Positions 1-64,000 of a DNA stretch of 64,000 nucleotides are shown one piece after another; the first letter of the stretch is position 1, and every line of letters starts with the position of its first letter. Source of the DNA: Methylosinus trichosporium OB3b (GTDB lineage: Bacteria; Pseudomonadota; Alphaproteobacteria; Rhizobiales; Beijerinckiaceae); NCBI RefSeq assembly GCF_002752655.1, contig NZ_CP023737.1, forward strand, positions 1,550,001 through 1,614,000. Reading direction: 5' to 3'. Under the pieces are notes generated by a model. The model saw nothing but the letters and a program-made list of their open reading frames with translations. It made no database searches and had not been told where the DNA came from. The position numbers and the translations under genes were made by a program.

Positions 1-428
1 TGGCCGCGCAGGCTCAGATCGAAGGTGACGAGGCCGCGATCGGAGGACCCCTCCGACCAATCGGTGACGATGAAGGCGCTTTGCTCGACATCGCCGCCGC
101 TGGCGCCGGGAAGATCGCGCATGAGCTGGAGATTAATCGGCTGGCCGGAACGATAAGCGGCGATGACGCGCCGATAGCAGGCCTTGGCGGGGTCGCATTT
201 GCCGCTGGCGGTCAAATCCCAGGTGAGGCCCTTCACGGCGCTGGAGCGCGCGGCGAGCGCGGTGGGGTCGTTGCAATCCGGCACCCAGGCGTCCTCGACC
301 TCGGCGCCATGCTTGGAGCTGACGGTGGTGGCGACGCAGAGGAAGGTGAAGGCTTCCGACACCGCGCCGTCGCCGACGAGGAGATAGAATTTCTGCCCCG
401 GCAAGGGGTTCACGAGGCTGACGGTCAT
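1..428 (-). CDS. Phage tail tube (major tail) protein, partial
   Basis: The gene starts with ATG at 428 and is still open at base 1, so only about 142 amino-terminal residues are visible. They begin MTVSLVNPLPGQKFYLLVGD and include WDLTASGKCD and SAFIVTDWSEG, a pattern seen in TP901-1/HK97-type tail tube proteins, which form the inner tube of siphovirus tails. Its position next to a DUF3168-type tail completion gene and a head-tail adaptor fits that role. The family call is from pattern and synteny; the missing carboxyl end prevents a length check. Confidence 0.75.
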   Translation of the reverse strand, partial: MTVSLVNPLPGQKFYLLVGDGAVSEAFTFLCVATTVSSKHGAEVEDAWVPDCNDPTALAARSSAVKGLTWDLTASGKCDPAKACYRRVIAAYRSGQPINLQLMRDLPGASGGDVEQSAFIVTDWSEGSSDRGLVTFDLSLRG

Positions 429-444
429 GTTCGGTCCTTTCGGG

Positions 445-873
445 TCACGGATTGGCGTCGGAGAGCAGCGTTTGCAGGAGGACGGTGACTTCCTTCGGCG
501 CCGCCAGCGCCGGCGTGTCGCCGCCGGCCGTGCAGCGCAGCGGCGTCGCCGCATGGCCGCCGGCGAGGGTGAGCTCGGCGAGATCGAGCGCCGGCACGAT
601 GGCGTCATGCAGGCGCCAGATGTCGGCGCGCCCGAAACCCGTCGAGACCGCGTGAATGGCGAGCGAGACGTCATAGGAGCGGTGGCAGCCGATCTCGGCG
701 CGTCGCCATTCGAGCACGCCGAGATAGATGTAAGGCGCGATGGCGTCGCTCGGGTCGCCGCGCGCGTCGCGCGGAATCTCGTCATAGATCTTCGCCTCGA
801 CGATCGCGGCAATATCGGCATTGCCCTGCAGCGCCGCGATGATCGCATTGCGCAAGGCTTCGAATGGGCTCAT
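445..873 (-). CDS. DUF3168-type tail completion protein
   Basis: The 142-residue product starts MSPFEALRNAIIAALQGNAD and contains IPRDARGDPSDAIAPYIYLG, typical of DUF3168 proteins that sit at the top of the tail tube in HK97-like phages. The ATG at 873 is chosen over a TTG four codons upstream because GGAGGGTGAG directly precedes it as a ribosome-binding site. It lies between the head-tail adaptor gene (upstream) and the tail tube gene (downstream), the usual order. Confidence 0.82.
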   Translation of the reverse strand: MSPFEALRNAIIAALQGNADIAAIVEAKIYDEIPRDARGDPSDAIAPYIYLGVLEWRRAEIGCHRSYDVSLAIHAVSTGFGRADIWRLHDAIVPALDLAELTLAGGHAATPLRCTAGGDTPALAAPKEVTVLLQTLLSDANP

Positions 874-874
874 C

Positions 875-1210
875 TCACCCTCCAATCTTGCGGGCCACGT
901 CGATCTTGATCCAGCGGCGCAGCTTGTCGGGGAGCTGGACGCTCTCGATCGACCAATCGGCGCCGGCGAAGGAGATGCGATCGGCGGCGGTGATGGTGCG
1001 GTTTTGGGCGCAGTCGTAGACGGTGAGCTGGCCGTGCGCCTGATCTTCGACGAGGCCGGCTTCCGCCGCCTTCATCGCCGACAATTGTGCGAAGGCGGCG
1101 CGAGTGGTGAAGGCGTCGGCATAATCGCCGCGCGGGACGCCGCCGGGGTCGCCGGGAATGACCTCGCGGCGGCGGATCGTCACCAGATAGCGCATGCGGC
1201 CGGCTTGCAT
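875..1210 (-). CDS. Phage head-tail adaptor (SPP1 gp16-like head closure protein)
   Basis: This 111-residue protein (MQAGRMRYLVTIRRREVIPG at the start, then SAMKAAEAGLVEDQAHGQLT) matches the small head closure/adaptor family that connects portal to tail. Characteristic points are the short N-terminal RxxxTIxR strand and an internal segment with conserved Ala, Glu and Thr/Val. It is followed after one base by the DUF3168-type gene, consistent with one polycistronic message. Confidence 0.8.
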   Translation of the reverse strand: MQAGRMRYLVTIRRREVIPGDPGGVPRGDYADAFTTRAAFAQLSAMKAAEAGLVEDQAHGQLTVYDCAQNRTITAADRISFAGADWSIESVQLPDKLRRWIKIDVARKIGG

Positions 1211-1216
1211 GTTGCT

Positions 1217-1744
1217 TTAAGCCGAGCGGCCGATGATGCCGAGCTGATAGGTCGCCGCGGCGCCGGAGCTGTTGGCGATGCGGAGAATGTCATTGCTGGC
1301 GTTGGTGACGGCGCCGAAGCCGGTCGAATCGGGAGCCCAGAGGACGACGCCGGCGCCGGGACGGAACGGGCCGAGCGTCGGCGTGGTGCCGCCGAGGAAG
1401 CCCAAGAACGGATTGGAGCCGCCGCCTACCGTCAGATTGGTGGTATTGCGCGCGGCGCTGTCCAGCTTTGGGGCATTGACGAGGGCGACGGCGATGATCC
1501 GCGCAAAGGTGACCGTCTCACCCATGACGCCGGTGAGCACGCCGGAGAGATCGATATCGTCATTGGTCGCCGAGGCCACTTGTCGTTCGAGCATCACGAA
1601 TTTGTCGACCTGATCGGCGCCGACGCCATTGCCGAACATTTTCAGGACGGCGAGCTGGGCACGATAGATCGGGCCGTCGCCGAAATTGCCGGCGGCGGCC
1701 TGGGCGACGGTGAGGGCGAAATCGAGCTTCACGGAGAGGGTCAT
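1217..1744 (-). CDS. Putative phage structural protein, unknown family
   Basis: A 175-residue protein beginning MTLSVKLDFALTVAQAAAGN. It is rich in Gly, Ala and Thr, has a glycine-rich middle (GGGSNPFLGFLGG) and ends in small polar residues, as in virion proteins. It lies between connector-type genes and the head-tail adaptor, where decoration or minor head/tail proteins are often found. I do not recognise a named family; the virion role rests on location and composition. Confidence 0.6.
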   Translation of the reverse strand: MTLSVKLDFALTVAQAAAGNFGDGPIYRAQLAVLKMFGNGVGADQVDKFVMLERQVASATNDDIDLSGVLTGVMGETVTFARIIAVALVNAPKLDSAARNTTNLTVGGGSNPFLGFLGGTTPTLGPFRPGAGVVLWAPDSTGFGAVTNASNDILRIANSSGAAATYQLGIIGRSA

Positions 1745-1748
1745 GGCG

Positions 1749-2042
1749 TCAGGTCCTTTCGGCGGCGATTGCGGGGTGGCTCTGGATGGATTCGCTGCGC
1801 TCGCAATGGCGGGGCGGGCGGAGATCGCCGCCGGCGGCCTTCACCATGCGGCGGGCGCATTCGGCGACGAGGGCGCAGCGATCGGACTCGGCCAGCGCCG
1901 CCATGGTCGGCGCGAGGGTGACGAGGCCGGCGGCGGTGTAGGCCGTATAGCGCTCGGCCTTTGCCGCGAGGGCGGGCTCGGGCAGCGGGCGCAGCGCGTC
2001 TTGCAGCTCGCGGATGTAGGATTCGGCGGCGAAGAGGGTCAT
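1749..2042 (-). CDS. Small phage protein whose 3' end is a REP-like repeat
   Basis: A 97-residue protein starting MTLFAAESYIRELQDALRPL. The first 75 or so residues look like an ordinary helical phage protein. The last 22 (from PPRHCERSESIQ) are the recognisable translation of a Rhizobiales REP/BIME repeat, so the reading frame appears to have been extended or replaced at its end by repeat insertion. The start overlaps the stop of the upstream coiled-coil gene (ATGA). Function unknown. Confidence 0.65.
   Translation of the reverse strand: MTLFAAESYIRELQDALRPLPEPALAAKAERYTAYTAAGLVTLAPTMAALAESDRCALVAECARRMVKAAGGDLRPPRHCERSESIQSHPAIAAERT
1766..1813. repeat. REP-like element inside a phage gene
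   Basis: The stretch contains CTCTGGATGGATTCGCTGCG followed by CTCGCAATGGCG, closely similar to the right arm of the REP element at 32165-32252 (CTCTAGATTGCTTCGCTCCG then CTCGCAATGACGG). ATTGCG and CGCAAT at the edges form a short inverted repeat. Such repeats are normally chromosomal and intergenic; this copy is within the last codons of a prophage gene. Confidence 0.6.
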
Positions 2043-2251
2043 GAGGCCCTCAGTTTCTTGCGCAGCGACATCGCCATTTCCTCGAGCTGGGCGACTTGCG
2101 CTTTCAGCCTATCGCGTTCGTTCTCGAGGTCGCGGAGCTGCAGGCCTGTGCGGCGCTTGTGCGCTTCCAGGACCTCGGCGAGATCGGCGGTTTGCTGGCG
2201 CGCCGTGGCGATTTCCTCGCGCAGCTCGGCGATTTCCGATTCAGTCGACAT
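2039..2251 (-). CDS. Small coiled-coil phage protein
   Basis: A 70-residue protein (MSTESEIAELREEIATARQQ at the start) that is almost entirely a heptad-type coiled coil rich in Glu, Leu, Arg and Gln, ending MSLRKKLRAS. It lies between the gp6-like connector gene and the REP-extended gene, with an ATGA overlap to the latter. Such short coiled coils may act as scaffold or chaperone proteins in head-tail joining, but I can assign no specific function. Confidence 0.6.
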   Translation of the reverse strand: MSTESEIAELREEIATARQQTADLAEVLEAHKRRTGLQLRDLENERDRLKAQVAQLEEMAMSLRKKLRAS

Positions 2252-2261
2252 CGGGCGTCCT

Positions 2262-2903
2262 TTAGATGTCGTGGAAGCGATGCGGCGCGATCAGCGCGTC
2301 GAAGCCGAGCGGCGTCGCGGTCAAATCCGAGCCGAAGCCGCTCACCGCCTCACGATGCTGATAGAGATGGCCGATCAGCAGCAATGCGGCGTGGCGGAGC
2401 GCCGGCTCGACATCACTCGCGGAGTCGCCATAGCCGAGGCGGACGGTGATGCGCCACGCCTCCTCATCGACATCCGCATCGGGCCAGGAAAGATCAGCGG
2501 AAAGGCGCAGCCAGGTCGCCGCATCGGAGAGGCTCCGCGTCACGAATTGCTCGCGCGGAATCTCGACATAGGCGCCGCTCTGCATCGCCTCGACCTTCGT
2601 GACCGCCTGCAGCGGCGCGCGATCGAGCCGGAAGCCCGCGGACAAGGGCAGCTTGCGCAGCCGCGCCTCGAGGAGATCGGCGCTGCAGATCGGCGCCGGC
2701 GCGAGATATTCCCATGTCTGCGTCAGCAGAGGACGGCGCGTGATGTTGCCGCCGATGTCGAGATGATGCGTCGCCAGATCGCACAGCGACGTCAGCAGCG
2801 CATCGTCATCGGTAAAATCCTCCGTGTTCGTCTGGCGCTTCGCCTCGGCGAGCGAGACGATGGTGGTGGAGGAGCGCGCGACGAGGCGCCAGACGCCGGA
2901 CAT
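2262..2903 (-). CDS. Phage head-tail connector (HK97 gp6-like)
   Basis: The 213-residue protein contains VSLAEAKRQTNTEDFTDDDA near residue 17, then an arginine/leucine helix and a carboxyl half ending in a tyrosine-rich helix (LLIGHLYQHREAVSG). This is the pattern of gp6-like connectors, which form the ring between portal and head-closure protein. It sits between capsid-side genes and the adaptor genes in the usual HK97 order. Confidence 0.85.
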   Translation of the reverse strand: MSGVWRLVARSSTTIVSLAEAKRQTNTEDFTDDDALLTSLCDLATHHLDIGGNITRRPLLTQTWEYLAPAPICSADLLEARLRKLPLSAGFRLDRAPLQAVTKVEAMQSGAYVEIPREQFVTRSLSDAATWLRLSADLSWPDADVDEEAWRITVRLGYGDSASDVEPALRHAALLLIGHLYQHREAVSGFGSDLTATPLGFDALIAPHRFHDI

Positions 2904-2908
2904 GGCGA

Positions 2909-3127
2909 TTACGCGCCCGCGCCGGTCGCGCCGCCGGCCTTCTTATCGGCGCCGGGCTTCCCGCCGGCCTTGCCGTCGCCCGCGCCCTTATCCTCTTCCT
3001 CGAGGAGGCCGAGCGCACGCGCCGAGTCGACGAGCTCCGGCGGGCAGGCTTCGCCGGCCGGAATGGTGCGCGGATAGATTTCGCCCATGGGCGCGCAATA
3101 GAAGTCTTTCGCCAGTTTCATGACCAT
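2909..3127 (-). CDS. Small Lys/Gly/Ala-tailed phage protein
   Basis: A 72-residue protein starting MVMKLAKDFYCAPMGEIYPR, with a folded-looking first half (TIPAGEACPPELVDSARALG) and a low-complexity Gly/Ala/Lys/Asp tail. The ATG at 3127 is preceded by AAAGGACG. It lies just downstream of the capsid gene. The pattern resembles short head-region proteins found after HK97 capsid genes, but no function can be assigned. Confidence 0.6.
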   Translation of the reverse strand: MVMKLAKDFYCAPMGEIYPRTIPAGEACPPELVDSARALGLLEEEDKGAGDGKAGGKPGADKKAGGATGAGA

Positions 3128-3186
3128 CGTCCTTTCATGAGCGCGCGGCGCGCGAGGAGCCACGCGCGGAGCTTCGCGATCAGCGA

Positions 3187-4422
3187 TCAGGCGGAGATAT
3201 TGAGCGCCTTCAGCACATCGGGGTTGAGCAGGCCGCCGCCGACGCGCTTCGTCGTGTAGAACTCGACATAGGGCGGGTTCTTGTAGGGATTGCGCAGCAC
3301 GCGCACGCCGATCCGGTCGACAATCAGATAGCCCATGTCGAAATCGCCGAAGAGCACGGGCTTGGTCCCGGCCGCGACATTGGGCATGGCCGCCAATTCG
3401 GTGATCGGATATTGGCACAGCGTCGGCGGCTGGCCCGCCTGATAGGAGGGTTGCCACAGGTAATTGCCCTGCCCGTCCTTGAGCAGGCGAATCTTGTTCT
3501 GTGTGTCACGGTTCATCGCGAAGCGCGCAGCTGACGTATATTGGGACGGCAGCGCATAGATGAGATTGACGATTCCGTCCGACGTCACCTGCGACGCGTG
3601 ACCGCTGTTGACGGTGAGGATGGCGCCCCAGGGATGCGCCGCCGCATTGGCGCCGCCGGTGATATAGGTGAGCACGCCGTTCGGCTTGTTCGATCCATCG
3701 CCCGAAACGAACGCGATTCCTTCCTGATAGGCGAATTCCGTCTCCACCTCGCCGGCGAGCCAGGGCTCGATATCGACCTCGGCGTCATCGAGCAGCTGCT
3801 GGGTCGCGGACGGGTTGGCGTAAATTTCGCCGGGCGTGTAGGTGAGCGTCCCGAAAGTCGGCGTCGCCGTCACGGTGCGCGCCGCGGTCTCGTTCACCCA
3901 ACCCGACGCCGTGCCGCGATTGTTGAACAGCTTGGAAAAGCCGCCCGTCGAGATCGACTGCACGCGGCAGATGGCGCGCATCGGCGAGATATTGACGAGG
4001 CGATCGGTGATGGTGCGATCCCATTCGACCGGCGTCAGATAGCCGCCCTCGGACGCCGTGCCCTTGTTGAGCGAGGCCTGCACATCGCCGCGGCGCATAT
4101 GGGCGAGGAAGGCCTTGGTATATTCGGCGTCGCGCGGGCGGCCCGGCGCGCCGCCGGCGCCGCCGGACGCGAGCGCCGCGATGCGCTGATTGGCTTCGTC
4201 GAGCGCACCCTGCAGATCGCCGACCGCCGCATTGATGCGATCGACCTTTTCGGCGCTGACGACATCGGCGAAGCGCTTGTCGATCCCGCGCAGCTGCTCG
4301 TCATGCGCCGCGCGAAAGTCGGCGAAGGCCTTGTTCAGCTCGACGAGAATCTTGTTCGGGTCGCCTTCCGCGCGCAGGCGCGTCACGCCGCGATAGGCGA
4401 GCGGCGAGGTGTGCATGCTCAT
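3187..4422 (-). CDS. HK97-family phage major capsid protein
   Basis: The 411-residue protein has the HK97 layout. An amino-terminal coiled-coil delta/scaffold region (about residues 20-90: NKAFADFRAAHDEQLRGIDK) is normally removed by the prohead protease. The mature shell domain follows (GTASEGGYLTPVEW, then VNETAARTVTATPTFGTLT) and the end is RVGGGLLNPDVLKALNIS. It follows the ClpP-type protease and portal genes, as expected. Both the coiled-coil region and the mature fold are present. Confidence 0.95.
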   Translation of the reverse strand: MSMHTSPLAYRGVTRLRAEGDPNKILVELNKAFADFRAAHDEQLRGIDKRFADVVSAEKVDRINAAVGDLQGALDEANQRIAALASGGAGGAPGRPRDAEYTKAFLAHMRRGDVQASLNKGTASEGGYLTPVEWDRTITDRLVNISPMRAICRVQSISTGGFSKLFNNRGTASGWVNETAARTVTATPTFGTLTYTPGEIYANPSATQQLLDDAEVDIEPWLAGEVETEFAYQEGIAFVSGDGSNKPNGVLTYITGGANAAAHPWGAILTVNSGHASQVTSDGIVNLIYALPSQYTSAARFAMNRDTQNKIRLLKDGQGNYLWQPSYQAGQPPTLCQYPITELAAMPNVAAGTKPVLFGDFDMGYLIVDRIGVRVLRNPYKNPPYVEFYTTKRVGGGLLNPDVLKALNISA

Positions 4423-4433
4423 GCTTGATCCTT

Positions 4434-5297
4434 TCAGGCTTTGAGAGTCGCGAGCAGCCGCTCGGCCGCCGCCATATCGAAACCGGTGTGGTCGAAGCCA
4501 GCGCGAGGCGTGGCGGGATCGGCAGCGTCGCGCATGCCGGCGTCGCGAAACATCTTGCGCCGCTCGGAACGCGGCACGCCCTGTTTCGCGAGAAGAGCTT
4601 CGAGGCGGCGGCGCGACTGCATGCGCGCGCTGGCCCCGCCATCGGAGGCGGCGTCGCCTTCCGGCGCGGCGAAGTCGCCGTCCGAAAAGCCGAGGTCGCG
4701 CGCATCCTTGGCATTGATGAAGGTTTCGGCGTCCATCATCGCCGCGATCTTGTCGCCCGTCTGTCCCGAGCGCGCGGCGTAGATTTCCGCCATCGCCGAG
4801 TCGAAGGGCTCGAACATGTCGGCGCCGGCGCGCATGTCGTGGCGATTGCCGACGACGACGCCCCAGGCGTTGTGAATCATCAGGAACGAGCCCTGGCCCA
4901 TCAGGATTTGATCGCCGGCCATGGCGATCAGCGAAGCGGCGCTGGCGGCGAGGCCCATCACCTTCACCGTCACTTCGGCCTTGTGGTCCTTGAGCATGTT
5001 GAAGATGGCGAGGCCTTCGAACATGTCGCCGCCCGGCGAATTGATGGAGACGGTGACGGGCTTCTCGCCGATCGCGCGCAGCGCCCCCGACATGCGCTTC
5101 GCCGTAAAGCCGCCGCCGGTCCAGTAATCCTCGCCGATCACATCATAGATCGTGATCGTCTGATCGGATTCGGCCGCGGCCTGGGGCGCGACCATGGGCG
5201 CGGCGGCCCAGAGCTCCAGCGCCGAGGACGGGGCGTCCCACTGATAAGAATCGGGACGCTCGAAGGCTTTGACCGCGGGGAGCTGGCGGAGCGACAT
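4434..5297 (-). CDS. ClpP-like phage head maturation protease
   Basis: A 287-residue ClpP-fold serine protease that would trim the capsid delta domain and scaffold inside the prohead. VSINSPGGDMFEGLAIFNML forms the oxyanion/Gly-rich region, GLAASAASLIAMAG carries the nucleophilic serine, and FLMIHNAWGVVVG carries the catalytic histidine. The carboxyl 70 residues are a basic extension (RRRLEALLAKQGVPRSERRK) that may bind capsid subunits. It lies between portal and capsid genes. Confidence 0.93.
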   Translation of the reverse strand: MSLRQLPAVKAFERPDSYQWDAPSSALELWAAAPMVAPQAAAESDQTITIYDVIGEDYWTGGGFTAKRMSGALRAIGEKPVTVSINSPGGDMFEGLAIFNMLKDHKAEVTVKVMGLAASAASLIAMAGDQILMGQGSFLMIHNAWGVVVGNRHDMRAGADMFEPFDSAMAEIYAARSGQTGDKIAAMMDAETFINAKDARDLGFSDGDFAAPEGDAASDGGASARMQSRRRLEALLAKQGVPRSERRKMFRDAGMRDAADPATPRAGFDHTGFDMAAAERLLATLKA

Positions 5298-5306
5298 GCG
5301 AAAGCC

Positions 5307-6542
5307 TCATTGTTGCGGTGATGCGGGCGATTGAACGCCGGGGGGCGTGAGGCCGACGCCGTCCGGACGCGGCGGGAGGCCAACGAGATCGCGGATTTCG
5401 TTCGCCTCCATCCACGGCTTGTGACCGCCGGAGCCGGACGCTTTGGCGAAGAACTCGGCCTGATCCTTCATCGAGCCGCGCAGCAATTCGCGCTCGTCGA
5501 AATCGATCGTGTAGCGGCGCTTTTCCTCGCGCGTGAGCAGCGAGCGGCGAATGGCCTGCTCCCAATTGGCGAAGCTCGGCGCGAGGCCGAAGCGCACGAA
5601 CAGAATGGCGAGCTGCTCGACGCCGGAGCCCCAGGACGTGTCATCCATGCCCATCAGCGGGCGCGGGACGCCGAAGAAGCGGGCGATGTCCTCGACCATG
5701 TGACGCGCCGTCTCGATCGTCTGCGCGTCTTTGGCCGTCTGCTGGAAATGCTCGACGCTGATACCTTCATCGAGCACCATGAAGCGGCCACGGTTCTTCG
5801 ATCCGGCATAGCTCTCGAGCTGCTGCTTCAAATCCTCTTTTGCCGATTTGCTCAGTTTATTCGGATGTTTGAGCGCGCCGCCGGCCGCCATGCCGGTTTT
5901 ATAGATCGAGAACAGCGACGCCGAAGCCTCGCGCGAGAGGCCGATCGCCTCGGCGGCGAGCGTCAGCATCGAGAGACCGCGCACGCCATCGACCGAAAAG
6001 CCGCGAAGATGAAAGACCTCCTCCTGCGGCAGATCGAAGCTGCGATTGCTCTGCGTGAACCGATAGCGCAGGCGGCCGTCGCCTTGAACTTCCACATCGG
6101 CGCCGGCCGGGTCGATCGGCAGCAACCCGGCGATGCGCTGCCCCGTGCGGACGATGCGCGCGAAGGCGTCGCCCTGCGACAGGACGCGCATCTCCATCAG
6201 CCGCTTGAACTCATAAGCCGTCTGAAAAGCGTTCGGCTCGTGCATGAGCACATCGAAGAGCGGATGATCCTCCGCTTCGCCGGCCACGCCGCCGCCAGCC
6301 GACGCTTTGCGCATGAGGCGCAGCGGCAACATGCCGATGGCGCCGGCGCGCAGATCGATGCAACGCACCACGGCCGATGTCTCGTAAGCCGAGATGGAAT
6401 TGCGGCCCGTGCGAACGAATTCGAGGAACGCCGGATCATCGAGACCGGCGAAGCTCTGCCCGCTCGCGCGCGGCGCCGAGGCCGCCGCGGCGCGGCGACG
6501 GCGGCGCGCGCTGCTCAGTCTCGATGCGATGGCGTCTGTCAC
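5307..6542 (-). CDS. HK97-family phage portal protein
   Basis: A 411-residue portal. Features seen are the tyrosine-containing N-terminal region (RNSISAYETSAVVRCIDLRA), the central wing (LPLRLMRKA, then HPLFDVLMHEPNAFQTAYEF), the conserved GDAFARIVR strand, and the FGVPRPLMGMDD region followed by VEQLAILFVRFGLAPSFANW. The portal forms the dodecameric DNA channel at one capsid vertex and docks the terminase. It lies ten bases upstream of the protease gene. Confidence 0.94.
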   Translation of the reverse strand: MTDAIASRLSSARRRRRAAAASAPRASGQSFAGLDDPAFLEFVRTGRNSISAYETSAVVRCIDLRAGAIGMLPLRLMRKASAGGGVAGEAEDHPLFDVLMHEPNAFQTAYEFKRLMEMRVLSQGDAFARIVRTGQRIAGLLPIDPAGADVEVQGDGRLRYRFTQSNRSFDLPQEEVFHLRGFSVDGVRGLSMLTLAAEAIGLSREASASLFSIYKTGMAAGGALKHPNKLSKSAKEDLKQQLESYAGSKNRGRFMVLDEGISVEHFQQTAKDAQTIETARHMVEDIARFFGVPRPLMGMDDTSWGSGVEQLAILFVRFGLAPSFANWEQAIRRSLLTREEKRRYTIDFDERELLRGSMKDQAEFFAKASGSGGHKPWMEANEIRDLVGLPPRPDGVGLTPPGVQSPASPQQ

Positions 6543-6554
6543 TGAATGCCAGCC

Positions 6555-8330
6555 TTAGATGATGAGGCGGTCGGATTCGTAGGCCGAGGTTTTGTCTTCG
6601 GCATGCAGCATGGCCGTCAGCGCGTTGACGCTCGCCGCAATGCCGTCGATCTTTTCGGCGCTGTGCTTCTTGGACGGCACGAAGTTCATGTTGCGATCGA
6701 AGGCGATGTGCGCGTTCTGCGCCATTTGCCGCAACACCGGCTGGCCGCCATGATCGAAGCGGCCGGCGAGGACCTCGACCTCGAGCATCTTGGTCGGCTC
6801 GGCGAGGGTGAGATGGCCCTGGCGGACTTTGAGCATGCGCTCGGCGCCGAAGCCTTCCTCCTGCAGGTCCGAGATCAGCTTGGTTGCGAACATCGGATCA
6901 TAGCCGATCATCTTCACATCGAAGACCTGCGCATCCTCGAGGATGGCGCGCATCACATAGTTCTGATCGACCATGTCGCCGGGAGTCGGCGTGAGCGCCT
7001 GCATTCTCGCCCAGCGGTCATAGGGCAGGCGATCCTCGCGCGAGCGCTGCTCGATCGTCTCTTCCGGGCACCAGAATTTCGCGATGATCTCGAGCTTTCC
7101 GCCGGCTTCCTCCGGCGGGAAAATCCAGACGAGGGCGGTGAGGTCCTTGACCGAGGAGAGATCGAGCCCGCCGTAACAGGCGCGGCCGCGCAGCGTTTCG
7201 GCGCGGGTTTTCCAAGCCTGCTTGTCGGCGGCGCAAGCATCCCAGCGGGCGACATTCAGCCATCGGATGCTGGCGTCGACCCATTGGTTGAGGTGATAGC
7301 GGCGGAAATGGCTTTCGGCGCGCGGGTTGTTGCGGGCCTTCGCATATTCGCCGCGCAGGAAGTCCATCGTCGGCGACAGGCCGAGATTGGGATTGACCTT
7401 GCGCCAATTGTCCTCGTCGCGCCAATCGTCGTCATCCTCGAGGCCGAACATCACGACGAGCGAGCGCGGATCGTAAATGCCCTCGCCGGTGTCGGCGCCG
7501 GCGTCGGGCGGCTCGATCGGGCCGGCGAGAATGGCGCGCGATTCCTTGTAGAGATCATAGCCGACGACGGCGGTTTTCAGGCCCGCGGTGGAGGCGAACA
7601 GCTCGATCGGCTGCAGCTGCGCGGCCATGCCTTGCCGAATCGTGGTGTCGAGATCGCGCGAGTCCCATTCGTGCATCTCGTCGCCGACCGAGACATAGGG
7701 CGACATGCCGTGCTTGCCGGCCGCCTTGCCGGTGAGCCGCTCGAAGCGGGCGAGCTTGCGCGCGCACCAGATCGACTTGCCGAAGACGGCGAGCTCGCGC
7801 GCGAGGCGCGGCTGTTGCGCGATCATCGCCTTCATTTTGGTGAGGACCGTTCCTGCCTGCTTTTCGTTGAGCGCGAAGCAATAGCCCTGGCCGCCATAGA
7901 CGGCGTCGATGGCCCAAAACGCGAGAGCGAGGGACGCCAGAAATTCAGACTTTCCGTTCTTCCTGGCGATCCACAGCAGCAAGCGGCGGAAGAGGCGGAC
8001 ATGCGCGATGGTTTTCGCGCCGGTTCGCGGGTCGACGATCTCGGTCGGAATCTTCCACCCGAACAGCAGGCGGACCGTGATCTCCTGCCACAGCGCCAGG
8101 CGGAAGGGGACGCCGGCGAAGCGCAGATCGGTGAGGACGAAGATGTCCGGCCACAGGTCCACCATGAAGTCGGCCTTGGCGGCGTCATACCACGTGCCGG
8201 GCGTGGCGGCGGCGCGGCGCCAGAAGATGGTCGGCCAATCCCAGCCCTCGGCGGCGCCGCGCGCGATGAACTCGGGGAGGTCGGCCGCCGCCGCGTGAAT
8301 GAGCGGGGCGGCGCGGAGAGTTTCAGGCAC
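6555..8330 (-). CDS. Phage terminase large subunit (HK97 type)
   Basis: The 591-residue packaging motor has an N-terminal ATPase domain with a Walker A-like loop (LLLWIARKNGKSEF near residue 118) and a Walker B acidic pair (VSVGDEMHEWDS near 217). A carboxyl RNase H-like nuclease domain contains CYGGLDLSSVKDLTALVWIF and MIGYDPMFATKLISDL, which carry the metal-binding aspartates. It cuts concatemers and drives DNA into proheads. The small terminase ends one base upstream. Confidence 0.95.
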   Translation of the reverse strand: MPETLRAAPLIHAAAADLPEFIARGAAEGWDWPTIFWRRAAATPGTWYDAAKADFMVDLWPDIFVLTDLRFAGVPFRLALWQEITVRLLFGWKIPTEIVDPRTGAKTIAHVRLFRRLLLWIARKNGKSEFLASLALAFWAIDAVYGGQGYCFALNEKQAGTVLTKMKAMIAQQPRLARELAVFGKSIWCARKLARFERLTGKAAGKHGMSPYVSVGDEMHEWDSRDLDTTIRQGMAAQLQPIELFASTAGLKTAVVGYDLYKESRAILAGPIEPPDAGADTGEGIYDPRSLVVMFGLEDDDDWRDEDNWRKVNPNLGLSPTMDFLRGEYAKARNNPRAESHFRRYHLNQWVDASIRWLNVARWDACAADKQAWKTRAETLRGRACYGGLDLSSVKDLTALVWIFPPEEAGGKLEIIAKFWCPEETIEQRSREDRLPYDRWARMQALTPTPGDMVDQNYVMRAILEDAQVFDVKMIGYDPMFATKLISDLQEEGFGAERMLKVRQGHLTLAEPTKMLEVEVLAGRFDHGGQPVLRQMAQNAHIAFDRNMNFVPSKKHSAEKIDGIAASVNALTAMLHAEDKTSAYESDRLII

Positions 8331-8331
8331 G

Positions 8332-8931
8332 TCAATGCTGGGTGCAGGGCGGCTCGGCGTCGTGGACGGCGGCGAGGCCGATCAGATCGGTATCCTTGGC
8401 GGCGGCCTCGGCGGGCGCTGCGGGGGCGCGCGGGCCGCCGCCATATTGCGACTGCTCGCGCAGCAGGGCGTAGCGCCGCAGCGGCGTGAGGCCGAACTCG
8501 GCGGCGGCGTCGAAGATGAACTTGCCGAGGCGCTCTTTGACGAGGACGGCGGGATTGGTGCGGAGCATCTTATTGCCGCCGTGAGTCTTCGCCCAATATT
8601 GCGCGCCGTTGACGAGGATGTTGTCGACGGCGGCCATATAGTCGGCGATCGAGAGGCAGAGCACCGCGAAGGTGTAGCGATCGAGCGTCCGCACGATGTT
8701 GAGCTGGCGCAGCTCGCCGGCGAGCTCGCGCCAGACGGTGAGGGCCGGCTTCAACCGCTCGTCGAGCAGCATGACGGGCGGCGCGAAAGGGTCGGTGGAC
8801 TCGGCGGGAGCGGCGGCGATGACGGCGGCGAGACGCTCGGCCTCGAGGCGCGCGCGCTCCGCCTTGGAGAGCCGCTTGCCCGGAGCCCCTTTCGCTGCCT
8901 GCATGCCCGGCGTGTCAGGTCGACGGCCCAT
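8332..8931 (-). CDS. Phage terminase small subunit, P27 family
   Basis: The product starts MGRRPDTPGMQAAKGAPGKR, the signature opening of P27-family small terminases, and has a helical core around TVWRELAGELRQLNIVRTLD and IADYMAAVDNILVNGAQYWA. It recognises viral DNA for the large subunit. The ATG at 8931 is preferred to one three codons upstream because the family begins with MGRRP. The 111-base gap upstream may hold the cos site. Confidence 0.9.
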   Translation of the reverse strand: MGRRPDTPGMQAAKGAPGKRLSKAERARLEAERLAAVIAAAPAESTDPFAPPVMLLDERLKPALTVWRELAGELRQLNIVRTLDRYTFAVLCLSIADYMAAVDNILVNGAQYWAKTHGGNKMLRTNPAVLVKERLGKFIFDAAAEFGLTPLRRYALLREQSQYGGGPRAPAAPAEAAAKDTDLIGLAAVHDAEPPCTQH

Positions 8932-8940
8932 TGGCTCCAC

Positions 8941-9051
8941 AACAAAAAAAGTTTCCAGAATAACGCGGTATTTTTCGCCGGATTAGGCGACCGGTCGCGG
9001 GCGGGACGCGTTGGACTTTTGCCACCCCCCGGGGGTGCGGGCGGGCGCTGG
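8941..9051. other. Gene-free gap with candidate cos site
   Basis: This 111-base gap between the HNH and small terminase genes contains a near-perfect GC palindrome, CACCCCCCGGGGGTG (9021-9037 region), next to GACCGGTCGCGGGCGGGAC. In HK97-like phages with an HNH protein beside the terminase, cos commonly lies here and often has a GC-rich cohesive core. The assignment is by position and composition only. Confidence 0.35.
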
Positions 9052-9384
9052 TCAGGGGTGGCGGGCGGCGGCCTCGGCGCGCTGCTTCGCGCGGTTGTGG
9101 TGCGGGGCGCATAGGCTCTGCAGGGCGCCGGCCCAGAAGAGCGCGGGGTCGCCGCGGTGGGGCTCGATGTGATCGGCGACGGTCGCCGCCGTCACCCTGC
9201 CCTCGGCGGCGCACATGCGGCACAGCGGCTCGTCGGCGAGCTGCGCCTTGGCCCGCGCGCGCCAGCGCCGCAGCCCATACCAGGCCCGCCACGCCAGCCC
9301 GTCGCGGCGGCGGCGCTCATAGTCGGCGTCGCTGTCGGGCCGTGCGTCGCCGCGACGGCCCGCGTTGCGCGGGGCTGTGGCCAT
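9052..9384 (-). CDS. HNH endonuclease associated with terminase
   Basis: A 110-residue protein with the HNH motif across its carboxyl half: CRMCAAEGRVTAATVADHIE (first Cys pair and DH), then SLCAPHHNRAKQ (second Cys and HHN). HNH nucleases next to the small terminase are known to be needed for specific cos cleavage in HK97-type phages, and the location suggests the same here. The N-terminal half is strongly basic. Confidence 0.9.
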   Translation of the reverse strand: MATAPRNAGRRGDARPDSDADYERRRRDGLAWRAWYGLRRWRARAKAQLADEPLCRMCAAEGRVTAATVADHIEPHRGDPALFWAGALQSLCAPHHNRAKQRAEAAARHP

Positions 9385-9432
9385 GTGTGAGAGCGCTCAT
9401 AGCTTCGCACTTCCCGCCGATGGCGGGTCTCG

Positions 9433-10065
9433 TCACGCTTGCCCCTCGGACGCCTGCGGCATAGCACCAGGGCTCGCGTCTCCGGCTTTCGTGCGCATGG
9501 GCGCCGGAGTGCCATCTCGTTCGGATCGTGTCTCCCGCCCCGTCGGACGCCTCTCGCTCATCGCGCGGCATAGCACCAGGGGATCGAGATAGCTCGACTC
9601 GACGGCCAAGCATCCGAATGCGTCGAGTATGACCTTGGCAGTTCCGTCGTCAACCGACCTCACGACGCCTTCGCGCCCGCGCAGCGGCCCCGCATTCACC
9701 GTGACGCGCGTTCCGGGAGCGAACACGATCCCGCGCCGATCCTCGATCGCCTTGCCGAACATCAGGAAATTCATCCATTCGTCCGGCACGATCGCCGGCT
9801 CGTCGACGCCCGCTCGCTTCAGAAACCCACGCACGCCCGTTTCTGTGGATATCGCGAAGCGACGCCCCGGCGTCAGCTCGCAGTCGAGAAACAGATAGCG
9901 CCCGAATCGGGGAACCGATCGACAGCGCCGCCCGCGCATCGGCCCCTCGCGCAAGGTGGTGGTGATCTTCTTCATCGGCCGCCAGATGTTGTAATCGGCC
10001 TGCGCCAGCTTGCGGCAGACGTCGAAATCCTGCCCCGGATAGCATTCGATCACATACCAGTTCAT
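9433..10065 (-). CDS. NusG/RfaH-like transcription antiterminator
   Basis: The 210-residue protein begins MNWYVIECYPGQDFDVCRKL, the NGN-domain opening of NusG paralogues, and has the basic loop PMRGRRCRSVPRFGRYLFLD. A KOW motif follows near residue 125 (FAPGTRVTVNAGPLRGREGV). It probably binds RNA polymerase to allow read-through. It lies downstream of the early genes and upstream of the packaging genes, where a late-operon antiterminator would act. The last 45 residues are low-complexity. Confidence 0.85.
   Translation of the reverse strand: MNWYVIECYPGQDFDVCRKLAQADYNIWRPMKKITTTLREGPMRGRRCRSVPRFGRYLFLDCELTPGRRFAISTETGVRGFLKRAGVDEPAIVPDEWMNFLMFGKAIEDRRGIVFAPGTRVTVNAGPLRGREGVVRSVDDGTAKVILDAFGCLAVESSYLDPLVLCRAMSERRPTGRETRSERDGTPAPMRTKAGDASPGAMPQASEGQA
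9456..9581. repeat. 17-bp direct repeat in the 3' end of the NusG-like gene
   Basis: GCGGCATAGCACCAGGG occurs at 9456-9472 and again at 9565-9581, 109 bases apart and therefore in different reading frames of the host gene. CGGACGCCT also precedes both. This suggests a local duplication that lengthened the disordered tail of the antiterminator. Confidence 0.6.
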
Positions 10066-10099
10066 CGCATCCCCGCCCGCTCGCCTCGCCCTCCTCGTC

Positions 10100-11143
10100 T
10101 CACGCCGCCGCATCGTCCGGCCCGTCGCGCGCCTCGCCGCCCGAGGGCGGAAAGCGCGAGGGCCGCACATAGCCCTGCCCCAAGGGGAAGCTCCGCAGCT
10201 CCCGCCGGCTGTCGACGCCCCGCGCCGCGTCATAGCGTCGCCACGCCGCATGTTGCCGCCGCCCCATCTCGCTGTCCGGATAGATGATCACGCCGCCATA
10301 GCGCGCCCGATCGCGCTCATCGCGCTCGGCCTGCGCCTGCTCGACCCGCTCGCGCGCCGCCGCGGCCTCCCGCTCCTGATCGAGAAACCCGGTCCAGTCC
10401 CGATCGCCGAGCCAATTTCCCGGATGCTTGCGCCGCTTCCCCTCGGTCGCCGCGAGGTAGCGCGGCGCGAAGCGGATGGCGTGCTCGCGATCCTCCGCCG
10501 AGAGCGCGAAGAACGCCGCCCGCGCCTTCCCCGGAGAGGCCGAGGGCTCGAAGGGCCAGAGGTCCTTGAACGCCTTCCAGCGCCCCTCGGCCGCCTGCGC
10601 CTCTTCCCGAAGCGAAGCGACCTCCACCTCGCCCCGCGCAGCGGGGGTAGGGGATGGTTGAGTGTTGGTTAATTGTTGGTTCTTTTTGGGGGTCGCACAG
10701 TTGCGACCACCCCCTTGCAGATTCCGCAGGGGGTGGTCGCAATCTGCGGGGGGGTGGTCGCAATCTGCTAGGGGCTCTATTCCGGGCTTTTCCGCGCCAT
10801 CGCCCTCTTCGGCCGCCGCCTCGCCGACGCGCGCCGCGGTCCAGCCGAGGCTCTCGGCGAAGCCGCGCGTCTCATCGTCCATCAGCAGAATGACGACGTC
10901 CGAGGAGCGCGAGCCATCATTGCGAAGCCGCGCCACGCGGGCGATCATCCCCGCATCCTGCAGCTCGCCGAGCCGGCGCCGCACCGAATCGACCGACACC
11001 TGCATGTCGTCGGCGATCTCGGTGAGCGGATAGAAGCTCTCCCCCTTCCGCCCGGCATAGTTCGCGAGCATGATCAGCAGATATTTCGCGCCCGATGAGG
11101 GCGCGCCGATCTTCTTCGCCCAAGTGAGCGCCTCGAGGCTCAT
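10100..11143 (-). CDS. Phage replication initiator, helix-turn-helix (O-like)
   Basis: A 347-residue protein with an N-terminal winged helix (GAKYLLIMLANYAGRKGESF, then LTEIADDMQVSVDSVRRRLG), the layout of phage and plasmid initiators that bind the origin. Residues about 125-150 are encoded by tandem and inverted DNA repeats (ADCDHPPADCDHPLRN). The carboxyl half has a basic helical segment (RKHPGNWLGDRDWTGFLDQE) seen in replication proteins that recruit a helicase. It overlaps the upstream Dam-type gene by ATGA. A purely regulatory role is possible. Confidence 0.75.
   Translation of the reverse strand: MSLEALTWAKKIGAPSSGAKYLLIMLANYAGRKGESFYPLTEIADDMQVSVDSVRRRLGELQDAGMIARVARLRNDGSRSSDVVILLMDDETRGFAESLGWTAARVGEAAAEEGDGAEKPGIEPLADCDHPPADCDHPLRNLQGGGRNCATPKKNQQLTNTQPSPTPAARGEVEVASLREEAQAAEGRWKAFKDLWPFEPSASPGKARAAFFALSAEDREHAIRFAPRYLAATEGKRRKHPGNWLGDRDWTGFLDQEREAAAARERVEQAQAERDERDRARYGGVIIYPDSEMGRRQHAAWRRYDAARGVDSRRELRSFPLGQGYVRPSRFPPSGGEARDGPDDAAA
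10688..10768. repeat. Iteron-like repeats inside the initiator gene (candidate origin)
   Basis: GGGGGTGGTCGCAATCTGC occurs twice as a direct repeat (10729-10747 and 10750-10768, 21-base period). Its reverse complement TTGCGACCACCCCC lies at 10701-10714 and makes a 14-bp perfect inverted repeat with 10729-10742. A partial copy is at 10688. In lambda the origin iterons also lie inside the initiator gene O; that parallel is the basis for proposing an origin. Confidence 0.55.
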
Positions 11144-12000
11144 CGCGTGCCCCTCAGAAACAGGGACGGCTCCGGCAACGCATGTGTCGCCGCAGGGTTA
11201 AGCCAGAGGACCTCGACTCGCTCGCGAGCGCCGTCCGCGAACGCGCGTCGTTCGACGCGCGACCACCCGGCAAGCGAATGGTCATAAAGAGCGCTGGCAT
11301 ATCCGCTGAGAACAACCATTCCGCACAACGATTGCACGGCGCGCAACATCTCGCTGTGATCTTCGATACTCATTTCATGCTCGTAATCTCGCCCGCGGTC
11401 TCGCACGCTCGGCAAATATGGAGGGTCGAGATAAAACAGCGTATCCGGCGAATCGTGTTGCGCCATCACGTCGAGCGCTGGACGATTCTCGACGACCACG
11501 CCGCGTAGCCGCTCGATGATCGCTGGGAGCGCATCCGGATAATTGCGCCAGTCGCCGGCCGGCGTTGTCGCGCTTCTCTTCGAATTGGCGCGGAAACCAG
11601 TCGCGCGCCCATGTGCATTCGACCCGAACCCTTGAAAGCAGATGACGAGCATGCGTCGCGCGAGCTCGACATCGTCGCCATCGCGCGAATGGCACGCGAC
11701 AAATTCTTCACGCGCAAAGGGCGTCAATTCGAGCGCTCGGACCAACCGAGCCGCTTTCGCCTCGTCGCGCAGAACTCGAAACAGATTTACGACACGTCCG
11801 TCGAGGTCATTATAGACCTCGGCATAACAACGCGGCTTTCGAAGCAAGACGCTTCCGCCGCCACCGAAAGGCTCGACGTAACTGCGGTGCTGCGGAAAGT
11901 TCGATATGATCCACGGCGCAAGCAACCATTTGCCGCCGTGCCAGCGCACGAGAGGACGCGTCATCTCGCCGGCGCGACTTTCGAGACATTTCACGATCAC
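11140..12000 (-). CDS. Dam-type DNA adenine N6-methyltransferase
   Basis: The 286-residue protein (GTG start at 12000; a later ATG at 11964 is possible) has RWHGGKWLLAPWIISNFP (FxGxG-type region), YVEPFGGGGSVLLRKP for SAM binding, and the catalytic motif LFYLDPPYLP (DPPY). It is an alpha-class enzyme related to Dam and phage T4 Dam. It could protect phage DNA or regulate phage promoters; target sequence not determinable here. The start overlaps the upstream stop. Confidence 0.92.
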   Translation of the reverse strand: MIVKCLESRAGEMTRPLVRWHGGKWLLAPWIISNFPQHRSYVEPFGGGGSVLLRKPRCYAEVYNDLDGRVVNLFRVLRDEAKAARLVRALELTPFAREEFVACHSRDGDDVELARRMLVICFQGFGSNAHGRATGFRANSKRSATTPAGDWRNYPDALPAIIERLRGVVVENRPALDVMAQHDSPDTLFYLDPPYLPSVRDRGRDYEHEMSIEDHSEMLRAVQSLCGMVVLSGYASALYDHSLAGWSRVERRAFADGARERVEVLWLNPAATHALPEPSLFLRGTR

Positions 12001-12494
12001 GACTCGCCGCCCCCCTCATCCGCGCAGCGCAGCCACGCCGCATAATCCGCCTCGAGCGCGCGCCAGCGTCCGCGCGCGCCCTCGTCGCGATCGAAATCCT
12101 TGCGGCTCGCCACGCCGCAGCGCCGGCGCAGCTCGGCCGCTGCGCCATCCGCATCGGCGGCGCCCAGAAAGCGCTGAAAGCCGCCCTCGGCGCAGCGCAT
12201 CGCCGCGCGCCGCGCGATCGGAAACTCGCAAGGCTTGCCGCGCTCGGCCGCCGGCGCGGCGTCCACAGAAGGCGCAGCAACAGCCGCCGGCGCGCGCGCC
12301 ACGGCCGCCCGCACATCGCCCTCATGGGCCTTCAGCCAGCGCAGCGAGGCCAGGGCCTGCGCCAGCACATCGCCCGCATATTCGCGCTCCACCGCCCGCG
12401 CCGGCGCGCGCTCGCGCCCGGTGACGATGCGCCACGCGGCCTCGACAGCGCGTATCTGCTCGGCGAGCGAGATTTTCCGCACCTGCTCGCTCAT
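11997..12494 (-). CDS. Phage hypothetical protein, unknown
   Basis: A 165-residue protein starting MSEQVRKISLAEQIRAVEAA, with a helical N-terminal half, an Ala/Pro-rich linker (about residues 66-86) and a carboxyl segment with FLGAADADGAAAELRRRCGV. It lies between two methyltransferase genes with overlapping codons at both ends, so it is clearly translated as part of the operon. No family recognised. Confidence 0.65.
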   Translation of the reverse strand: MSEQVRKISLAEQIRAVEAAWRIVTGRERAPARAVEREYAGDVLAQALASLRWLKAHEGDVRAAVARAPAAVAAPSVDAAPAAERGKPCEFPIARRAAMRCAEGGFQRFLGAADADGAAAELRRRCGVASRKDFDRDEGARGRWRALEADYAAWLRCADEGGGES

Positions 12495-13495
12495 GAACCG
12501 GCCTCATTGCCCCAGGCGTCCCAGCCCTTCCGCGCCGGCCCGCGCCGGTTCAATTCGATCTTCGGCAGCGACGGGAAATAGATTTCGATCAGCTCGGCGA
12601 AGACATCGGGCTTGGCCGAATGCTCGGCGACCGGCGCCTCGATCGCGCTCGGCAATTGCAGCCCCATAGCCGGCGCCGGCACATCGCCGCGCACGCCGAG
12701 CAGCAGCAATTCATGCTTGGCGCGCCACCAATAGCCGGTGCCGATGCGATCCTTGACCCACACGCAATGCGATTTGTATTCGAACCCCCAGGCGACGAGC
12801 GTCGCCAGCCCCTCGCGCAGCATCGGCGCCGTCGCCCACAGGAACAGCGCGCAATCCGGCGCGGCGATCGAGGCGACGTCGCGCGCGAGGATCGTCGAAA
12901 GATCGGAGGTCGGATAATGATTGTCCGGCGCGCGATCCATGCCGCTCTCGCGCGACCACGGCTCGAAACGCCATTCCGGGTCCGCATAGACGACGCCATA
13001 GCGTCGATCCGGAAGCGCCCGTTGCGCCGCGCCGAGCTCGGCCTCGCGCCGCGCCCGCGCCTCTTTCTTCGCGGCCTGGCGCTCCGCATGTGTGGCGATG
13101 AGCGCGCGCCGCGCCTCGCCGATCGTCGCGGCGAGCTTTGCGCCGAACTCTTGCTCGCCGAGCCGCGCGACCTGTTGCCACGCCGCCGATTCCTTCTTCG
13201 ACACGCCGAGCTCGGCCAGAGTTTTCACGGTTCCGTCGCGGGACCGTGATTTTCGATCACCGCCCGCGCCCGCATCGCGCTCGCCGCTCTCGGCCATGGT
13301 GATCAGCAGCTCGCCGGCGCGCCGTTCGGCGAGCAGGCTCAATTCGAGCGCGCGCGCCATCAGCTCGCCATCCTTCGCCTCGCGCGCATAGGCCTCGAAC
13401 GCCTTGGCGCTATCGCGAATCCTGCGCGCCTGATCGATGCGGCAGGCCTCGGCGAGCGCCGCGCGCGCCGCGTCGAAATGAGCGAGCGCGGTCAT
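12491..13495 (-). CDS. MT-A70 family adenine methyltransferase
   Basis: A 334-residue protein whose first half is helical and charged (KAFEAYAREAKDGELMARAL, a common extension in phage MT-A70 proteins). The second half is an MT-A70 domain: YGVVYADPEWRFEPWSRESG has DPEW in place of the usual DPPW, and CALFLWATAPMLREGLATLV and ELLLLGVRGD follow. It transfers methyl to adenine N6 in DNA. The start overlaps the HD gene stop. Confidence 0.9.
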   Translation of the reverse strand: MTALAHFDAARAALAEACRIDQARRIRDSAKAFEAYAREAKDGELMARALELSLLAERRAGELLITMAESGERDAGAGGDRKSRSRDGTVKTLAELGVSKKESAAWQQVARLGEQEFGAKLAATIGEARRALIATHAERQAAKKEARARREAELGAAQRALPDRRYGVVYADPEWRFEPWSRESGMDRAPDNHYPTSDLSTILARDVASIAAPDCALFLWATAPMLREGLATLVAWGFEYKSHCVWVKDRIGTGYWWRAKHELLLLGVRGDVPAPAMGLQLPSAIEAPVAEHSAKPDVFAELIEIYFPSLPKIELNRRGPARKGWDAWGNEAGS

Positions 13496-14055
13496 CGCGC
13501 CCCCCATCGCAGCCGATGAAACTCGTCGAGGAACTCGCGCTCCGCCCGCCGCGGCGACATGCCGGTGATGATCACGCCGAGCGGCTCGGCGTCCGTCGCC
13601 CATGGCTGCGGCGGCGTCTCCATCAGCTGCAGCCGCTCATCGGTCAGAATGCGATGGTCGAGATCGCGCACCAGCCCCGACAGGCCATGCGATAGGCCGA
13701 AGCGCGCCGCAATCGCCGCCTGCACGCGCGCTTCCATCACCGCATAGAGCGGCAGCATTATCTTCAACGGTCGCGGCACATCGACGAGATAGGCCTCGGA
13801 CGCATCGTGCAGCAAAGCGCACAAAGCGAGGTCGGCCGCATCCTTCGGCGCCATGTCCGGCGAGGCAGCGGCATAGCGCGCGAGCAGCAGGCTATGCTCG
13901 GCGACGCTGTAGAAGAAGCGCGAGTGACCGCCATAGCGACAAAGATGCGCCAGCGCATGCGCGATATCGTCGATCGCGACATCCTGCGGCCGCGGATCGA
14001 GCGGGTAGAACGCCCGCCCGGTATATGTCTGCATCCACTCGCCCCGCTCGCTCAC
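13492..14055 (-). CDS. HD-domain phosphohydrolase (YfbR-like)
   Basis: A 187-residue HD hydrolase. It opens with QTYTGRAFYPLDPRPQDVAI, then has the metal ligands H (SRFFYSVAEHSLLLA), HD (ALLHDASEAYLVDVPRPLK) and a later D (RDLDHRI). Relatives include YfbR 5'-nucleotidases and phage dNTP phosphohydrolases, so a role in nucleotide pools during replication is likely. No PurZ-like gene is present, so I do not infer modified bases. Confidence 0.85.
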   Translation of the reverse strand: MSERGEWMQTYTGRAFYPLDPRPQDVAIDDIAHALAHLCRYGGHSRFFYSVAEHSLLLARYAAASPDMAPKDAADLALCALLHDASEAYLVDVPRPLKIMLPLYAVMEARVQAAIAARFGLSHGLSGLVRDLDHRILTDERLQLMETPPQPWATDAEPLGVIITGMSPRRAEREFLDEFHRLRWGAR

Positions 14056-14408
14056 GCCTGCCTCCCCTCGATTTTCTTCAGCCGCGATTGGATCGAGCCG
14101 ACCGGGCGCTGCATGAGCGCGGCGATCTTTCGCGCGCCGATCGGATGCGAATAGGTTTCGCCCTTGCGCGGCGCCGCGCTCGGATGCTCGGCGTGCAGCG
14201 CCAGCAGGCGCGCATCTTCCTCGGGCGTGAATTTTCGCCGGGCCGGCGCTTTTTGGCCGAGATGCCGCAAGCGCGCGCTCACCGAGCTCGGCTGGCGTTC
14301 CATGATCGCGGCAATGTCGACGACGCCGCCCCGGCCCTTGCCGCCGGGAAACTGCTTGCGCAGCGCCAGCAGCCGCGCATCCTCTTCCGCCGTGAACCGT
14401 CGCGTCAT
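14052..14408 (-). CDS. Tandem SANT/Myb-like DNA-binding protein
   Basis: A 118-residue protein made of two similar modules: RRFTAEEDARLLALRKQFPG at the start and RRKFTPEEDARLLALHAEHP near residue 57. Each is followed by a recognition-type helix (IAAIMERQPSSVSARLRHLG; IAALMQRPVGSIQSRLKKIE). The spacing and acidic EED helix resemble SANT/Myb-like or GcrA-type helix-turn-helix domains. It probably binds DNA as an early regulator. It overlaps the next gene by ATGA. Confidence 0.7.
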   Translation of the reverse strand: MTRRFTAEEDARLLALRKQFPGGKGRGGVVDIAAIMERQPSSVSARLRHLGQKAPARRKFTPEEDARLLALHAEHPSAAPRKGETYSHPIGARKIAALMQRPVGSIQSRLKKIEGRQA

Positions 14409-14662
14409 CACTGCAACTCCCGAAAATGCGCCGTGCAGGCGAAGACGAGCCGCCCGCCCGGCCGGTTCAAAAATCCGAACGCGGTCCCCGTCAACGCCTT
14501 GCAGCGAAAGCATTTGTGCGCCTGCGGGGATTTGAGATCGGCGACACCAAAGCGCGCCACGATCTCGTCGCGCGTCATCGCGATGTCAGTTTTTCCGCCC
14601 TCTTTCGAGGGCGCAAATCTGAACATCGCGCCGGCCGATGCGCCGCCGAAGAGGTCAGCCAT
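14408..14662 (-). CDS. Small Cys-rich phage protein
   Basis: An 84-residue protein starting MADLFGGASAGAMFRFAPSK with a short candidate metal-binding region: HKCFRCKALTGTAFGF and, 16 residues on, VFACTAHFRELQ. The CxxC and C-x2-H pattern suggests a single zinc site. It shares one base with the start of the SANT/Myb-like gene and overlaps the upstream gene by eight bases. Function unknown. Confidence 0.65.
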   Translation of the reverse strand: MADLFGGASAGAMFRFAPSKEGGKTDIAMTRDEIVARFGVADLKSPQAHKCFRCKALTGTAFGFLNRPGGRLVFACTAHFRELQ

Positions 14663-15014
14663 CGTCTTCGCCTTGCCCCTGCATCGTCGGGACCTCGACG
14701 CAGCCGCTATTGACCCGGCGCGTGGCGACGACCGCCAATGATCTGAGAATCACGGACGCGGCATGTGTGAGGTCTTGCTCATCATTGTCCGACATGCTGT
14801 CCGACCCGCGCGACTTGAAGCAGAAGCGATATGCATCCTGTGGCAGCACACGCGAATCCGCCGCGATCAAGCCGCAGCAGACAAACGTCTCCGGCTCGAA
14901 ATCGAGCGTGGCGAGCTGCTCTTCCGTCACATTTTCGGGGACGGATTCGATCGAATCGAAGCCGACGCAGTCGGTCCGGCCTCTCCAACATTTTTCCGTC
15001 GTCATCAGGGGCAT
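14655..15014 (-). CDS. Phage hypothetical protein
   Basis: A 119-residue protein starting MPLMTTEKCWRGRTDCVGFD, acidic, with a CC pair (ETFVCCGLIAADSRVLPQDA). AAGGAAACGAC directly precedes the ATG at 15014, which is far better than upstream candidates. Base composition is slightly richer in A+T than neighbours. No family recognised. Confidence 0.6.
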   Translation of the reverse strand: MPLMTTEKCWRGRTDCVGFDSIESVPENVTEEQLATLDFEPETFVCCGLIAADSRVLPQDAYRFCFKSRGSDSMSDNDEQDLTHAASVILRSLAVVATRRVNSGCVEVPTMQGQGEDDG

Positions 15015-15051
15015 GTCGTTTCCTTTCGTTTGGTGAAATTGACGCGCGCAG

Positions 15052-15339
15052 TCACTCATCGCCGCGCTCGGCCGCGCCGCCGAGCGGCGTGTCGAAAAAA
15101 TCGCCGATGGCTTCGACATAGAGCGCGAGCAGCGCGTCCTCTCGCTCCCGCTCGGTCTTGTCCTTGCGGCGAAGCGCGATAATCTTGCGGATGATCTTCG
15201 GATCGAAGCCGTGCGCCTTCGCCTCGCCGAAGACATCCTTGATGTCGTCGCCGATCGCGCCCTTCTCTTCCGCGAGCCGCTCGATGCGCTCGACGAAGCC
15301 GCGCAGCGCCGCGCCATCGACAGTCAGGAGCGCGGCCAT
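15052..15339 (-). CDS. GapR-like (DUF2312) nucleoid-associated protein
   Basis: A 95-residue protein whose core ([20 protein letters not shown], then [20 protein letters not shown] and [20 protein letters not shown]) is the DUF2312 domain of GapR. GapR clamps overtwisted DNA ahead of forks and polymerases in alphaproteobacteria and supports chromosome replication. The usual length is about 90 residues, so this is full length with a 12-residue tail (GGAAERGDE). A prophage copy could aid replication of phage DNA or compete with the host protein. Confidence 0.88.
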
Positions 15340-15728
15340 AGCGGTTGCCCATTGACGTCGGTCACGACGTAAGACGCGGGGCCTACCGGCCCGCTGGCGA
15401 CTGCCGAAACAATCCGCCTTTCGATCTCGCGTTGCCGAATCCGGTCGAGATATCGACGCGCAAATTCGCAGTCCGCCCCCGTCTCGACTCGCCACCCTTC
15501 CGGCGGCGCGGGCCATGTGAAGCTGCGCCCCCACAGACCGCTCACGCCGACCTTGTTTGCATTTTGTGCAAACAACTCGCCGCGCGCGCGCCGCTCGCAG
15601 CGCTGCACCAGTCCATCGCAGCCATTCGCCAGAGCGACGCCGAATGTGCAGACGGCATAGGCTCCGGCGGAAATGCAGTCGCGCAAATGCGACGCGGCGA
15701 GCGCCGCGCGCAGCCAGAATTTTCGCAT
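15324..15728 (-). CDS. Phage hypothetical protein with hydrophobic N-terminus
   Basis: A 134-residue protein starting [20 protein letters not shown]. The basic start and following hydrophobic stretch ([20 protein letters not shown]) could be a signal or membrane segment, and several cysteines follow. The middle has [20 protein letters not shown]. It overlaps the GapR-like gene by 16 bases. Unknown function. Confidence 0.55.
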
Positions 15729-15759
15729 ATGTCTCTCTCGCAATGCGAGGAAACGCGGG

Positions 15760-16206
15760 CTACCGACGCAACGCTTGCATTTCGTCCTCGAGCTTCTTCA
15801 CGCCCGCGAGATAACGCGCGCGGCGCTCGGCGAGCGCCGCCTCGAGCAAGGACTCGGGCGCGTCGCCGATCACGAAGACGAGGAACTCGGCGCCATAGGC
15901 GCGAATGAGATGGATCAGCGCATAGAAGTCCGGCGCGGCGTCGCCGGCGAGCCATTTGCGCACGCGCGCCGTCGAGATCGCCCCGCCCGTGCGCGCCTCG
16001 ACCGCCTCGGCGGGCTTCGCCGGATGCGCCCGGCGCAGAAATTCGCAGGCGCGCTCCCGCGCCGCCCCGTCCAGCGCGCGCGAAAAGCGTCGCGCGTTCG
16101 ACGAATAGTTTCCACTTTTCGACGAATCTCTTCTCACCGTTTCCCCCGATGCTGTTGGCAACGGAGAAACGGACGAGACGAGAGGATAGCCGTCGGGAAA
16201 GCGCAT
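15760..16206 (-). CDS. Phage helix-turn-helix-like protein
   Basis: A protein of about 148 residues (starts at 16206 or 16215). It has a disordered N-terminal segment, then a helix-turn-helix-like core: EFLRRAHPAKPAEAVEARTG and ISTARVRKWLAGDAAPDFYA, resembling XRE-type motifs that choose a site with a 'RVRKWL' recognition helix. The end is a charged helix (EDEMQALRR). A regulatory role is plausible but unproven. Confidence 0.6.
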   Translation of the reverse strand: MRFPDGYPLVSSVSPLPTASGETVRRDSSKSGNYSSNARRFSRALDGAARERACEFLRRAHPAKPAEAVEARTGGAISTARVRKWLAGDAAPDFYALIHLIRAYGAEFLVFVIGDAPESLLEAALAERRARYLAGVKKLEDEMQALRR

Positions 16207-16289
16207 CTCATTCACCCTGCGACGCCGCGGCGGCGGGCCAACGCCGCCGCGGCCGAACTGAAATCACGACACGACGCGGAACGAACGCC

Positions 16290-16442
16290 TTACGCAAAGA
16301 GCCCCGAGGCCGAAGCCTCGGGGAGTTTTGGGAGGAAACGCCCAGGAGGGACGTAGCCGCTAACGCCGGCCAGTCGCGACGCGCGGACCGGGCCCCGCGC
16401 GAAGAGGAGCGCCGAAGCGCGAAAGACGATGCGGCCGCTCAT
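16290..16442 (-). CDS. Possible small coupled gene (50 residues)
   Basis: Starts ATG at 16442 overlapping the stop of the preceding gene (TGATG) and encodes MSGRIVFRASALLFARGPVR through to an end inside the hairpin at 16302-16329. Coupling supports translation, but the low-complexity product and the hairpin-encoded tail leave real doubt. From here to 16206 I see no other gene. Confidence 0.35.
   Translation of the reverse strand: MSGRIVFRASALLFARGPVRASRLAGVSGYVPPGRFLPKLPEASASGLFA
16302..16329 (+). terminator. Hairpin terminator-like site
   Basis: CCCCGAGGC, loop CGAA, GCCTCGGGG forms a 9-bp perfect stem followed on the plus strand by AGTTTT. On the minus strand the trailing sequence is only CTCTTT. 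It lies inside the leftward early operon, so it may attenuate it, with antitermination needed for read-through. Confidence 0.5.
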
Positions 16443-16672
16443 CACTCGCCGCTCCCGCGCTTGACCGCCGAATGGGGAACATGGCCGCCGGCGACATTCG
16501 CCAGCGCCTCGGCGAGGCCGAGCGCGTTCTCGCGCGGCAACGCCAGCACGATCGTCTCCGACTCGCCGCCGCGCCAAACGGACAGCTCGACGGAGACGGC
16601 CCGGGAGATCGGATGCAGCAGCCGGTCGACCGCCACGGCCTCGCTACGTAGGGGCTCGCAAGGTGCGGTCAT
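16442..16672 (-). CDS. Small phage protein
   Basis: A 76-residue protein starting MTAPCEPLRSEAVAVDRLLH with an amphipathic beta-rich middle (VELSVWRGGESETIVLALPR). It begins within the stop of the Cro-like gene (ATGA overlap), making it the second gene of the leftward early operon. Unknown function. Confidence 0.6.
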   Translation of the reverse strand: MTAPCEPLRSEAVAVDRLLHPISRAVSVELSVWRGGESETIVLALPRENALGLAEALANVAGGHVPHSAVKRGSGE

Positions 16673-16926
16673 GCTTCGGCCTCGGTCGGAAAAGGGGAGG
16701 CGGCGGCGGCGCGAATGGCGGCGACCACCTGCTCGGGCGTCATGCCGGCGCGAAACGCCCCGCTCGCCACGCCGGCCTCGAGCTGATCGAGCAGCCGCCC
16801 GATCGCGCCCGATTCGGACGCGCCGCCCTCGATGCGCGCGATATTTCCCTGCGTAACGCCGAGAAACTCGGCGATGCGGGCCTGAGACCAATCGAGCTGA
16901 GAGCGAAGGCGCTTGGTGCGGGACAT
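16669..16926 (-). CDS. Cro-like XRE-family regulator
   Basis: An 85-residue protein with a classical XRE helix-turn-helix (LDWSQARIAEFLGVTQGNIA near residues 11-30), followed by a short dimerisation tail. Gene position, divergent from the CI-type repressor across a 71-base operator region, and its size point to a Cro-type early regulator. The predicted start of transcription coincides with the ATG, so the message may be leaderless. Confidence 0.82.
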   Translation of the reverse strand: MSRTKRLRSQLDWSQARIAEFLGVTQGNIARIEGGASESGAIGRLLDQLEAGVASGAFRAGMTPEQVVAAIRAAAASPFPTEAEA

Positions 16927-16932
16927 GAGGCG

Positions 16933-16961
16933 ACAATATGAAACTCATTATTCATGGTCAA
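16933..16961 (-). promoter_or_regulatory. Promoter of the leftward early operon
   Basis: On the minus strand TTGACC (16961-16956) and TATTGT (16938-16933) are separated by 17 bases, a good sigma-70-type match. The expected start, seven bases downstream, falls on the ATG of the Cro-like gene. The promoter is embedded in the inverted operator at 16938-16973. Confidence 0.7.
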
Positions 16962-16973
16962 TTAGTTTCTCAT
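16938..16973. promoter_or_regulatory. Operator between cro-like and cI-like genes
   Basis: ATGAAACT (16938-16945) and AGTTTCTCAT (16964-16973, part of CAATTAGTTTCTCAT) form an inverted repeat. The same half-site CAATTAGTTTC recurs at 18394-18430 in front of the rightward operon. This is most simply explained as binding sites for the CI-type repressor. Confidence 0.65.
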
Positions 16974-16997
16974 CATCCTTTTCGGCATGATGATTAA

Positions 16998-17594
16998 ATG
17001 ATCGACGAGCCCAACGAGCGCCTTCGCCAAGCCCGCATCGCGGCCGGCTATCCCTCGGCCACGGCCGCGGCCGAGGCCATGGGCGCGAACAAGACGACCT
17101 ATATCAGCCACGAAAACGGGCACGCCGGCCTCAGCCGCGCCGGCAAGCGCTATGCGGCGTTTTTTCGGGTCTCGCTCGATTGGCTCTTGACCGGCAAAAG
17201 CCCGATGAAGGGCGACGCCATGGCGATTCCGGTCACCGGCTATGTGCTTGCCGGCCGTGTGGAGCTCGACGCCGCTGACCAGAACAATATCCCGGACGCC
17301 GTCTATCTGCCGCTGGAGCGACGGCTGGCCGCCCTGATCATCCGGGGCGATTCGCAATATCCGCGCTTCTGCGACGGCGAGTTCATTCTCTATGATCCAG
17401 AGCCTTTGACGCCTCGGCAGCTCATCGGACAATTGGCGATCGTGCAGGCGCTCGACGGACGTTGCATGTTGAAAATTATCGATGAAGGTCCGCAGATAGA
17501 CACTTGGACGCTCAAATCTCACAACGCGCCGGACGAAAAGGGCGTCAAGCTGCTCTCGGCTTGGCGCTATCTGGGTGCCTTGCCGCCTGTCTGA
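16998..17594 (+). CDS. CI-type repressor with S24 peptidase domain
   Basis: A 198-residue repressor. The N-terminal helix-turn-helix is an XRE domain (IAAGYPSATAAAEAMGANKT). A linker carries an Ala-Gly self-cleavage site (GYVLAGRVEL near residue 84). The carboxyl S24/LexA-like domain has the serine of the dyad in RGDSQYPRFCDGEF and the lysine in RCMLKII. It should maintain lysogeny and be inactivated through RecA. No Shine-Dalgarno precedes the ATG. Confidence 0.9.
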   Translation: MIDEPNERLRQARIAAGYPSATAAAEAMGANKTTYISHENGHAGLSRAGKRYAAFFRVSLDWLLTGKSPMKGDAMAIPVTGYVLAGRVELDAADQNNIPDAVYLPLERRLAALIIRGDSQYPRFCDGEFILYDPEPLTPRQLIGQLAIVQALDGRCMLKIIDEGPQIDTWTLKSHNAPDEKGVKLLSAWRYLGALPPV

Positions 17595-17893
17595 CGGCCG
17601 CGCCGCTCGCTATCGGCTCCGATTCGGCGAGGGCGAAAAGCGCTCGCAGCGGTTGGGCGCGACTCGCCTTCCGTCATGCGCAGCACTGTCCGGCGACCGG
17701 ACGGCGCTCCGGCCCCTGCCCCGGCTGGATCATCGATCATATCGAGCCGCTCTGCGCCGGCGGCGCGGACGCGCCGGCCAATATGCAGTGGCAGACGCGG
17801 GAGGAGGCTCGTCTCAAAGATCGCGACGAGCGCGCAACATGCCGCGCTATACGCCGGCAGGGGGCGGCCGAACGCCATGCGCAGCCTGAATAG
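17504..17893 (+). CDS. HNH endonuclease-like protein, probably exported
   Basis: The carboxyl part has the HNH pattern HCPATGRRSGPCPGWIIDHI, then PLCAGGADAPANMQWQT, a small family known from alphaproteobacteria, with conserved Cys and Asp-His. It is preceded by a hydrophobic stretch (LGLALSGCLAACLTAAPLA) resembling a signal peptide. The start is uncertain: the frame is open from a TTG at 17504, overlapping cI by about 90 bases, and a TTG near 17559 would begin just before the hydrophobic part. Overlaps its convergent neighbour's 3' end by 47 bases. Confidence 0.6.
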   Translation: MDAQISQRAGRKGRQAALGLALSGCLAACLTAAPLAIGSDSARAKSARSGWARLAFRHAQHCPATGRRSGPCPGWIIDHIEPLCAGGADAPANMQWQTREEARLKDRDERATCRAIRRQGAAERHAQPE

Positions 17894-18347
17894 CCGCCTC
17901 GATCGCCGTGCGTAACCGCTGGAGATAATCCTTATCTTGGGAGGCGAGCGCGACACGTTCCGCTCCCGAGGTGGCGATGCACAGCTCGAACACTTCGTTC
18001 GAACGCGCGAGATGGCGCGCGAAGCTCGCCACGACGAGGCCGAGCACGAGCGCGACGCCGGCCGGCCCGATCGTTTCCCGCACCTCATGCGCGTGAACCG
18101 CCGGCGCCGTCCCGGAGAAATATTGCACCCCCTCGACGACGACGACCAGCGCGGCCAGCGCGCCGAAAGCGAGCAAGGGCAAGGCGATAAGCCACAGAAT
18201 CACGATGGCGCAACCATGTCGCGCGGGAGCCTGGCGGACCGATAGCGAGCTGATCGCCGCCGTCGGATAGGAAACGCCGTCGAGCGTGGCGATGGCCGCC
18301 GTGATGATCGCCCGCTCATCCGAAAAAATCAGTTGATTAGTCATCAA
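17847..18347 (-). CDS. DUF6232-like membrane protein
   Basis: A 166-residue protein with an N-terminal beta-rich section (SYPTAAISSLSVRQAPARHG) and two membrane segments (about residues 47-72 and 94-110), then a charged cytoplasmic tail (ASQDKDYLQRLRTAIEAAIQ). The arrangement resembles DUF6232 proteins. It is opposite in orientation to cI and lies between immunity and rightward genes, a common position for lysogeny-expressed accessory genes such as exclusion factors. That role is inference. Confidence 0.6.
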   Translation of the reverse strand: MMTNQLIFSDERAIITAAIATLDGVSYPTAAISSLSVRQAPARHGCAIVILWLIALPLLAFGALAALVVVVEGVQYFSGTAPAVHAHEVRETIGPAGVALVLGLVVASFARHLARSNEVFELCIATSGAERVALASQDKDYLQRLRTAIEAAIQAAHGVRPPPAGV

Positions 18348-18393
18348 ATTACCCGCGTTGCGCCGCGACAGCGCGAACTTAGCAGAATGGATA

Positions 18394-18430
18394 ATGAGAA
18401 ACTAATTGACGGCTGCAATTAGTTTCATAT
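18394..18430. promoter_or_regulatory. Operator of the rightward operon
   Basis: ATGAGAAACTAATTG (18394-18408) and CAATTAGTTTCATAT (18416-18430) form an inverted repeat with a 7-base spacer. It shares the half-site CAATTAGTTTC with the cro/cI operator, and it overlaps the -35 and -10 of the promoter at 18406-18433, so a bound repressor would block it. Confidence 0.68.
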
Positions 18431-18433
18431 TAT
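18406..18433 (+). promoter_or_regulatory. Promoter of the rightward operon
   Basis: TTGACG (18406-18411) and TATTAT (18428-18433) with 16-base spacing, close to the sigma-70 consensus. It precedes the gene at 18471, which has GAGGGACCTC just ahead of its ATG. Confidence 0.72.
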
Positions 18434-18470
18434 TCCTCGTCAGCGCAGCTCGCGCCTTGCGAGGGACCTC

Positions 18471-18863
18471 ATGTCCAGACCTCCAACCTCCCCCGACAAC
18501 GCCACCATCCTCTTCCACGCCGCCGCCGCGACCGCCGATCCCGCCGACGAGCCGCGTCTCCTCGAGGAGATCATCCGCGACGGCCTGCCCTGGCGCGAGG
18601 CGCTGCGGCTGCTGCCGCGCATCGCGGCGACGGCGCGGGCCATGCGCGCCGCCGGCCTCGGCGCGGCGCTCGCCGCCGGCGCTCCCCTGCCCGCCGCGGC
18701 GATGGCCATTCCGCCCGCTCTGCCCGACGCGCTGGGCGGCGCGCCGATCGCCGACGCCGCCGCCGCGACGCTTGTCTTCATCGCCATGCTCGATCTCGCC
18801 GCCGCCTGCGGCGCGCTGGTGCTGGCGCTGATCGCCGATCGCATCGAAAGGGGAAGCCGATGA
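18471..18863 (+). CDS. Phage hypothetical protein with hydrophobic segments
   Basis: A 130-residue Ala/Leu/Pro-rich protein. Residues 1-55 look helical and soluble (EEIIRDGLPWREALRLLPRI), then two hydrophobic stretches follow (GLGAALAAGAPLPAAAMAIP; LVFIAMLDLAAACGALVLAL) that could cross a membrane. It is the first gene behind the rightward promoter and overlaps the next gene by ATGA. Unknown function. Confidence 0.6.
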   Translation: MSRPPTSPDNATILFHAAAATADPADEPRLLEEIIRDGLPWREALRLLPRIAATARAMRAAGLGAALAAGAPLPAAAMAIPPALPDALGGAPIADAAAATLVFIAMLDLAAACGALVLALIADRIERGSR

Positions 18864-19069
18864 CCGCCATCGACGCCAAGCCCCGCCTCGCCGCCACGAT
18901 CGCGCGCGGCCGAGAGCGCGAAACCTCGCATGAGCGCCGCGCGGTCCCGCCGATCGAGGCGGTGACGATCACGCGCACCAGCGCGCATTACCAGGGCACG
19001 GGAAATACACCGACCATGGTCACGATCTCCCTGCCCCGCGTCCGCTTTCTGGAGAGGCCCGAGCGATGA
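18860..19069 (+). CDS. Small phage protein before ParB
   Basis: A 69-residue basic protein, MTAIDAKPRLAATIARGRER at its start, ending SLPRVRFLERPER. Overlaps both neighbours by the ATGA pattern, so it is part of the ParB operon. No family recognised; it might be an accessory protein for ParB. Confidence 0.55.
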   Translation: MTAIDAKPRLAATIARGRERETSHERRAVPPIEAVTITRTSAHYQGTGNTPTMVTISLPRVRFLERPER

Positions 19070-21315
19070 GCACGATCCGCGACGCTGAAGTCTATTTGAG
19101 CGACATCGTCGCTCTATCGCCACTCAATCCGCGCCAGGACATGGAGAGCGACGTGTCGACGCTCGCCGCCACCATCCGCGCGCGCGGGCTGTTGCATCCG
19201 ATATTGGTCACCAAGCTCTACGATGCGATCGACGCCTATCAGGTCCTCGCCGGCGGCCGCCGCTGGCGCGCGCTGCGCTCGCTCGATTTGCACGATGAAC
19301 ATGTGAAGGTCCGCATCTTCGACGGCACAGAGGCCGAAGCGCGCGAGGCGGCGCTCGCGGAATCGGTGACGCAGGTCCCGCTGCATCCGGTCGACGAGTT
19401 CGAGGCCTTTTCGGCGCTGGAGCGGGACGGCTTCGACATCGCCACCATCGCCCGCGATTTCGCGCTCGACGAGAAGCGCGTGCGCCAGCGCCTGGCGCTC
19501 GGCCGCCTCTCGCCGCGCGTGCGCGATATGTGGCGAACCGGCGAGGTCAATCGCGACATCGCCACCGCCTTCGCCGCCGGATCGACCGCCCGGCAAGAGG
19601 AATATCTCGACGAGCACACGCGCGGCGGCGGCTTCTCTTTGTCCGCCTATATCGTCAAGCGCGCGATGCGCCAGGACGTCATCGCCGACACCGATGCGCT
19701 GGCGAAGTTCATCCTCGGCGACGAGGCGCGACGCACCGCCTATGTGCTCGCCGGCGGGCGCGTGGAGGAGAACGACCTCTTCGACGAGCAGGTGCTCTTG
19801 CTCGACGGCGCCATCGCCCGCCGCACCGCCGATGCGCTGCTGCTCGCCGAGGCCGAGCGCGTGGCTGAGGCCGAAGGCTGGGGCCGCGCGTCGATCACGA
19901 ATGTCGTCGACGACGAGGACCCCGAAGACATCACGCCGGATTACACCAAGGCCGAGCAGAAGAAGCTCCTGGACATCGATCTTCCCGACGCGGAGCGCGA
20001 GGAGATCGAGACGAAGGCGCTGTTGCGAGCCATTCCGAAGCGCGAGCGCGCCACGCTCGGCGTGACGGCCGATTACGACAACACCGGCGCGCTGGTGATC
20101 ACCCGCGCCGTGCCGGCCTCGCCGCCGAAAGAGGAGCGCGCGCCGCCGCCGCCAGCCAACAAGAGCGCCGCCAAGCCCGCGACGCCGCGCGAGCCGCGCG
20201 AGCCGGAGCCCGAGGCGCCGCCGCTGCCGCCGCCCGCCGGCGGCAAGGAGGCCGAGGAAATTCTCGCGGCCGCGATCGGTGGCGCGCTCACCGCGGCGAC
20301 GGCCCGCAGCCTCAATCTGGCGCTGGCGCTCACTGTCGCGACGCTCGGCTGCTCACATGGACATTTCGGCGTCACGCTCACTTCCGAGACCTTGTTCTAT
20401 GAGACGCGCTCGGAGCTGCTCGCGCGCTTCCATCATATGCGCTTCGAGACGGCGCTCGCTATTGTCTCGGAAGCGCCGCTCGCTGATCTCACCACCGCCT
20501 TCGCCGAGCTGATCGGCCACACGATAGCCCCTGAGGAGATCACGCTCACCAAGGCGCGCGCTCTCGTCGCGCTCGCCGAGCGCCATGTGTCGCTTCGCGC
20601 CGATGTCGCCGCGACACTCGACTACAAGGCGCTATTCGAGGCCTCCCCGCGCGAGGAGGCCGAGGAGGCCATTCGCGCGCTGGAGGGCGAGGCCGCCGCC
20701 GCGGAGGCGCGCAAGCTGCGCAAGCCGAAGCTGATCGAGCGCGCGGCGCTGCTCGCCAAGGACCGCGGCTGGCTGCCCGAGACGCTGACGGCGCTGCTCG
20801 CCGCCGCGCCGCAAGACACGCGCACCACCGCCGAGGCGATGGTGGAGGCGATCGAACGCGACGAGGAGAGAGGCGATGCGCTGGAGCCGGCCGAAGGTGG
20901 ACCCGATGACGAGCCTGCTGCTGAAGCGCCTGGCGCGGACGCTGCGGGCGCGGCGCCCGGCGGAGCAAGTGACGCGGCTGGGGCAGATGCTGCGGGCGCG
21001 GCGGAAGCCGATGCGAAGCGAAAAGCATGGCTCGCTGATCTGCAATTCCTCGGCGCCGAGAGCAATCACTCGCATTTCGCTGCCTTCCTGCGGGACCATG
21101 TCTCACCGGCGCGCGGCCGTCATGTCGGCGTCGACGCGCTCGCCGATGCCTTCGAGCAATGGCGCGCCGATCGCAGCCTCAAGAAAGTGCCGAAGCCCGC
21201 GCAAGCGGCGCTGATGAACAGCCTCGGCATAGAGCGGAAGAAGATCGACGGCGTCATGAGCTGGCAGGGCCTCGCGCTCGAGGCGGATGACGCAACGGCC
21301 CAGGCGGCGGAGTGA
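19066..21315 (+). CDS. Large ParB/Spo0J-family protein
   Basis: A 749-residue protein. Residues 1-120 are a ParB N-terminal (CTPase) domain: LSPLNPRQDMESDVSTLAAT, then VLAGGRRWRALRSL near 60-73 and LAESVTQVPLHPVDEFEAF near 97-115. A helix-turn-helix follows (DIATIARDFALDEKRVRQRL). Proteins of this family bind centromere-like sites and load as clamps. The remaining 600 residues are unusual: a Pro/Glu-rich linker, an Ala-rich disordered stretch, and a folded-looking end. No ParA gene is present, so a regulatory or replication role is as likely as partition. Confidence 0.85.
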   Translation: MSTIRDAEVYLSDIVALSPLNPRQDMESDVSTLAATIRARGLLHPILVTKLYDAIDAYQVLAGGRRWRALRSLDLHDEHVKVRIFDGTEAEAREAALAESVTQVPLHPVDEFEAFSALERDGFDIATIARDFALDEKRVRQRLALGRLSPRVRDMWRTGEVNRDIATAFAAGSTARQEEYLDEHTRGGGFSLSAYIVKRAMRQDVIADTDALAKFILGDEARRTAYVLAGGRVEENDLFDEQVLLLDGAIARRTADALLLAEAERVAEAEGWGRASITNVVDDEDPEDITPDYTKAEQKKLLDIDLPDAEREEIETKALLRAIPKRERATLGVTADYDNTGALVITRAVPASPPKEERAPPPPANKSAAKPATPREPREPEPEAPPLPPPAGGKEAEEILAAAIGGALTAATARSLNLALALTVATLGCSHGHFGVTLTSETLFYETRSELLARFHHMRFETALAIVSEAPLADLTTAFAELIGHTIAPEEITLTKARALVALAERHVSLRADVAATLDYKALFEASPREEAEEAIRALEGEAAAAEARKLRKPKLIERAALLAKDRGWLPETLTALLAAAPQDTRTTAEAMVEAIERDEERGDALEPAEGGPDDEPAAEAPGADAAGAAPGGASDAAGADAAGAAEADAKRKAWLADLQFLGAESNHSHFAAFLRDHVSPARGRHVGVDALADAFEQWRADRSLKKVPKPAQAALMNSLGIERKKIDGVMSWQGLALEADDATAQAAE

Positions 21316-21321
21316 GAGACG

Positions 21322-21810
21322 ATGACCGATCTGCCCCTCATCGCCGACCCGCCCTTTCATCGGCCGATCCAGTCGCATGAGCTGCCGCTGATCCTCGAAA
21401 CTGACTCGGAGCCTGCGACGCTCGACGACGTGAGCTTTCCGGGCTGGACGCCGTCGTTCTACGCCATTGCGAGCAATGTCGGCCGAGTGGCTCGCTGGGG
21501 CTGGACCCTCGGCGATTTCGGCATGGATTGGTGCTGGCTCGATGACGCCGAGACCGTGAAGGCGTGCGCCCTCCATTACCTGCCCAACGGAACCCGCATC
21601 GCCTTTTTCGCCGACCGGGAGAGCGCCGCCGCCTTCGCGACGATGATCGCTCAGAGCCTCGACTGGTCAGACGACAGCATTGCGGCGATGAGCGCGCAAC
21701 AGCAGCGCGTCAAAACGATCATGCGCAAGAATTTCGTGGACGTGTCTCGCACCGAATGGCGCATCTGGCGGCTGAAATCCGCCGCGCCGAGAGTGAGGGC
21801 GCATGGCTGA
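21322..21810 (+). CDS. Phage hypothetical protein
   Basis: A 162-residue protein starting MTDLPLIADPPFHRPIQSHE and containing a tryptophan-rich middle (WGWTLGDFGMDWCWLDDAET). The end is basic. It follows ParB by six bases in the rightward operon. Not recognised. Confidence 0.6.
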   Translation: MTDLPLIADPPFHRPIQSHELPLILETDSEPATLDDVSFPGWTPSFYAIASNVGRVARWGWTLGDFGMDWCWLDDAETVKACALHYLPNGTRIAFFADRESAAAFATMIAQSLDWSDDSIAAMSAQQQRVKTIMRKNFVDVSRTEWRIWRLKSAAPRVRAHG

Positions 21811-21837
21811 AACGGTTTCCAACCACAAGGATCGATC

Positions 21838-22122
21838 ATGACAGAGACGAGCGCATTGCAATTCCTCGGCTATGTGAAGGCCGGCGACGTCGATATGCCG
21901 ACCAACGATATCGACGCCCTTTGCGAAGGCGACGACGATGTCGTCGAGCTGGTCCCGATCTTTCGCGAGGCCTCGAAATTCGCCGCCGTGCATTTCGCCC
22001 CCGACGACATCGACCACGCCATCGAGCGCCGCAAGCTGTTCGAGACCCGAGCCGAGGCCGACGCTTTTGTCGCCGAGAGCCTTCAGCCCGGCTGCGCCGA
22101 GGAGGGTCGCCCGGATGACTGA
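21838..22122 (+). CDS. Small acidic phage protein
   Basis: A 94-residue strongly acidic protein (TNDIDALCEGDDDVVELVPI). It follows AAGGATCGATC upstream of its ATG and overlaps the next start by eight bases. Function unknown; acidic early phage proteins sometimes mimic DNA, but nothing here shows that. Confidence 0.55.
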   Translation: MTETSALQFLGYVKAGDVDMPTNDIDALCEGDDDVVELVPIFREASKFAAVHFAPDDIDHAIERRKLFETRAEADAFVAESLQPGCAEEGRPDD

Positions 22123-22399
22123 TCCATCTACTTCGATCGGAACGCCAGAGGCGCAACGGATGCAGAAGCGCATTCGGCGCGCCATGGCGGACTTCGCCAT
22201 CGCGCGCCACGGGGGCGATGATCTGACGACGATCTCCGCGCTCATGACAGAATCGCTCGGCTCGCTTTTCGAGCTGATCAACACCCTGGGGTTTGCGCCG
22301 ACAGAAGAGCAATTCGTGCAAATAGCAATAGAAACAGCGCGCATAGTCGCGCGAGGCGAGCATTACCTCGGCGTGTCGAGCGAGGTCGGCTCCTCATGA
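22115..22399 (+). CDS. Small helical phage protein
   Basis: A 94-residue protein starting MTDPSTSIGTPEAQRMQKRI, mainly helical (MADFAIARHGGDDLTTISAL; EEQFVQIAIETARIVARGEH). The ATG overlaps the preceding stop region. No family recognised. Confidence 0.55.
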   Translation: MTDPSTSIGTPEAQRMQKRIRRAMADFAIARHGGDDLTTISALMTESLGSLFELINTLGFAPTEEQFVQIAIETARIVARGEHYLGVSSEVGSS

Positions 22400-22433
22400 T
22401 CTTGCTCGATGACCGAACTCGCAGGAGCGACAT

Positions 22434-22664
22434 ATGAAACTCACACTCGAACCGACCGATCGCCTCGAAACATTCGAGGGCGCGCCGTGCCGTATCTGGA
22501 CCGGGCTCACAGACAGCGGCGTCGAAGTGGTCGCCTTCGTGCGGTCCATCTCGCCGCAGACGCATGACGAGGAAAAGCTCTCGGTCTTCGACCGAGAACT
22601 GAAAGCCTTGCCGCCCATTCGCCGGGAATGGGTTTCCTTCGATTATCGAATGGTTGCCGATTGA
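22434..22664 (+). CDS. Small phage protein
   Basis: A 76-residue protein, MKLTLEPTDRLETFEGAPCR at the start, beta-rich (SGVEVVAFVRSISPQTHDEE). An upstream GCAGGAGCGAC gives a ribosome-binding site for the ATG at 22434. Unknown. Confidence 0.55.
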   Translation: MKLTLEPTDRLETFEGAPCRIWTGLTDSGVEVVAFVRSISPQTHDEEKLSVFDRELKALPPIRREWVSFDYRMVAD

Positions 22665-22957
22665 TGGGGGCGACGATGACGCATTGTGGGTTCGACCTGT
22701 CGAGTCAACATGACATGCATTGCTGGATCATATTCGATCACCGACAGCGATGGATTATCCGAAAGCACGGGGATATCCTCGCAACGACTTGCGAGGATGG
22801 CCCGGCGCTTATCAATCTTTCATGCGTCGATTGGGAGACCTACACTTTCGTCGCATTGGAAATGCTACGGCGCGCTTTTCCAGATTGCTCCCTCACATAT
22901 GAGAACTCGCTTGCCGCTCTCAATGCCGGCGAGACGCTGGACGCCAATGACCTATGA
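22664..22957 (+). CDS. Small phage protein
   Basis: A 97-residue protein with two possible starts (MGATMTHCGFDLSS: 22664 or 22676). It has a mixed beta/alpha pattern (HCWIIFDHRQRWIIRKHGDI) with several Cys and Trp. The first ATG shares one base with the stop of the preceding gene. Unknown function. Confidence 0.52.
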   Translation: MGATMTHCGFDLSSQHDMHCWIIFDHRQRWIIRKHGDILATTCEDGPALINLSCVDWETYTFVALEMLRRAFPDCSLTYENSLAALNAGETLDANDL

Positions 22958-23075
22958 CCGCCGCGCCATCATGCGCAAAGCGTGGTCGCTGCATCGCCGC
23001 GGCCTGGACTTCCCCACCGCGCTCCGCTTCGCCTGGGCCCAGGCGCGCGCCGCGCGGCGCGGCATGGCCGCGTAA
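22947..23075 (+). CDS. Small YDRRAIM-motif protein
   Basis: A 42-residue protein, MTYDRRAIMRKAWSLHRRGL through FAWAQARAARRGMAA. Its motif YDRRAIM, then 'F...LR.AW..AR', is shared with the otherwise different protein at 40815-41072 in prophage 2, so it looks like a genuine small phage family. It overlaps the preceding gene by 11 bases. Function unknown. Confidence 0.6.
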   Translation: MTYDRRAIMRKAWSLHRRGLDFPTALRFAWAQARAARRGMAA

Positions 23076-23084
23076 GGAGACCTC

Positions 23085-23468
23085 ATGAACGCGCTCCTCC
23101 TCTCCGCCGACGCCGCGGCCGAGCTGCTCGGCGTGTCCGAGCGCCAGTTGCGCGACCTGATTCGCGACGGGATAATCCCTCACGTCAATGTCGGGCGCGG
23201 CGAGCGCACATGCTATCGCCTGCGCCCGGCCGATCTCGAGGCGTTCATTTCGCAGCGGACCAGCACGACATGCAAAAAATCCAAAAAATCAAAGGGCTCT
23301 ACCGGCGCGCCGAAGCGGGCGAATGGCTCTACGACTTTCAATTTCGAGGTCATCGATTTTGTGGCTCTACGGGAGCAACAGCTCGCCGAGAGGCAGAAAA
23401 ATGGCTCACGGCCTACCGGCGGCAAAAAGAGGCCGAAGTCGCGGAAAGTTCCGGCGACGCCCCCATGA
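23085..23468 (+). CDS. Excisionase-like helix-turn-helix protein
   Basis: The first 55 or so residues are a MerR/excisionase-type winged helix (LSADAAAELLGVSERQLRDL, then IRDGIIPHVNVGRGERTCYR) as in Xis proteins. The frame stays open to 127 residues, so its 3' half overlaps the integrase start by 199 bases; the late part (KKSKKSKGSTGAPKRANGST) is basic and low-complexity. Position right before the integrase supports a directionality-factor role. Confidence 0.7.
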   Translation: MNALLLSADAAAELLGVSERQLRDLIRDGIIPHVNVGRGERTCYRLRPADLEAFISQRTSTTCKKSKKSKGSTGAPKRANGSTTFNFEVIDFVALREQQLAERQKNGSRPTGGKKRPKSRKVPATPP

Positions 23469-24415
23469 GCTTCGCGGTCGCCTGCGCCAGATGGTGGGGC
23501 GAGAAGGGCCAGCACCGCAAAGACGCCCCGGACATCAAGCGGTTCCTGGCGTGGCTCGAGGCCGAGATCGGCCATAAGACCATGCTTCCGGCGATCGACA
23601 ATAATCTCGTCGCCCGCCTCGTCGCCACCCGCCGCGCCGAGGGCGTCGCGACGGCGACAGTCAATCGCTCGGTCACCGAGCCCTTGCGCGCGATCCTCAC
23701 CCGCGCGGCCTTTTGGGGCCAGGCCGTCGCCCGGGTCGACTGGGGCGAGCACAAGCTCGCCGAGGCGCAGGAGCGCGTGCGCGAGCTGACGGCGGCCGAG
23801 GAGGCGCGCCTGTTCGCGGCGCTGCGGCCGGATTTCCACCCGATCGCCCGCTTTCTGATCATCACCGGCCTGCGCCGGGCCGAGGCCTGCCGCCTCGCCT
23901 GGAGCGATGTCGACCTGGACGGCGCGCGCATGGTGGTGCGTGGCAAGGGCGGGACGGTCGACACGCTGCCGCTCCCCGACGCGGCTATCGCCATTCTGCG
24001 GGCCGAGAGCGGCCGCCATGCGGAGCTCGTCTTCACCTATCAGGTGCGGCACCGCTGGGGCGGCAAGATCGGCGCGCGCGTGCCGATCGAGCCCGACACG
24101 CTGGGCACAGCCTTTTGGCGCGCCCGCCGCGCCGCCAAGCTGACGGACCTTCGCCTCCACGATCTGCGCCACACGGCGGCGACGCGCCTGGTGCGCGCCA
24201 CCGGCAATCTCGCCGCCGCGCAAAAGGCCCTGCGCCATCGCCGCATCACCACGACGATGCGCTACGCCCATGTGACCGAGGACGATCTGCGCGCGGCGCT
24301 GAACAAGGCCGCGCCGGTCGCGACGCCGGTCGCCCCGCAAACCGAAAGTCCCGCAGAAATCCCGCAGGCCTCCCCCGACAAGGCGAGAAAAGCTAAGAAT
24401 AACAAGTCTATGTGA
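23270..24415 (+). CDS. int: Tyrosine integrase
   Basis: A 381-residue phage integrase. An SAM-like DNA-binding domain occupies about residues 65-160, and the catalytic core has R202 (TGLRRAEACRLAW), H297 and R300 (LHDLRHTAATRLV), H323 (LRHRRITTT) and the nucleophile Y332 (MRYAHVTEDD). The ATG at 23270 is chosen because the region after it resembles an arm-binding domain. The gene ends 15 bases before the tRNA-Gly-derived attachment sequence, as expected. Confidence 0.93.
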   Translation: MQKIQKIKGLYRRAEAGEWLYDFQFRGHRFCGSTGATARREAEKWLTAYRRQKEAEVAESSGDAPMSFAVACARWWGEKGQHRKDAPDIKRFLAWLEAEIGHKTMLPAIDNNLVARLVATRRAEGVATATVNRSVTEPLRAILTRAAFWGQAVARVDWGEHKLAEAQERVRELTAAEEARLFAALRPDFHPIARFLIITGLRRAEACRLAWSDVDLDGARMVVRGKGGTVDTLPLPDAAIAILRAESGRHAELVFTYQVRHRWGGKIGARVPIEPDTLGTAFWRARRAAKLTDLRLHDLRHTAATRLVRATGNLAAAQKALRHRRITTTMRYAHVTEDDLRAALNKAAPVATPVAPQTESPAEIPQASPDKARKAKNNKSM

Positions 24416-24430
24416 GATGTTTGCGCCGCG

Positions 24431-24469
24431 GCTTGGGAAGCTGTCGTTCTACCACTGAACTACGCCCGC
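24431..24469 (-). pseudogene. 5' half of tRNA-Gly(CCC), prophage attachment junction
   Basis: Read on the minus strand from 24469, the sequence is the acceptor 5' strand GCGGGCG, D-arm GTTCAGTGGTAGAAC, then ACAGCTTCCCAAGC, which includes the anticodon CCC. After 24431 it continues CGCGGCGCAAAC instead of the 3' half of the tRNA, so the anticodon stem cannot close. The break lies 15 bases from the integrase stop. The 3' half would be at the left end of the prophage, outside the window. Confidence 0.85.
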
Positions 24470-24670
24470 GCTCCGCCGGAAACGCGTGGGTTTTATAGGT
24501 TTTTTCCTCGGCCGGGGCAAGGAGGCGCGCAGCGCGGATCGGCGGATGAACGCATTTTTCCGATATATTCCCAACTCTCGACACGAAGCCGCGCCCGGCT
24601 TGACAGATCCGCGCCCGTGCTCGTCAATCGTCGGCGTGACGCCTGCCCGAATCGACCCCCTTGCGAGCCC
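24470..24670. other. Short gap between att site and Dcm gene
   Basis: About 200 bases with no convincing gene. TTGACA occurs at about 24600, and a TTGACA-17-GTCAAT arrangement could be a weak promoter for the methyltransferase gene that starts at 24671. Confidence 0.4.
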
Positions 24671-25813
24671 ATGAAGACCGTCGGCCTGTTCGCCGGGATC
24701 GGCGGCCTCGAGCTCGGGCTGGCGCGCGCCGGGCATGAGTGTCTGCTCGTCGCGGAGAATTGGCCGCTCGCCGCCGGCGTGCTGGCGGCGCGCTTTCCCG
24801 GGCTTCCCAATGCCGGCGACATCGCCTCGCTGCGGCGCCTGCCCGGCGGAACGGAGCTCGTCGCCGCCGGCTTTCCGTGCCAGGATTTGAGCCAGGCCGG
24901 CCGCACCGCCGGCATAGAGGGGCTAAAATCCGGCCTCGTCGCCCATGTCTTTCGCCTGCTCGACGCCGGCCGCGCCCCCTTCGTGCTCTTGGAGAACGTC
25001 TCCTTCATGCTGCGGCTCGACGGCGGCCGGGCCATGGCGCGGCTCGTCGCCGCCTTCGAGGAGCGCGGCTATCTCTGGGCCTATCGCGTCGTCGACACGC
25101 TCGCCTTTCTGCCGCAGCGCCGCCAACGCGTGCTGTTCCTCGCCTCTCTCGCGGGCGATCCTGCCGATGTGCTGCTCGTCGACGAGGGGGCGCCGGCGCT
25201 GCGCCGCGCCGCGCTCGGCGCCCTCGCCCACGGATTTTACTGGACGGAAGGGGTGCGCGGCCTCGGCTGGGCGCCCGACGCCGTGCCGACCTTGAAGAAT
25301 GGCTCGACGCTCGGCATCGCCTCGCCGCCGGCCATTCTGCTGCCCGGCGGCGGAGTCGTCACCCCGGATATTCGCGACGCCGAGCGGCTGCAAGGCTTTC
25401 CCGCCGATTGGACCGCGCCGGCCGAGGCGCTCGCCCGCGCCTCCTGGCGCTGGTCGCTCATCGGCAATGCGGTGAGCGTCCCCGTCGCGCAATGGGCGGG
25501 CGGGCGCCTCGCCGCCCCCGGCCGCTATGATCGCGCCCGCGACGGCGGGACGCTCGCGGCCGGCGCGCGCTGGCCGCGCGCGGCGCGCTTCGACGGCGGC
25601 GAGCGGCGCGCCGTCGCCCTCTCCGATTTCCCGCTGTGGGAGCCGCGGGACCCGCTGCACCTCTTTCTCGACCATCCCGGCAAGCCGCTCTCGGCGCGCG
25701 CCAGCGCCGGCTTCCTCGCGCGCACGGAGCGGGCGCGGCTTCGCTTCGAGCCCGGCTTTCGCGAGGCGGTGGCGGCGCATCTTTCCGCGATGCGGGCGCT
25801 GGAGCGGCGATGA
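24671..25813 (+). CDS. DNA cytosine C5-methyltransferase, Dcm-like
   Basis: A 380-residue C5-methyltransferase. It has motif I ([20 protein letters not shown]), the catalytic Cys in motif IV ([14 protein letters not shown]), motif VI ENV ([11 protein letters not shown]), motif VIII ([10 protein letters not shown]) and late motifs IX-X ([31 protein letters not shown]). All motifs are intact. It overlaps the vsr-like gene by ATGA, the classic dcm-vsr pairing. No restriction endonuclease is adjacent, so it is probably an orphan or part of a lost system. Lies just outside prophage 1. Confidence 0.92.
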
Positions 25814-26244
25814 AGACGCCGAAGGCCGGCGACCCCGCCCGCTCGGCGCTGATGAAGCGCGTGCGCCAGTCCCGCACCGGGGCCGAGGAGGCGGTGGCGC
25901 TCGGCCTTCGGCGCGCCGGGCTCTTCTATCGGCGCAATTGCAAGGCGCTGCCCGGGACGCCGGACTTCGCCAATCGGAAGCGCAAATGGGCGATCTTCGT
26001 GAACGGCTGCTTCTGGCATCATCACAAGCCCTGCCCGCGCGGGACGATTCCCAAGCAGAACCGCGCCTTCTGGCTCGAGAAATTCGCCGCCAACCGCGCC
26101 CGCGACGCGCGCAAGGCGTGGGCCCTGCGGGCGCAGGGCTTCCATGTCGCATTGATCTGGGAATGCGAGGCCTTCGACCTCCCGCGGCTCGAGGGCCGGC
26201 TCGCGCGGTTGCAACGGAGAGCCGGCCGGGCCGACGAAGAGTAG
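25810..26244 (+). CDS. vsr: Very short patch repair endonuclease (Vsr)
   Basis: A 144-residue Vsr. It contains the expected elements: [40 protein letters not shown] (metal-binding Asp in GTPD) and [18 protein letters not shown] with its HHH. It nicks T:G mismatches that arise by deamination of 5-methylcytosine. It is translationally coupled to the Dcm-like gene, whose lesions it would repair. Confidence 0.92.
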
Positions 26245-26366
26245 GATCGCAGCGCCCGGACCGCGGCCGCGCTTCTGGCAAAGCGGCCGGCAAATTGCTA
26301 CAAGCCGGCGACGGCCCGTCTATATACCCCTGCGGCCCCAAGAGAATCAGAGACAGGTCGACCCCC

Positions 26367-26960
26367 ATGCGCAGCGCCAGCATCGAGCGCAACACCAAAG
26401 AGACGAAGATTTCCGTCGCCGTCGACCTCGACGGCGCGGGGCGGTCCGACATCGCCACGGGCATCGGCTTCTTCGACCATATGCTCGATCAGATCGCCCG
26501 CCACGCGCCGCTCGACCTCTCCGTCGCGGCCGAGGGCGACCTGCATATCGACGGGCACCATACGGTGGAGGACGTCGGCATCGCGCTCGGCCAGGCGGTG
26601 GACAGGGCGCTCGGCGACCGCAAGGGCATCGCCCGCTATGGCGACGCTCATGTGCCGCTGGACGAGGCGCTGGCCCGCGTCGTGGTCGATATCTCGGGGC
26701 GGCCCTTCCTCGTCTATGACGTCGCCTTTCCCTCGGCCAAGATCGGCGCGTTCGACACCGAGCTCACGCGCGAGTTCTTCCAGGCTTTCGCGACCAATGC
26801 GCGCATCGGGCTGCATGTCGAGTCACTGCGCGGGGTCAATTCGCATCATATAGCCGAGTGCTGCTTCAAGGGCTTCGCCCGGGCGCTCGGCAAGGCGGCG
26901 GCGCTCGATCCGCGCCGCGGCGGCGTCGTTCCCTCGACCAAGGGCACGCTCACCGACTGA
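26367..26960 (+). CDS. hisB: Imidazoleglycerol-phosphate dehydratase
   Basis: A 197-residue HisB converting imidazole glycerol phosphate to imidazole acetol phosphate in histidine synthesis. Two Mn-binding signatures are present: [17 protein letters not shown] and [18 protein letters not shown]. It also has [17 protein letters not shown] and ends [11 protein letters not shown] as expected. Full length for the monofunctional bacterial enzyme. First gene of the his operon here. Confidence 0.97.
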
Positions 26961-26978
26961 TCGAGGAGAGGCGGGCCG

Positions 26979-27443
26979 ATGGCCGTCTATACCGTGCATA
27001 TCCCGCAGGGGCGTTGGGGCGAGAGGCCGACGCCCGAGCGCATCGTCTTTCTGCGCGACGGATTTTCTCTCGCCGCCTTCGCGCTCGGGCCGCTGTGGCT
27101 GCTGTGGCGCCGCGCCTGGCTCCCGGCCGCGCTGTGGACCGTCCTGCTCGTCGCCATCGGCGCGCTGGCGGCGGCGGGGCTCTCGCCCGAGGCGGCGTCC
27201 GCGCTCGAGATCGCGCTCGGCGTCCTGCTCGGCCTCGAGGGCTCGCGTCTCGTCGCCTGGTCGCTGGCGCGCCGGGGCTTTTCCGAGAGCGCGGTGATCG
27301 TCGCGGAAAGCCTGAGCGAGGCCGAGGAGGCGTTTTTCGGCTCGCTCCAGCCGAGCGGCGTGAGCGCGGGAGGCTCGGCGGCGGGCGGCGCCGCGGCGAC
27401 GCGCCCGGCGATCGGCGGATTGTTCGAGGAGTTGCGGCCGTGA
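26979..27443 (+). CDS. DUF2628-like membrane protein in his operon
   Basis: A 154-residue protein with hydrophobic segments at about residues 32-45 and 50-68 ([20 protein letters not shown]) and others after. The start [20 protein letters not shown] and following '[20 protein letters not shown]' match the DUF2628-type proteins that alphaproteobacteria commonly carry between hisB and hisH. The link to histidine is unclear. Overlaps the GTG start of hisH. Confidence 0.8.
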
Positions 27444-28090
27444 CGACGGCGATCATCGATTATGGCTCGGGCAATCTGCATTCGGCGCTGAAGGCCTTCG
27501 AGCGGGCGGCTCGCGAGAGCGGCTCCGCGACAAAGATTTGCGTGACCGACGATCCGGAGATCGTGCGCCGGGCCGAGCGCATCTGCCTGCCCGGCGTCGG
27601 CGCCTTCCGCGATTGCCGCGCCGGCCTCGCCGCCCGCCCGGGGCTGGACGAGGCGCTGCGCGAGGCGGCGATCGAGCGCGGACGGCCCTTTCTCGGCATA
27701 TGCGTCGGCATGCAGCTGATGGCGACGCGCGGCCTCGAGCATGGCGAGACATCGGGCCTCGACTGGATCGCCGGCGATGTGGCGGCGATCGAGCCGAAGG
27801 ACGCGAGCCTCAAAATTCCGCATATGGGCTGGAACACGCTGGAGCTGGCGCGACCGCATGCGCTGCTCGAAGGCATCGCTGCCGGCGCGAACGGGCTCCA
27901 CGCCTATTTCGTGCATTCCTACCAATTCCTGCCGACCTCTCGCGCGCATGTCGTCGCGACGACGGACTACGGCGACGCGCTGACCGCGGTCGTCGCCCGC
28001 GACAATCTCGTCGGCACACAGTTCCATCCCGAGAAGAGCCAGACCCTCGGCCTCGCTCTGATCGGCAATTTTCTGAGGTGGCGTCCGTGA
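27440..28090 (+). CDS. hisH: Imidazole glycerol phosphate synthase, glutamine amidotransferase subunit
   Basis: A 216-residue class I glutaminase with nucleophile Cys in [15 protein letters not shown] and the His-Glu pair in [18 protein letters not shown]. It opens [19 protein letters not shown]. It supplies ammonia to HisF. The GTG start at 27440 overlaps the upstream stop, and its end overlaps hisA. Confidence 0.97.
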
Positions 28091-28827
28091 TTCTGTTTCC
28101 CGCGATCGACCTGAAGGAAGGTCAATGCGTGCGTCTCGTCGAGGGCGAGATGTCCTCCGCGACGGTGTTCAACGAGGATCCGGCGGCGCAGGCCGCCGCC
28201 TTCGAGGCCCAAGGCTTCGACTATCTGCATGTGGTCGATCTCGACGGAGCCTTCGCCGGCGCGCCGATGAACGCGCTCGCGGTCGAGTCGATTCTGGCGA
28301 CGATCAAGATCCCCGTGCAGCTCGGCGGCGGCATTCGCGAGATGCGCACCATCGCGCGCTGGCTGGAGAAAGGCGTCTCGCGCATCATCATCGGCACGGC
28401 GGCGGTGCGCGATCCGGCGCTGGTGCGCGAGGCGGCGCGGCTCTATCCCGGCCGCATCGCCGTCGGCGTCGACGCCAAGGATGGATTCGTCGCGGTGGAA
28501 GGCTGGGCGCGCCGCACCCATGTCTCGGCGCAGGATTTGGGCCGCAGCTTCGAGGACGCCGGCGTCTCGGCTATCGTCTACACCGATATTGCGCGCGACG
28601 GCGTGCTGAAGGGGCTGAACATGGAGGCGACGCTGGCGCTCGCCGACGCGCTGACGATTCCGGTGATCGCCTCGGGCGGCCTCGCCTCGCTCGCCGATAT
28701 CGAGCGCCTGCTGCAGCCCGACTGCAAGAAGCTCGCAGGCGCGATCACCGGCCGCGCGCTCTATGACGGGCGGCTCGACCCGGCCGAAGCGCTGGCGCTG
28801 ATCCGCGCGGCGAAGGAGGCGGTGTGA
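28087..28827 (+). CDS. hisA: ProFAR isomerase (phosphoribosylformimino carboxamide isomerase)
   Basis: A 246-residue (beta/alpha)8 barrel. It begins with [20 protein letters not shown] (catalytic Asp in AIDL) and has phosphate-binding loops LGGGIREM and [15 protein letters not shown] start at 28087 overlaps hisH by four bases. Its stop overlaps the GTG start of an inserted gene at 28824, not hisF. Confidence 0.97.
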
Positions 28828-29066
28828 GGCCGGACCAGAGACTCTATCGCCTTGTGCGGAGAAGCAGCGCGCTGGAGCCGCTGATCAAGCTCGTGGCGAT
28901 AACTACTCCGACTGCTCTCCTTGCAGCCTACGCGTTGCACGACCAAGTTGTGCTGGCATTCTTCCTGTTGAGCTTGGCTGCTGCGCCGATCCTCTCGCTA
29001 GCAGCCGCTTTTTTCTATTTTCTGATATACGATCCTCCCCGCTTGCGATCGTGGAAAGCGAACTGA
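28824..29066 (+). CDS. Small membrane protein inserted in his operon
   Basis: An 80-residue protein with GTG start ([20 protein letters not shown]) overlapping the hisA stop. It has two hydrophobic segments (about residues 20-38 and 44-70) and a short basic tail ending [11 protein letters not shown]. Composition is visibly richer in A+T than its neighbours. The following endonuclease gene begins one base after its stop region, so the two are probably a cassette. No family can be named. Confidence 0.65.
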
Positions 29067-29067
29067 A

Positions 29068-30069
29068 ATGGTCGACACGTGGATGGTCCGGGCCGGTCGT
29101 CACGGCTATCTGTTCGATCAGTTCAAGGAATCATCGATCGTCGCCTTGGGATGGGAGGGGGTCGAATCCGAGAGCGATCTCATGGACAAGGCTGCGCTTT
29201 GCAGCAAACTCCAGCGGGTTTATGCCGACTTGCCAGAGCAAGCGCTCTTCGTCGCAGCCAGTCAGCTCATGCGTTTCGCGCATGAAGTGAAAATAGATGA
29301 TCGCGTGGTGACTTACGATCCACGCGCGCGTATGTATCTGTGTGGCCTGATAAAAGGTCGTTGTGAATTCCATCCCGCGACCAGCGGCCCATTCGAGCTC
29401 ACCAACCGTCGCAATGTCGAGTGGCTATGTGAAAAATCACGCGACGATTTGTCTGTCGCCGCTCGCAACACCCTCGGCGCCACGCTCACCTTGTTCGCCA
29501 TCCCGGCAAGCGTTTCGTCTGAATTGTGGTCCGAATCTCGACGGCCGGCTCCCGTAACTCCAGTCGTTCCGAAGGAAGCAATTGGTGCATTCGATTTTTC
29601 CGCTATCGAGTTGTCGGAACTGGCCGACGAAAAGATCAAAGATCGGATCGCTCGCCTCGACGAGTATACAATGCAAGACTTGGTGGCGAGTCTCCTGCGC
29701 GCTCTTGGATACAAGACATTGGTGTCGCAGCCGGGAGCGGATCGTGGAAAGGATATTCTTGCCTCGCCGGACGGCTTCGGGTTTCAAGCTCCCAGGATCG
29801 TCGTGGAGGTCAAGCACCGGCCGCGCGAAAGGATGGGCGCGCCTGAAATCCGGAGCTTCATAGGCGGACGTAAAGCGCATGAGAGCGGTTTGTTTGTCAG
29901 CACCGGGGGGTTCACCCGAGAGGCATATTATGAGGCAGAAAGATCGAATATCCCGCTGACGCTCCTCGACTTCGAAAATCTGATCAAGGCCGTCCTGAGA
30001 GCCTACTCGAATTTCGACGAGCAAGGACGGCAAATTCTGCCTCTAACTCCCATATACTGGCCGCTATGA
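29068..30069 (+). CDS. Mrr-like restriction endonuclease in his operon
   Basis: A 333-residue protein. The N-terminal domain ([20 protein letters not shown], then VALGWEG) resembles the DNA/base-reading domain that precedes Mrr nuclease domains. The carboxyl domain from about residue 205 has the Mrr fold: [20 protein letters not shown], the metal-site Asp in [11 protein letters not shown] and the E-x-K in [14 protein letters not shown]. Mrr enzymes cut modified DNA. It lies between hisA and hisF, and its stop overlaps the hisF ATG. Codon use is lower in G+C, a sign of transfer. Confidence 0.88.
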
Positions 30070-30842
30070 CTCTCAAATCCCGCCTCATCCCCTGCCTCGA
30101 CGTGAAAGAAGGCCGCGTCGTCAAAGGCGTCAATTTCGTCGATCTGCGCGACGCCGGCGATCCGGTCGAATGCGCCATCGCCTATGACGCCGCCGGCGCC
30201 GATGAATTATGCTTCCTCGACATCACCGCGAGCCATGAGAATCGCGGCGTGATGCTCGATGTGGTGCGGCGCACGGCGGAGGCCTGCTTCATGCCGCTCA
30301 CGGTCGGCGGCGGCGTGCGCAACGAGGACGACATCCGCAATCTTCTGCTCGCCGGCGCCGACAAGGCGTCGATCAATTCCGCCGCCGTCGCCGATCGCGA
30401 CTTCGTGCGGCGGGCGGCCGAAAAATTCGGCGCGCAATGCGTCGTCGTCGCCATAGACGCGAAGCAGGTCGGCGACCATTGGGAAATCTTCACCCATGGC
30501 GGGCGCCGCCCGACCGGCATAGACGCGGTGGCCTATGCGAAAGAGGTGACGAGCCTCGGCGCCGGCGAAATCCTGCTGACCTCGATGGACCGCGACGGCG
30601 CCAAAAGCGGCTTCGACCTCGCCCTCACCCGCGCGGTCGCCGACGCCGTCGATGTGCCGGTCATCGCCTCGGGCGGCGTCGGGACGCTCGACCATCTGGT
30701 CGAAGGCGTGCGCGAAGGTCATGCTTCCGCCGTGCTCGCGGCGTCTATCTTCCATTTCGGCGAGTTCACCATCGAGGAGGCGAAGCTCCATATGGCGAAA
30801 GCAGGGATTGCGATGCGTCTCGACGGCCTGAGCGCCGCATGA
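30066..30842 (+). CDS. hisF: Imidazole glycerol phosphate synthase, cyclase subunit
   Basis: A 258-residue barrel with [20 protein letters not shown], where the catalytic Asp 11 lies, plus [20 protein letters not shown] and [11 protein letters not shown]. It makes IGP and AICAR with HisH ammonia. Complete and typical in length. The ATG at 30066 overlaps the stop of the inserted endonuclease gene (ATGA). Confidence 0.97.
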
Positions 30843-31165
30843 GCGGATTTTCTCTCGCCGATCTCGCGCGGATCATCTCGTCGAAGCGCGGCGCCGAGGC
30901 GGCGCAATCGTACACCAAGACCCTGTTCGAGGCGGGAACGCCGCGCATCGCCAAGAAATTCGGCGAGGAGGCGGTGGAGAGCGTGATCGCCGCGATGCAG
31001 GGCGACAGGCGCGCCTTGACGAGCGAGGCCGCCGACGTGCTCTATCATCTGCTGGTGCTGCTCGAGGACGCGGGCGTCACGCTCGACGACGTGCTCGCCG
31101 AGCTGGAGCGACGCACCAGCCAGTCGGGCCTCGCGGAGAAGGCGTCGCGCGGAGAGAGCAAATGA
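30839..31165 (+). CDS. hisE: Phosphoribosyl-ATP pyrophosphatase
   Basis: A 108-residue HisE with a MazG-like helical fold: [20 protein letters not shown] followed by [13 protein letters not shown] and [20 protein letters not shown], containing the acidic metal-binding helices. It hydrolyses phosphoribosyl-ATP. Overlaps hisF and coaA by four bases each. Confidence 0.96.
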
Positions 31166-32145
31166 ATGCCGAGGCCGAGATCCCGGCCGCGATCCAAGCC
31201 CCGGCCGCCGCCGTTCTCTCGCCCTATCGGCGCTTCACCCGCGCCGAATGGGCGAGCCTGCGCGCCGACACGCCGCTGACGCTGACGCTCGACGATCTGA
31301 CACGGCTCAAATCGCTGGACGATCCGATCTCGCTCGAGGAGGTGATCGAGATCTATCTGCCGCTCTCGCGGCTGCTCGCGCTCTATGTCGCAGCGACGCA
31401 GGGCCTGTTCAAGGCGACGCAGCGGTTTCTGGGCGCCGAGGACGGCAAGATGCCCTATATCATCGGCGTCGCCGGCTCGGTCGCCGTCGGCAAATCGACG
31501 ACGGCGCGCATTCTCAAAGCGCTGCTGTCGCGCTGGGCCAACACGCCGAAGGTGGAACTCGTCACCACCGACGGCTTCCTCTATCCGAACGCCGTGCTCG
31601 AGCGCGACGGGCTGATGGACAAGAAGGGCTTTCCCGAGAGCTATGACAATCGCGCTCTGCTGCGCTTTCTCTCCGATGTGAAGGCCGGCCAGCGCAATGT
31701 CGCCGCGCCCGTCTATTCGCATCTGACCTATGATGTCGTGCCGAACGAATTCTTCCATGTCGATCGTCCCGACATTCTCATCGTCGAGGGCGTCAATGTC
31801 CTGCTCGCCAGCCGTCCGCGCGGCGACGGGCGCGAAATCCCCTTCGTCTCGGATTTCTTCGACTTCTCGGTCTATCTGCACGCCGAGGAGGATGTGCTCG
31901 AGCAATGGTATGTGGACCGCTTCCGCCGCCTGCGCGAGACGGCGTTCCGCGACCCGCGCTCTTATTTCAAGAAATACGCAGATCTCGACGACGCCGAGAC
32001 GGTGCGCGTCGCCAAGGATATTTGGACGCGCATCAATCTCGAAAATCTGCGCCGCAACATCTCGCCGACGCGCCCGCGCGCCAGCTTGGTGCTGACCAAG
32101 GGCGCGGATCATCGCATAGAGGAAGTGGCGCTGCGCAAGCTGTAA
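31162..32145 (+). CDS. coaA: Pantothenate kinase, type I
   Basis: A 327-residue CoaA that phosphorylates pantothenate in coenzyme A synthesis. The P-loop [20 protein letters not shown] begins near residue 102, with [20 protein letters not shown] (substrate site) and [15 protein letters not shown] further on. CoaA next to hisE is common in Rhizobiales. It is the last gene of the run, followed by a REP element. Confidence 0.96.
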
Positions 32146-32164
32146 TTGCTTCGCGTGCGCAGGG

Positions 32165-32252
32165 GCCGTCATTGCGAGGAACGAAGCGACGAAGCAATCC
32201 AGGGGCCGCCCCACGGCTCTAGATTGCTTCGCTCCGCTCGCAATGACGGCCG
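32165..32252. repeat. REP/BIME palindromic element
   Basis: GGCCGTCATTGCGAG at the left and CTCGCAATGACGGCC at the right are exact reverse complements, enclosing imperfectly paired GAACGAAGCGACGAAGCAATC and GATTGCTTCGCTCCG. It is an 88-base hairpin of the kind dispersed in many alphaproteobacterial genomes, here between coaA and the next gene. It may also stabilise or end the transcript. Confidence 0.88.
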
Positions 32253-32294
32253 AAGGAAACCGCGCGCCCAACATAGAAGTAAATGGAGGCCCTC

Positions 32295-32750
32295 ATGACC
32301 AAGCGACTCGATTACGCCTCCATCTCGCCCGAAGGCATGAAGGCGATGGCCGGCGTGCATTCCTATGTCGGACATTGCGGACTCCCGAAGGCGCTCATCG
32401 AGCTCGTCTATCTGCGCGCCTCGCAGATCAACGGCTGCGCCTATTGCGTCGATCTGCACACGCGCGCGCTGCTGAAGGAAGGTTTGACGATCGAGAAGCT
32501 GATGCTCGTCTCGGTCTGGCGCGAGGCCGGCGCTCTGTTCGACGAACGCGAGCAAGCGGCGCTCGCCTGGTCCGAATCGGTGACGCGCATCGCTGAGACC
32601 GGCGCGCCGGATGCGGATTTCGTCGCGCTCTCCGAGCATTTCACGCAGAAGGAGGTCGTCGACCTCACCTTGGCGATCTCGCTGATGAACGCCTACAACC
32701 GCATCGCGATCGGCTTCCGCGCGCCGCCGGCGGCGGCGAAGTCGGCGTGA
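32295..32750 (+). CDS. Carboxymuconolactone decarboxylase/AhpD-family protein
   Basis: A 151-residue protein with the AhpD signature INGCAYCVDLHTRALLKEG, where the CxxC plus His is the redox site of alkylhydroperoxidases. It starts MTKRLDYASISPEGMKAMAG; the ATG at 32295 is preceded by TGGAGG. Such proteins reduce peroxides with a thiol partner. It lies alone in a short gap. Confidence 0.92.
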   Translation: MTKRLDYASISPEGMKAMAGVHSYVGHCGLPKALIELVYLRASQINGCAYCVDLHTRALLKEGLTIEKLMLVSVWREAGALFDEREQAALAWSESVTRIAETGAPDADFVALSEHFTQKEVVDLTLAISLMNAYNRIAIGFRAPPAAAKSA

Positions 32751-32761
32751 GCGCATAAAGA

Positions 32762-32821
32762 GCGAGCCTGAAGGCTCGCGGTTGAGATCACGCCTCGGAG
32801 CGCGAGCCTTCAGGCTCGCGC
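32762..32821. terminator. Paired palindromes between convergent genes
   Basis: GCGAGCCTGAAGGCTCGCG (32762-32780) and GCGCGAGCCTTCAGGCTCGC (from 32800) are inverted copies, and each is itself a hairpin (CGAGCC...GGCTCG). They lie between the end of the AhpD-type gene and the end of the convergent methyltransferase gene, where they could end both transcripts. No long T-run is present. Confidence 0.6.
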
Positions 32822-34270
32822 ATTTCCGCCCTGCCCCGACGCGCTCCACAATTCCTCGACATAGCCGCGGCGGACCCAGCTGCGAAAGCGGTAAAGGCGC
32901 GTGAAGCCGAAGTCGGGCAGCAGATGGCCGACCACCGATTGCCGCTCGCCGGACTCGCCGACCTTGCGATTGGCCTCCTGATTAATGCTGAGCAGCAGCG
33001 GCGCCCAGCCGCCGATCTTGCTGAAATAGGAGCGGCACACATCGTCGCCCATCTCGGGAAAAGAATCGCAATTGACAACGATGTCCGCGGCGATCTTGGC
33101 GCTCTCGTCGACGAGCGGCGCGAAGAGAAGCTCGACGCCGGTCTCGCCGGGCGCATCGGCCGGATGGCGGAAGGCGACGCGCGCCTCGGGAAGAGCGCGG
33201 CTCAAGAAGAAATATTGCATCGCCGCGACGGTCGGCAGATCGACGATCGTGTAGAGCCGCGCGCCGCGCATCAGCGCATAGCGCCCGAGCTTGCCAAAGC
33301 CGCCGCCGATCTCACACACGCTCGGCGCGGCGCGCCCGCTCGCCTCGATGACGCGCAGAGCGGCGTAGAGCGCCTGAATGTCGCGGCCATCGAGCACGCG
33401 GTCCTCGATGGCGAGGCCGAACAGGCCGTCGAACACATTGGGCGGGGCGATGTCGAAGCCGAGCACGGCCTCGATCTCAGCGGCGAGCGCGCGCGAGGCG
33501 ACGAACATCGCCTCGCCCATGAAATTCTGCTCGGCGCATTCGGCGCGCGCCAGCCCCATATATTGGGCGAGCGACGCCAGCATGTCGTGATAGGATATGA
33601 CCGCCGCGCGCCGCCCCTTCGGCGAGGCGGCGCGAAAGTCGCGATAGGCGCGCGCCCCCTGCTCCAGACCTTCGGCCGCCGAGGTCTTCTGCACGCCGAC
33701 GAGATAGACCGCGAGCGCGCGTGGATCGCGGCCGCCGAGCAGGCGCAGCAGCCGGCGATGGCGCTGGGCGACGATCGTCGTCCACATGGCGCCGCCGCCG
33801 CCGAGACCCCGATCCTTCCAATCGCGGACCCGGGCGCGCCATTCCGTCTGCAGCCGTTCGGCGACCTCGACGTCGCGCTCCTCGGCGATGCGCAGCGACA
33901 TCGTCGGCTCCAGCAGCGGCAAACCGCGCCCGGTCGAGTTCATCAACTGCGCGGCGGGCCCCTTCACGGCCTCTTTGCAAACCAGCCAGAATTCGCCCCC
34001 CTTCACGCGAGCGGCGAGCGTCTCCGCGGGCGCGCTCTGCGGCGGCGCGAAGCTGAATCCATAGCGGCCGTCGCCGATCCCCGCCTCGGCGAGATCGACG
34101 CGCGGATCCTCGGCGCGCACGACGCCGATCACCGCGCCGGCGGAGAGAATTTCGACCTCGAAGCGCTGGTTCGGCCGCGAGCGGTCGTGAACCCAACCCG
34201 CGATACGTCGGTCGCTTCTCCCGTCGACATAGCCGACGAAATCTTCCGGGAGCTTGCGCTTGAACCACAT
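32810..34270 (-). CDS. Putative sugar O-methyltransferase
   Basis: A 486-residue protein. The N-terminal 100 residues are beta-rich (EDFVGYVDGRSDRRIAGWVH). The carboxyl half looks like a SAM-dependent methyltransferase: APSVCEIGGGFGKLGRYALM near residue 315 resembles a Gly-rich SAM-binding loop, and YTIVDLPTVAAMQYFF and DIVVNCDSFPEMGDDVCRSY follow. This layout is that of 'putative sugar O-methyltransferases' beside polysaccharide genes. Its last codons overlap the palindrome at 32800-32821. Confidence 0.75.
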   Translation of the reverse strand: MWFKRKLPEDFVGYVDGRSDRRIAGWVHDRSRPNQRFEVEILSAGAVIGVVRAEDPRVDLAEAGIGDGRYGFSFAPPQSAPAETLAARVKGGEFWLVCKEAVKGPAAQLMNSTGRGLPLLEPTMSLRIAEERDVEVAERLQTEWRARVRDWKDRGLGGGGAMWTTIVAQRHRRLLRLLGGRDPRALAVYLVGVQKTSAAEGLEQGARAYRDFRAASPKGRRAAVISYHDMLASLAQYMGLARAECAEQNFMGEAMFVASRALAAEIEAVLGFDIAPPNVFDGLFGLAIEDRVLDGRDIQALYAALRVIEASGRAAPSVCEIGGGFGKLGRYALMRGARLYTIVDLPTVAAMQYFFLSRALPEARVAFRHPADAPGETGVELLFAPLVDESAKIAADIVVNCDSFPEMGDDVCRSYFSKIGGWAPLLLSINQEANRKVGESGERQSVVGHLLPDFGFTRLYRFRSWVRRGYVEELWSASGQGGNARA

Positions 34271-34285
34271 GATCGGCTCCGCGGC

Positions 34286-36502
34286 TCAGGCGCGGAAGCG
34301 GCGCGGCTTCGGCAACCGCGCGGGCAGCACGAGGCGCGGCGTAGCGTTGTCGCGGCTGTACCAGGGATTGAAAGCGGGATCGTCATAATCGAGCAGGCCG
34401 TATTTGGAGCGCAGCGCCTCCTGCTCGCGTCGGAACCGTTCGATATTGGCCTTGGTCTCGTCGCTGCCACGGCTCGCCGATTCATGATGATAGAGCGTCG
34501 CGAAAGGCGTCCAGACGATGCGATAGCCGGCGCGGCCGGCCCGCAGGCAGAAGTCGATGTCGTTATAGGCGATGGCGAATTTCTCCTCGTCGAGCTCTCC
34601 GACCGCCTCGAGGCAGGCGCGCGTGATCAGCAGGCAGGCGCCGGTCGCGGCGGCGAAGGACTGACGGACCTTGAGCCGCGCCATCGGCCCGGGATACTCC
34701 CCCGGCATGCCGCAGAACCAGTGCCCCGCGACCGAGCCCAATCCGACGATGACGCCCGCATGCTGCAGCGAGCCGTTGGGATAGAGCAGGCGCGCGCCGA
34801 CGACGCCGGTCGACGGATAGGACAGGCAGGAGACCATCTCCTTCAGCCAGCCCGCGTCGATCACCTCGACATCATTGTTGAGCAGCAGCACGCAATCGCC
34901 GCGCGCGGCGCGCAGGCCGCGATTGACCTGCGCGGCGAAGTTGAACGGCCGCTCGTCGATCTCGGCGCGAAACGCCGGATGGGTCCGACGCATCTCGTCA
35001 TAGAGCGCGAGCACGCGCGGGTCGGCGCTGCCATTGTCGACGACGATGATCTCGAGCGCCGGATAATCGGTCTTGCGCGTCAGATCGTTCATGAGGCGCG
35101 AGATCAGCGTGTAGGCGTCGCGGCTCGGCACGACCACCGAGACGAGCGGCCAATCGCCGCCCGGCGGCGGCAGCCGCACGCGATGGAGATTGGCGTCGAG
35201 CGCCGGCTCCACACGCGCCGGCGCGCCTGCTTCCGCATAATTCTCGGCAAGGGCGCGGCGCGCATTGTCGGTGGCGCGGTCGAGGAAATTGCACGAATAG
35301 CTCGAGCCGTCGCGCCGCCAGAGATAGGCGGGATAAGGCAGATGCACGACCTCGTCGGGCGACAGGCCGCGAAGATAGCGCAGCAGCAGATCATAATCCT
35401 GCGATCCGTCGAAGCCGGGGCGCAGGCCGCCGAGCTCCATCAGCCGGGCGCGGCGGAACAGCGAGAGATGATTGACGTAATTGACGCCGGACAGAAGCAC
35501 CGGATCATAGGCCGGCTTCAGCACATAGGATTTGGGCCGCAGCTGGCCGTCGGTGACGAGCTCGTCCGTGTAGATGCATTGGGCGCCGGGATTCTGCTCG
35601 ATCGCGTCGACGACCGCGTCCACGGCGAAAGGCGTGAGCGCGTCGTCATGGTCGATGAAGGCCGCCCATTCGCCGGTCGCGGCGAAGAGCGCCATATTGG
35701 TCGCCGCGGCGATGCCACGATTGGCCGGGGCGCGCAGAATCGTCAAGCGCGGATCATCGACGTGGCGGTCGAGCCAGTCGATGGTTTCGCGCGTCGTCGA
35801 GCCGTCGTCGGCGAGGATCAGCTCGGCTGCGCCCGGCCGCTGGAGCCGAAACGAATCGACGAGCTGGTCGAGATAGGACGCCTTCGTATTATAGACGGGC
35901 GTGAGAAAGGAGATCAGCGGACGCTCGCCCTCCCAGGGCGCCGCATGGCCATAGCGACTCATCGCCATGGCGATCACCTGGTCGAAATGCTGGGGAACGC
36001 CGCGAATCTTGGTCGCGCGCGGGCCGAGGGCGGAAAGATCGTCGGCGCCGGCGCGCGCCACGATCTCGCAGCAGGGGGCGGCGACGCCGTTCATCGCGGC
36101 CTTGCGCAGCTTGCCTCCGACGAAGGCGCGCACGGATTTCTCGTCGCGCGCGGCGAAGGCGCGAAAGGCGAAGAGCGAGGGAAAGGAAGCAGGATCGAAG
36201 CGCACGCGCCGCACGCGTCCGAAGCTCTTCACGGCGACGACATAGACGCCGTCGCGCGTCTGCCGCAGCTCGATCTCCTCGCCGCGCTCGAAATCCTCGC
36301 CATAATCCAGGAAGACGCGCGGATCGAGATCACGATCGGCGTTCTCGATCTCGAATACGAGAAAGGCGGCGCCGACGAGCCAGGGCGCGTAGACGAATTG
36401 CGGATCGGCGTCGATCGCCCGCCATCGCTCCCATCCCAGTCTTCGCAAGCCCGCATGTCTCACAGAGGGAATTCTGAACAGCAAGGCCCGGTTTCCAATC
36501 AC
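34286..36502 (-). CDS. Two-domain family 2 glycosyltransferase
   Basis: A 738-residue protein. After a 190-residue N-terminal region without a clear match, a first GT2 domain starts near residue 195 (LISFLTPVYNTKASYLDQLV) with DDGS at 232 and DHDD at 284. A second starts near 453 (LVSVVVPSRDAYTLISRLMN) with VVDNGS at 487 and NND at 542. Both have their acidic nucleotide-sugar motifs. Such fused enzymes make alternating linkages in capsule or O-antigen chains. It lies upstream of the sugar methyltransferase gene and divergent from the ABC gene. Confidence 0.92.
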   Translation of the reverse strand: MIGNRALLFRIPSVRHAGLRRLGWERWRAIDADPQFVYAPWLVGAAFLVFEIENADRDLDPRVFLDYGEDFERGEEIELRQTRDGVYVVAVKSFGRVRRVRFDPASFPSLFAFRAFAARDEKSVRAFVGGKLRKAAMNGVAAPCCEIVARAGADDLSALGPRATKIRGVPQHFDQVIAMAMSRYGHAAPWEGERPLISFLTPVYNTKASYLDQLVDSFRLQRPGAAELILADDGSTTRETIDWLDRHVDDPRLTILRAPANRGIAAATNMALFAATGEWAAFIDHDDALTPFAVDAVVDAIEQNPGAQCIYTDELVTDGQLRPKSYVLKPAYDPVLLSGVNYVNHLSLFRRARLMELGGLRPGFDGSQDYDLLLRYLRGLSPDEVVHLPYPAYLWRRDGSSYSCNFLDRATDNARRALAENYAEAGAPARVEPALDANLHRVRLPPPGGDWPLVSVVVPSRDAYTLISRLMNDLTRKTDYPALEIIVVDNGSADPRVLALYDEMRRTHPAFRAEIDERPFNFAAQVNRGLRAARGDCVLLLNNDVEVIDAGWLKEMVSCLSYPSTGVVGARLLYPNGSLQHAGVIVGLGSVAGHWFCGMPGEYPGPMARLKVRQSFAAATGACLLITRACLEAVGELDEEKFAIAYNDIDFCLRAGRAGYRIVWTPFATLYHHESASRGSDETKANIERFRREQEALRSKYGLLDYDDPAFNPWYSRDNATPRLVLPARLPKPRRFRA

Positions 36503-36703
36503 CCTCGGATGCGTCGGCGCGCCGACCCGACGTCTCTGGTCGGCGCCGCGGACGGCGTTTCAAAAGTGCTATACGCGAGCCGCGGCGAATAAGCCAGACC
36601 GCCGGACGGGCCGGCGCCCGGCATGGACGAAAGCGGGACGGCAGGGTATAAGGCCCCTCGTTCATCGCGTCCGGGGGGAATCGATCGGAGCCGAACGTCA
36701 ACG
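36503..36703. other. Divergent intergenic region of the polysaccharide cluster
   Basis: About 200 bases between two divergent genes, holding promoters for both directions. I see no strong sigma-70 pair and no hairpin. A run GGGGGGAATC occurs just upstream of the ATPase start. Confidence 0.4.
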
Positions 36704-37357
36704 ATGATCCAATTGAACAAGGTGTTCAAATTCTTCAAGACGGAACGGCATACGAAGGTCGTTCTCGACCATGTCTCGACGGTCTTCGACACCAGCCATT
36801 CCTATGGAGTTCTCGGCGTCAACGGCGCGGGGAAATCCACGATGTTGAAGATCATCGCCGGCACGGCGCTGCCGAACTCCGGCCGGGTGATCCGGTCCGT
36901 GCGCGTCTCCTGGCCGCTCGGCTTCGCCGGCGGCGTGCATCCGCAGCTGACCGGCCGCGAGAATGTGCATTTCGTCGCGCGCATCTATGGCGCCGACCCG
37001 CGCAAAGCGGCTGCTTTCGTCGAGGATTTCGCCGAGCTCGGCGATTATCTCGACGCGCCGGTCAAGACCTACTCCACCGGCATGTCGGCCAAGCTCAATT
37101 TTGGTATGTCGATGGCCATCGATTTCGACGTCTTTCTGATCGACGAGATCACCGGCGTCGGCGATTCGCGCTTTCAGAAGCGCTGCGCGGAGGTGTTCGC
37201 GCAGCGACGCAAGAACACGAGCGTCATCTATGTATCGCACTCCATGAGCTCGGTGGCCCGCTATTGCGACCGGGCGGGCGTGCTGGTCGATGGTCAGCTG
37301 CTGATGTTCGAAACGGTCGGCAAAGCCGCCGAGTTCTATAATCGGATGAACAGATAG
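36704..37357 (+). CDS. KpsT-like polysaccharide ABC transporter ATPase
   Basis: A 217-residue ABC ATPase. It has Walker A (YGVLGVNGAGKSTMLKI, residues 34-50), the shortened signature of polysaccharide exporters (KTYSTGMSAKLNFGM near 121-135) and Walker B (FDVFLIDEITGVGD near 141-154). Its length fits KpsT/BexA/CtrD proteins, which power export of capsular polysaccharide. No KpsM-type permease is adjacent, so the partner is elsewhere. Confidence 0.9.
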   Translation: MIQLNKVFKFFKTERHTKVVLDHVSTVFDTSHSYGVLGVNGAGKSTMLKIIAGTALPNSGRVIRSVRVSWPLGFAGGVHPQLTGRENVHFVARIYGADPRKAAAFVEDFAELGDYLDAPVKTYSTGMSAKLNFGMSMAIDFDVFLIDEITGVGDSRFQKRCAEVFAQRRKNTSVIYVSHSMSSVARYCDRAGVLVDGQLLMFETVGKAAEFYNRMNR

Positions 37358-37366
37358 CGGGACGCC

Positions 37367-38638
37367 ATGAACGACGCGCCGAAGCCGCCGGAGCTGCGCT
37401 CCCAAAATCCCATGGAGCGAGCGGAAGCCGTCTCGCGCTTCCTCGCCGACGCGGCGCGGCGCGCGCGCTTTTCCGCGCGCGTGCGCGGGGCCTATAAGGA
37501 CAGCAGCTTCGCGGCGCGGCGGGGCGCGCGGGCGCTGCGCATCGCCTTCGCCGTCCTGTTCGTCCTCGTGGTCGCCATTCCCAATGCGATGAGCGTCGCC
37601 TATTACGGGCTGATCGCCTCCGACCAATATGTCGCCGAGGCCCGCTTCACGGTGAGCGGCTCCGAGACGCCGCGGCCGAACGGCGCCGGCGTGATCGAAT
37701 TGCCGATGATGATGATCATGCAGGACACGCTGATCATCACCAGTTTCCTCGAGAGCCGCGCGCTGGTCGAGCAGCTCGAGCGGCAGGTCGGCTTGCGCGC
37801 ACTCTATGGCGCGCCCTCGGTGGATCGCTGGGCGCGGTTCGACGCGAGCAAATCGATCGAACCCCTGATCGAATATTGGACGAAGATGGCCGAGGCGAAA
37901 ATGGGCGTTCCCTCCGGCATCGTCACTTTGACGGTGCGCGCCTTCTCGCCGGAGGACGCGCGACGAATCGCCGAGGCGGTCGTCTCCGACTGCGACACGC
38001 TGATCAACAAGCTCAACGAGCGCATGCGCGAGGACACGGTCAAAGTGTCGGAACAGGAGGTCGCTCTCGCCGTGGAGCGTCTGAAGACGGCGTGGGTCGA
38101 GCTGGAGCGGGCGCGCAACGAGGAGGGATTGATCGACGTCGCCCTCGCGAGCAAGTCACAGACCGATGTTCTGTCCGGGCTCGAGAGCGAGCTGCTGGCC
38201 GCGCAGAAGGAATATCAGATCCGTAGCCATTATCTCGAAGAGTCGGCGCCGCAGCTGCGCGTGATGCGGCGGCGCATCGAGGCGCTGGAGGGTCAGGTCG
38301 CCGAGCGGCGTGCGCAGATGACGGCGCAGGAGAGCAAAGGCGTCGCCGCTCTGGCCCGGCGCACCCTGTCCGGCAAGATGACGAAATTCGCCAGCCTCGA
38401 CCTCGAGCACAAGATCGCCGAGGCGCGCTATCAGGCGGCGACGGCGGCGCTCGATGCGGCGCGCCAGATGAGCCAGAGGAAGATGCTGTATCTCCAGGTG
38501 ATCGAATGGCCGGCGACGCCGCAGGAGTCGCGCTATCCGCGACGCCTTCTCTATATCGGAGTGATTTTCGTCGGCTCGCTGGCGTTGTGGGGCGCCCTGC
38601 TGGGGCTCATCACCTTCGTGCGCAATAACATGGCGTGA
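37367..38638 (+). CDS. KpsE/BexC-like polysaccharide chain export protein
   Basis: A 423-residue inner-membrane/periplasmic adaptor. A membrane segment near residues 57-80 (IAFAVLFVLVVAIPNAMSVA) is followed by a periplasmic Wzz-like region, a long coiled coil (about 215-345: QEVALAVERLKTAWVELERA), and a second membrane segment close to the end (LLYIGVIFVGSLALWGALLG). This topology matches KpsE/BexC/CtrB proteins that bridge exporter and outer membrane. It follows the ATPase gene by nine bases. Confidence 0.88.
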   Translation: MNDAPKPPELRSQNPMERAEAVSRFLADAARRARFSARVRGAYKDSSFAARRGARALRIAFAVLFVLVVAIPNAMSVAYYGLIASDQYVAEARFTVSGSETPRPNGAGVIELPMMMIMQDTLIITSFLESRALVEQLERQVGLRALYGAPSVDRWARFDASKSIEPLIEYWTKMAEAKMGVPSGIVTLTVRAFSPEDARRIAEAVVSDCDTLINKLNERMREDTVKVSEQEVALAVERLKTAWVELERARNEEGLIDVALASKSQTDVLSGLESELLAAQKEYQIRSHYLEESAPQLRVMRRRIEALEGQVAERRAQMTAQESKGVAALARRTLSGKMTKFASLDLEHKIAEARYQAATAALDAARQMSQRKMLYLQVIEWPATPQESRYPRRLLYIGVIFVGSLALWGALLGLITFVRNNMA

Positions 38639-38831
38639 GCCGGGCCACGAGGGCGAGACGGCGCCTGTCTCGAGGCCCCTCCCCCGCCTCGCCACGACGA
38701 CCGGCCACGCCCGGAAGCGGTCGGCTCGCCACAGCTGCGAAACCACCGCATTGTCACGCGGGCTCGAAGAGCGTCTTGACGCAAAGCGCCGAGCTCGCCT
38801 ATACCGCCTACGCTCGACGCGCAATCGTCGG

Positions 38832-38908
38832 GGCGGAGTAGCTCAGTCGGCTAGAGCAGAGGAATCATAATCCTTGTGTCGGGGGTTCGAGTCCCTCCTC
38901 CGCTACCA
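38832..38908 (+). tRNA. tRNA-Met(CAT), elongator
   Basis: A 77-base cloverleaf. GGCGGAG pairs with CTCCGCT (first pair G-T, as is usual for this tRNA in Rhizobiales), the D-arm is GCTCAGTCGGCTAGAGC, the anticodon loop ATCATAA holds CAT, the T-loop is TTCGAGT and the gene encodes the CCA end. Its 3' part is the attachment site of prophage 2, and the antisense strand encodes the last codons of the recombinase. Confidence 0.95.
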
Positions 38909-40529
38909 AAAATCCCCCATGCGTTCCGTTGCGATGGGCCGCCGGCGCACCGAGGCCGGAAAGATCGAGGATTGCGGCGAGCTTGCCGACGATCTCGACG
39001 CGCGGATCCTCACCTTTCGGCGCCGGGTGGACGACGACCCTCTCGACGAGCTGACGGAACGCCGGATGCGCGATAGGCGATTCCCGCGCGCCGAGTCGCG
39101 CGGCCAAAGCCTCGAGCATCGCCCGAAAGGCGGCGATGGCCGCCGGGTGCAGCGCCACGACAGACGCCGGCGCGGCGTCGGCCGCCAGCGCCGCCTCCAA
39201 GTCGCGCCGCTCCCTGTCCAGCGCCTCCAGCTTCGTCCGTAGCGCGTCGAAAGCCGCGCCGCCTTGGGCGATCGCCTCGACCATGCGCTCGATCTGGCGC
39301 ACGACCTCGCCGAGCCGGGTCTCCGCCTTCGCACGCTCGCGGCTGGTGTCGCCGGCCAGGCGGCGCCTCTCCTCATGATAGGCTCGCACGAATTCGGCGA
39401 TCAGCTCGGGCTGGTCGATCTCCGCCCGCAGCGCTTCCACGACTCCGGCCTCGATCCGGTCGAGATAATAGGATCGATGGTTGTCGCAGCTGCCGCTCTC
39501 GGTCGCTCGGCTGCAGCGGATGCGTGGGCGGCCGTTGGCGTTGTCATGCTTCGCCATGCCGGACCCGCAGGCGCCGCAGCGCAATAGGCCGGACAGAAGC
39601 GAGCGCTGGTATCGCCGCGGCCCGCGCGGCTCGGGCCCGCGGGCGAGGCTCGCGCGCTTGCGCTCCGCCGCCCTCTCCCATGTCTCGCGATCGACGATCG
39701 CCAGCTGCGGGGCGTCCGCGCGCTGCCACTCGCTCGACGGGTTCGGCCGCGAGATGCGGCGTCCCGTGGAGGGGTCCTTGACCATCCGGACGCGATTCCA
39801 GACGAGCTCGCCGACATAGAGCGGGTTCTGCAGGATTCCGTTCCCGCGCTCGCCATTGCCGTTGATCGTCGAGGCGTTCCAGGCCGTCCCGCGCGGCGGC
39901 GGCACGCCCTCGCGATTGAGGTCATGAGCGATGTCGCGGGGCGAGCGGCCATCCGCATATTCGAGGAATATCCGCCGCACGATCGCCGCTTCCTCAGCGA
40001 CGACCTGGGGCCGGCCCGGCTCGCCCGGCGTCGGCCGATAGCCATAGGAGCGCCCGCCGGCATAGCGGCCCTCGCGAATGACGCCGGCCATCCCGCGGCG
40101 AATCTTCTTCACCCCGTCCTCGCGAAACAGCTGGCCGACCAGGCCCCGCAGCCCGACAGTCACCGTGTCGGCGACGCCATCGTGAACGGCGCGGATCTCG
40201 ATCGACAAGAAGGTCAGCTGTCGGTGAATGCCGGCGAGATCGGCCATGTCGCGCGAGAGCCGGTCGAGCGCCTCGACGAAGATCACGTCGAATTCCCGCC
40301 CCTCGGCCGCGCGGAGCAGCTGCTCGAGGCCCGGCCGGCCGAACATGGACGCCCCGGAGCGGGCGCGGTCCTCATAGGTGGCGACGACGGAAAAGCCATC
40401 GCGATGCGCCGTGGCGCGGCACAGGGCGACTTGATCCTCTATCGATTGGTCCCGTTGCAGCTCGGTGGAGAAGCGCGCATAGATCGCGGCGCGTCTAGAC
40501 GCCGCCGGGCGTCGACCTTCTGTCGCCAT
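38865..40529 (-). CDS. Large serine recombinase (integrase)
   Basis: A 554-residue recombinase. The resolvase-type catalytic domain has RRAAIYARFSTELQRDQSIE, with serine 21 as nucleophile, and FVEALDRLSRDMADLAGIHR. The Recombinase domain includes GRSYGYRPTPGEPGRPQVVA, the zinc ribbon has LLRCGACGSGMAKHDN and RCSRATESGSC, and a coiled coil follows. The ATG at 40529 is chosen because CAGGAGGTCGCGG precedes it. Its last 13 codons (VAEEGLEPPTQGL) and stop are antisense to tRNA-Met. Confidence 0.93.
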   Translation of the reverse strand: MATEGRRPAASRRAAIYARFSTELQRDQSIEDQVALCRATAHRDGFSVVATYEDRARSGASMFGRPGLEQLLRAAEGREFDVIFVEALDRLSRDMADLAGIHRQLTFLSIEIRAVHDGVADTVTVGLRGLVGQLFREDGVKKIRRGMAGVIREGRYAGGRSYGYRPTPGEPGRPQVVAEEAAIVRRIFLEYADGRSPRDIAHDLNREGVPPPRGTAWNASTINGNGERGNGILQNPLYVGELVWNRVRMVKDPSTGRRISRPNPSSEWQRADAPQLAIVDRETWERAAERKRASLARGPEPRGPRRYQRSLLSGLLRCGACGSGMAKHDNANGRPRIRCSRATESGSCDNHRSYYLDRIEAGVVEALRAEIDQPELIAEFVRAYHEERRRLAGDTSRERAKAETRLGEVVRQIERMVEAIAQGGAAFDALRTKLEALDRERRDLEAALAADAAPASVVALHPAAIAAFRAMLEALAARLGARESPIAHPAFRQLVERVVVHPAPKGEDPRVEIVGKLAAILDLSGLGAPAAHRNGTHGGFLVAEEGLEPPTQGL

Positions 40530-40680
40530 CCGCGACCTCCTGTTTCCGTCCCGCCCGACTTGCCAGGGCCGCCTCATGATCGCGGCGCGCGGCGTCGCGC
40601 GCAAGCGCTCTCACCAGCTCCACTAGAGCCGGATCGGGCGGCGCGCGGCGCCGGGGCTGAAGAGGCGGGGAGGTCGCCAC
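40495..40680 (-). CDS. Small basic protein before the recombinase
   Basis: A 61-residue protein starting MATSPPLQPRRRAPPDPALV with a helix (VELVRALARDAARRDHEAAL). It overlaps the recombinase start by 35 bases and begins three bases after the upstream gene stops. Similar short genes accompany serine recombinases of this kind, possibly as directionality factors, but I see no proof. Confidence 0.55.
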   Translation of the reverse strand: MATSPPLQPRRRAPPDPALVELVRALARDAARRDHEAALASRAGRKQEVADGDRRSTPGGV

Positions 40681-40683
40681 GCG

Positions 40684-40818
40684 TCACGCACCCTTTCGCT
40701 TCTGTCTACGCTGCACCCGATCCACCACCTGCCGCGCGCGCGGCATCCGCCATCTTCTGAGCGCCCGGCTCCACAAGCAGGACCCGGCATCGTGGCGGCA
40801 GCTTCCGCCGCTCTTCAT
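40684..40818 (-). CDS. Very small basic protein
   Basis: A 44-residue basic protein starting MKSGGSCRHDAGSCLWSRAL. Its ATG at 40818 overlaps the stop of the preceding gene (ATGA), which is the main evidence that it is translated. Composition alone would not support it. Confidence 0.45.
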   Translation of the reverse strand: MKSGGSCRHDAGSCLWSRALRRWRMPRARQVVDRVQRRQKRKGA

Positions 40819-41072
40819 GCGGCCTCCACGAGCGGGACCGAGCGGCGCGCACGGTGGTGGGAGATGCGATGCGCGCGCATGTCGCGCAGTCGGCGGAGCT
40901 CGATCGCACGGCCTTCGGCGCGAAGCGCGCGCTCCTTGCGGGCCTGCTCCCAGGCCCAGCGCTGGCACTCGCCGAAGGAGCGTCCGCCGACCTCGCGATA
41001 TTCGAGCAGGGCGAGCGCCATGATGGCGCGACGGTCATAGGAGCCGTCGACGCGGGCGAGGATATCGGTCAT
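40815..41072 (-). CDS. YDRRAIM-motif phage protein
   Basis: An 85-residue protein: MTDILARVDGSYDRRAIMAL and later FGECQRWAWEQARKERALRA. It shares the SYDRRAIM...AW..AR pattern with the smaller protein at 22947-23075 in prophage 1. The ATG overlaps the stop of the DUF5131 gene. Unknown function; family conservation between unrelated prophages suggests selection. Confidence 0.62.
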   Translation of the reverse strand: MTDILARVDGSYDRRAIMALALLEYREVGGRSFGECQRWAWEQARKERALRAEGRAIELRRLRDMRAHRISHHRARRSVPLVEAA

Positions 41073-42238
41073 GGCCGCGTCTCCGGGAAGGCGTTGTGCT
41101 CGCAGCCGTCGAGCAGGCGGCCTGCGCGGCGCTTGCCGACGCGATACATCCATTGAAAGCCGAGTGGATTATCGAGCGCCCTTCCCTCGAGGCGAATCTG
41201 CCCGGTGAATTCTGCAATGGCTGTCTTGTCGACTTCGATCGCGCGCGTGTCGCAGGCGATTCCAGTCCTGATCCGGCGCTTGTGTTCGGCAACACTGAAA
41301 TCGCGCATGCACACACGGCCATCGGCCAGCATGGCGACGCCGTCGGAATTCGGGTAGAGGCGCTCGTTGCGGTTCGGCCCATGACAATAAACATCGACGC
41401 TGGACGTCGGCCCCCACTCCCCCCATTGCTTGAAGAAGAACGCAATGTCATGGACTGCGCAGAAGTCGTGTGTTGCACGTGCCCAATCCGGGTGCATCGG
41501 ACGTGCGCGTGGTCCGCTCTCGCCGCCACAGATGATCTGCCGGACGAAATACCAGAGCGACCAATCGACTGGGTCGAGAGCCGGCTCGTAGGAAACGAAT
41601 GTCATCCAGCCGTGCTTGGCTAGCTCCCTCAAATGGTCGCGGCGCTCATCGGCGCGGGGCTGATCTTCGACGGTCACGCCGAGCCAAACATTGGGGAGTG
41701 GCCATTCCCGCAACTTGATATCGTCCGGCATGTCGATATCGCCGATGCTCTCGACCGGCCAATTGTCGTCCGGCGTGACTTGTTTCGCGATCCACATATC
41801 GACGATGACGCGTGCAATCCGATGCGGCGTTCTCGGATCTGACATATAAGCCCGCATCCGCGCGGTGCGCTTCGTGAGAGACTGGAGCGTGTGCCAATGC
41901 GCGAGCGCCATCACCGCGAAAACGTGGTCGATCCATTCGTCCGGCACGGACTCGTGGAACAGGTCGGACATCGAGTTCACGAAGATGCGGCGCGGCTTTT
42001 TCCAGCGGAGCGGCTTCAGCAGCACGCTCTCCGGCGCTTGGCGAAGCACGCCAGTCCACACTGGCTTGCTGTTCACGATCTCCGTCGTGCCGGCGTAATG
42101 CGAGCCGGGCGACATCCGCTCGAGCTGCGCCGCCATCGCCATCGCGTAGCAATTCGTGCAGGCCGGCGAGACGATCGAGCACCCCACGATCGGGTTCCAC
42201 GTCGCATCCGTCCATTCGATCTTGCTCGTCTCAGCCAT
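41069..42238 (-). CDS. DUF5131 (phage Gp37/Gp68) family protein
   Basis: A 389-residue protein. It begins SKIEWTDATWNPIVGCSIVS and has a Cys cluster VGCSIVSPACTNCYAMAMAA spaced like a radical-SAM Fe-S site, then FVNSMSDLFHESVPDEWIDH and VWLGVTVEDQPRADERRDHL. This is the DUF5131/Gp37/Gp68 family of mycobacterial and Rhizobiales phages, of unknown activity. It lies eight bases inside the end of the ProQ-like gene. Confidence 0.88.
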   Translation of the reverse strand: MAETSKIEWTDATWNPIVGCSIVSPACTNCYAMAMAAQLERMSPGSHYAGTTEIVNSKPVWTGVLRQAPESVLLKPLRWKKPRRIFVNSMSDLFHESVPDEWIDHVFAVMALAHWHTLQSLTKRTARMRAYMSDPRTPHRIARVIVDMWIAKQVTPDDNWPVESIGDIDMPDDIKLREWPLPNVWLGVTVEDQPRADERRDHLRELAKHGWMTFVSYEPALDPVDWSLWYFVRQIICGGESGPRARPMHPDWARATHDFCAVHDIAFFFKQWGEWGPTSSVDVYCHGPNRNERLYPNSDGVAMLADGRVCMRDFSVAEHKRRIRTGIACDTRAIEVDKTAIAEFTGQIRLEGRALDNPLGFQWMYRVGKRRAGRLLDGCEHNAFPETRP

Positions 42239-42617
42239 CGGCGGCGGCCTCCTTTTCCGGCTGGCCGGGCTTCCGCTGGCGCTTGGTGAAAAGCTTCAGT
42301 CGATCGGCTGCATAGGCCGCTTCCGCCTCGCTCACATGGCCGCAGGGCGCGCCGTCGAGATCGATGCGGGCGGCGCCGGCGAGCACGTGGCGGCAATAGG
42401 TCGGGCCCCAGGCGTAGTCGGCGAGCGCGCAGGCGAGGCCTCTGCGGGTGAGCTCGGGCATGGCCAGCAGAATGTCCGTGTCTATGCCGATCTTCAGCGG
42501 CTTCTTTTCCGCGCCCGCCGGCGCGAAGGCCTGCGGGAAGCGCTCTTCGAGAATGGCGCGCACGCGCGTCGCGATCGCCCTGTTGCGGAATATCTTGCGC
42601 GACTCGGGAATAGCCAT
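42231..42617 (-). CDS. ProQ/FinO-family RNA chaperone
   Basis: A 128-residue protein that is one ProQ/FinO domain: VRAILEERFPQAFAPAGAEK, then KPLKIGIDTDILLAMPELTR and LADYAWGPTYCRHVLAGAAR, ending with a basic tail (KRQRKPGQPEKEA). FinO-type proteins bind stem-loops next to poly-U and protect or pair RNAs. ATG at 42617 is backed by CAGGAGTTGGCC upstream. A phage-borne copy may act on phage antisense or host sRNAs. Confidence 0.88.
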   Translation of the reverse strand: MAIPESRKIFRNRAIATRVRAILEERFPQAFAPAGAEKKPLKIGIDTDILLAMPELTRRGLACALADYAWGPTYCRHVLAGAARIDLDGAPCGHVSEAEAAYAADRLKLFTKRQRKPGQPEKEAAADG

Positions 42618-42631
42618 GGCCAACTCCTGTC

Positions 42632-43126
42632 TCAAAAGGGAATGTCGTCGTTGAGATCGTCGGCGAGCGGGCGGCCGGACGGCGCGGAGCTCGCCATGCC
42701 CATGCGCGGATCGTCGGCGGCCTCGCGCGCGGGCTTGGCGCGCGTCTGGCCATAGGCGTGCTCGTCGCGCTCGGCGCCCTTGGGCGAGCCTTCGAGGCCG
42801 AGCGAGCCATCGAAGCGGCCGATGACGATCTCGGTCGAATAACGGTCCGAGCCGTCGTTCGCCTGCCATTTGCGCGTCTTGATCTGGCCTTGCACCGAGA
42901 CCTTCGAGCCCTTCTTCACATATTGCTCGACGATCCCGACCAGCGGCTGGTTGAAGACGACGACGCGGTGCCATTCGGTCGACTCCCGGCGTTCGCCGGT
43001 CGCCTTGTCCCTCCACTGCTCGGAGGTGGCGAGCGAGAAGCTGGCGATCTTATCGCCGCTCTGCACGGTGCGGATTTCGGGATCGCCGCCGACATGGCCG
43101 AGGAGGATGGCGCGATTGATGCTCAT
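42632..43126 (-). CDS. ssb: Single-stranded DNA-binding protein
   Basis: A 164-residue SSB with the OB-fold (MSINRAILLGHVGGDPEIRT, WHRVVVFNQPLVGIVEQYVK) and a disordered linker ending in the acidic tip LNDDIPF, which recruits partners. It coats phage ssDNA. ATG at 43126 is preferred because GAGGG lies ten bases upstream. It follows the clamp gene closely, so both are expressed together. Confidence 0.95.
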   Translation of the reverse strand: MSINRAILLGHVGGDPEIRTVQSGDKIASFSLATSEQWRDKATGERRESTEWHRVVVFNQPLVGIVEQYVKKGSKVSVQGQIKTRKWQANDGSDRYSTEIVIGRFDGSLGLEGSPKGAERDEHAYGQTRAKPAREAADDPRMGMASSAPSGRPLADDLNDDIPF

Positions 43127-43131
43127 GATGA

Positions 43132-44247
43132 TCACACCCTCATCGGCATGAGCACGATCAGCAAATCCGGCTGCGTCGCGCTCTGGAACAGGGTCGGCGC
43201 GCCGGGATCGGCGAGGCGGATGACGGCCGAATCGCCTTCGAGCACCTGCAGCGCCTCGGCGAGATAGCGGCTGTTGAAGCCAATCTCGATCGGCGAGCTG
43301 TCATAATCGGCCTCCATCTCGTCGCGCGCCTCGCCCATGTCTGGATTGGTCACGGAGAGCGTGAGCGCGCTCGCGTCGAAGGAGAGCTTCACCGCGCGGC
43401 CGCGCTCGCTGTGAATGGTGGAGACGCGATCGGCGGCCGCCGCCATCGCCGTGCGATCGAGCGTCGCGCGCTTGTCATTACCTTGCGGAATGACGCGGGC
43501 GTAATCGGGGAAGGTCCCGTCGATCAGCTTGGTGGAGAGCGTCACATCGCCGAGCGAGAAGCGCAGCTTGTTCGCCGAGACGGCGAGGCGCGCCTCCGCC
43601 TCCTGGCCTTTGAGCAGGCGCTCGATCTCGGCGCAGGCCTTGCGCGGCACGATCACGCCGGGCATGGCGGCCGCGCCCGCCGGCGCCTCGGTCTCGATGC
43701 GAGAGAGGCGATGGCCATCTGTCGCCACCATGCGCAGCAGCGCGCGGCCGTCATCTTCCATATGATGGAAAAACACGCCGTTCAGATAATAGCGCGTCTC
43801 CTCTGTGCTGATGGCGAAGGCGGTCTTGCCGAGCATGCGCGCCAGCGTGGCTGCCGGCAGGGCGAAATCGGCGGAGAATCCGTGCTCTGTGGTGTCCGGG
43901 AATGTGTCCGCCGGCAGGGTGGAGAGCTTGAAGCGCGAACGGCCGCTGCGCATCTGCAGCTGGCCGGCTTCCTGCCCTTCCAATGTGATCTGCGCCTTTT
44001 CCGGCAACTTGCGCGTCAGATCATGCAGCACCGCAGCCGAGACGGCGAGCGCGCCGGTCTCGGCGATCTCCGCATCGAGCAGTATGCGCGTCTCGATGTC
44101 GAGATCGGTGGCGCGGATGCAGAGGCGGCCGTGATCCGTCTCCAATAGGGCGTGAGAGAGGATTGGAATCGTCGTGCGCTGCTCGGCGATGCGACGCGTC
44201 GTCTCCAGCGCCTTCAGCAGCGGCGCGCGATCGATGGTGAGTTTCAT
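43132..44247 (-). CDS. dnaN: DNA polymerase III sliding clamp (beta)
   Basis: A 371-residue beta clamp with three clamp domains. It opens MKLTIDRAPLLKALETTRRI and has TIPILSHALLETDHGRLCIR, FAISTEETRYYLNGVFFHHM and RMVATDGHRLSRIETEA, with the end LLIVLMPMRV matching the clamp carboxyl terminus. It encircles DNA as a processivity factor. A host copy must exist as well, so this is a phage duplicate or replacement. Full length. Confidence 0.94.
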   Translation of the reverse strand: MKLTIDRAPLLKALETTRRIAEQRTTIPILSHALLETDHGRLCIRATDLDIETRILLDAEIAETGALAVSAAVLHDLTRKLPEKAQITLEGQEAGQLQMRSGRSRFKLSTLPADTFPDTTEHGFSADFALPAATLARMLGKTAFAISTEETRYYLNGVFFHHMEDDGRALLRMVATDGHRLSRIETEAPAGAAAMPGVIVPRKACAEIERLLKGQEAEARLAVSANKLRFSLGDVTLSTKLIDGTFPDYARVIPQGNDKRATLDRTAMAAAADRVSTIHSERGRAVKLSFDASALTLSVTNPDMGEARDEMEADYDSSPIEIGFNSRYLAEALQVLEGDSAVIRLADPGAPTLFQSATQPDLLIVLMPMRV

Positions 44248-44304
44248 TTGTGGCTTCCTCGCTACAAAGGCCGGCGGCTGGACGCCGGCCTTCGTCGATT
44301 GCGA

Positions 44305-45333
44305 TCAGGCTTCCGGCGCGCCCTCATAGGCGGGGAGCCCGGTCTCCTGCGCGGCGGTGAGAAGGTCGTTCTTGATCTGCTCGCGGAGAAAATGTTCGGG
44401 GCGATAGAGCTGGTAGAACCATTTGATCGCCGCGCCGGCGCGATAGCGCAGCCGCACCGGAATGCGCACCGGCTCGCCGGCCTCGAATACCGGCAGAGAA
44501 ATCATGAACAGGCCGGGCACGATCAGCTTCTCGCCCTGCGTATTGGTGTGCTTTTCGCTGAAGACGACCTCGCCCTCGCCGCTCTGCAGCGTCACGCTGG
44601 TCTTCAGCGTGGCGCCGACATTGACTTGCAGCCCGCGCGAGAGATCGATGATCTCGTTCGGATTGCCGAAGCGCGTCTTGAATAGCTGCTCATATTTGCT
44701 CTTCTCGGACTCGCTCTTCTCGGACTCGCTCTTCTCGGCATCGTTCGTCTCGGCATCGCTTCTCTTGGTATCATTCGGCGAGGCCAGCTCGGCGATATGA
44801 TCCTCGAGGAAGGCGGCGAACTCGCCCTGGTCGAATTTCTCGCCGTTGAACTGCTGCCAGACCTGAAACTCCTTGGTCGTGGGGAAATTATATTCGATGC
44901 GATGATTGCCGAAGCGAGCGACGCCGGAGGTCTCGTGATAATCGATCACCGCCAGCAGCTTCGCCGCTTTCAGGTCGGTGTTGGCGAAGATGACGCTGTG
45001 CTCGTCCTTGTGGCGGTTCACCAGATCGATGAAGCTCTGCAAATTGTCGACCTTGGCCACACCGCGCCGGCGCTCCGGCGCTATGCGATAGGCGTCGAAC
45101 AGGTTCTTCACGCCCTCGAGCTTCGGGTTCACGCCATTGCGATGAATGGCGACGGGAATCTCGCTCGGCAGGCCGATGACGTCGACCGGCGATTTGATTG
45201 TGGCGATCTCGATGTTCTGCGCGGCGCCGCCGAGGGCGAGAAGACGGTCGAGAAGGTCCTTGTTCTCGATCTTCAGAAGCGTCTCGGGCTGCAGCGACAA
45301 CGCCTCGCCGAGGATGGGCTCATTCTCCGACAT
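44305..45333 (-). CDS. DUF2303 (YfdQ-like) phage protein
   Basis: A 342-residue protein starting MSENEPILGEALSLQPETLL, with KNLFDAYRIAPERRRGVAKV, VDNLQSFIDLVNRHKDEHSV and the conserved AVIDYHETSGVARFGNHRIE seen in DUF2303 proteins. It contains a five-copy 15-base tandem repeat encoding 'SEKSE' units near residue 205. DUF2303 is common next to phage recombination and replication genes, and its function is unclear. Confidence 0.85.
   Translation of the reverse strand: MSENEPILGEALSLQPETLLKIENKDLLDRLLALGGAAQNIEIATIKSPVDVIGLPSEIPVAIHRNGVNPKLEGVKNLFDAYRIAPERRRGVAKVDNLQSFIDLVNRHKDEHSVIFANTDLKAAKLLAVIDYHETSGVARFGNHRIEYNFPTTKEFQVWQQFNGEKFDQGEFAAFLEDHIAELASPNDTKRSDAETNDAEKSESEKSESEKSKYEQLFKTRFGNPNEIIDLSRGLQVNVGATLKTSVTLQSGEGEVVFSEKHTNTQGEKLIVPGLFMISLPVFEAGEPVRIPVRLRYRAGAAIKWFYQLYRPEHFLREQIKNDLLTAAQETGLPAYEGAPEA
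44696..44770. repeat. 15-bp tandem repeat in the DUF2303 gene
   Basis: Five copies of a 15-base unit (TCGCTCTTCTCGGAC and variants) lie end to end. On the coding strand they specify repeated five-residue blocks such as SEKSE. The number of copies could vary by slippage without a frameshift. Confidence 0.85.
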
Positions 45334-45369
45334 GCAAATCTCCAATGGTCAGTGTGAAGGGTGGAAAGA

Positions 45370-45711
45370 TCAGCCGGCGTCGCGCGCGCGCGGCGTCACT
45401 TCCCGCGGGCCGGTGAACATGTCGAGCTGGCTCGGGTGCTGGACGGAAATCTTGCCGTCGACGAGCCAGCAGGTGGTGCCGCGGAAGCCGGGCTCCGGCG
45501 GCAGCTTGGATTTGACGATCGGGACGATCGAAATCTTGTCGCCGTCGCGCGTGAAATTCATGTCGAGCGTGACGGTCGCCTTGGCCTTGTCGCCGGGCGC
45601 GTCCTCGAGCGCCTCCAGCGCCTCACGCAAATATTCGTTGAGCTTGCCGTTCACATCCTCACGGCCGAAGACGCTCATGATCTCCGGATAGCTGTCGATC
45701 AGTCTCGTCAT
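45370..45711 (-). CDS. Phage hypothetical protein
   Basis: A 113-residue protein starting MTRLIDSYPEIMSVFGREDV with ALEALEDAPGDKAKATVTLD and a Pro-rich middle (VKSKLPPEPGFRGTTCWLVD). It lies between the HD and DUF2303 genes in the leftward operon. Not recognised. Confidence 0.62.
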   Translation of the reverse strand: MTRLIDSYPEIMSVFGREDVNGKLNEYLREALEALEDAPGDKAKATVTLDMNFTRDGDKISIVPIVKSKLPPEPGFRGTTCWLVDGKISVQHPSQLDMFTGPREVTPRARDAG

Positions 45712-45723
45712 TCCCTCTCCTCC

Positions 45724-46335
45724 TCACATCGTTCGCGCGGCCAGCGCCGGCAGAAAGCGCCTGAATTTGTCGTAGAGCTCGTCGGCGACATCGGCCGGCT
45801 TGCGCAGGCGATAGACTTTGCGCAGGGGCGGAACGGCCTCGAAGACTGGATTCCATGGGCGCGGGGGCTGGCCCAGGAAGTCGCGGCGCTCTGTCATCAG
45901 CGCGACGACGTCGGCGCGGCGAATGCGCCGCTGCTGCTCATGGTCCGGCGGCGGCAGGCCAGCGGCCCGCAGGAAGGCGGCGTCGTGCCGGTCCTTCAGC
46001 GAGCGCAGCGCGCGGCGCACGGCGTTCGTATCCTCGCCCGCGTGGCGGGCTATCGCTTCGAGAGCCTCGGCGACCGGCGTCGTGATGTCGCCGAGATGCG
46101 CCTCATGCGCGTCATGCAGCAGCGCATAGGGGCGGTCGGTCGGCTCGGCCGCGTCGCAAACGATCAGCGTATGCATGGCGACGCTGATCGGCTTGTCGGC
46201 GTTGCCGGCGAAGCGATTGATCTGCGCCAGCGTGTCGGCGACGGCGCGAAAGTCGATCTGCGCCGCGTCCGGATGGAGCATGTCCATGGCGCGGCCGCCG
46301 CGAATCTGCGCCCAGGGAGAAACGTCGGCGATCAT
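45724..46335 (-). CDS. HD-domain phosphohydrolase
   Basis: A 203-residue HD protein. The metal ligands are H in PISVAMHTLIV, HD in YALLHDAHEAHLGDITTPVA and a later Asp (RRIRRADVVAL). It is shorter than the YfbR-like protein of prophage 1 and opens differently (SPWAQIRGGRAMDMLHPDAA), so the two are separate acquisitions. A dNTP or nucleotide phosphatase role is likely. Overlaps the next gene's stop by ATGA. Confidence 0.85.
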   Translation of the reverse strand: MIADVSPWAQIRGGRAMDMLHPDAAQIDFRAVADTLAQINRFAGNADKPISVAMHTLIVCDAAEPTDRPYALLHDAHEAHLGDITTPVAEALEAIARHAGEDTNAVRRALRSLKDRHDAAFLRAAGLPPPDHEQQRRIRRADVVALMTERRDFLGQPPRPWNPVFEAVPPLRKVYRLRKPADVADELYDKFRRFLPALAARTM

Positions 46336-46958
46336 GATCTGGCGCTCCTCTCGGTGCTCTGGCGCGACGAAAGCTCGCCTCCCATGCCCATGGCGAGATA
46401 GGCGCTCCAGGCCTTGCTGCGCTGCGCTGCGGCGCGCTCGGCGGCGTCATGCTCGATCTCGACGCGCTGCGCCTCGCGGCGGCGCTGGCAGGCGAGAATG
46501 CGGCCGGCGACGTGAAGGCCGAAGGCGATATTGGCGAGGATCAGCGCCGAGGCGAGCAGCGTCATGAGGAGATCGCCTGCGCGGCCGGTCGTCACGATCG
46601 CTGTCGCCGCCTCCGCCTCGTCGAGCATGGCGTCGGCGAGGAGGCCGAGAAAGCCCCAGCTCAGAACGCCGAGCCAGAATGCGGCGCCCTCGGCCGCAGC
46701 GCCGAGAGAGGTGAGGCCGAAGGCGTCGCGCAGCTCGCGCGCCTTGCCGGCGACGAAGGGCGCGAGACGGCCGATGTCCCGCGCCGGAAAGCGGAGGCGA
46801 TGCAGAGCGAGCAGCAGGCCGCGCTCATCGCCGAGGCTTTGTTCCAACGGAAGGCTGGCCGCCATTGCGGTGACGCGGGCGGAGTCGTCGCACTCGTCGG
46901 CCGGCGTCGGATGGAATAGGCTTCCTTCCTCTTTGGAGGAAATATCATGGTCGATCAT
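46332..46958 (-). CDS. Phage membrane protein
   Basis: Starts either at 46958 (MIDHDISSKEEGSLFHPTPA) or at 46865 (MAASLPLEQSL). The carboxyl part has two hydrophobic segments (AAFWLGVLSWGFLGLLADAM; LMTLLASALILANIAFGLHV) and a basic charged tail. It is the first gene of the leftward operon and its 5' end overlaps the opposite-strand gene at 46947. The start at 46865 avoids that overlap but lacks a clear ribosome-binding site. Confidence 0.6.
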   Translation of the reverse strand: MIDHDISSKEEGSLFHPTPADECDDSARVTAMAASLPLEQSLGDERGLLLALHRLRFPARDIGRLAPFVAGKARELRDAFGLTSLGAAAEGAAFWLGVLSWGFLGLLADAMLDEAEAATAIVTTGRAGDLLMTLLASALILANIAFGLHVAGRILACQRRREAQRVEIEHDAAERAAAQRSKAWSAYLAMGMGGELSSRQSTERSARS

Positions 46959-47225
46959 CGTCTTTCCGCCGGTCAGGTTCGGACCGCCGTCGCCAATTTC
47001 GTTCTCGCCGCCGCTTTTCGGCGCCTCGCCGAGCGGATGATCCGCAGCGGCGCGATCGACGAAGCCGCCCTCGCGATCCTGATCGATGAGGCTGCCGACG
47101 AAGGCGCGGATGGGATCGTCGCGCTCCCCGGCGGCCGCGGCGCCGCAGTCGAGGATATCGCCGCCGGTGTCGGCATCGCGCGAAAGCTGTTCAGGGGCCT
47201 GCGGAACTTGCGCGCCATGGAGTGA
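46947..47225 (+). CDS. Small phage protein, opposite orientation
   Basis: A 92-residue protein: MVDHRLSAGQVRTAVANFVL, then AAFRRLAERMIRSGAIDEAA and a hydrophobic/acidic middle. TTGGAGGAAATATC directly precedes the ATG, a strong ribosome-binding site, supporting the call even though it is opposite to its neighbours. Unknown function. Confidence 0.6.
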   Translation: MVDHRLSAGQVRTAVANFVLAAAFRRLAERMIRSGAIDEAALAILIDEAADEGADGIVALPGGRGAAVEDIAAGVGIARKLFRGLRNLRAME

Positions 47226-47509
47226 CGAAGACGCTGCGGCTTGCTGTGAGCCGGATGCGGAAGACGGGTGCATATCCCCTCCCCTGTGACGGGCGCGCCG
47301 AGCCGGTTGGGTCGGGCGTGAGGGGAATAGTTGCGCAACAGGAAACCGCCGTCAAGCGATGAGTTGCATGTTACGCAACTTTCTTGCGGCGCTGGCGAGA
47401 CGCTACGATGAATGCAGGCAACAAAAAACCGGCCGAAGCCGGGTCGGTGGCTCTTACCTGAGTGCAGGCGTCAGAGAGATAGCCATCCCCAGAGCGCTGG
47501 GATCGGCGC
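47226..47509. other. Intergenic region with GTTGC palindromes
   Basis: No gene. It contains AGTTGCGCAAC (47329-47339) and AGTTGC-ATGTTAC-GCAACT (47362-47380), both palindromic. Similar GTTGC motifs recur in the dyad element at 56861-57147, so a shared DNA-binding protein is possible. Ends with a terminator at 47423-47443. Confidence 0.6.
47423..47443 (-). terminator. Rho-independent terminator
   Basis: On the minus strand CCGGC, loop TTCG, GCCGG followed by TTTTTT. It lies downstream of the secreted-protein gene at 47510-48283 and would end its transcript. Confidence 0.8.
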
Positions 47510-48283
47510 TCAAAAGTCCTTTTGGATCTTAACGGCGCCTGGAGCGACCCGCCCGGCTCTCGCTCTCAATGCCGATAAATGTTTCTGACAAAGGTCCCTA
47601 TCTATTTGAGAGTAGCCATTGTAAAAACGAGTAAATGATATGACACTATCTTGGGCGACATCCCAAGCATGTTGCAGGTGCGCCGTATTCAGCATACGCT
47701 TTTTAGTCGCATCTTCGATTTTAGAGGCAAGAGTCCTCGCTTCGTCTACTTCTGCGTCAGACACATATACGATAACATATCCGTCTCGTCTCATTTGGCA
47801 CTTCTTGACGAATGCATAATCGTAATATGTTTCGTTTATTACTTTCATTGGCGACTCTTCGTCGTCTCTTTGTTTTTGAGCTTTGAGCGCCGGGGGCGGT
47901 GTCGCAACGCCAGAATTTATCGCTTTTGATTTGCCATTCAGGCGCTCGATATATTCAAGGTTTGCTGTGCGGGCGCGGTCGTAGGCGTCAGCAGTGGCGG
48001 CGCATATCTTCGCTGCGGGCTGGTCTGGCGCAGGATATTGGCAATTCGGAATAGCTGGGGCGCCAGTCCAACCATCGAGAGCCGCCCGAAAAATGGCATT
48101 ATCGGCCTGACTGCCGTGTCCGAGAGCCGCGGCCATGCAGGCTTTCGCATTGTCGCTACCGCCTCCATAGGTGCCGCCAAAGACGATGCTGCATATTTCC
48201 TCTCCCGTCAGCCGCACTGTGGCGGCCTGGCATGGGAGAGATAGGGTGGCGGTAATAATCAATCCGAAACGCGACGCACGCAT
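47510..48283 (-). CDS. Secreted protein of unknown function (probable lysogeny gene)
   Basis: A 257-residue protein with a signal peptide (MRASRFGLIITATLSLPCQA, cleavage after QA likely) and several Cys residues (EEICSIVFGG; PNCQYPAPDQ; KKCQMRRDG). It is visibly richer in A+T than phage neighbours and has its own terminator, lying between the repressor and the leftward operon, typical of a 'moron' expressed in the lysogen. No family recognised. Confidence 0.68.
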   Translation of the reverse strand: MRASRFGLIITATLSLPCQAATVRLTGEEICSIVFGGTYGGGSDNAKACMAAALGHGSQADNAIFRAALDGWTGAPAIPNCQYPAPDQPAAKICAATADAYDRARTANLEYIERLNGKSKAINSGVATPPPALKAQKQRDDEESPMKVINETYYDYAFVKKCQMRRDGYVIVYVSDAEVDEARTLASKIEDATKKRMLNTAHLQHAWDVAQDSVISFTRFYNGYSQIDRDLCQKHLSALRARAGRVAPGAVKIQKDF

Positions 48284-48296
48284 TTAACCCCCATGA

Positions 48297-48692
48297 CTAT
48301 GCTGAACTGGGTTGCGACCGCTTGCTTTTGCCCTTCGCGGGCGAGCTCCCGCGTTGTATCGGTTGGCTCGGTGCCTCTTCGGGAAATGCAGCTTTGAGGA
48401 TATTGACCATCGTCTTGAGCTGTTCCGTGCTGCGATTCATAAACATCCGGCTCATCCAGTCGTCCAGAGGATGGCGGAACAGCTCGACCGGCTCAATCTC
48501 GAACAGTCCGGCTAGGGCGCGCACGTTGTCTTCTGTGGGTAAATCACCTTTGCACCATTTTGAAACGGTGCCCTTATTCACGCCCAACTCGCGGACGAGA
48601 TCAGCCGGCCTCATGCCTCGATGCTCCATCCATTCCTGGATGTAGTGAATGCGCTTAGCTTCCTTCGCCTGAGCCGTAACGACCTTTGCCAT
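48297..48692 (-). CDS. XRE-family repressor (CI-like)
   Basis: A 131-residue protein starting MAKVVTAQAKEAKRIHYIQE with the helix-turn-helix RPADLVRELGVNKGTVSKWC near residues 31-50 and a hydrophobic tail. It lacks a peptidase domain, unlike the S24 repressor of prophage 1, so induction must work differently. Divergent from the Cro-like gene at 48787. Confidence 0.8.
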   Translation of the reverse strand: MAKVVTAQAKEAKRIHYIQEWMEHRGMRPADLVRELGVNKGTVSKWCKGDLPTEDNVRALAGLFEIEPVELFRHPLDDWMSRMFMNRSTEQLKTMVNILKAAFPEEAPSQPIQRGSSPAKGKSKRSQPSSA

Positions 48693-48733
48693 GGCGTGGA
48701 CCATAGGAAACATCGCGGCCGACGTCGTTAAGC

Positions 48734-48769
48734 CCATAGGAAACTTTTTCCTTGACCGAAGTTTCTTAA
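48734..48769. promoter_or_regulatory. Operator region of prophage 2 switch
   Basis: CCATAGGAAAC is repeated at 48701-48711 and 48734-48744. AGGAAACTT (48739-48747) and AAGTTTCTT (48759-48767) form an inverted repeat with a 12-base spacer. These look like repressor binding sites that overlap the promoter at 48752-48780. Confidence 0.6.
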
Positions 48770-48780
48770 TAAGCAACTAT
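48752..48780 (+). promoter_or_regulatory. Promoter of Cro-like gene
   Basis: TTGACC (48752-48757) then, after 17 bases, AACTAT (48775-48780). The -10 is weak. The expected start, seven bases downstream, is the ATG at 48787, so the transcript may lack a leader, as in prophage 1. Confidence 0.5.
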
Positions 48781-48786
48781 GCGGGC

Positions 48787-49017
48787 ATGACACACCCGCT
48801 TCGCTCTTACCGAAAGTCTGCCGGCATAACGCTGTCGGCGCTCGGCGCGCGCGTCGGCGTCTCGAAGGGCTTCCTGTGCAAGATCGAGCAGCGGAAGCAG
48901 CTACCGTCCTTGGCGTTGGCCGCGAAGTTGTCGGAAGCCACCAACGGCACGGTTCCTCTTGCTGATTTCCTTCCCGCCCCCGCCCCCTCCCCTTGTCCGA
49001 AGGAAGCAGCGGAATGA
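48787..49017 (+). CDS. Cro-like XRE regulator
   Basis: A 76-residue protein with an XRE helix-turn-helix (ITLSALGARVGVSKGFLCKI near residues 14-33) and a Pro-rich tail. It is divergent from the repressor and overlaps the next gene by four bases (ATGA). Confidence 0.8.
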   Translation: MTHPLRSYRKSAGITLSALGARVGVSKGFLCKIEQRKQLPSLALAAKLSEATNGTVPLADFLPAPAPSPCPKEAAE

Positions 49018-49460
49018 GCGAGAGCAAGACTCCCATCTGGGACGCGCTCATGGCGCGGATTTATGCGCGCACTTTCGGCCGCGCCGAGCCCGAAGGCATT
49101 CGTCCCGGCCTCCGCTTCATGCCGCGTGGACCTTATACCGACGCGCAGCGCGCGAAATGGCTCGCCGAGATGATGAGCTTTGCTCGTTGCCACACGGTGA
49201 CGGTGCGGGACGCGGTCGCCCATTTCGAAGTGCCGGTGCCGGTGTTTCTCGATCATGTGACGAATGAGGAGATTCTAGACCTGCGTTACGACTGCGGCTG
49301 TCTGATCGAGGCCGTCATCGAGCGCGCCGGCCGGACCGATGGCGAGGCGTTCGAGGCGCTGCGGCGCGAGCTCGACGCGTTCAGAAAGCGCCTCGCGCTT
49401 CTGCCATCGCGATCCGGCGATATCGATCCGCCGGCGGACGAAGATGGCGGCGCGGCATGA
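49014..49460 (+). CDS. Phage hypothetical protein
   Basis: A 148-residue protein starting MSESKTPIWDALMARIYART and containing MMSFARCHTVTVRDAVAHFE with a DLRYDCGCLIEAVIERAGRT segment. It is the second gene of the rightward operon. No family recognised. Confidence 0.6.
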   Translation: MSESKTPIWDALMARIYARTFGRAEPEGIRPGLRFMPRGPYTDAQRAKWLAEMMSFARCHTVTVRDAVAHFEVPVPVFLDHVTNEEILDLRYDCGCLIEAVIERAGRTDGEAFEALRRELDAFRKRLALLPSRSGDIDPPADEDGGAA

Positions 49461-49471
49461 CGGGCTCGCAT

Positions 49472-49744
49472 TCATCGCGGCGGCTTCGGCTGGGGCGGAT
49501 TGCGCCAATGATCGATCATCTCGCGGTCGCCGCGCTCGATCTTGTCGAAAAACGCCATCATGCGCGCCATGCCGTCGGCGTAGCGCGTCGGCTTCGCTGC
49601 TTCGCCGATGTCTCCGAGAAAGGCCTGTCGGCAGACGGCGATGTCCTTGTCGCGGCCAGCTTGGGCGAGTCGAGCGGCCAGCATCAGCGACAATTCGGCC
49701 AGGCGCTGGATCAGCTTCTCGTGCGGGTCCTCGCTGCGCTTCAT
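49472..49744 (-). CDS. Small phage protein, minus strand
   Basis: A 90-residue helical protein (MKRSEDPHEKLIQRLAELSL) with ARMMAFFDKIERGDREMIDH near the end. It is opposite to its neighbours and its ATG overlaps the stop of the next upstream minus gene (49741-49929). Two coupled genes in this orientation suggest a small operon. Unknown. Confidence 0.55.
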   Translation of the reverse strand: MKRSEDPHEKLIQRLAELSLMLAARLAQAGRDKDIAVCRQAFLGDIGEAAKPTRYADGMARMMAFFDKIERGDREMIDHWRNPPQPKPPR

Positions 49745-49929
49745 GGTTTCCCCCTCTTCGCCGCGTGCTCTTCTCCGCGGCCGAAGGCGCCGAACTCCCA
49801 GCGGCGTTTCCTCCCCCTCCCCGGCGCTTCGGCGCCGGGGTTCCTTCTTTTCTCGGAAACGGCGGCGCGCCGATCCGCCAAGATATGCCGCGCCGCCTTC
49901 CGTTCCATGGCGTTTTCCTCATCGTCCAT
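49741..49929 (-). CDS. Small basic phage protein
   Basis: A 62-residue basic protein, MDDEENAMERKAARHILADR to RGEEHAAKRGKP, coupled by ATGA to the next minus gene. Its start faces that of the regulator gene at 49993, so this is a divergent promoter region. Confidence 0.5.
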   Translation of the reverse strand: MDDEENAMERKAARHILADRRAAVSEKRRNPGAEAPGRGRKRRWEFGAFGRGEEHAAKRGKP

Positions 49930-49952
49930 GATCACAGCATGGCACGAAGGGG

Positions 49953-49994
49953 AAAGCGCGTGTGTCCCAAATTTAGGGATATTTCGTCCCAAAT
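49953..49994. promoter_or_regulatory. Candidate operator between divergent genes
   Basis: GTCCCAAAT occurs twice (near 49962 and 49987) around CCCAAATTTAGGG, a near-palindrome. The sites lie directly before the ATG at 49993, so they may serve that regulator or the minus pair. Confidence 0.45.
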
Positions 49995-50337
49995 GAGCGC
50001 GACGATGGACAGGGCCTATCTGCTCGCCGACCGCTATGTGCGCGAGGAAATGAGCGCCGCGCGCGTCAACAAGCCCGACGCGATCGAGACCGTGGCCGAC
50101 GCCTGCGGTCTCGCGCCGGGAACGCTGCACAATCTTTTCAAGAGGCGACTCAAAAATGTCGAGAAGGTCGCTCTCGCGCTCGAGGGATTCGCCCTGCGCC
50201 GGCTCGAGCAGCGCGCCGCGCAGCTGCGCCGCGATATTGGCGAGATGCGCGAAAGCCGCATGGTGGTCGATCCGGCTCGCCTATCTGAGCTGGAAGCTGC
50301 GCTCGACGATGTCGAGCGCTGGCTCAAAAAGGGGTGA
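49993..50337 (+). CDS. Small helix-turn-helix regulator
   Basis: A 114-residue protein, MSATMDRAYLLADRYVREEM, with a helix-turn-helix-like core (DAIETVADACGLAPGTLHNL) and a charged coiled tail (ALRRLEQRAAQLRRDIGEMR). No clear ribosome-binding site precedes the ATG; a second ATG at 50005 is possible. Followed at once by the GcrA-like gene. Confidence 0.6.
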   Translation: MSATMDRAYLLADRYVREEMSAARVNKPDAIETVADACGLAPGTLHNLFKRRLKNVEKVALALEGFALRRLEQRAAQLRRDIGEMRESRMVVDPARLSELEAALDDVERWLKKG

Positions 50338-50340
50338 GCG

Positions 50341-51042
50341 ATGAGCGAAGGTTCCCTGTGGAAGCAGGTCCAGGCGCTCGTCGCCGCCGGCCGCAGCAAT
50401 GCGGAGATACGGGCCGCGCTCCGCGCGCACATGTGCAAAGAGACGCTGGACACCTATCTCAGCGCGGCACGGTCGCAGCGCGGCAAGCAGGCAGCGCGCG
50501 CGACGCCGGAATGGCCGGATGCGCGCATCGCGACGGTCGCCAGGCTGTGGGCGGAGGGCTGCACGGCGGCGCAGATCGCCGCTGAGATCGGCGGCGGGAT
50601 CACGCGCTCGGCGGTGATCGGCAAGGTTCATCGGCTCGGCTTGCCGGCGCGCGAGCGGGGAGTGCGGACGAAAGCGGCGCGCGCCGCGATCATCACGCCG
50701 CCACCGGCGCAAGCGGTGAAACGGCCGGCAGAGAAGGCGGCGCCGGTCGTCGTCGCGAGGCCCGCGCCCGTTCCCGCGCTGGCGCCGCCGGTCGACTGTG
50801 GGGAGACGGCGCTGGTCGCGTCGATCCTCGATCTGGTCGAGGGGCAATGCAGATGGCCGCTCGCGGCCGGGTTTTGCGGGCGGCCGAGCGCCGGCGGCAA
50901 GTCCTATTGCGCGCATCATGCGTTGCGATCGGTCAACCCGCGCGGGCCCATGCGGCCGCCGCGCGCGATCAGCGAAGGTCGCAAGAGCGAGCCGCGCGAG
51001 CGCATCGCCGATTGCATCGAAATGTTCGAGGCGGCGCGGTGA
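50341..51042 (+). CDS. GcrA-family cell-cycle regulator homologue
   Basis: A 233-residue protein. Residues about 55-100 are the GcrA DNA-binding domain: EWPDARIATVARLWAEGCTA, then AQIAAEIGGGITRSAVIGKV and HRLGL. The carboxyl part has the GcrA zinc-ribbon-like box CRWPLAAGFCGRPSAGGKSY then CAHHA. GcrA binds sigma-70 RNA polymerase at methylated GANTC sites in alphaproteobacteria. An extra N-terminal 55 residues (SLWKQVQALVAAGRSNAEIR) are not in host GcrA. It may redirect host transcription. Confidence 0.88.
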   Translation: MSEGSLWKQVQALVAAGRSNAEIRAALRAHMCKETLDTYLSAARSQRGKQAARATPEWPDARIATVARLWAEGCTAAQIAAEIGGGITRSAVIGKVHRLGLPARERGVRTKAARAAIITPPPAQAVKRPAEKAAPVVVARPAPVPALAPPVDCGETALVASILDLVEGQCRWPLAAGFCGRPSAGGKSYCAHHALRSVNPRGPMRPPRAISEGRKSEPRERIADCIEMFEAAR

Positions 51043-51245
51043 GATTCGGCGCGGTGTTCGTGCATGTCGAGCGGCGCGAATGTCGGTTCGCCGCGTCGAT
51101 CGCGCGCAACATGCGCGCCGCCGGCTGGGGCTGGCGTCGCATCGGCCGGGCGCTGCGCGTGTCGCCCGCGCGAGCGGAGCGATTGGCGCTGAGCGGAACG
51201 ATGTTCGCGCGGCGCTGGCGCGAGGAAATGCGAAGGGCGGCGTGA
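51039..51245 (+). CDS. Small helix-turn-helix-like protein
   Basis: A 68-residue protein starting at GTG 51039 (VRFGAVFVHVERRECRFAAS) with NMRAAGWGWRRIGRALRVSP, which resembles a resolvase-like helix-turn-helix. Overlaps the GcrA stop by four bases. Function unknown. Confidence 0.6.
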   Translation: MRFGAVFVHVERRECRFAASIARNMRAAGWGWRRIGRALRVSPARAERLALSGTMFARRWREEMRRAA

Positions 51246-51265
51246 GCCGCCCGAGGAGAGAGATC

Positions 51266-52420
51266 ATGCGGCTGAACGATGCGCAGATCGCCGATGTGAA
51301 GGCCCGGGTCGATCTCGGCGCGCTGGCGCGCGAGCTCGGCGCTGGACTGCGCAAGCAAGGACGAAAGCTCATCGGCTCCTGTCCGATCTGCGGCGGCGGG
51401 CGCTCGGCGCAGCGCTTCGAGGTGCAGGGCGACGGCTGGGTGTGCGCCGTCTGCCAGGACGGCGGCGACGCTATTCGCCTGCTGCAGCGCGCCACCGGCT
51501 GTGATTTCCGCGCCGCGGTGGAGAGGCTCGGCGGCGCGCGCGAATTGAGCGACGCCGAGCGCGCCGAGCTGGAGCAGCGCGCGCGGGAGCGGGAGGAAAA
51601 GCGCGAGCGCGAGGCGCAGCGCTATCGCGAGCGCGAGATCGCCGCCGTGCGGCGCTTGTGGGAGGGCGCGGCGCGCGCGCCTTTCGATCTCGTCGCCGCC
51701 TATCTGCAATGGCGGCGCTGTCTCGCGCCGGCCTCGGCGATGCTGCGCTGCGCGCCGGAACTCTGCTTCTTCGACGGCCAGGCGCCGGACGAGCGCGGGC
51801 GCATGGCGCCGCGCGTCGTGCATCGCGGCCCGGCCATGCTGGCGGCGATCGTCGACAATGCGGGCCAATTCTGCGGGCTGCATATGACCTTTCTGGCGCC
51901 CGGCGGCGCCGGCAAGGCGGAGATTTTCGAGCCCGAAACCGGCGAGGCGCTCATGCCGAAGAAATGCCGAGGCTCGGTGAAGGGCGGCCATATCGTGCTG
52001 CGCGCCGCCCAGGCGCCGCGGCGGCTGTTCATCGGCGAGGGAATCGAGACCGTGCTGTCGGTGGCGACGGCGCTGAAGGCGACGCGGCGGCTGCGCGTCG
52101 ATGACGCCTTCTGGTCGAGCGTCGATCTCGGCAATCTCGGCGGCGCGGCGGCCGAGACGATCGATCATCCGTTCTTGAAGCATGCGAATGGCCATCGTCA
52201 GCGCCTGCCGGGCCCGGAGCCCGATCGCGCGGCGCCGGCGATCGCCATTCCGGGCAGCGTCGAGGAGCTGGTGCTGCTCGGCGATGGCGACAGCGAGCGC
52301 GTGCTGACCGAGACGACGCTCGAGCGCGCGCGGCGCCGCTATGAGCGGCCTGGGCGCGTGATCCGCACGGCGTTCGCGCCCGAGGGGCAGGATTTCAACC
52401 ATGTGCTGATGGAGGGGTGA
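51266..52420 (+). CDS. CHC2/Toprim phage primase
   Basis: A 384-residue primase. The zinc finger is SCPICGGGRSAQRFEV with VCAVCQDGGDAIRLLQRA, in CHC2 style. A central DUF7146-type region (APASAMLRCAPELCFFDGQA) and a Toprim domain follow (RRLFIGEGIETVLSVATALK, then LVLLGDGDSERVLTET). It makes RNA primers. The ATG at 51266 is preceded by GAGGAGAGAGATC. A separate P4-type primase-helicase lies downstream. Confidence 0.88.
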   Translation: MRLNDAQIADVKARVDLGALARELGAGLRKQGRKLIGSCPICGGGRSAQRFEVQGDGWVCAVCQDGGDAIRLLQRATGCDFRAAVERLGGARELSDAERAELEQRAREREEKREREAQRYREREIAAVRRLWEGAARAPFDLVAAYLQWRRCLAPASAMLRCAPELCFFDGQAPDERGRMAPRVVHRGPAMLAAIVDNAGQFCGLHMTFLAPGGAGKAEIFEPETGEALMPKKCRGSVKGGHIVLRAAQAPRRLFIGEGIETVLSVATALKATRRLRVDDAFWSSVDLGNLGGAAAETIDHPFLKHANGHRQRLPGPEPDRAAPAIAIPGSVEELVLLGDGDSERVLTETTLERARRRYERPGRVIRTAFAPEGQDFNHVLMEG

Positions 52421-52581
52421 GATGGCCGAGGCGCCGGGCTTTCGGCGAGTGGAAGCTCCTGGAGCGGACGGAGCGGCTGGTGGCGACGCTGCCGCGGCAG
52501 GATGACGCCGAGACGATGCTCGACCTGCTCGCCAAGCGCTCCGTCGTGGCGGCGCCGGTCGGCGCCGACACGGTGGATTGA
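52417..52581 (+). CDS. Small phage protein overlapping the primase end
   Basis: A 54-residue protein starting with GTG at 52417, overlapping the primase stop (GTGA), and ending at 52581. The product VRWPRRRAFGEWKLLERTER then ETMLDLLAKRSVVAAPVGAD has a believable helical composition in contrast to other frames. Found by reading the gap, since it is short. Confidence 0.6.
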   Translation: MRWPRRRAFGEWKLLERTERLVATLPRQDDAETMLDLLAKRSVVAAPVGADTVD

Positions 52582-52610
52582 TTTTTTCCTCTCTTTTGCG
52601 CGGGCGGGAC

Positions 52611-52943
52611 ATGGGCTTCGAGAGCGGTGACGAGGGGCGGCGCGCGCAATTGCCGCTGCGGCGGTTGGGCGAGAGCTTCGACTTCGAGTTCGAGGGGACA
52701 TGCTTCACGGCGACGGTCGGATTCTATCCGGACGGGCGCGTCGGCGAGCTGTTCCTGAATGGGCTGAAGCTGGACACGGCGCAGGATGTCTACGCCTGCG
52801 ATCTCGGAAAGGCGATCTCGATCGCCCTGCAATATGGCGCATCGCTGGAGGCGCTGGCCCGCACCATGACGCGCGACGGCGCCGGGCGGCCGCGCGGCCT
52901 CGCCGGCTGTGTGCTGGATTTGGTGCGGGAGATGCGCGGATGA
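52611..52943 (+). CDS. TSCPD-domain-like phage protein
   Basis: A 110-residue protein: MGFESGDEGRRAQLPLRRLG then GTCFTATVGFYPDGRVGELF and AISIALQYGASLEALARTMT. The last parts match the TSCPD domain found at the end of class II ribonucleotide reductases and in small phage proteins. Its function in phages is unknown. Overlaps the methyltransferase gene by four bases. Confidence 0.75.
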   Translation: MGFESGDEGRRAQLPLRRLGESFDFEFEGTCFTATVGFYPDGRVGELFLNGLKLDTAQDVYACDLGKAISIALQYGASLEALARTMTRDGAGRPRGLAGCVLDLVREMRG

Positions 52944-53638
52944 GCGGCCAGAACAGATCAACGGCTGTCATGCAGCGGCGCGCGAAGACAAAAGAGCCGC
53001 GACCCGACGACTCGTTCGACGCGTTCGACTATTATCCGACGCCTGCATGGGGCACGCGGGCGTTGTGTGAATGGCTTGAGGCAGAAGGGCTTGCCAGCCC
53101 CGGCCTTCAAGACGTCTGGGAGCCGGCCTGCGGCGAAGGGCATATGGCGAAGCCGCTCGGAGAATTTTTCCGTGAGGTTTATGCGGCCGATGTCTGTGCC
53201 CGTGGCTTTGGTGATGTCGACGATTTCCTGTGGCACTCAGACCGCCGCGCCGACTGGATAATCACCAATCCGCCGTTTCGGCTTGCGTCACAGTTTGCGA
53301 CGACGGCGTTCGACCGCGCGCGCTTCGGCGTCGCCATGCTCGTTCGAATCGCCTTCCTTGAAGGATCGGACAGATACAACAATCTGTTCGCAAAGCTTCC
53401 GCCTTCGCACATCGTGCAATTCGCCGAGCGCCTGCCGATGGTCAAAGGCTGGGTGGACCGCAACGCATCATCGGCGACTGCCTACACCTGGGTTGTCTGG
53501 CACAAGGCGTCAGGATCCTCAACGCGGTTCCATTGGCTCGCGCCATGCCGCAAGCGATTGGAGCGTGATTCCGATTATGCGTCTTCCGCCGGCAAATTCG
53601 ACGCATCGCAGCTAAGCGCGGGCGAGCCCGCGGCATGA
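52940..53638 (+). CDS. Adenine-type DNA methyltransferase (NPPF)
   Basis: A 232-residue protein. It has a SAM-binding region (LQDVWEPACGEGHMAKPLGE, motif I-like) and the catalytic motif in RADWIITNPPFRLASQFATT (NPPF), as in N6-adenine or N4-cytosine methyltransferases. YYPTPAWGTRALCEWLEAEG near the start is typical of phage members. Codon use is a little richer in A+T than its neighbours. Confidence 0.85.
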   Translation: MSGQNRSTAVMQRRAKTKEPRPDDSFDAFDYYPTPAWGTRALCEWLEAEGLASPGLQDVWEPACGEGHMAKPLGEFFREVYAADVCARGFGDVDDFLWHSDRRADWIITNPPFRLASQFATTAFDRARFGVAMLVRIAFLEGSDRYNNLFAKLPPSHIVQFAERLPMVKGWVDRNASSATAYTWVVWHKASGSSTRFHWLAPCRKRLERDSDYASSAGKFDASQLSAGEPAA

Positions 53639-55479
53639 CGACCGATCCCTACAAGCGCATCGCCGACGCTGTCGAGGGCGCGAGCCCGCAGCCCCTGCGC
53701 GCCGCTCCGCCGACGGCGGACGCCGATGACGCGAGCGATGGCGACGCCTGCGACGCGCTCGGGCCGTCGGACCAGGAGGCCGATGGCGTCGACATGCGCG
53801 TCGTCGAGCGCTGCGCCAAGCTCGATCAGTCCGACACCGACAATGGCAAGCGGTTGATCGAGCATTTCGGCGCCGATCTCGTCGTGATGGCGCAGGGCGG
53901 CGTCGAGGGCGGCGGCTGGCTCGGCTGGGAGGGGCGCTATTGGGACTTGGACGGCGGCGTCGCGCGCGCGAGCAAGATGGCGCAGATGATCGGCGGGCGC
54001 ATTGGCCTGGAGACGCGCTATCTGCAGCAGACGCCGGCCGAGGCGCGCGTGATCGAGGAAGCCGACAATCTCGCCGCCGATGACGAGAGCGATGGCGCCA
54101 AGGCCGTGCGCCGGGCCGCCGCGGCGGCGGAGAAGGCGCTGGAGAAACGGCGGCTGGCGCGCTGGCGCTTCGCCGTGAGCTCGAAAAATTCCGCGCGGCT
54201 CGTCGCCATGCTGAAGACGGCGGCGCCGCATCTGCGCCGCGAGCCCGGCGGCTTCAATTCGGAGTCGATGCTGATCGTGACGCAGAATGCGACGCTGCGC
54301 GTGATCGTCGAGGAGATCGGCGGGAAGAAAGAGGCGCGGCTCGACGTGCGGCGCGGCTTTGCGCGCGAGGATTATGCGACCGGACTCGTGCCCTGCGATT
54401 TCGATCTGATGGCGAAGGCGGCGAAGTGGGACGCCTTCCTGCTGCGCTGCCTGCCGAGCGCCGATATGCGCCGCACGGTGCGGCAATACGCCGGGCTCGG
54501 ACTCGTCGGCACGCTGCTGCAAAAGCTGATGTTTCATCATGGCTTCGGCGCCAATGGCAAAAGCGTGTTTCTCGCGGTGATTTCCGGCGTCATCGGCAAA
54601 TCCTATGGCGTGTCGCTGCCCAAGGAGACGATTCTCGGGCGCGGCGAACGCGGCGCCGGGCAGGCCTCGCCGGACATTGTGAGATTGTTCGGCAAGCGCT
54701 TCGTGCGCATCGACGAGCTGAAGGAGGACGAGTCGCTGCGCGAGGATCTCGTGAAGCGGCTCACCGGCGGCGACGAGATGGCGGTGCGCAATCTGTTCGA
54801 GGGCTATTTCGATTTCGCCAATCGGGCGACGCCGCATATGAGCGGCAACGGCTTTCCCAAGATCGACGGGACCGACAATGGCATCTGGCGGCGCATGCTC
54901 GTCGTGCATTGGTCGGTGACGATTCCGCCGGAGGAGCGGCGCGAGTTCGACGGCTTCGTCGCCGAGCTGTTGGAGGAGCGCAGCGGCATATTGAATTGGC
55001 TGCTCGACGGCGTGCTCGATTATCTCGAGCATGGGCTGTTCATCGCGCCGGAGATCGCCGCGGCGACCTCGAAATATCAGGAGGAGATGAATCCGATCGG
55101 GGAATTCATCAAGGATTGCGTCGAGGCGCATGAGGGCGAGCGCGTGGCGGCGAGCACGGCGTATCAGGCCTATGTGAGCTGGTCCATGGCCAACGCCAAG
55201 CGGGCGAAGACGCAGACGGCGTTCGGCCGCGAGATGGCGAAACTGTTCAAGCGCGACAATGACCGGGCGCGCTCCTATCTCGACTGCCGCCTGCATGACG
55301 TGCCCGACCGGCCGGAGGAGCCGGGCAAGGCGCGCGCGGCGACGGATTATCCGGAGGGGTATGGGGATGAGCGGGCAAAGAGAACGCAACATGAAGCCGA
55401 TTCCGATCTCTGCGGCGGAACGTATCGCGAAGGAATGCGGCTACGATCAGGTGATCATTTACGCCCGGCGCGTCGGTGA
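53635..55479 (+). CDS. P4-family (D5-like) primase-helicase
   Basis: A 614-residue protein. A D5 N-terminal domain spans the middle, and an SF3/AAA+ helicase follows: MFHHGFGANGKSVFLAVISG is Walker A (GANGKS, near residue 303), RFVRIDELKEDESLREDLVK holds the Walker B region and ATPHMSGNGFPKIDGTDNGI is the SF3 C/sensor motif. Its carboxyl 35 residues (DERAKRTQHEADSDLCGGTY) overlap the next gene by about 90 bases. It would unwind phage DNA at the origin. Confidence 0.9.
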   Translation: MTTDPYKRIADAVEGASPQPLRAAPPTADADDASDGDACDALGPSDQEADGVDMRVVERCAKLDQSDTDNGKRLIEHFGADLVVMAQGGVEGGGWLGWEGRYWDLDGGVARASKMAQMIGGRIGLETRYLQQTPAEARVIEEADNLAADDESDGAKAVRRAAAAAEKALEKRRLARWRFAVSSKNSARLVAMLKTAAPHLRREPGGFNSESMLIVTQNATLRVIVEEIGGKKEARLDVRRGFAREDYATGLVPCDFDLMAKAAKWDAFLLRCLPSADMRRTVRQYAGLGLVGTLLQKLMFHHGFGANGKSVFLAVISGVIGKSYGVSLPKETILGRGERGAGQASPDIVRLFGKRFVRIDELKEDESLREDLVKRLTGGDEMAVRNLFEGYFDFANRATPHMSGNGFPKIDGTDNGIWRRMLVVHWSVTIPPEERREFDGFVAELLEERSGILNWLLDGVLDYLEHGLFIAPEIAAATSKYQEEMNPIGEFIKDCVEAHEGERVAASTAYQAYVSWSMANAKRAKTQTAFGREMAKLFKRDNDRARSYLDCRLHDVPDRPEEPGKARAATDYPEGYGDERAKRTQHEADSDLCGGTYREGMRLRSGDHLRPARR

Positions 55480-55609
55480 CGATCCAAAACCGCACGGTGA
55501 GCATGTGACGACGTATGGCGTCGACGCAGCGCACTGTGAAGTGGCTGCTCGGATAGGCGATCATCTCAAATACAACGTGTTCAAATGGCCGCGAGAGAGT
55601 GAGAAATGA
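55391..55609 (+). CDS. Small conserved phage protein
   Basis: A 72-residue protein, MKPIPISAAERIAKECGYDQ to NVFKWPRESEK, with VIIYARRVGDDPKPHGEHVT. Similar short proteins follow primase genes in alphaproteobacterial phages. An earlier ATG at 55367 (MSGQRERN) is possible. It overlaps the end of the primase gene and, by four bases, the methyltransferase gene. Confidence 0.72.
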   Translation: MKPIPISAAERIAKECGYDQVIIYARRVGDDPKPHGEHVTTYGVDAAHCEVAARIGDHLKYNVFKWPRESEK

Positions 55610-56709
55610 CGCGCACTCGCGGGCCTACCGTCATCGATCTCTTTTGCGGCGGCGCCGGCGGCTGGTCGCTCGGCCTCCATCGCGCCGGCTATCGCACGGT
55701 TGCGGCCTGCGAGGCCGATCCGTGGCGGCGCGCCATGTTCGCGGCGAATTTCCCCGGCGTGAGGATGTATGACGATGTTCGAGAGCTCACCGCAGGGCGA
55801 ATTATTTCCGATCTCGGATATCGTCCCGACCTGCTCGTCGGAAGCCCGCCCTGCCAGGACGCGAGCGCAGCCAACACGCGCGGCCAGGGAGTCGACGGCG
55901 AGCGCACCGGGCTCTTCTTCCCGACCATCCGCCTCGTCGGAGATCTGCGACCTCGTTGGGTCGCTCTTGAAAATGTCCCTCGCCTCCGAACTCGCGGCGC
56001 AGACAGAGTGCTCGGCGCATTGGAGGAGATCGGATACTCCGCTTGGCCGTTCGTGGTGGGTGCTCACCATGTCCGCGCCAATCACAAACGAGAGCGAGTG
56101 TGGATCATTGCTTTCGACCCCGCGCAAATCGGACATGGCGGCGGGGGGGCATGGCGATACTGGCCGCATGGGAACGGTGCGGCACATGCTGCACCAGGCG
56201 ATGCTGCCGACGCCGACGAAGTCGGACGGCGGAGCCGAGCCGCCGGGAGTGACAGGGCGGAAGCTGAGAACCTATCTCGCCACGCCGGCGAAGCGGGATT
56301 TCCGCTCGGCGAAGGCGTCGGAACAAACGATGCGTGGCAATGCGCGGCCGCTGAACGAGCATCTGGCCAACGCCGAGATGATGCTCACCCCGACGAAGAC
56401 GGGCAATCTCACAGCGCCGTCGATGTTGAAATGGGCGGGCGCGAGGGCGCTGGCGAAGATGCTGGCGAGCCATGGTCTCACTGGAACGGCGGCCTTGCCC
56501 ATCACCTACGGCTGGATCATGGGCTATCCACCGAGCTGGCTGCTGCGTCCGGCGATCGGGCAAGCCCTCTCCATGGCCTCGCGGGCCGCATCGTCGCCGC
56601 CTATGGCGACGCCGTCGTGCCGCAAATCCCGGAAGCCATAGGCCGGGCCATTCGTCGCGTCGAGGCGGCGGTGGCGGCGGCCCGCAGCCCGATAGAGGAG
56701 CCGCCATGA
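55606..56709 (+). CDS. Phage C5-cytosine DNA methyltransferase
   Basis: A 367-residue enzyme. Motif I is TVIDLFCGGAGGWSLGLHRA, the catalytic Cys is in LLVGSPPCQDASAANTRG, ENV is in WVALENVPRLRTRG and motif VIII is NHKRERVWIIAFD. Late motif X appears as AYGDAVVPQIPEAIGRAI, with Asp in place of the usual Asn. The middle (about residues 185-300) is low-complexity and acidic, and here a second frame is also open. Confidence 0.85.
   Translation: MTRTRGPTVIDLFCGGAGGWSLGLHRAGYRTVAACEADPWRRAMFAANFPGVRMYDDVRELTAGRIISDLGYRPDLLVGSPPCQDASAANTRGQGVDGERTGLFFPTIRLVGDLRPRWVALENVPRLRTRGADRVLGALEEIGYSAWPFVVGAHHVRANHKRERVWIIAFDPAQIGHGGGGAWRYWPHGNGAAHAAPGDAADADEVGRRSRAAGSDRAEAENLSRHAGEAGFPLGEGVGTNDAWQCAAAERASGQRRDDAHPDEDGQSHSAVDVEMGGREGAGEDAGEPWSHWNGGLAHHLRLDHGLSTELAAASGDRASPLHGLAGRIVAAYGDAVVPQIPEAIGRAIRRVEAAVAAARSPIEEPP
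55769..56641 (+). CDS. Second open frame overlapping the C5 methyltransferase
   Basis: A 290-residue frame, +1 relative to the methyltransferase, starting ATG 55769 (MTMFESSPQGELFPISDIVP). It contains repeated 'LxTPxKSD' patterns (SLLSTPRKSDMAAGGHG; MLPTPTKSDGGAEPPGV; LATPAKRDFRSAK) and YGWIMGYPPSWLLRP, which resemble proteins often annotated beside phage methyltransferases. Its composition is protein-like throughout. Whether it is expressed is unknown; alternatives are an unusual shadow or a frameshifted relic. Confidence 0.5.
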   Translation: MTMFESSPQGELFPISDIVPTCSSEARPARTRAQPTRAARESTASAPGSSSRPSASSEICDLVGSLLKMSLASELAAQTECSAHWRRSDTPLGRSWWVLTMSAPITNESECGSLLSTPRKSDMAAGGHGDTGRMGTVRHMLHQAMLPTPTKSDGGAEPPGVTGRKLRTYLATPAKRDFRSAKASEQTMRGNARPLNEHLANAEMMLTPTKTGNLTAPSMLKWAGARALAKMLASHGLTGTAALPITYGWIMGYPPSWLLRPAIGQALSMASRAASSPPMATPSCRKSRKP

Positions 56710-56860
56710 CGGCCGACCTATGACGCGCGCTCGCGGGCCGCCGGCGTCGCCAAACGTCGCAACTCTCATCTTCGCTGCCCTCGCGTCGCCTTCCGTGGCG
56801 CGAAACGCTTTCCTGCGCGCCGAAAAGCCCGTAGCCCGTTTGGATGGCCGGCGGGAAATC

Positions 56861-57147
56861 TGCAAGGGTTGCAAGAGTTGCGCAAGAGTTCGAAACAAAC
56901 TGTCGCAGGTGTTTTTGCGTGATACGGCAATAGGTTATGAGAGGCGTGCAAGAGTTGCATGAGTTTTCCTCGCGTAATGTATGAAACATTGGGGTTCGGG
57001 GAGTGCTCTAAAAATGTTTGCTCATACGTTATGTGCGTAGAAAACTCAGGCAACTCTTGCAAATGATGAAAAATAACAATGAATATATAGGCTTGTAATC
57101 TGCAATGGTTTTGAACAAACCATTGCGCAACCCGTGCAACCCTTGCA
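56861..57147. repeat. Nested inverted-repeat element, candidate origin or regulatory dyad
   Basis: AT-rich and symmetrical. Outer arms: TGCAAGGGTTGCA at 56861-56873 and its reverse complement at 57135-57147, with the matches extending over about 30 bases. Inner arms: TGCAAGAGTTGCATGAGTTT (starting 56947) and its near-exact inverse ending 57061, matching for 21 of 22 bases and imperfectly for about 45, with a loop near 56991-57012. The apex is AT-rich. It lies between the replication and packaging modules. No gene is seen here other than poor candidates. Confidence 0.7.
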
Positions 57148-57162
57148 AAACAGGAACAAAGC

Positions 57163-58110
57163 ATGAGCGGGACGAAGGATCGGCGCGCGGCGGTGATCGC
57201 TCTGGCGCGGGGGTGGGGTGGGCAGGGCGTGGCGGCGCGGCCCAAGGCGCGCGAGCGGCGCGGGATCGAGGACTTGCTCGCCTGGGCCTATCTGCGCGAG
57301 CTGCCGAAAACGGCGATGCGGCGGACGGATGGCCCAAAACTCTGGCGCAGCGGGTGGATGAAGGTCGAGGAATGGCTCGAGGAGCTGTCTTTGGCGGGAC
57401 CGAACGAAAATCGCTTCGGCGTCGTCCCGGATTTGAGCGTGATGACGGCGCCGCACGAGGACGCGCTGCGCGTGCATGAGGCCGTGTGCCGGCTGGACGA
57501 GCTCGACATCGGCGTGCCGGACGATTGGTCGCCCTGCGCCGAGCTCGGCGATCTCGACGGGCATGGCGCGGCTCTGCCGGGGCTGGCGCTGGCGCGGCTC
57601 TGCGTGACCGGGGCGGATGGCGTGCCGCGGCTGCGGCGCTCGGCGCGGGCGCTGGTGTTTCGTCATGCGATTCTCGGCGGGTGCCCCGATTGGGAGATCG
57701 ATCCGCCACAGGTGCGGGTGGTGAGCGAATACGGCCGGCCGAAGTGGTTTCTGCGCGAGGTGATGTGGTTCGACGGGGTGGATGGGCAGGTCGCGCACGA
57801 GGTGGAGATCGACGGCTGCGACAAGTGGGGGCATGCGCGGCCAGGCGCTTATCAGAAAACCTATCTCGACCCTGATCCGGTCGATGGCGTCGTCGGGCGC
57901 GGCGAGTATGAAATCTGGCGCTGGGCGCTCGATTTGCTGGTGGAGGATTTGGCGGGGCTGCTCGTCGATTTCGAGGCCGTGGCGAGTGATCGGCCTATGC
58001 GGCCCTGGGTGGAGGCGGCGCCGCGCAAGGGGCGGACGCTACGCGATCTACGGCAAGATGCCGGGTGGCAGATTCGCGGGGATGCGCGACGGGCGAAAGG
58101 GCGACTCTAG
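57163..58110 (+). CDS. Phage hypothetical protein before packaging genes
   Basis: A 315-residue protein starting MSGTKDRRAAVIALARGWGG, Trp-rich (LWRSGWMKVEEWLEELSLAG), with WFLREVMWFDGVDGQVAHEV and a conserved-looking DGCDKWGHARPGAYQKTYLD. Similar proteins precede Nu1/GpA-type genes in Rhizobiales phages. Function unknown. Followed by a strong terminator. Confidence 0.68.
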   Translation: MSGTKDRRAAVIALARGWGGQGVAARPKARERRGIEDLLAWAYLRELPKTAMRRTDGPKLWRSGWMKVEEWLEELSLAGPNENRFGVVPDLSVMTAPHEDALRVHEAVCRLDELDIGVPDDWSPCAELGDLDGHGAALPGLALARLCVTGADGVPRLRRSARALVFRHAILGGCPDWEIDPPQVRVVSEYGRPKWFLREVMWFDGVDGQVAHEVEIDGCDKWGHARPGAYQKTYLDPDPVDGVVGRGEYEIWRWALDLLVEDLAGLLVDFEAVASDRPMRPWVEAAPRKGRTLRDLRQDAGWQIRGDARRAKGRL

Positions 58111-58172
58111 AAATTCCTTGACGCCCCGAAGATATTTTGCGATGTGTTGGTCACGGATTAAAAGGATCGACA

Positions 58173-58203
58173 AACCCCGCTCTCACAAGAGGGCGGGGTT
58201 TTT
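58173..58203 (+). terminator. Rho-independent terminator
   Basis: AACCCCGCTCTC, loop ACAA, GAGGGCGGGGTT forms a 12-bp stem (one G-T pair) followed by TTTTT. It separates early and replication genes from the packaging genes, so late transcription probably starts beyond it or needs antitermination. Confidence 0.85.
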
Positions 58204-58219
58204 CGTTGTGGGGGCGCGC

Positions 58220-58792
58220 ATGCGGCTGCTGGTGACCTTCGACGCCGCGGCGCTGCAGCGGGAGATCGCGGGGCTGGAGGCGGCCGAGGCCGGGCGTCTG
58301 CGCACGCGGCTCGCCGGGGCGCTCAACGAGGTCGGCGCGGAAATCCACAAGGCGGTGCTGCCGCCGCTGCGCCTGCAGACAGGGCTGAAGGGCGCGACGG
58401 TCGCTCGCTCGGTGCATGACATCGGCGCGGGCGGCGACCGGCTCGCCTATTCGCTGACGACGCGCGGCGGCGATATCTCGCTGAAATATTTCTCGCCGCG
58501 AGAGGCGCAGGGCGGCGTGATCGCGCGGCCGCGGGGCGTGCGGACCTATGTCCAGGGCGCGTTCCTCAAGAGCGGCCGCTCGCCGAACCGCTCCTATGCC
58601 GAGCGGCTGCACGGGCAGGTGTTCCGCAATGTCGCGCGCGGGAAGTGGCGCGGGCGCATCGCTCGGGTGAAGAGCGGCGTGTTCATCCCGCGCGAGCTGG
58701 TGCAGGGCGCGGCGCGCGCGACCTTCGAGCGGATGGTGGCGCGCGAGCTGCCCCCCGCGGTCGGCCGGGCGCTGACCCTGGTGACTGCCTGA
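58220..58792 (+). CDS. Minor tail protein Z-like (GPZ) protein
   Basis: A 190-residue protein: MRLLVTFDAAALQREIAGLE, LALAY-type beta strands then DISLKYFSPREAQGGVIARP and YVQGAFLKSG, ending IPRELVQGAARATFERMVAR. The SPREAxGGVxARP and final IPxELV pattern are those of lambda gpZ family tail proteins. In lambda Z follows the head genes; here it precedes the terminase, so the order is rearranged. Confidence 0.68.
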   Translation: MRLLVTFDAAALQREIAGLEAAEAGRLRTRLAGALNEVGAEIHKAVLPPLRLQTGLKGATVARSVHDIGAGGDRLAYSLTTRGGDISLKYFSPREAQGGVIARPRGVRTYVQGAFLKSGRSPNRSYAERLHGQVFRNVARGKWRGRIARVKSGVFIPRELVQGAARATFERMVARELPPAVGRALTLVTA

Positions 58793-58879
58793 CGGGTCCT
58801 TCCCCTCCCCCGCCGCGCCCCACGACCGGGAAACGCGCGGGGGTTTTCCAGTAATGCTGGCCAAAAATCAGGGCTAACG

Positions 58880-59482
58880 ATGCTAACAGAGGCACCTAAC
58901 GGCGCTAACGCTTCGCCGCGAGCGGTCATGTGGACCGTGGCCGAGGTGGCGGCGCGGGACGGCGTGTCGAAGCCGACCGTCTCTGTGCGCGTCAAGCGCT
59001 TCGTCGAGCAGCATGGGCTCACGGTCGAGCGTGACGCTCTCGGGCGCGTCGCGCGGCTCAATGTCGCCGAATACGACGCTCTGCGCGGCCGCTATGACGA
59101 TCCGTCCAAGGCGCAGGCGTCCGCCCGCACGACGGCGCCGGTCGAGGACAGGGAGACCTATGACGAAGCCCTGCGCCAGAAGACCTGGCACGAGGCCGAG
59201 AAGCGGCGCATCGAGCTGGCGCAGATCAAGGGCCAGCTCATCGAGACGGCGGCGGTCGCCGATGGCTATGATCGCGCCGCGCAGAAGATCCTCGACACGA
59301 TCGGTCGCCTCGACGAGCATTGCGACGACCTCGCCGCTGTGGTCGGGCGCGAGGGCTCCCGCGGCCTGCAGACGGCGATGAAGAAGCTCGTCGTCGAGCT
59401 GCAGCGCGACATCGCCGCGGCCCTGCGCTCCGAGGCGGACACGCTGCGCGCGATGATCACCGAGAACGTCCAGCAGCAATGA
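58880..59482 (+). CDS. Terminase small subunit (Nu1-like)
   Basis: A 200-residue protein. The N-terminal helix-turn-helix (WTVAEVAARDGVSKPTVSVR) is of the Nu1 type and binds cos. It is followed by a long helical region (EALRQKTWHEAEKRRIELAQ, then YDRAAQKILDTIGRLDEHCD) that contacts the large subunit. It overlaps the GpA start by four bases. Confidence 0.82.
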   Translation: MLTEAPNGANASPRAVMWTVAEVAARDGVSKPTVSVRVKRFVEQHGLTVERDALGRVARLNVAEYDALRGRYDDPSKAQASARTTAPVEDRETYDEALRQKTWHEAEKRRIELAQIKGQLIETAAVADGYDRAAQKILDTIGRLDEHCDDLAAVVGREGSRGLQTAMKKLVVELQRDIAAALRSEADTLRAMITENVQQQ

Positions 59483-61521
59483 TGGACCTCGGCGCCGTCG
59501 CGGCGACCCTCGACGCTCTCGCCCTGCGGGTCGAGCCGATCGATCCGCAGCCGCTCTCGCAATGGATGGCCGAGAACATCGTCCTGGTCGACGGCCCGTC
59601 CGCCGGCCGCATGTGGAGCCTCGACGGCGCGCCCTATCTGGCGGAGATCGCGGATTGCCTCGGCGACGACCACCCCTGCAACCTCGTCACGGTGCGAAAA
59701 TCGCAGCAGACGGGCGCGTCCATCCTCGCGCTCGGATGGTGCCTCTACATAGCCGACCGCGAACCGGCGAACACGCTCTACGGCGTGCCGGGGATCGACG
59801 CCCTGCGCGATCTCAACAGCGGCAAGCTGCAGCCGCTCATCGACGCCTGGCAGAAGCACACGGGGCGCGTCGTGTTCGAGCCGCAGACATCGCGCTCGGG
59901 CGCCGGCTCCACGACCTACGAGAAAGTTTTCTCGCGCGGGCGCCTCTGGCTCGGCAACGCCAATTCGGTGATGGACCTCTCGTCGAAGACGGTGAAGAAG
60001 GGCGTGAAGGACGAGGTGTCCAAATGGGAGGACATCCCCGGCAAGGGCGATCCGGAGACGCTGTTCTTCGGCCGCTTCACCTCGTTTCGCCGTCGGCGCA
60101 ATTGGAAGATCCTCGAAATCTCGACGCCGGAGGTCGACAGCGGCGACGAGGCCGGCGAAGCGCATGGCCATTGCCGCATCGATCGTTCGTTCAAAAAGTC
60201 GGATCAGCGCTTCTGGTTCGTCCCCTGCCCTGGCTGCGGCGCGCATTTCGCGCATGAGTGGGGCGGATTCGTCGTCGACGAGGCGCATCCGCACAAGAGC
60301 TATTACGTCTGCCCCCATTGCGGCGCGCGGATCGACGATCTCGCCCGCGTGCCGATGATCCGCTCCGGCTGCTGGCGCCCGACGGCCGCCGGCGGCGCAC
60401 GCCATCCCGGGTTTCACATCGACGCCTTCGTCTCGCTGATGATGTCTTACGAGGCGATCGCCGAGGATCACATCGCCTCGCGCAAGGGAGGCGAGATCGG
60501 TCGCAAGGACTTCGCCAATCTGGTGCTCGGCCTGCCGCATCAGTTCAAGGGCGATGCGCCGGACCACAAGCGGCTGATGGAGCGGCGCGAGGATGGACTC
60601 GCCCGCGGCCATGTGCCGCCGCAGGGCCTGCTGCGGGTCGCTTCCGCCGACGTGCAGATGCGCGGCATATGGGTCGAGGTGCTCTCCGTAGCGCCGAATC
60701 GGCAGAGCTGGGTGGTCGATGCGCTCTATCTCGACGGCTCGACCGAGTCGCCGGAGGGAGAAGCCTTCGAGAAGCTCGAGCAGCAGGTGCTGAATCGAGA
60801 ATTTACGGACGCTTTCGGGCGCGGATGCAAGATCGACGCGCTCGCCGTCGACTCCGGCTACCGCACCCATGTGGTCTACGCCTGGGTGCGCGCCAAGCAG
60901 CGCCTGCATCCGGACACAGGACAGGACATGGTGCTCGCCGTCGACGGGCGCGACGGTTGGAGCAAGCCGGCGATCGGCATGCCGACGCCGGTGGACATCG
61001 ATCTCGCCGGCACGAAGATACGGCAGGGCGTGAAGCTCTGGCCCGTCGGCACATGGCCGTTGAAGGGAGCTTTCTACGCCGATCTGCACAAGCTCGGCGT
61101 GAAATCCGGCGCGGCGGCCGACCCGGACGGCTATTGCCACTTCGGCACATGGCTCGACGAGACCTATTTCAAGCAGATCACCGCGGAATATCTCGCCACC
61201 GAGTCGTTCCGTGGGCGCACGCGGCGCGTGTGGAAGCCGATCACCGCCGGCGCCGACAATCATCTGCTCGACTGCCGCATCTACAATCTGGCGCTCGCCG
61301 AATATCTCGGCCTGTCGTCGACGACAGCCGATGAATGGGCCGAGCTCGCCCGCCGGCGCGGTATGCCGCAGGAGGCCATCGCCGAAGGCCTGTTCGCCCC
61401 GCGACGCGACGCAGCGCCTGCGCCGGCCGGCGCGCCGATCATCGTCCCGGCGCCCGCCGCGGCGCCCGAGCCGGAGGCGCGCGACCCCTTCGCGCGTCTC
61501 GCGGCGCTCAACGATTCGTGA
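59479..61521 (+). CDS. Terminase large subunit (GpA-like)
   Basis: A 680-residue protein of the lambda GpA family. It has a Walker A-like region (NLVTVRKSQQTGASILALGW near residue 72), a zinc ribbon (FVPCPGCGAHFAHEW; YVCPHCGARIDD) and the endonuclease part (ASADVQMRGIWVEVLSVAPN; IDALAVDSGYRTHVVYAWVR). It cuts cos and packages DNA. MM at the start gives two possible ATGs, 59479 or 59482. Confidence 0.95.
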   Translation: MMDLGAVAATLDALALRVEPIDPQPLSQWMAENIVLVDGPSAGRMWSLDGAPYLAEIADCLGDDHPCNLVTVRKSQQTGASILALGWCLYIADREPANTLYGVPGIDALRDLNSGKLQPLIDAWQKHTGRVVFEPQTSRSGAGSTTYEKVFSRGRLWLGNANSVMDLSSKTVKKGVKDEVSKWEDIPGKGDPETLFFGRFTSFRRRRNWKILEISTPEVDSGDEAGEAHGHCRIDRSFKKSDQRFWFVPCPGCGAHFAHEWGGFVVDEAHPHKSYYVCPHCGARIDDLARVPMIRSGCWRPTAAGGARHPGFHIDAFVSLMMSYEAIAEDHIASRKGGEIGRKDFANLVLGLPHQFKGDAPDHKRLMERREDGLARGHVPPQGLLRVASADVQMRGIWVEVLSVAPNRQSWVVDALYLDGSTESPEGEAFEKLEQQVLNREFTDAFGRGCKIDALAVDSGYRTHVVYAWVRAKQRLHPDTGQDMVLAVDGRDGWSKPAIGMPTPVDIDLAGTKIRQGVKLWPVGTWPLKGAFYADLHKLGVKSGAAADPDGYCHFGTWLDETYFKQITAEYLATESFRGRTRRVWKPITAGADNHLLDCRIYNLALAEYLGLSSTTADEWAELARRRGMPQEAIAEGLFAPRRDAAPAPAGAPIIVPAPAAAPEPEARDPFARLAALNDS

Positions 61522-61525
61522 GGCT

Positions 61526-61756
61526 ATGACCAATCTGTCATCCGTCGACAGCGCCACGCTCACGCAGTGGCTCAAAGAGGCGCGCGCCGCCTATCACCAG
61601 CTCTCCATCGGCCGCAGCGTCGTCGAGCTGCGCCACAAGGACAAAACCGTCACCTATCGCCACGCCGACGCCGAGCGCCTCCTCGCCTATATCGCCCGCC
61701 TCGAGGCGGCCCTCGCCGGCGGCGGGCGCCCGAGCGGAATCGGAGTGATCTTCTGA
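61526..61756 (+). CDS. GpW-like head-tail joining protein
   Basis: A 76-residue protein starting MTNLSSVDSATLTQWLKEAR. It has the GpW core (YHQLSIGRSVVELRHKDKTV) and YRHADAERLLAYIARLEAAL. GpW sits between portal and tail and stabilises packaged DNA. It lies between GpA and portal, as in lambda. Confidence 0.9.
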   Translation: MTNLSSVDSATLTQWLKEARAAYHQLSIGRSVVELRHKDKTVTYRHADAERLLAYIARLEAALAGGGRPSGIGVIF

Positions 61757-61757
61757 C

Positions 61758-63428
61758 ATGCCCATCGGCTCGGCGATGATCGACTCCGTCGTGAGCGGCG
61801 CGCATCAATTCGGCGCGCACGATTCCGGCCCGGGACCGTCGCCGTCGGCTGTCGGCTCGCGGGCCTATCGTGCGGCCTCCGGCATGAGCCAGGAGATGGC
61901 CGGCTATTGGCCCGCGTGGTCATCCGGCGATTCGGCGACGCTGCCGAATATTCGCGTCTCGCTCGATCGCACGCGCGACATCATCCGCAACGACCCGCAT
62001 GCGGCTGCGGGCGTCATGCGGCTTGTCGACATGCTCGTCGGGTCCGGCTGGCAATGCATGCCGACTCCAGACGCGGCGGCGCTGGGGATTTCTCCGAAGG
62101 AAGCGAGAGCGCTCGGCCGTGGCATTCGGTCGGAATGGAAGCTGTTTTCACGTGATCCGCGCAAGTTCTGCGATGCGCGGCGCCGCTTGACGCTCAACGG
62201 CCTGCTGCGCCTCGCCGCGCGCACCTTCGTGACCGCGAACGAAGCTTGCGCCGTGCTGAAATATGATCGCAAGCGCGTCGAGCGGAAGGGCGCGCGCTAT
62301 GCGACATGCCTCGCCCAGGTCGATCCGGATCGGTTGAGCAATCCGAACAATCGGCCGAACACGTTGAGATTGCGCGGCGGCGTCGAGTTCGATGAAGATA
62401 GCGTGCCGGCGGCCTATCACATCCGCAACGCGCATTATGCGGATTGGTGGGCCGGGACCGAATCGCAGACATGGACCCGCATCGAGCGCGAGACGCCGCA
62501 CGGGCGCCCCGTCTTCATCCACGCCTTCGAGCCGGAGCGCGAGGATCAGACGCGCGCCATCACGCCATTCGCCTCGCTGATTTCCAGGCTGCGCATGATC
62601 GGCAAGCACGCTGATCTCGAGATCGCCAACGCCACGGCGAATGCGCTGTTCGCCGCCTTCGTCGAATCGGACCTTCCAGCCGAGGAGGTGGCGCAGCGGC
62701 TCGCGGCCGGAAGCCAGCAGACGTCGCTGCGCGCGTCCTACATCGACAAGATGGTCGATCATTATACGAAGCACCCGGCGACGCTGGGCGGCGTTCGTAT
62801 TCCCGTGCTCATGCCGGGCAGCAAGGTGAGCATGAACGGCACGTCGCGCGCGACGACGGCCTTTCCCGCTTTCCAGGCGGCATTCCTGCAATCCATCGCC
62901 TCGGCGCTCGGCGTCTCTTACGAGCAGCTGGCGATGGATTGGAGCCGCACCAATTATTCCAGCGCGCGTGCGGCCCTCAATGAAGTGTGGCGCACCATCA
63001 AGCGGCTGCAGGCGGTTTTCGCCGAGCAATATGTGCAGCCGATCTATTTCGCCTTTCTCGAAGAGGCCTTCGACAAGGGCTATGTCGTCGCCCCCGCCGG
63101 AGCGCCGGATTTCTGGGACATGCCGGAGGCCTATGTCGCCGCCCGCTGGATCGGCCCGGGCCGCGGCTATGTCGATCCGGTGAAGGAGGCCGAGGCGGCG
63201 GCCCTGCGCATGGAAGGCCTCACCTCGAACCTCGAGATCGAGAACGCCGAGCAAGGCCTCGATTGGGAGGAGAACATCGAGCAGATCGCCTTCGAGAATG
63301 ATGTGCTCGCGGAGCAGGGCCTCACGCGCCTGTCGATGGTCGCCGCCGTGCAGGCCAACAATGGCGCGAAGCCAGACAGCGAGGAAGCGACGGGACCGGC
63401 CGGGCCCGGCGGAGGAGCGAGCTCATGA
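61758..63428 (+). CDS. Phage portal protein (lambda gpB type)
   Basis: A 556-residue portal. VSLDRTRDIIRNDPHAAAGV and LVGSGWQCMPTPDAAALG are typical of lambda-type portals, as are TFVTANEACAVLKYDRKRVE and RGGVEFDEDSVPAAYHIRNA. The YEQLAMDWSRTNYSSARAAL segment is the conserved portal helix. Overlaps the S49 gene (ATGA). Confidence 0.94.
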   Translation: MPIGSAMIDSVVSGAHQFGAHDSGPGPSPSAVGSRAYRAASGMSQEMAGYWPAWSSGDSATLPNIRVSLDRTRDIIRNDPHAAAGVMRLVDMLVGSGWQCMPTPDAAALGISPKEARALGRGIRSEWKLFSRDPRKFCDARRRLTLNGLLRLAARTFVTANEACAVLKYDRKRVERKGARYATCLAQVDPDRLSNPNNRPNTLRLRGGVEFDEDSVPAAYHIRNAHYADWWAGTESQTWTRIERETPHGRPVFIHAFEPEREDQTRAITPFASLISRLRMIGKHADLEIANATANALFAAFVESDLPAEEVAQRLAAGSQQTSLRASYIDKMVDHYTKHPATLGGVRIPVLMPGSKVSMNGTSRATTAFPAFQAAFLQSIASALGVSYEQLAMDWSRTNYSSARAALNEVWRTIKRLQAVFAEQYVQPIYFAFLEEAFDKGYVVAPAGAPDFWDMPEAYVAARWIGPGRGYVDPVKEAEAAALRMEGLTSNLEIENAEQGLDWEENIEQIAFENDVLAEQGLTRLSMVAAVQANNGAKPDSEEATGPAGPGGGASS

Positions 63429-64000
63429 CGATCGTCGCGCGCGTCGCGCATAAGCTCATCTTCAATCAAGCGCAACTCATCGATGAATTCGCGGCCGAGA
63501 CGCTCGTCTCCGGCCTCGCCCAGCGTTTCGACGTCGATCCGCCAGCGGATTTCGATGCGTCGCGCTTCGTCGGGCGCCGTGCGGAAACGCGCCTCTCCAA
63601 TGGCGATCTGGAAGAGGCCTATCGGATCGAGGATGGAATCGCCCTCGTCAACGTCTTCGGCGAGCTGGTCACTCGCGGAGCATGGCTCAACGCCTGGAGC
63701 GGCCTCACCTCCTATGAGGGATTCGAGGCCATCATGCGCGCGGCGGCCGTGGATTCGCGCGTGCGCGGGATCATCCTCGATATGAACACGCCGGGCGGCC
63801 AGGGCGCCGGCGCGATGGAGGCTGGGAAGCTCGTGCGTGCGATCGCCGATCGCAAGCCGGTCGTCGCTTTCGTCAACGCCCAGGCCGCGAGCGCCGGCTA
63901 CGCCATCGCATCCGGCGCCACCCGCATCATCTCGATTCCCTCGGGCAGCGTCGGCTCGATCGGCGTCGTGTGGATGCATGTCGACCGCAGCGCCGAGCAT
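63425..64000 (+). CDS. S49 peptidase (lambda gpC-like), partial
   Basis: Starts ATG at 63425 and runs off the window, so about 192 residues are visible. It has the SppA-type features GELVTRGAWLNAWSGLTSYE, VRGIILDMNTPGGQGAGAME and the region of the catalytic serine in AQAASAGYAIASGATRIIS. It would process the portal and scaffold in lambda-type heads. The carboxyl scaffold portion is outside the window. Confidence 0.9.
   Translation, partial: MTIVARVAHKLIFNQAQLIDEFAAETLVSGLAQRFDVDPPADFDASRFVGRRAETRLSNGDLEEAYRIEDGIALVNVFGELVTRGAWLNAWSGLTSYEGFEAIMRAAAVDSRVRGIILDMNTPGGQGAGAMEAGKLVRAIADRKPVVAFVNAQAASAGYAIASGATRIISIPSGSVGSIGVVWMHVDRSAEH

Follow-up and report, generated by a model that had tools for sequence, protein, structure and literature searches.

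Satellite phage P4 encodes the alpha protein, a helicase of the same broad family as the D5-type helicase discussed below, which has a C-terminal, origin-binding winged helix and acts with iterons. P4 has two separate sites, ori and crr, and its primase and helicase are fused. Closer to our locus are the origins of SaPI/PICI elements, whose initiator reads its iterons by a C-terminal domain according to the accessible part of PMC7581432. The same part of that source describes a putative origin of SCCmec, where the isolated C-terminal domain of Cch2, a D5-related helicase, binds direct repeats downstream of its gene, while the available portion of PMC7145576 deals with an unrelated RepA_N iteron origin. 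An earlier sequence-only reading of our locus knew of no described element with this layout. This holds only in part, since PICI origins, as described in the accessible sections of PMC6092414, and the origin of phage A2 come close. A literature search, with subscription journals largely outside its coverage, found no publication on this phage element itself.

The window analysed here, a stretch of 64,000 nucleotides (64 kb) from Methylosinus trichosporium OB3b, is part of a predicted provirus with its own terminase genes. The IMG/VR provirus with this region has 49,405 bases and, if collinear, starts near window position 38,864 and extends past the window end. The element at 56861-57147 is, to judge from its sequence organization, very probably the replication origin of a temperate phage, which would resemble SaPI/PICI origins and be opened by the phage's own D5 helicase. 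Three features of the sequence suggest this: the nested and opposed iteron arrays with their core, the one-sided AT-rich spacer, and the position downstream of the D5 gene.

The two nested dyads of the sequence-only reading are real and prominent in the window. The outer arms (56861-56908 and 57100-57147) are 75% complementary over 48 nt, with 26 of 30 positions complementary at their outer ends, and the inner arms (56947-56973 and 57035-57061) are 89% complementary over 27 nt. A listing of inverted pairs across the 64 kb, with arms of 25 nt or longer separated by no more than 400 nt, has 19 entries, of which these two are the first and third. The low-G+C patch was also borne out: the element has 43.2% G+C compared to 66.4% for the window and falls within the lowest 0.14% of 287-bp stretches. 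The shared unit indeed occurs in tandem, but its proposed length of 13 bases had to be revised to a 9-bp iteron, GCAAGRGTT, of which the element holds 11 copies with zero to two mismatches to GCAAGAGTT. All five exact matches to TGCAAGRGTTGC in the window are located within the element, and there are six genome-wide.

The iterons are arranged in tandem within groups and inverted between arms. On the plus strand, the outer-left group (56861..56890) has copies at 56862, 56871 and 56882, and the inner-left group (56948..56965) has copies at 56948 and 56957. The core (56966..57042, 43% G+C) carries CGCGTAATGTATGA at its left, GGGGTTCGGGG in its middle and TCATACGTTATGTGCG at its right. Then follow the inverted inner-right group on the minus strand (57043..57060, copies at 57043, with two mismatches, and 57052), an AT-rich spacer of 41 bp with 22% G+C (57061..57101) and the outer-right group (57102..57146, minus strand), which is composed of a small hairpin, formed by a forward copy at 57102 and an inverted one at 57118, and of two more inverted copies (57129 and 57138).

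An AT-rich sequence of about 290 bp with inverted ends might also represent a MITE-type mobile repeat with terminal inverted repeats. However, the element is single-copy in its own genome, aside from self sub-matches and short hits, and its sole long match among 99 other genomes (G009, 90% identical) lies at the same gene position. We therefore rejected a mobile repeat, and the fixed layout beside helicase genes in relatives (see below) also leaves this explanation with a practically negligible probability. Three short hits were examined, in G095 and G096 (within long stretches reading as Cys-Asn-Pro-like coding repeats) and in G099 (apparently coding), and were taken as chance. The long arrays of this Cys-Asn-Pro-like kind, with chance iteron matches, stand at L017 and L033 in two genomes of the same order.

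Upstream of the element, the plus strand encodes a CHC2/Toprim primase (51266..52420) and the D5-type helicase P0002 (53635..55479; D5_N and Pox_D5), the proposed initiator. Its Pox_D5 winged-helix stretch (residues 483-539, 55081..55251, plus strand) is the candidate iteron reader. A search of PDB sequences aligned residues 271-521 of P0002 with a viral primase (1e-07), and the winged-helix profile gave weak matches only (best 0.045; 'DNA primase' 7ola, 0.12). A C5-methyltransferase gene is located between the helicase gene and the element in the window. On the other side, P0001 (57163..58110, plus strand) starts 16 bases after the element; this protein of phrog_9306 is of unknown function, has no Pfam match and gave no match below 0.5 against PDB sequences. 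P0001 is followed by the terminase small subunit and the gpA-type large subunit genes, which begin about 1.7 kb downstream of the element. We also observed that the C-terminal tail of the D5 frame is longer in the window (53635-55479) than in the corresponding IMG/VR sequence (L069:2472-4205). Moreover, the early region of the prophage contains a gene for a GcrA-family cell-cycle regulator (50341-51042), and such a gene is also annotated on the plasmid relative MesoLjLa5.

Profile A3 detected P0001 in four of 385 class-wide genomes, and a search with the single protein, which differs in query and count from the profile search, detected it in 17 of 297 genomes of the order, the own genome being included both times. 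Around P0001 relatives, we pooled 66 viral-contig, 10 genome-contig and 8 whole-genome loci together with AmM-1, RR1-A and the window, and the resulting 87 loci were reduced to 70 by removal of near-duplicates. The relatives thus include isolated phages, AmM-1 and RR1-A. In the inspected stretches of AmM-1 (L146/L061), the annotation includes a ParA-like gene and lacks an integrase, so this may be a phage-plasmid. Left out of the pool were L049/L060 (one locus), L053, L054 and L058, which also match P0001; their short flanks gave no D5 hit, and no upstream element was seen by eye at L053, L054, L058 and L060. L066-L068 also stand outside the counts.

For each locus, a layout score was compared with those of 15 Markov shuffles. 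The layout passed this test at 47 of 48 D5 loci and at all ten loci with a second type of helicase (57/58 together), in some cases narrowly (e.g. L135, 6.20 vs. 6.00), and at the failing D5 locus, L124, arms are present under another scoring. Four of the ten second-type helicases are named, all with DUF5906; the second-type helicases have phrog_1156 in common with P0002, and a direct profile comparison aligned both types poorly. The layout is found within 900 bp before P0001 in 57/58 helicase loci. Neither helicase was detected in 12 loci, three of which pass (L057, L075 and L094, whose upstream sequence is in each case shorter than 1.2 kb) and nine of which fail, three of them also short upstream. 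When only loci with 2.5 kb or more of upstream sequence are considered, the layout passes in 47 of the 48 that encode a D5 or DUF5906 helicase and in none of the six in which neither was detected (Fisher p 2.7e-7). Lambda O-like initiators are encoded by two of the latter, L076 and L098. Conservation in related prophages and phages, which the sequence-only reading had named as a test, was thus found for the layout, kept in 57/58 helicase loci, while the word changes. Many relatives follow the same plan with other words, such as GCGAGGGTT, GGGAGGCTA, GGACAGCTA, TAGACAGTT, GTAGAGGGT, GGCGGGGAT, TGTCCAACC and more. Scans of whole phages were swamped by G+C-rich self-complementary words, as was that of the window, and are uninformative on the absence of the layout in PPF1 and yong2.

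The anatomy of the element was compared in 47 loci with clear arrays, leaving out L121, whose word is uncertain, and L128. Mean G+C was 33% in the right spacer (the empty spacer of L135 counted as zero), 47% in the left spacer, 50% in the core and 66% in the loci. The right spacer lies at least 0.15 below the G+C of its locus in 44 of 46 loci (L135, with no spacer by script, left out). In the first 40 nt of the core, alternating purine-pyrimidine runs have a mean length of 13.0 nt vs. 5.7 in shuffled sequences and reach at least 10 nt in 36/47 loci; the last 40 nt show weaker alternation (8.1 vs. 5.7; at least 10 in 14/47). These alternating tracts sit immediately inside the inner-left iterons. 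A GGGGTTCGGGG-like pair of G-tracts was observed in 26 of 39 D5 cores using a loose pattern and in two of eight cores of the second type. A conserved TTTCAA motif in the spacer seemed real by eye and was dropped after it turned up in only 5 and 9 of 48.

Outside the pooled set, nine further stretches were scored against 50 shuffles each. Six of them pass, namely those of phages A2, RcapNL and Pthi1 (Paracoccus) and of phage-like plasmids from Rhizobium rhizoryzae, Mesorhizobium sp. L-2-11 and Phaeobacter inhibens. The sequence of Lactobacillus phage A2 is a rep_origin annotated by its depositors, and it scored 6.20 against a 50-shuffle maximum of 3.70. The passing plasmids are circular, and pP88_h of P. 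inhibens also carries repA and repB. The three that fail are RcCronus and R4C, where the repeats after D5 follow a different arrangement, and a Methylobacterium currus plasmid, whose element fails by the general score (4.10 vs. 4.45). On this plasmid of 46 kb, the layout is recognised by eye, and six of 19 near-matches to GCGAGGGTT cluster in the 272 bp that follow the D5 gene and keep the order of the family; only this clustering is notable, as the total is not above chance (19 vs. 16.5 expected). Its gene table, which is incomplete, lists no phage structural genes, P0001 or terminase, and ten of its ORFs, D5 included, revealed no other replication family. The 46-kb plasmid (L148, NZ_CP089299) combines the D5 replicon with ParA, an annotated type I-E CRISPR-Cas system and a chromate efflux gene.

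With genes for the small and large terminase subunits downstream, the element could instead be a cos or pac site read by terminase. In line with this, the record of RcapNL annotates a 26-nt '3' cohesive overhang', with the same sequence at either end of the record, that lies inside the right AT-rich spacer of its element, whereas RcapNL is circularly permuted according to Table 3 in the accessible part of PMC8601537. The cohesive-overhang note in the record (L151, L155) and this entry contradict each other. RcCronus, for which the same part of PMC8601537 gives a 13-base 5' overhang, is similarly arranged, but both termini of its record lie immediately before terS, over 1.3 kb away from the repeats after D5 (those that failed the layout score), and a cos site is unlikely from these ends elsewhere. 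Furthermore, the layout is not tied to one terminase type: it comes with the gpA type (40 loci) and with the TerL_ATPase/TerL_nuclease type (10 tested of 11 loci, which have no gpA hit and long downstream sequence), and the M. currus plasmid does without an annotated terminase. Overall, we consider a packaging site very unlikely. By gene order, the genome ends of this phage are expected between about 58793 and 58879.

We analysed co-variation of the word with the helicase winged helix, the helicase core, P0001 and the terminase by Mantel correlations, which take no account of shared descent, for 47 D5 loci (L121 left out; words of L124, L128 and L062 set by hand). The word correlated with the winged helix (0.414, p 0.0005), and this held when the helicase core was controlled for (0.296, p 0.0005) and when P0001 was added as a second control (0.283, p 0.001). 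Its correlation with the core (0.306) fell to 0.047 (p 0.25) given the winged helix. An earlier run with 35 D5 loci (13 dropped because the domain boundary was unrecognised) yielded correlations of 0.466 (winged helix), 0.164 (core) and -0.034 (P0001). In the 28 gpA-terminase loci, core (0.428) and winged helix (0.399) correlate with the word about equally well, the terminase shows a weak correlation (0.119, p 0.048), and the winged helix retains 0.176 (p 0.024) once core, P0001 and terminase are accounted for. The ten DUF5906/second-type loci showed no significant co-variation. Two prophages of Stappia albiluteola (L107 and L108) illustrate the pattern, with a P0001 distance of 0.03, a word distance of 5/9 and a winged-helix distance of 0.88.

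RNA folding of the element was better than 100/100 shuffles on either strand (z -8.1 and -9.8), and so stable a predicted fold on both strands would suit a P0001 leader that acts as a structured RNA or RNA switch. Inverted DNA sites, or any long inverted repeat, give such folds on both strands as well. Against an RNA, the iterons also occur as direct tandem repeats, the word is kept in extra copies that have no pairing partner, no Rfam family reaches its gathering score in 56600-57400, and the word does not follow P0001 (-0.020, p 0.58 in the 47 D5 loci). Inner-arm mismatches in 48 loci lean weakly to the G-U type (33 vs. 20 of the A-C type, of 144). We regard an RNA element as extremely improbable. 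Iteron arrays can also serve regulation or partition, and ParA is present in some relatives, so that an operator or a centromere-like partition site for a repressor or ParB-like protein has to be considered. Such a site is highly improbable here, as presence of the element tracks the helicase type and its word the helicase winged helix. Among the phage origin, centromere-like site and structured RNA offered by the sequence-only reading, the origin is favoured, on the basis of layout conservation, the co-variation of word and winged helix, and the annotated rep_origin and plasmids. The GC-skew switch, also named there as a test, is absent: the skew does not change sign at the element.

For replication from this probable origin, oligomers of the D5 helicase would bind the iterons through their C-terminal winged helix and load on the two arms, facing each other. 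The AT-rich spacer (57061..57101) could be the melting site, and the CHC2/Toprim primase would supply primers. Replication may start upon prophage induction, or continuously in the plasmid relatives. As a tentative and rather doubtful extension, the element might belong to a class of modular origins shared by temperate phages and plasmids, in this data set mostly from Alphaproteobacteria, in which a fixed nested scaffold takes at least ten different 9-bp words that change in step with the winged helix while P0001 stays. Word and reader could then set replication incompatibility groups of co-resident prophages, and P0001 could be an origin accessory factor common to the D5 and DUF5906 branches.

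Compared with P4, the primase is here a separate gene of the CHC2/Toprim type. The putative SCCmec origin shares a D5-related helicase with repeats downstream of its gene; it differs by iterons of 5 nt, three of which form the binding site, and replication was not shown in vivo there according to the accessible part of PMC7581432. The A2 rep_origin overlaps the end of, and then follows, a D5-family primase gene, and its outer and inner iterons are likewise inverted about a core. By eye, its 10-bp word, ACGGGAGGAT, and its TATA-rich core are different. The SaPI/PICI pri-rep-ori arrangement has the origin directly 3' of the replication initiator gene, and our element likewise lies downstream of D5, with a methyltransferase gene between them in the window; an initiator C-terminal domain as iteron reader is suggested here by co-variation. 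Moreover, our element has four iteron groups in two nested dyads, and its most AT-rich part is not the core but lies off-centre, between the inner-right and outer-right groups. Its carrier is a temperate phage or plasmid instead of a satellite, and P0001 follows. The element would thus function in the manner of a SaPI/PICI origin without belonging to a PICI, in view of its own terminase genes, the predicted provirus and the isolated phages among its relatives.
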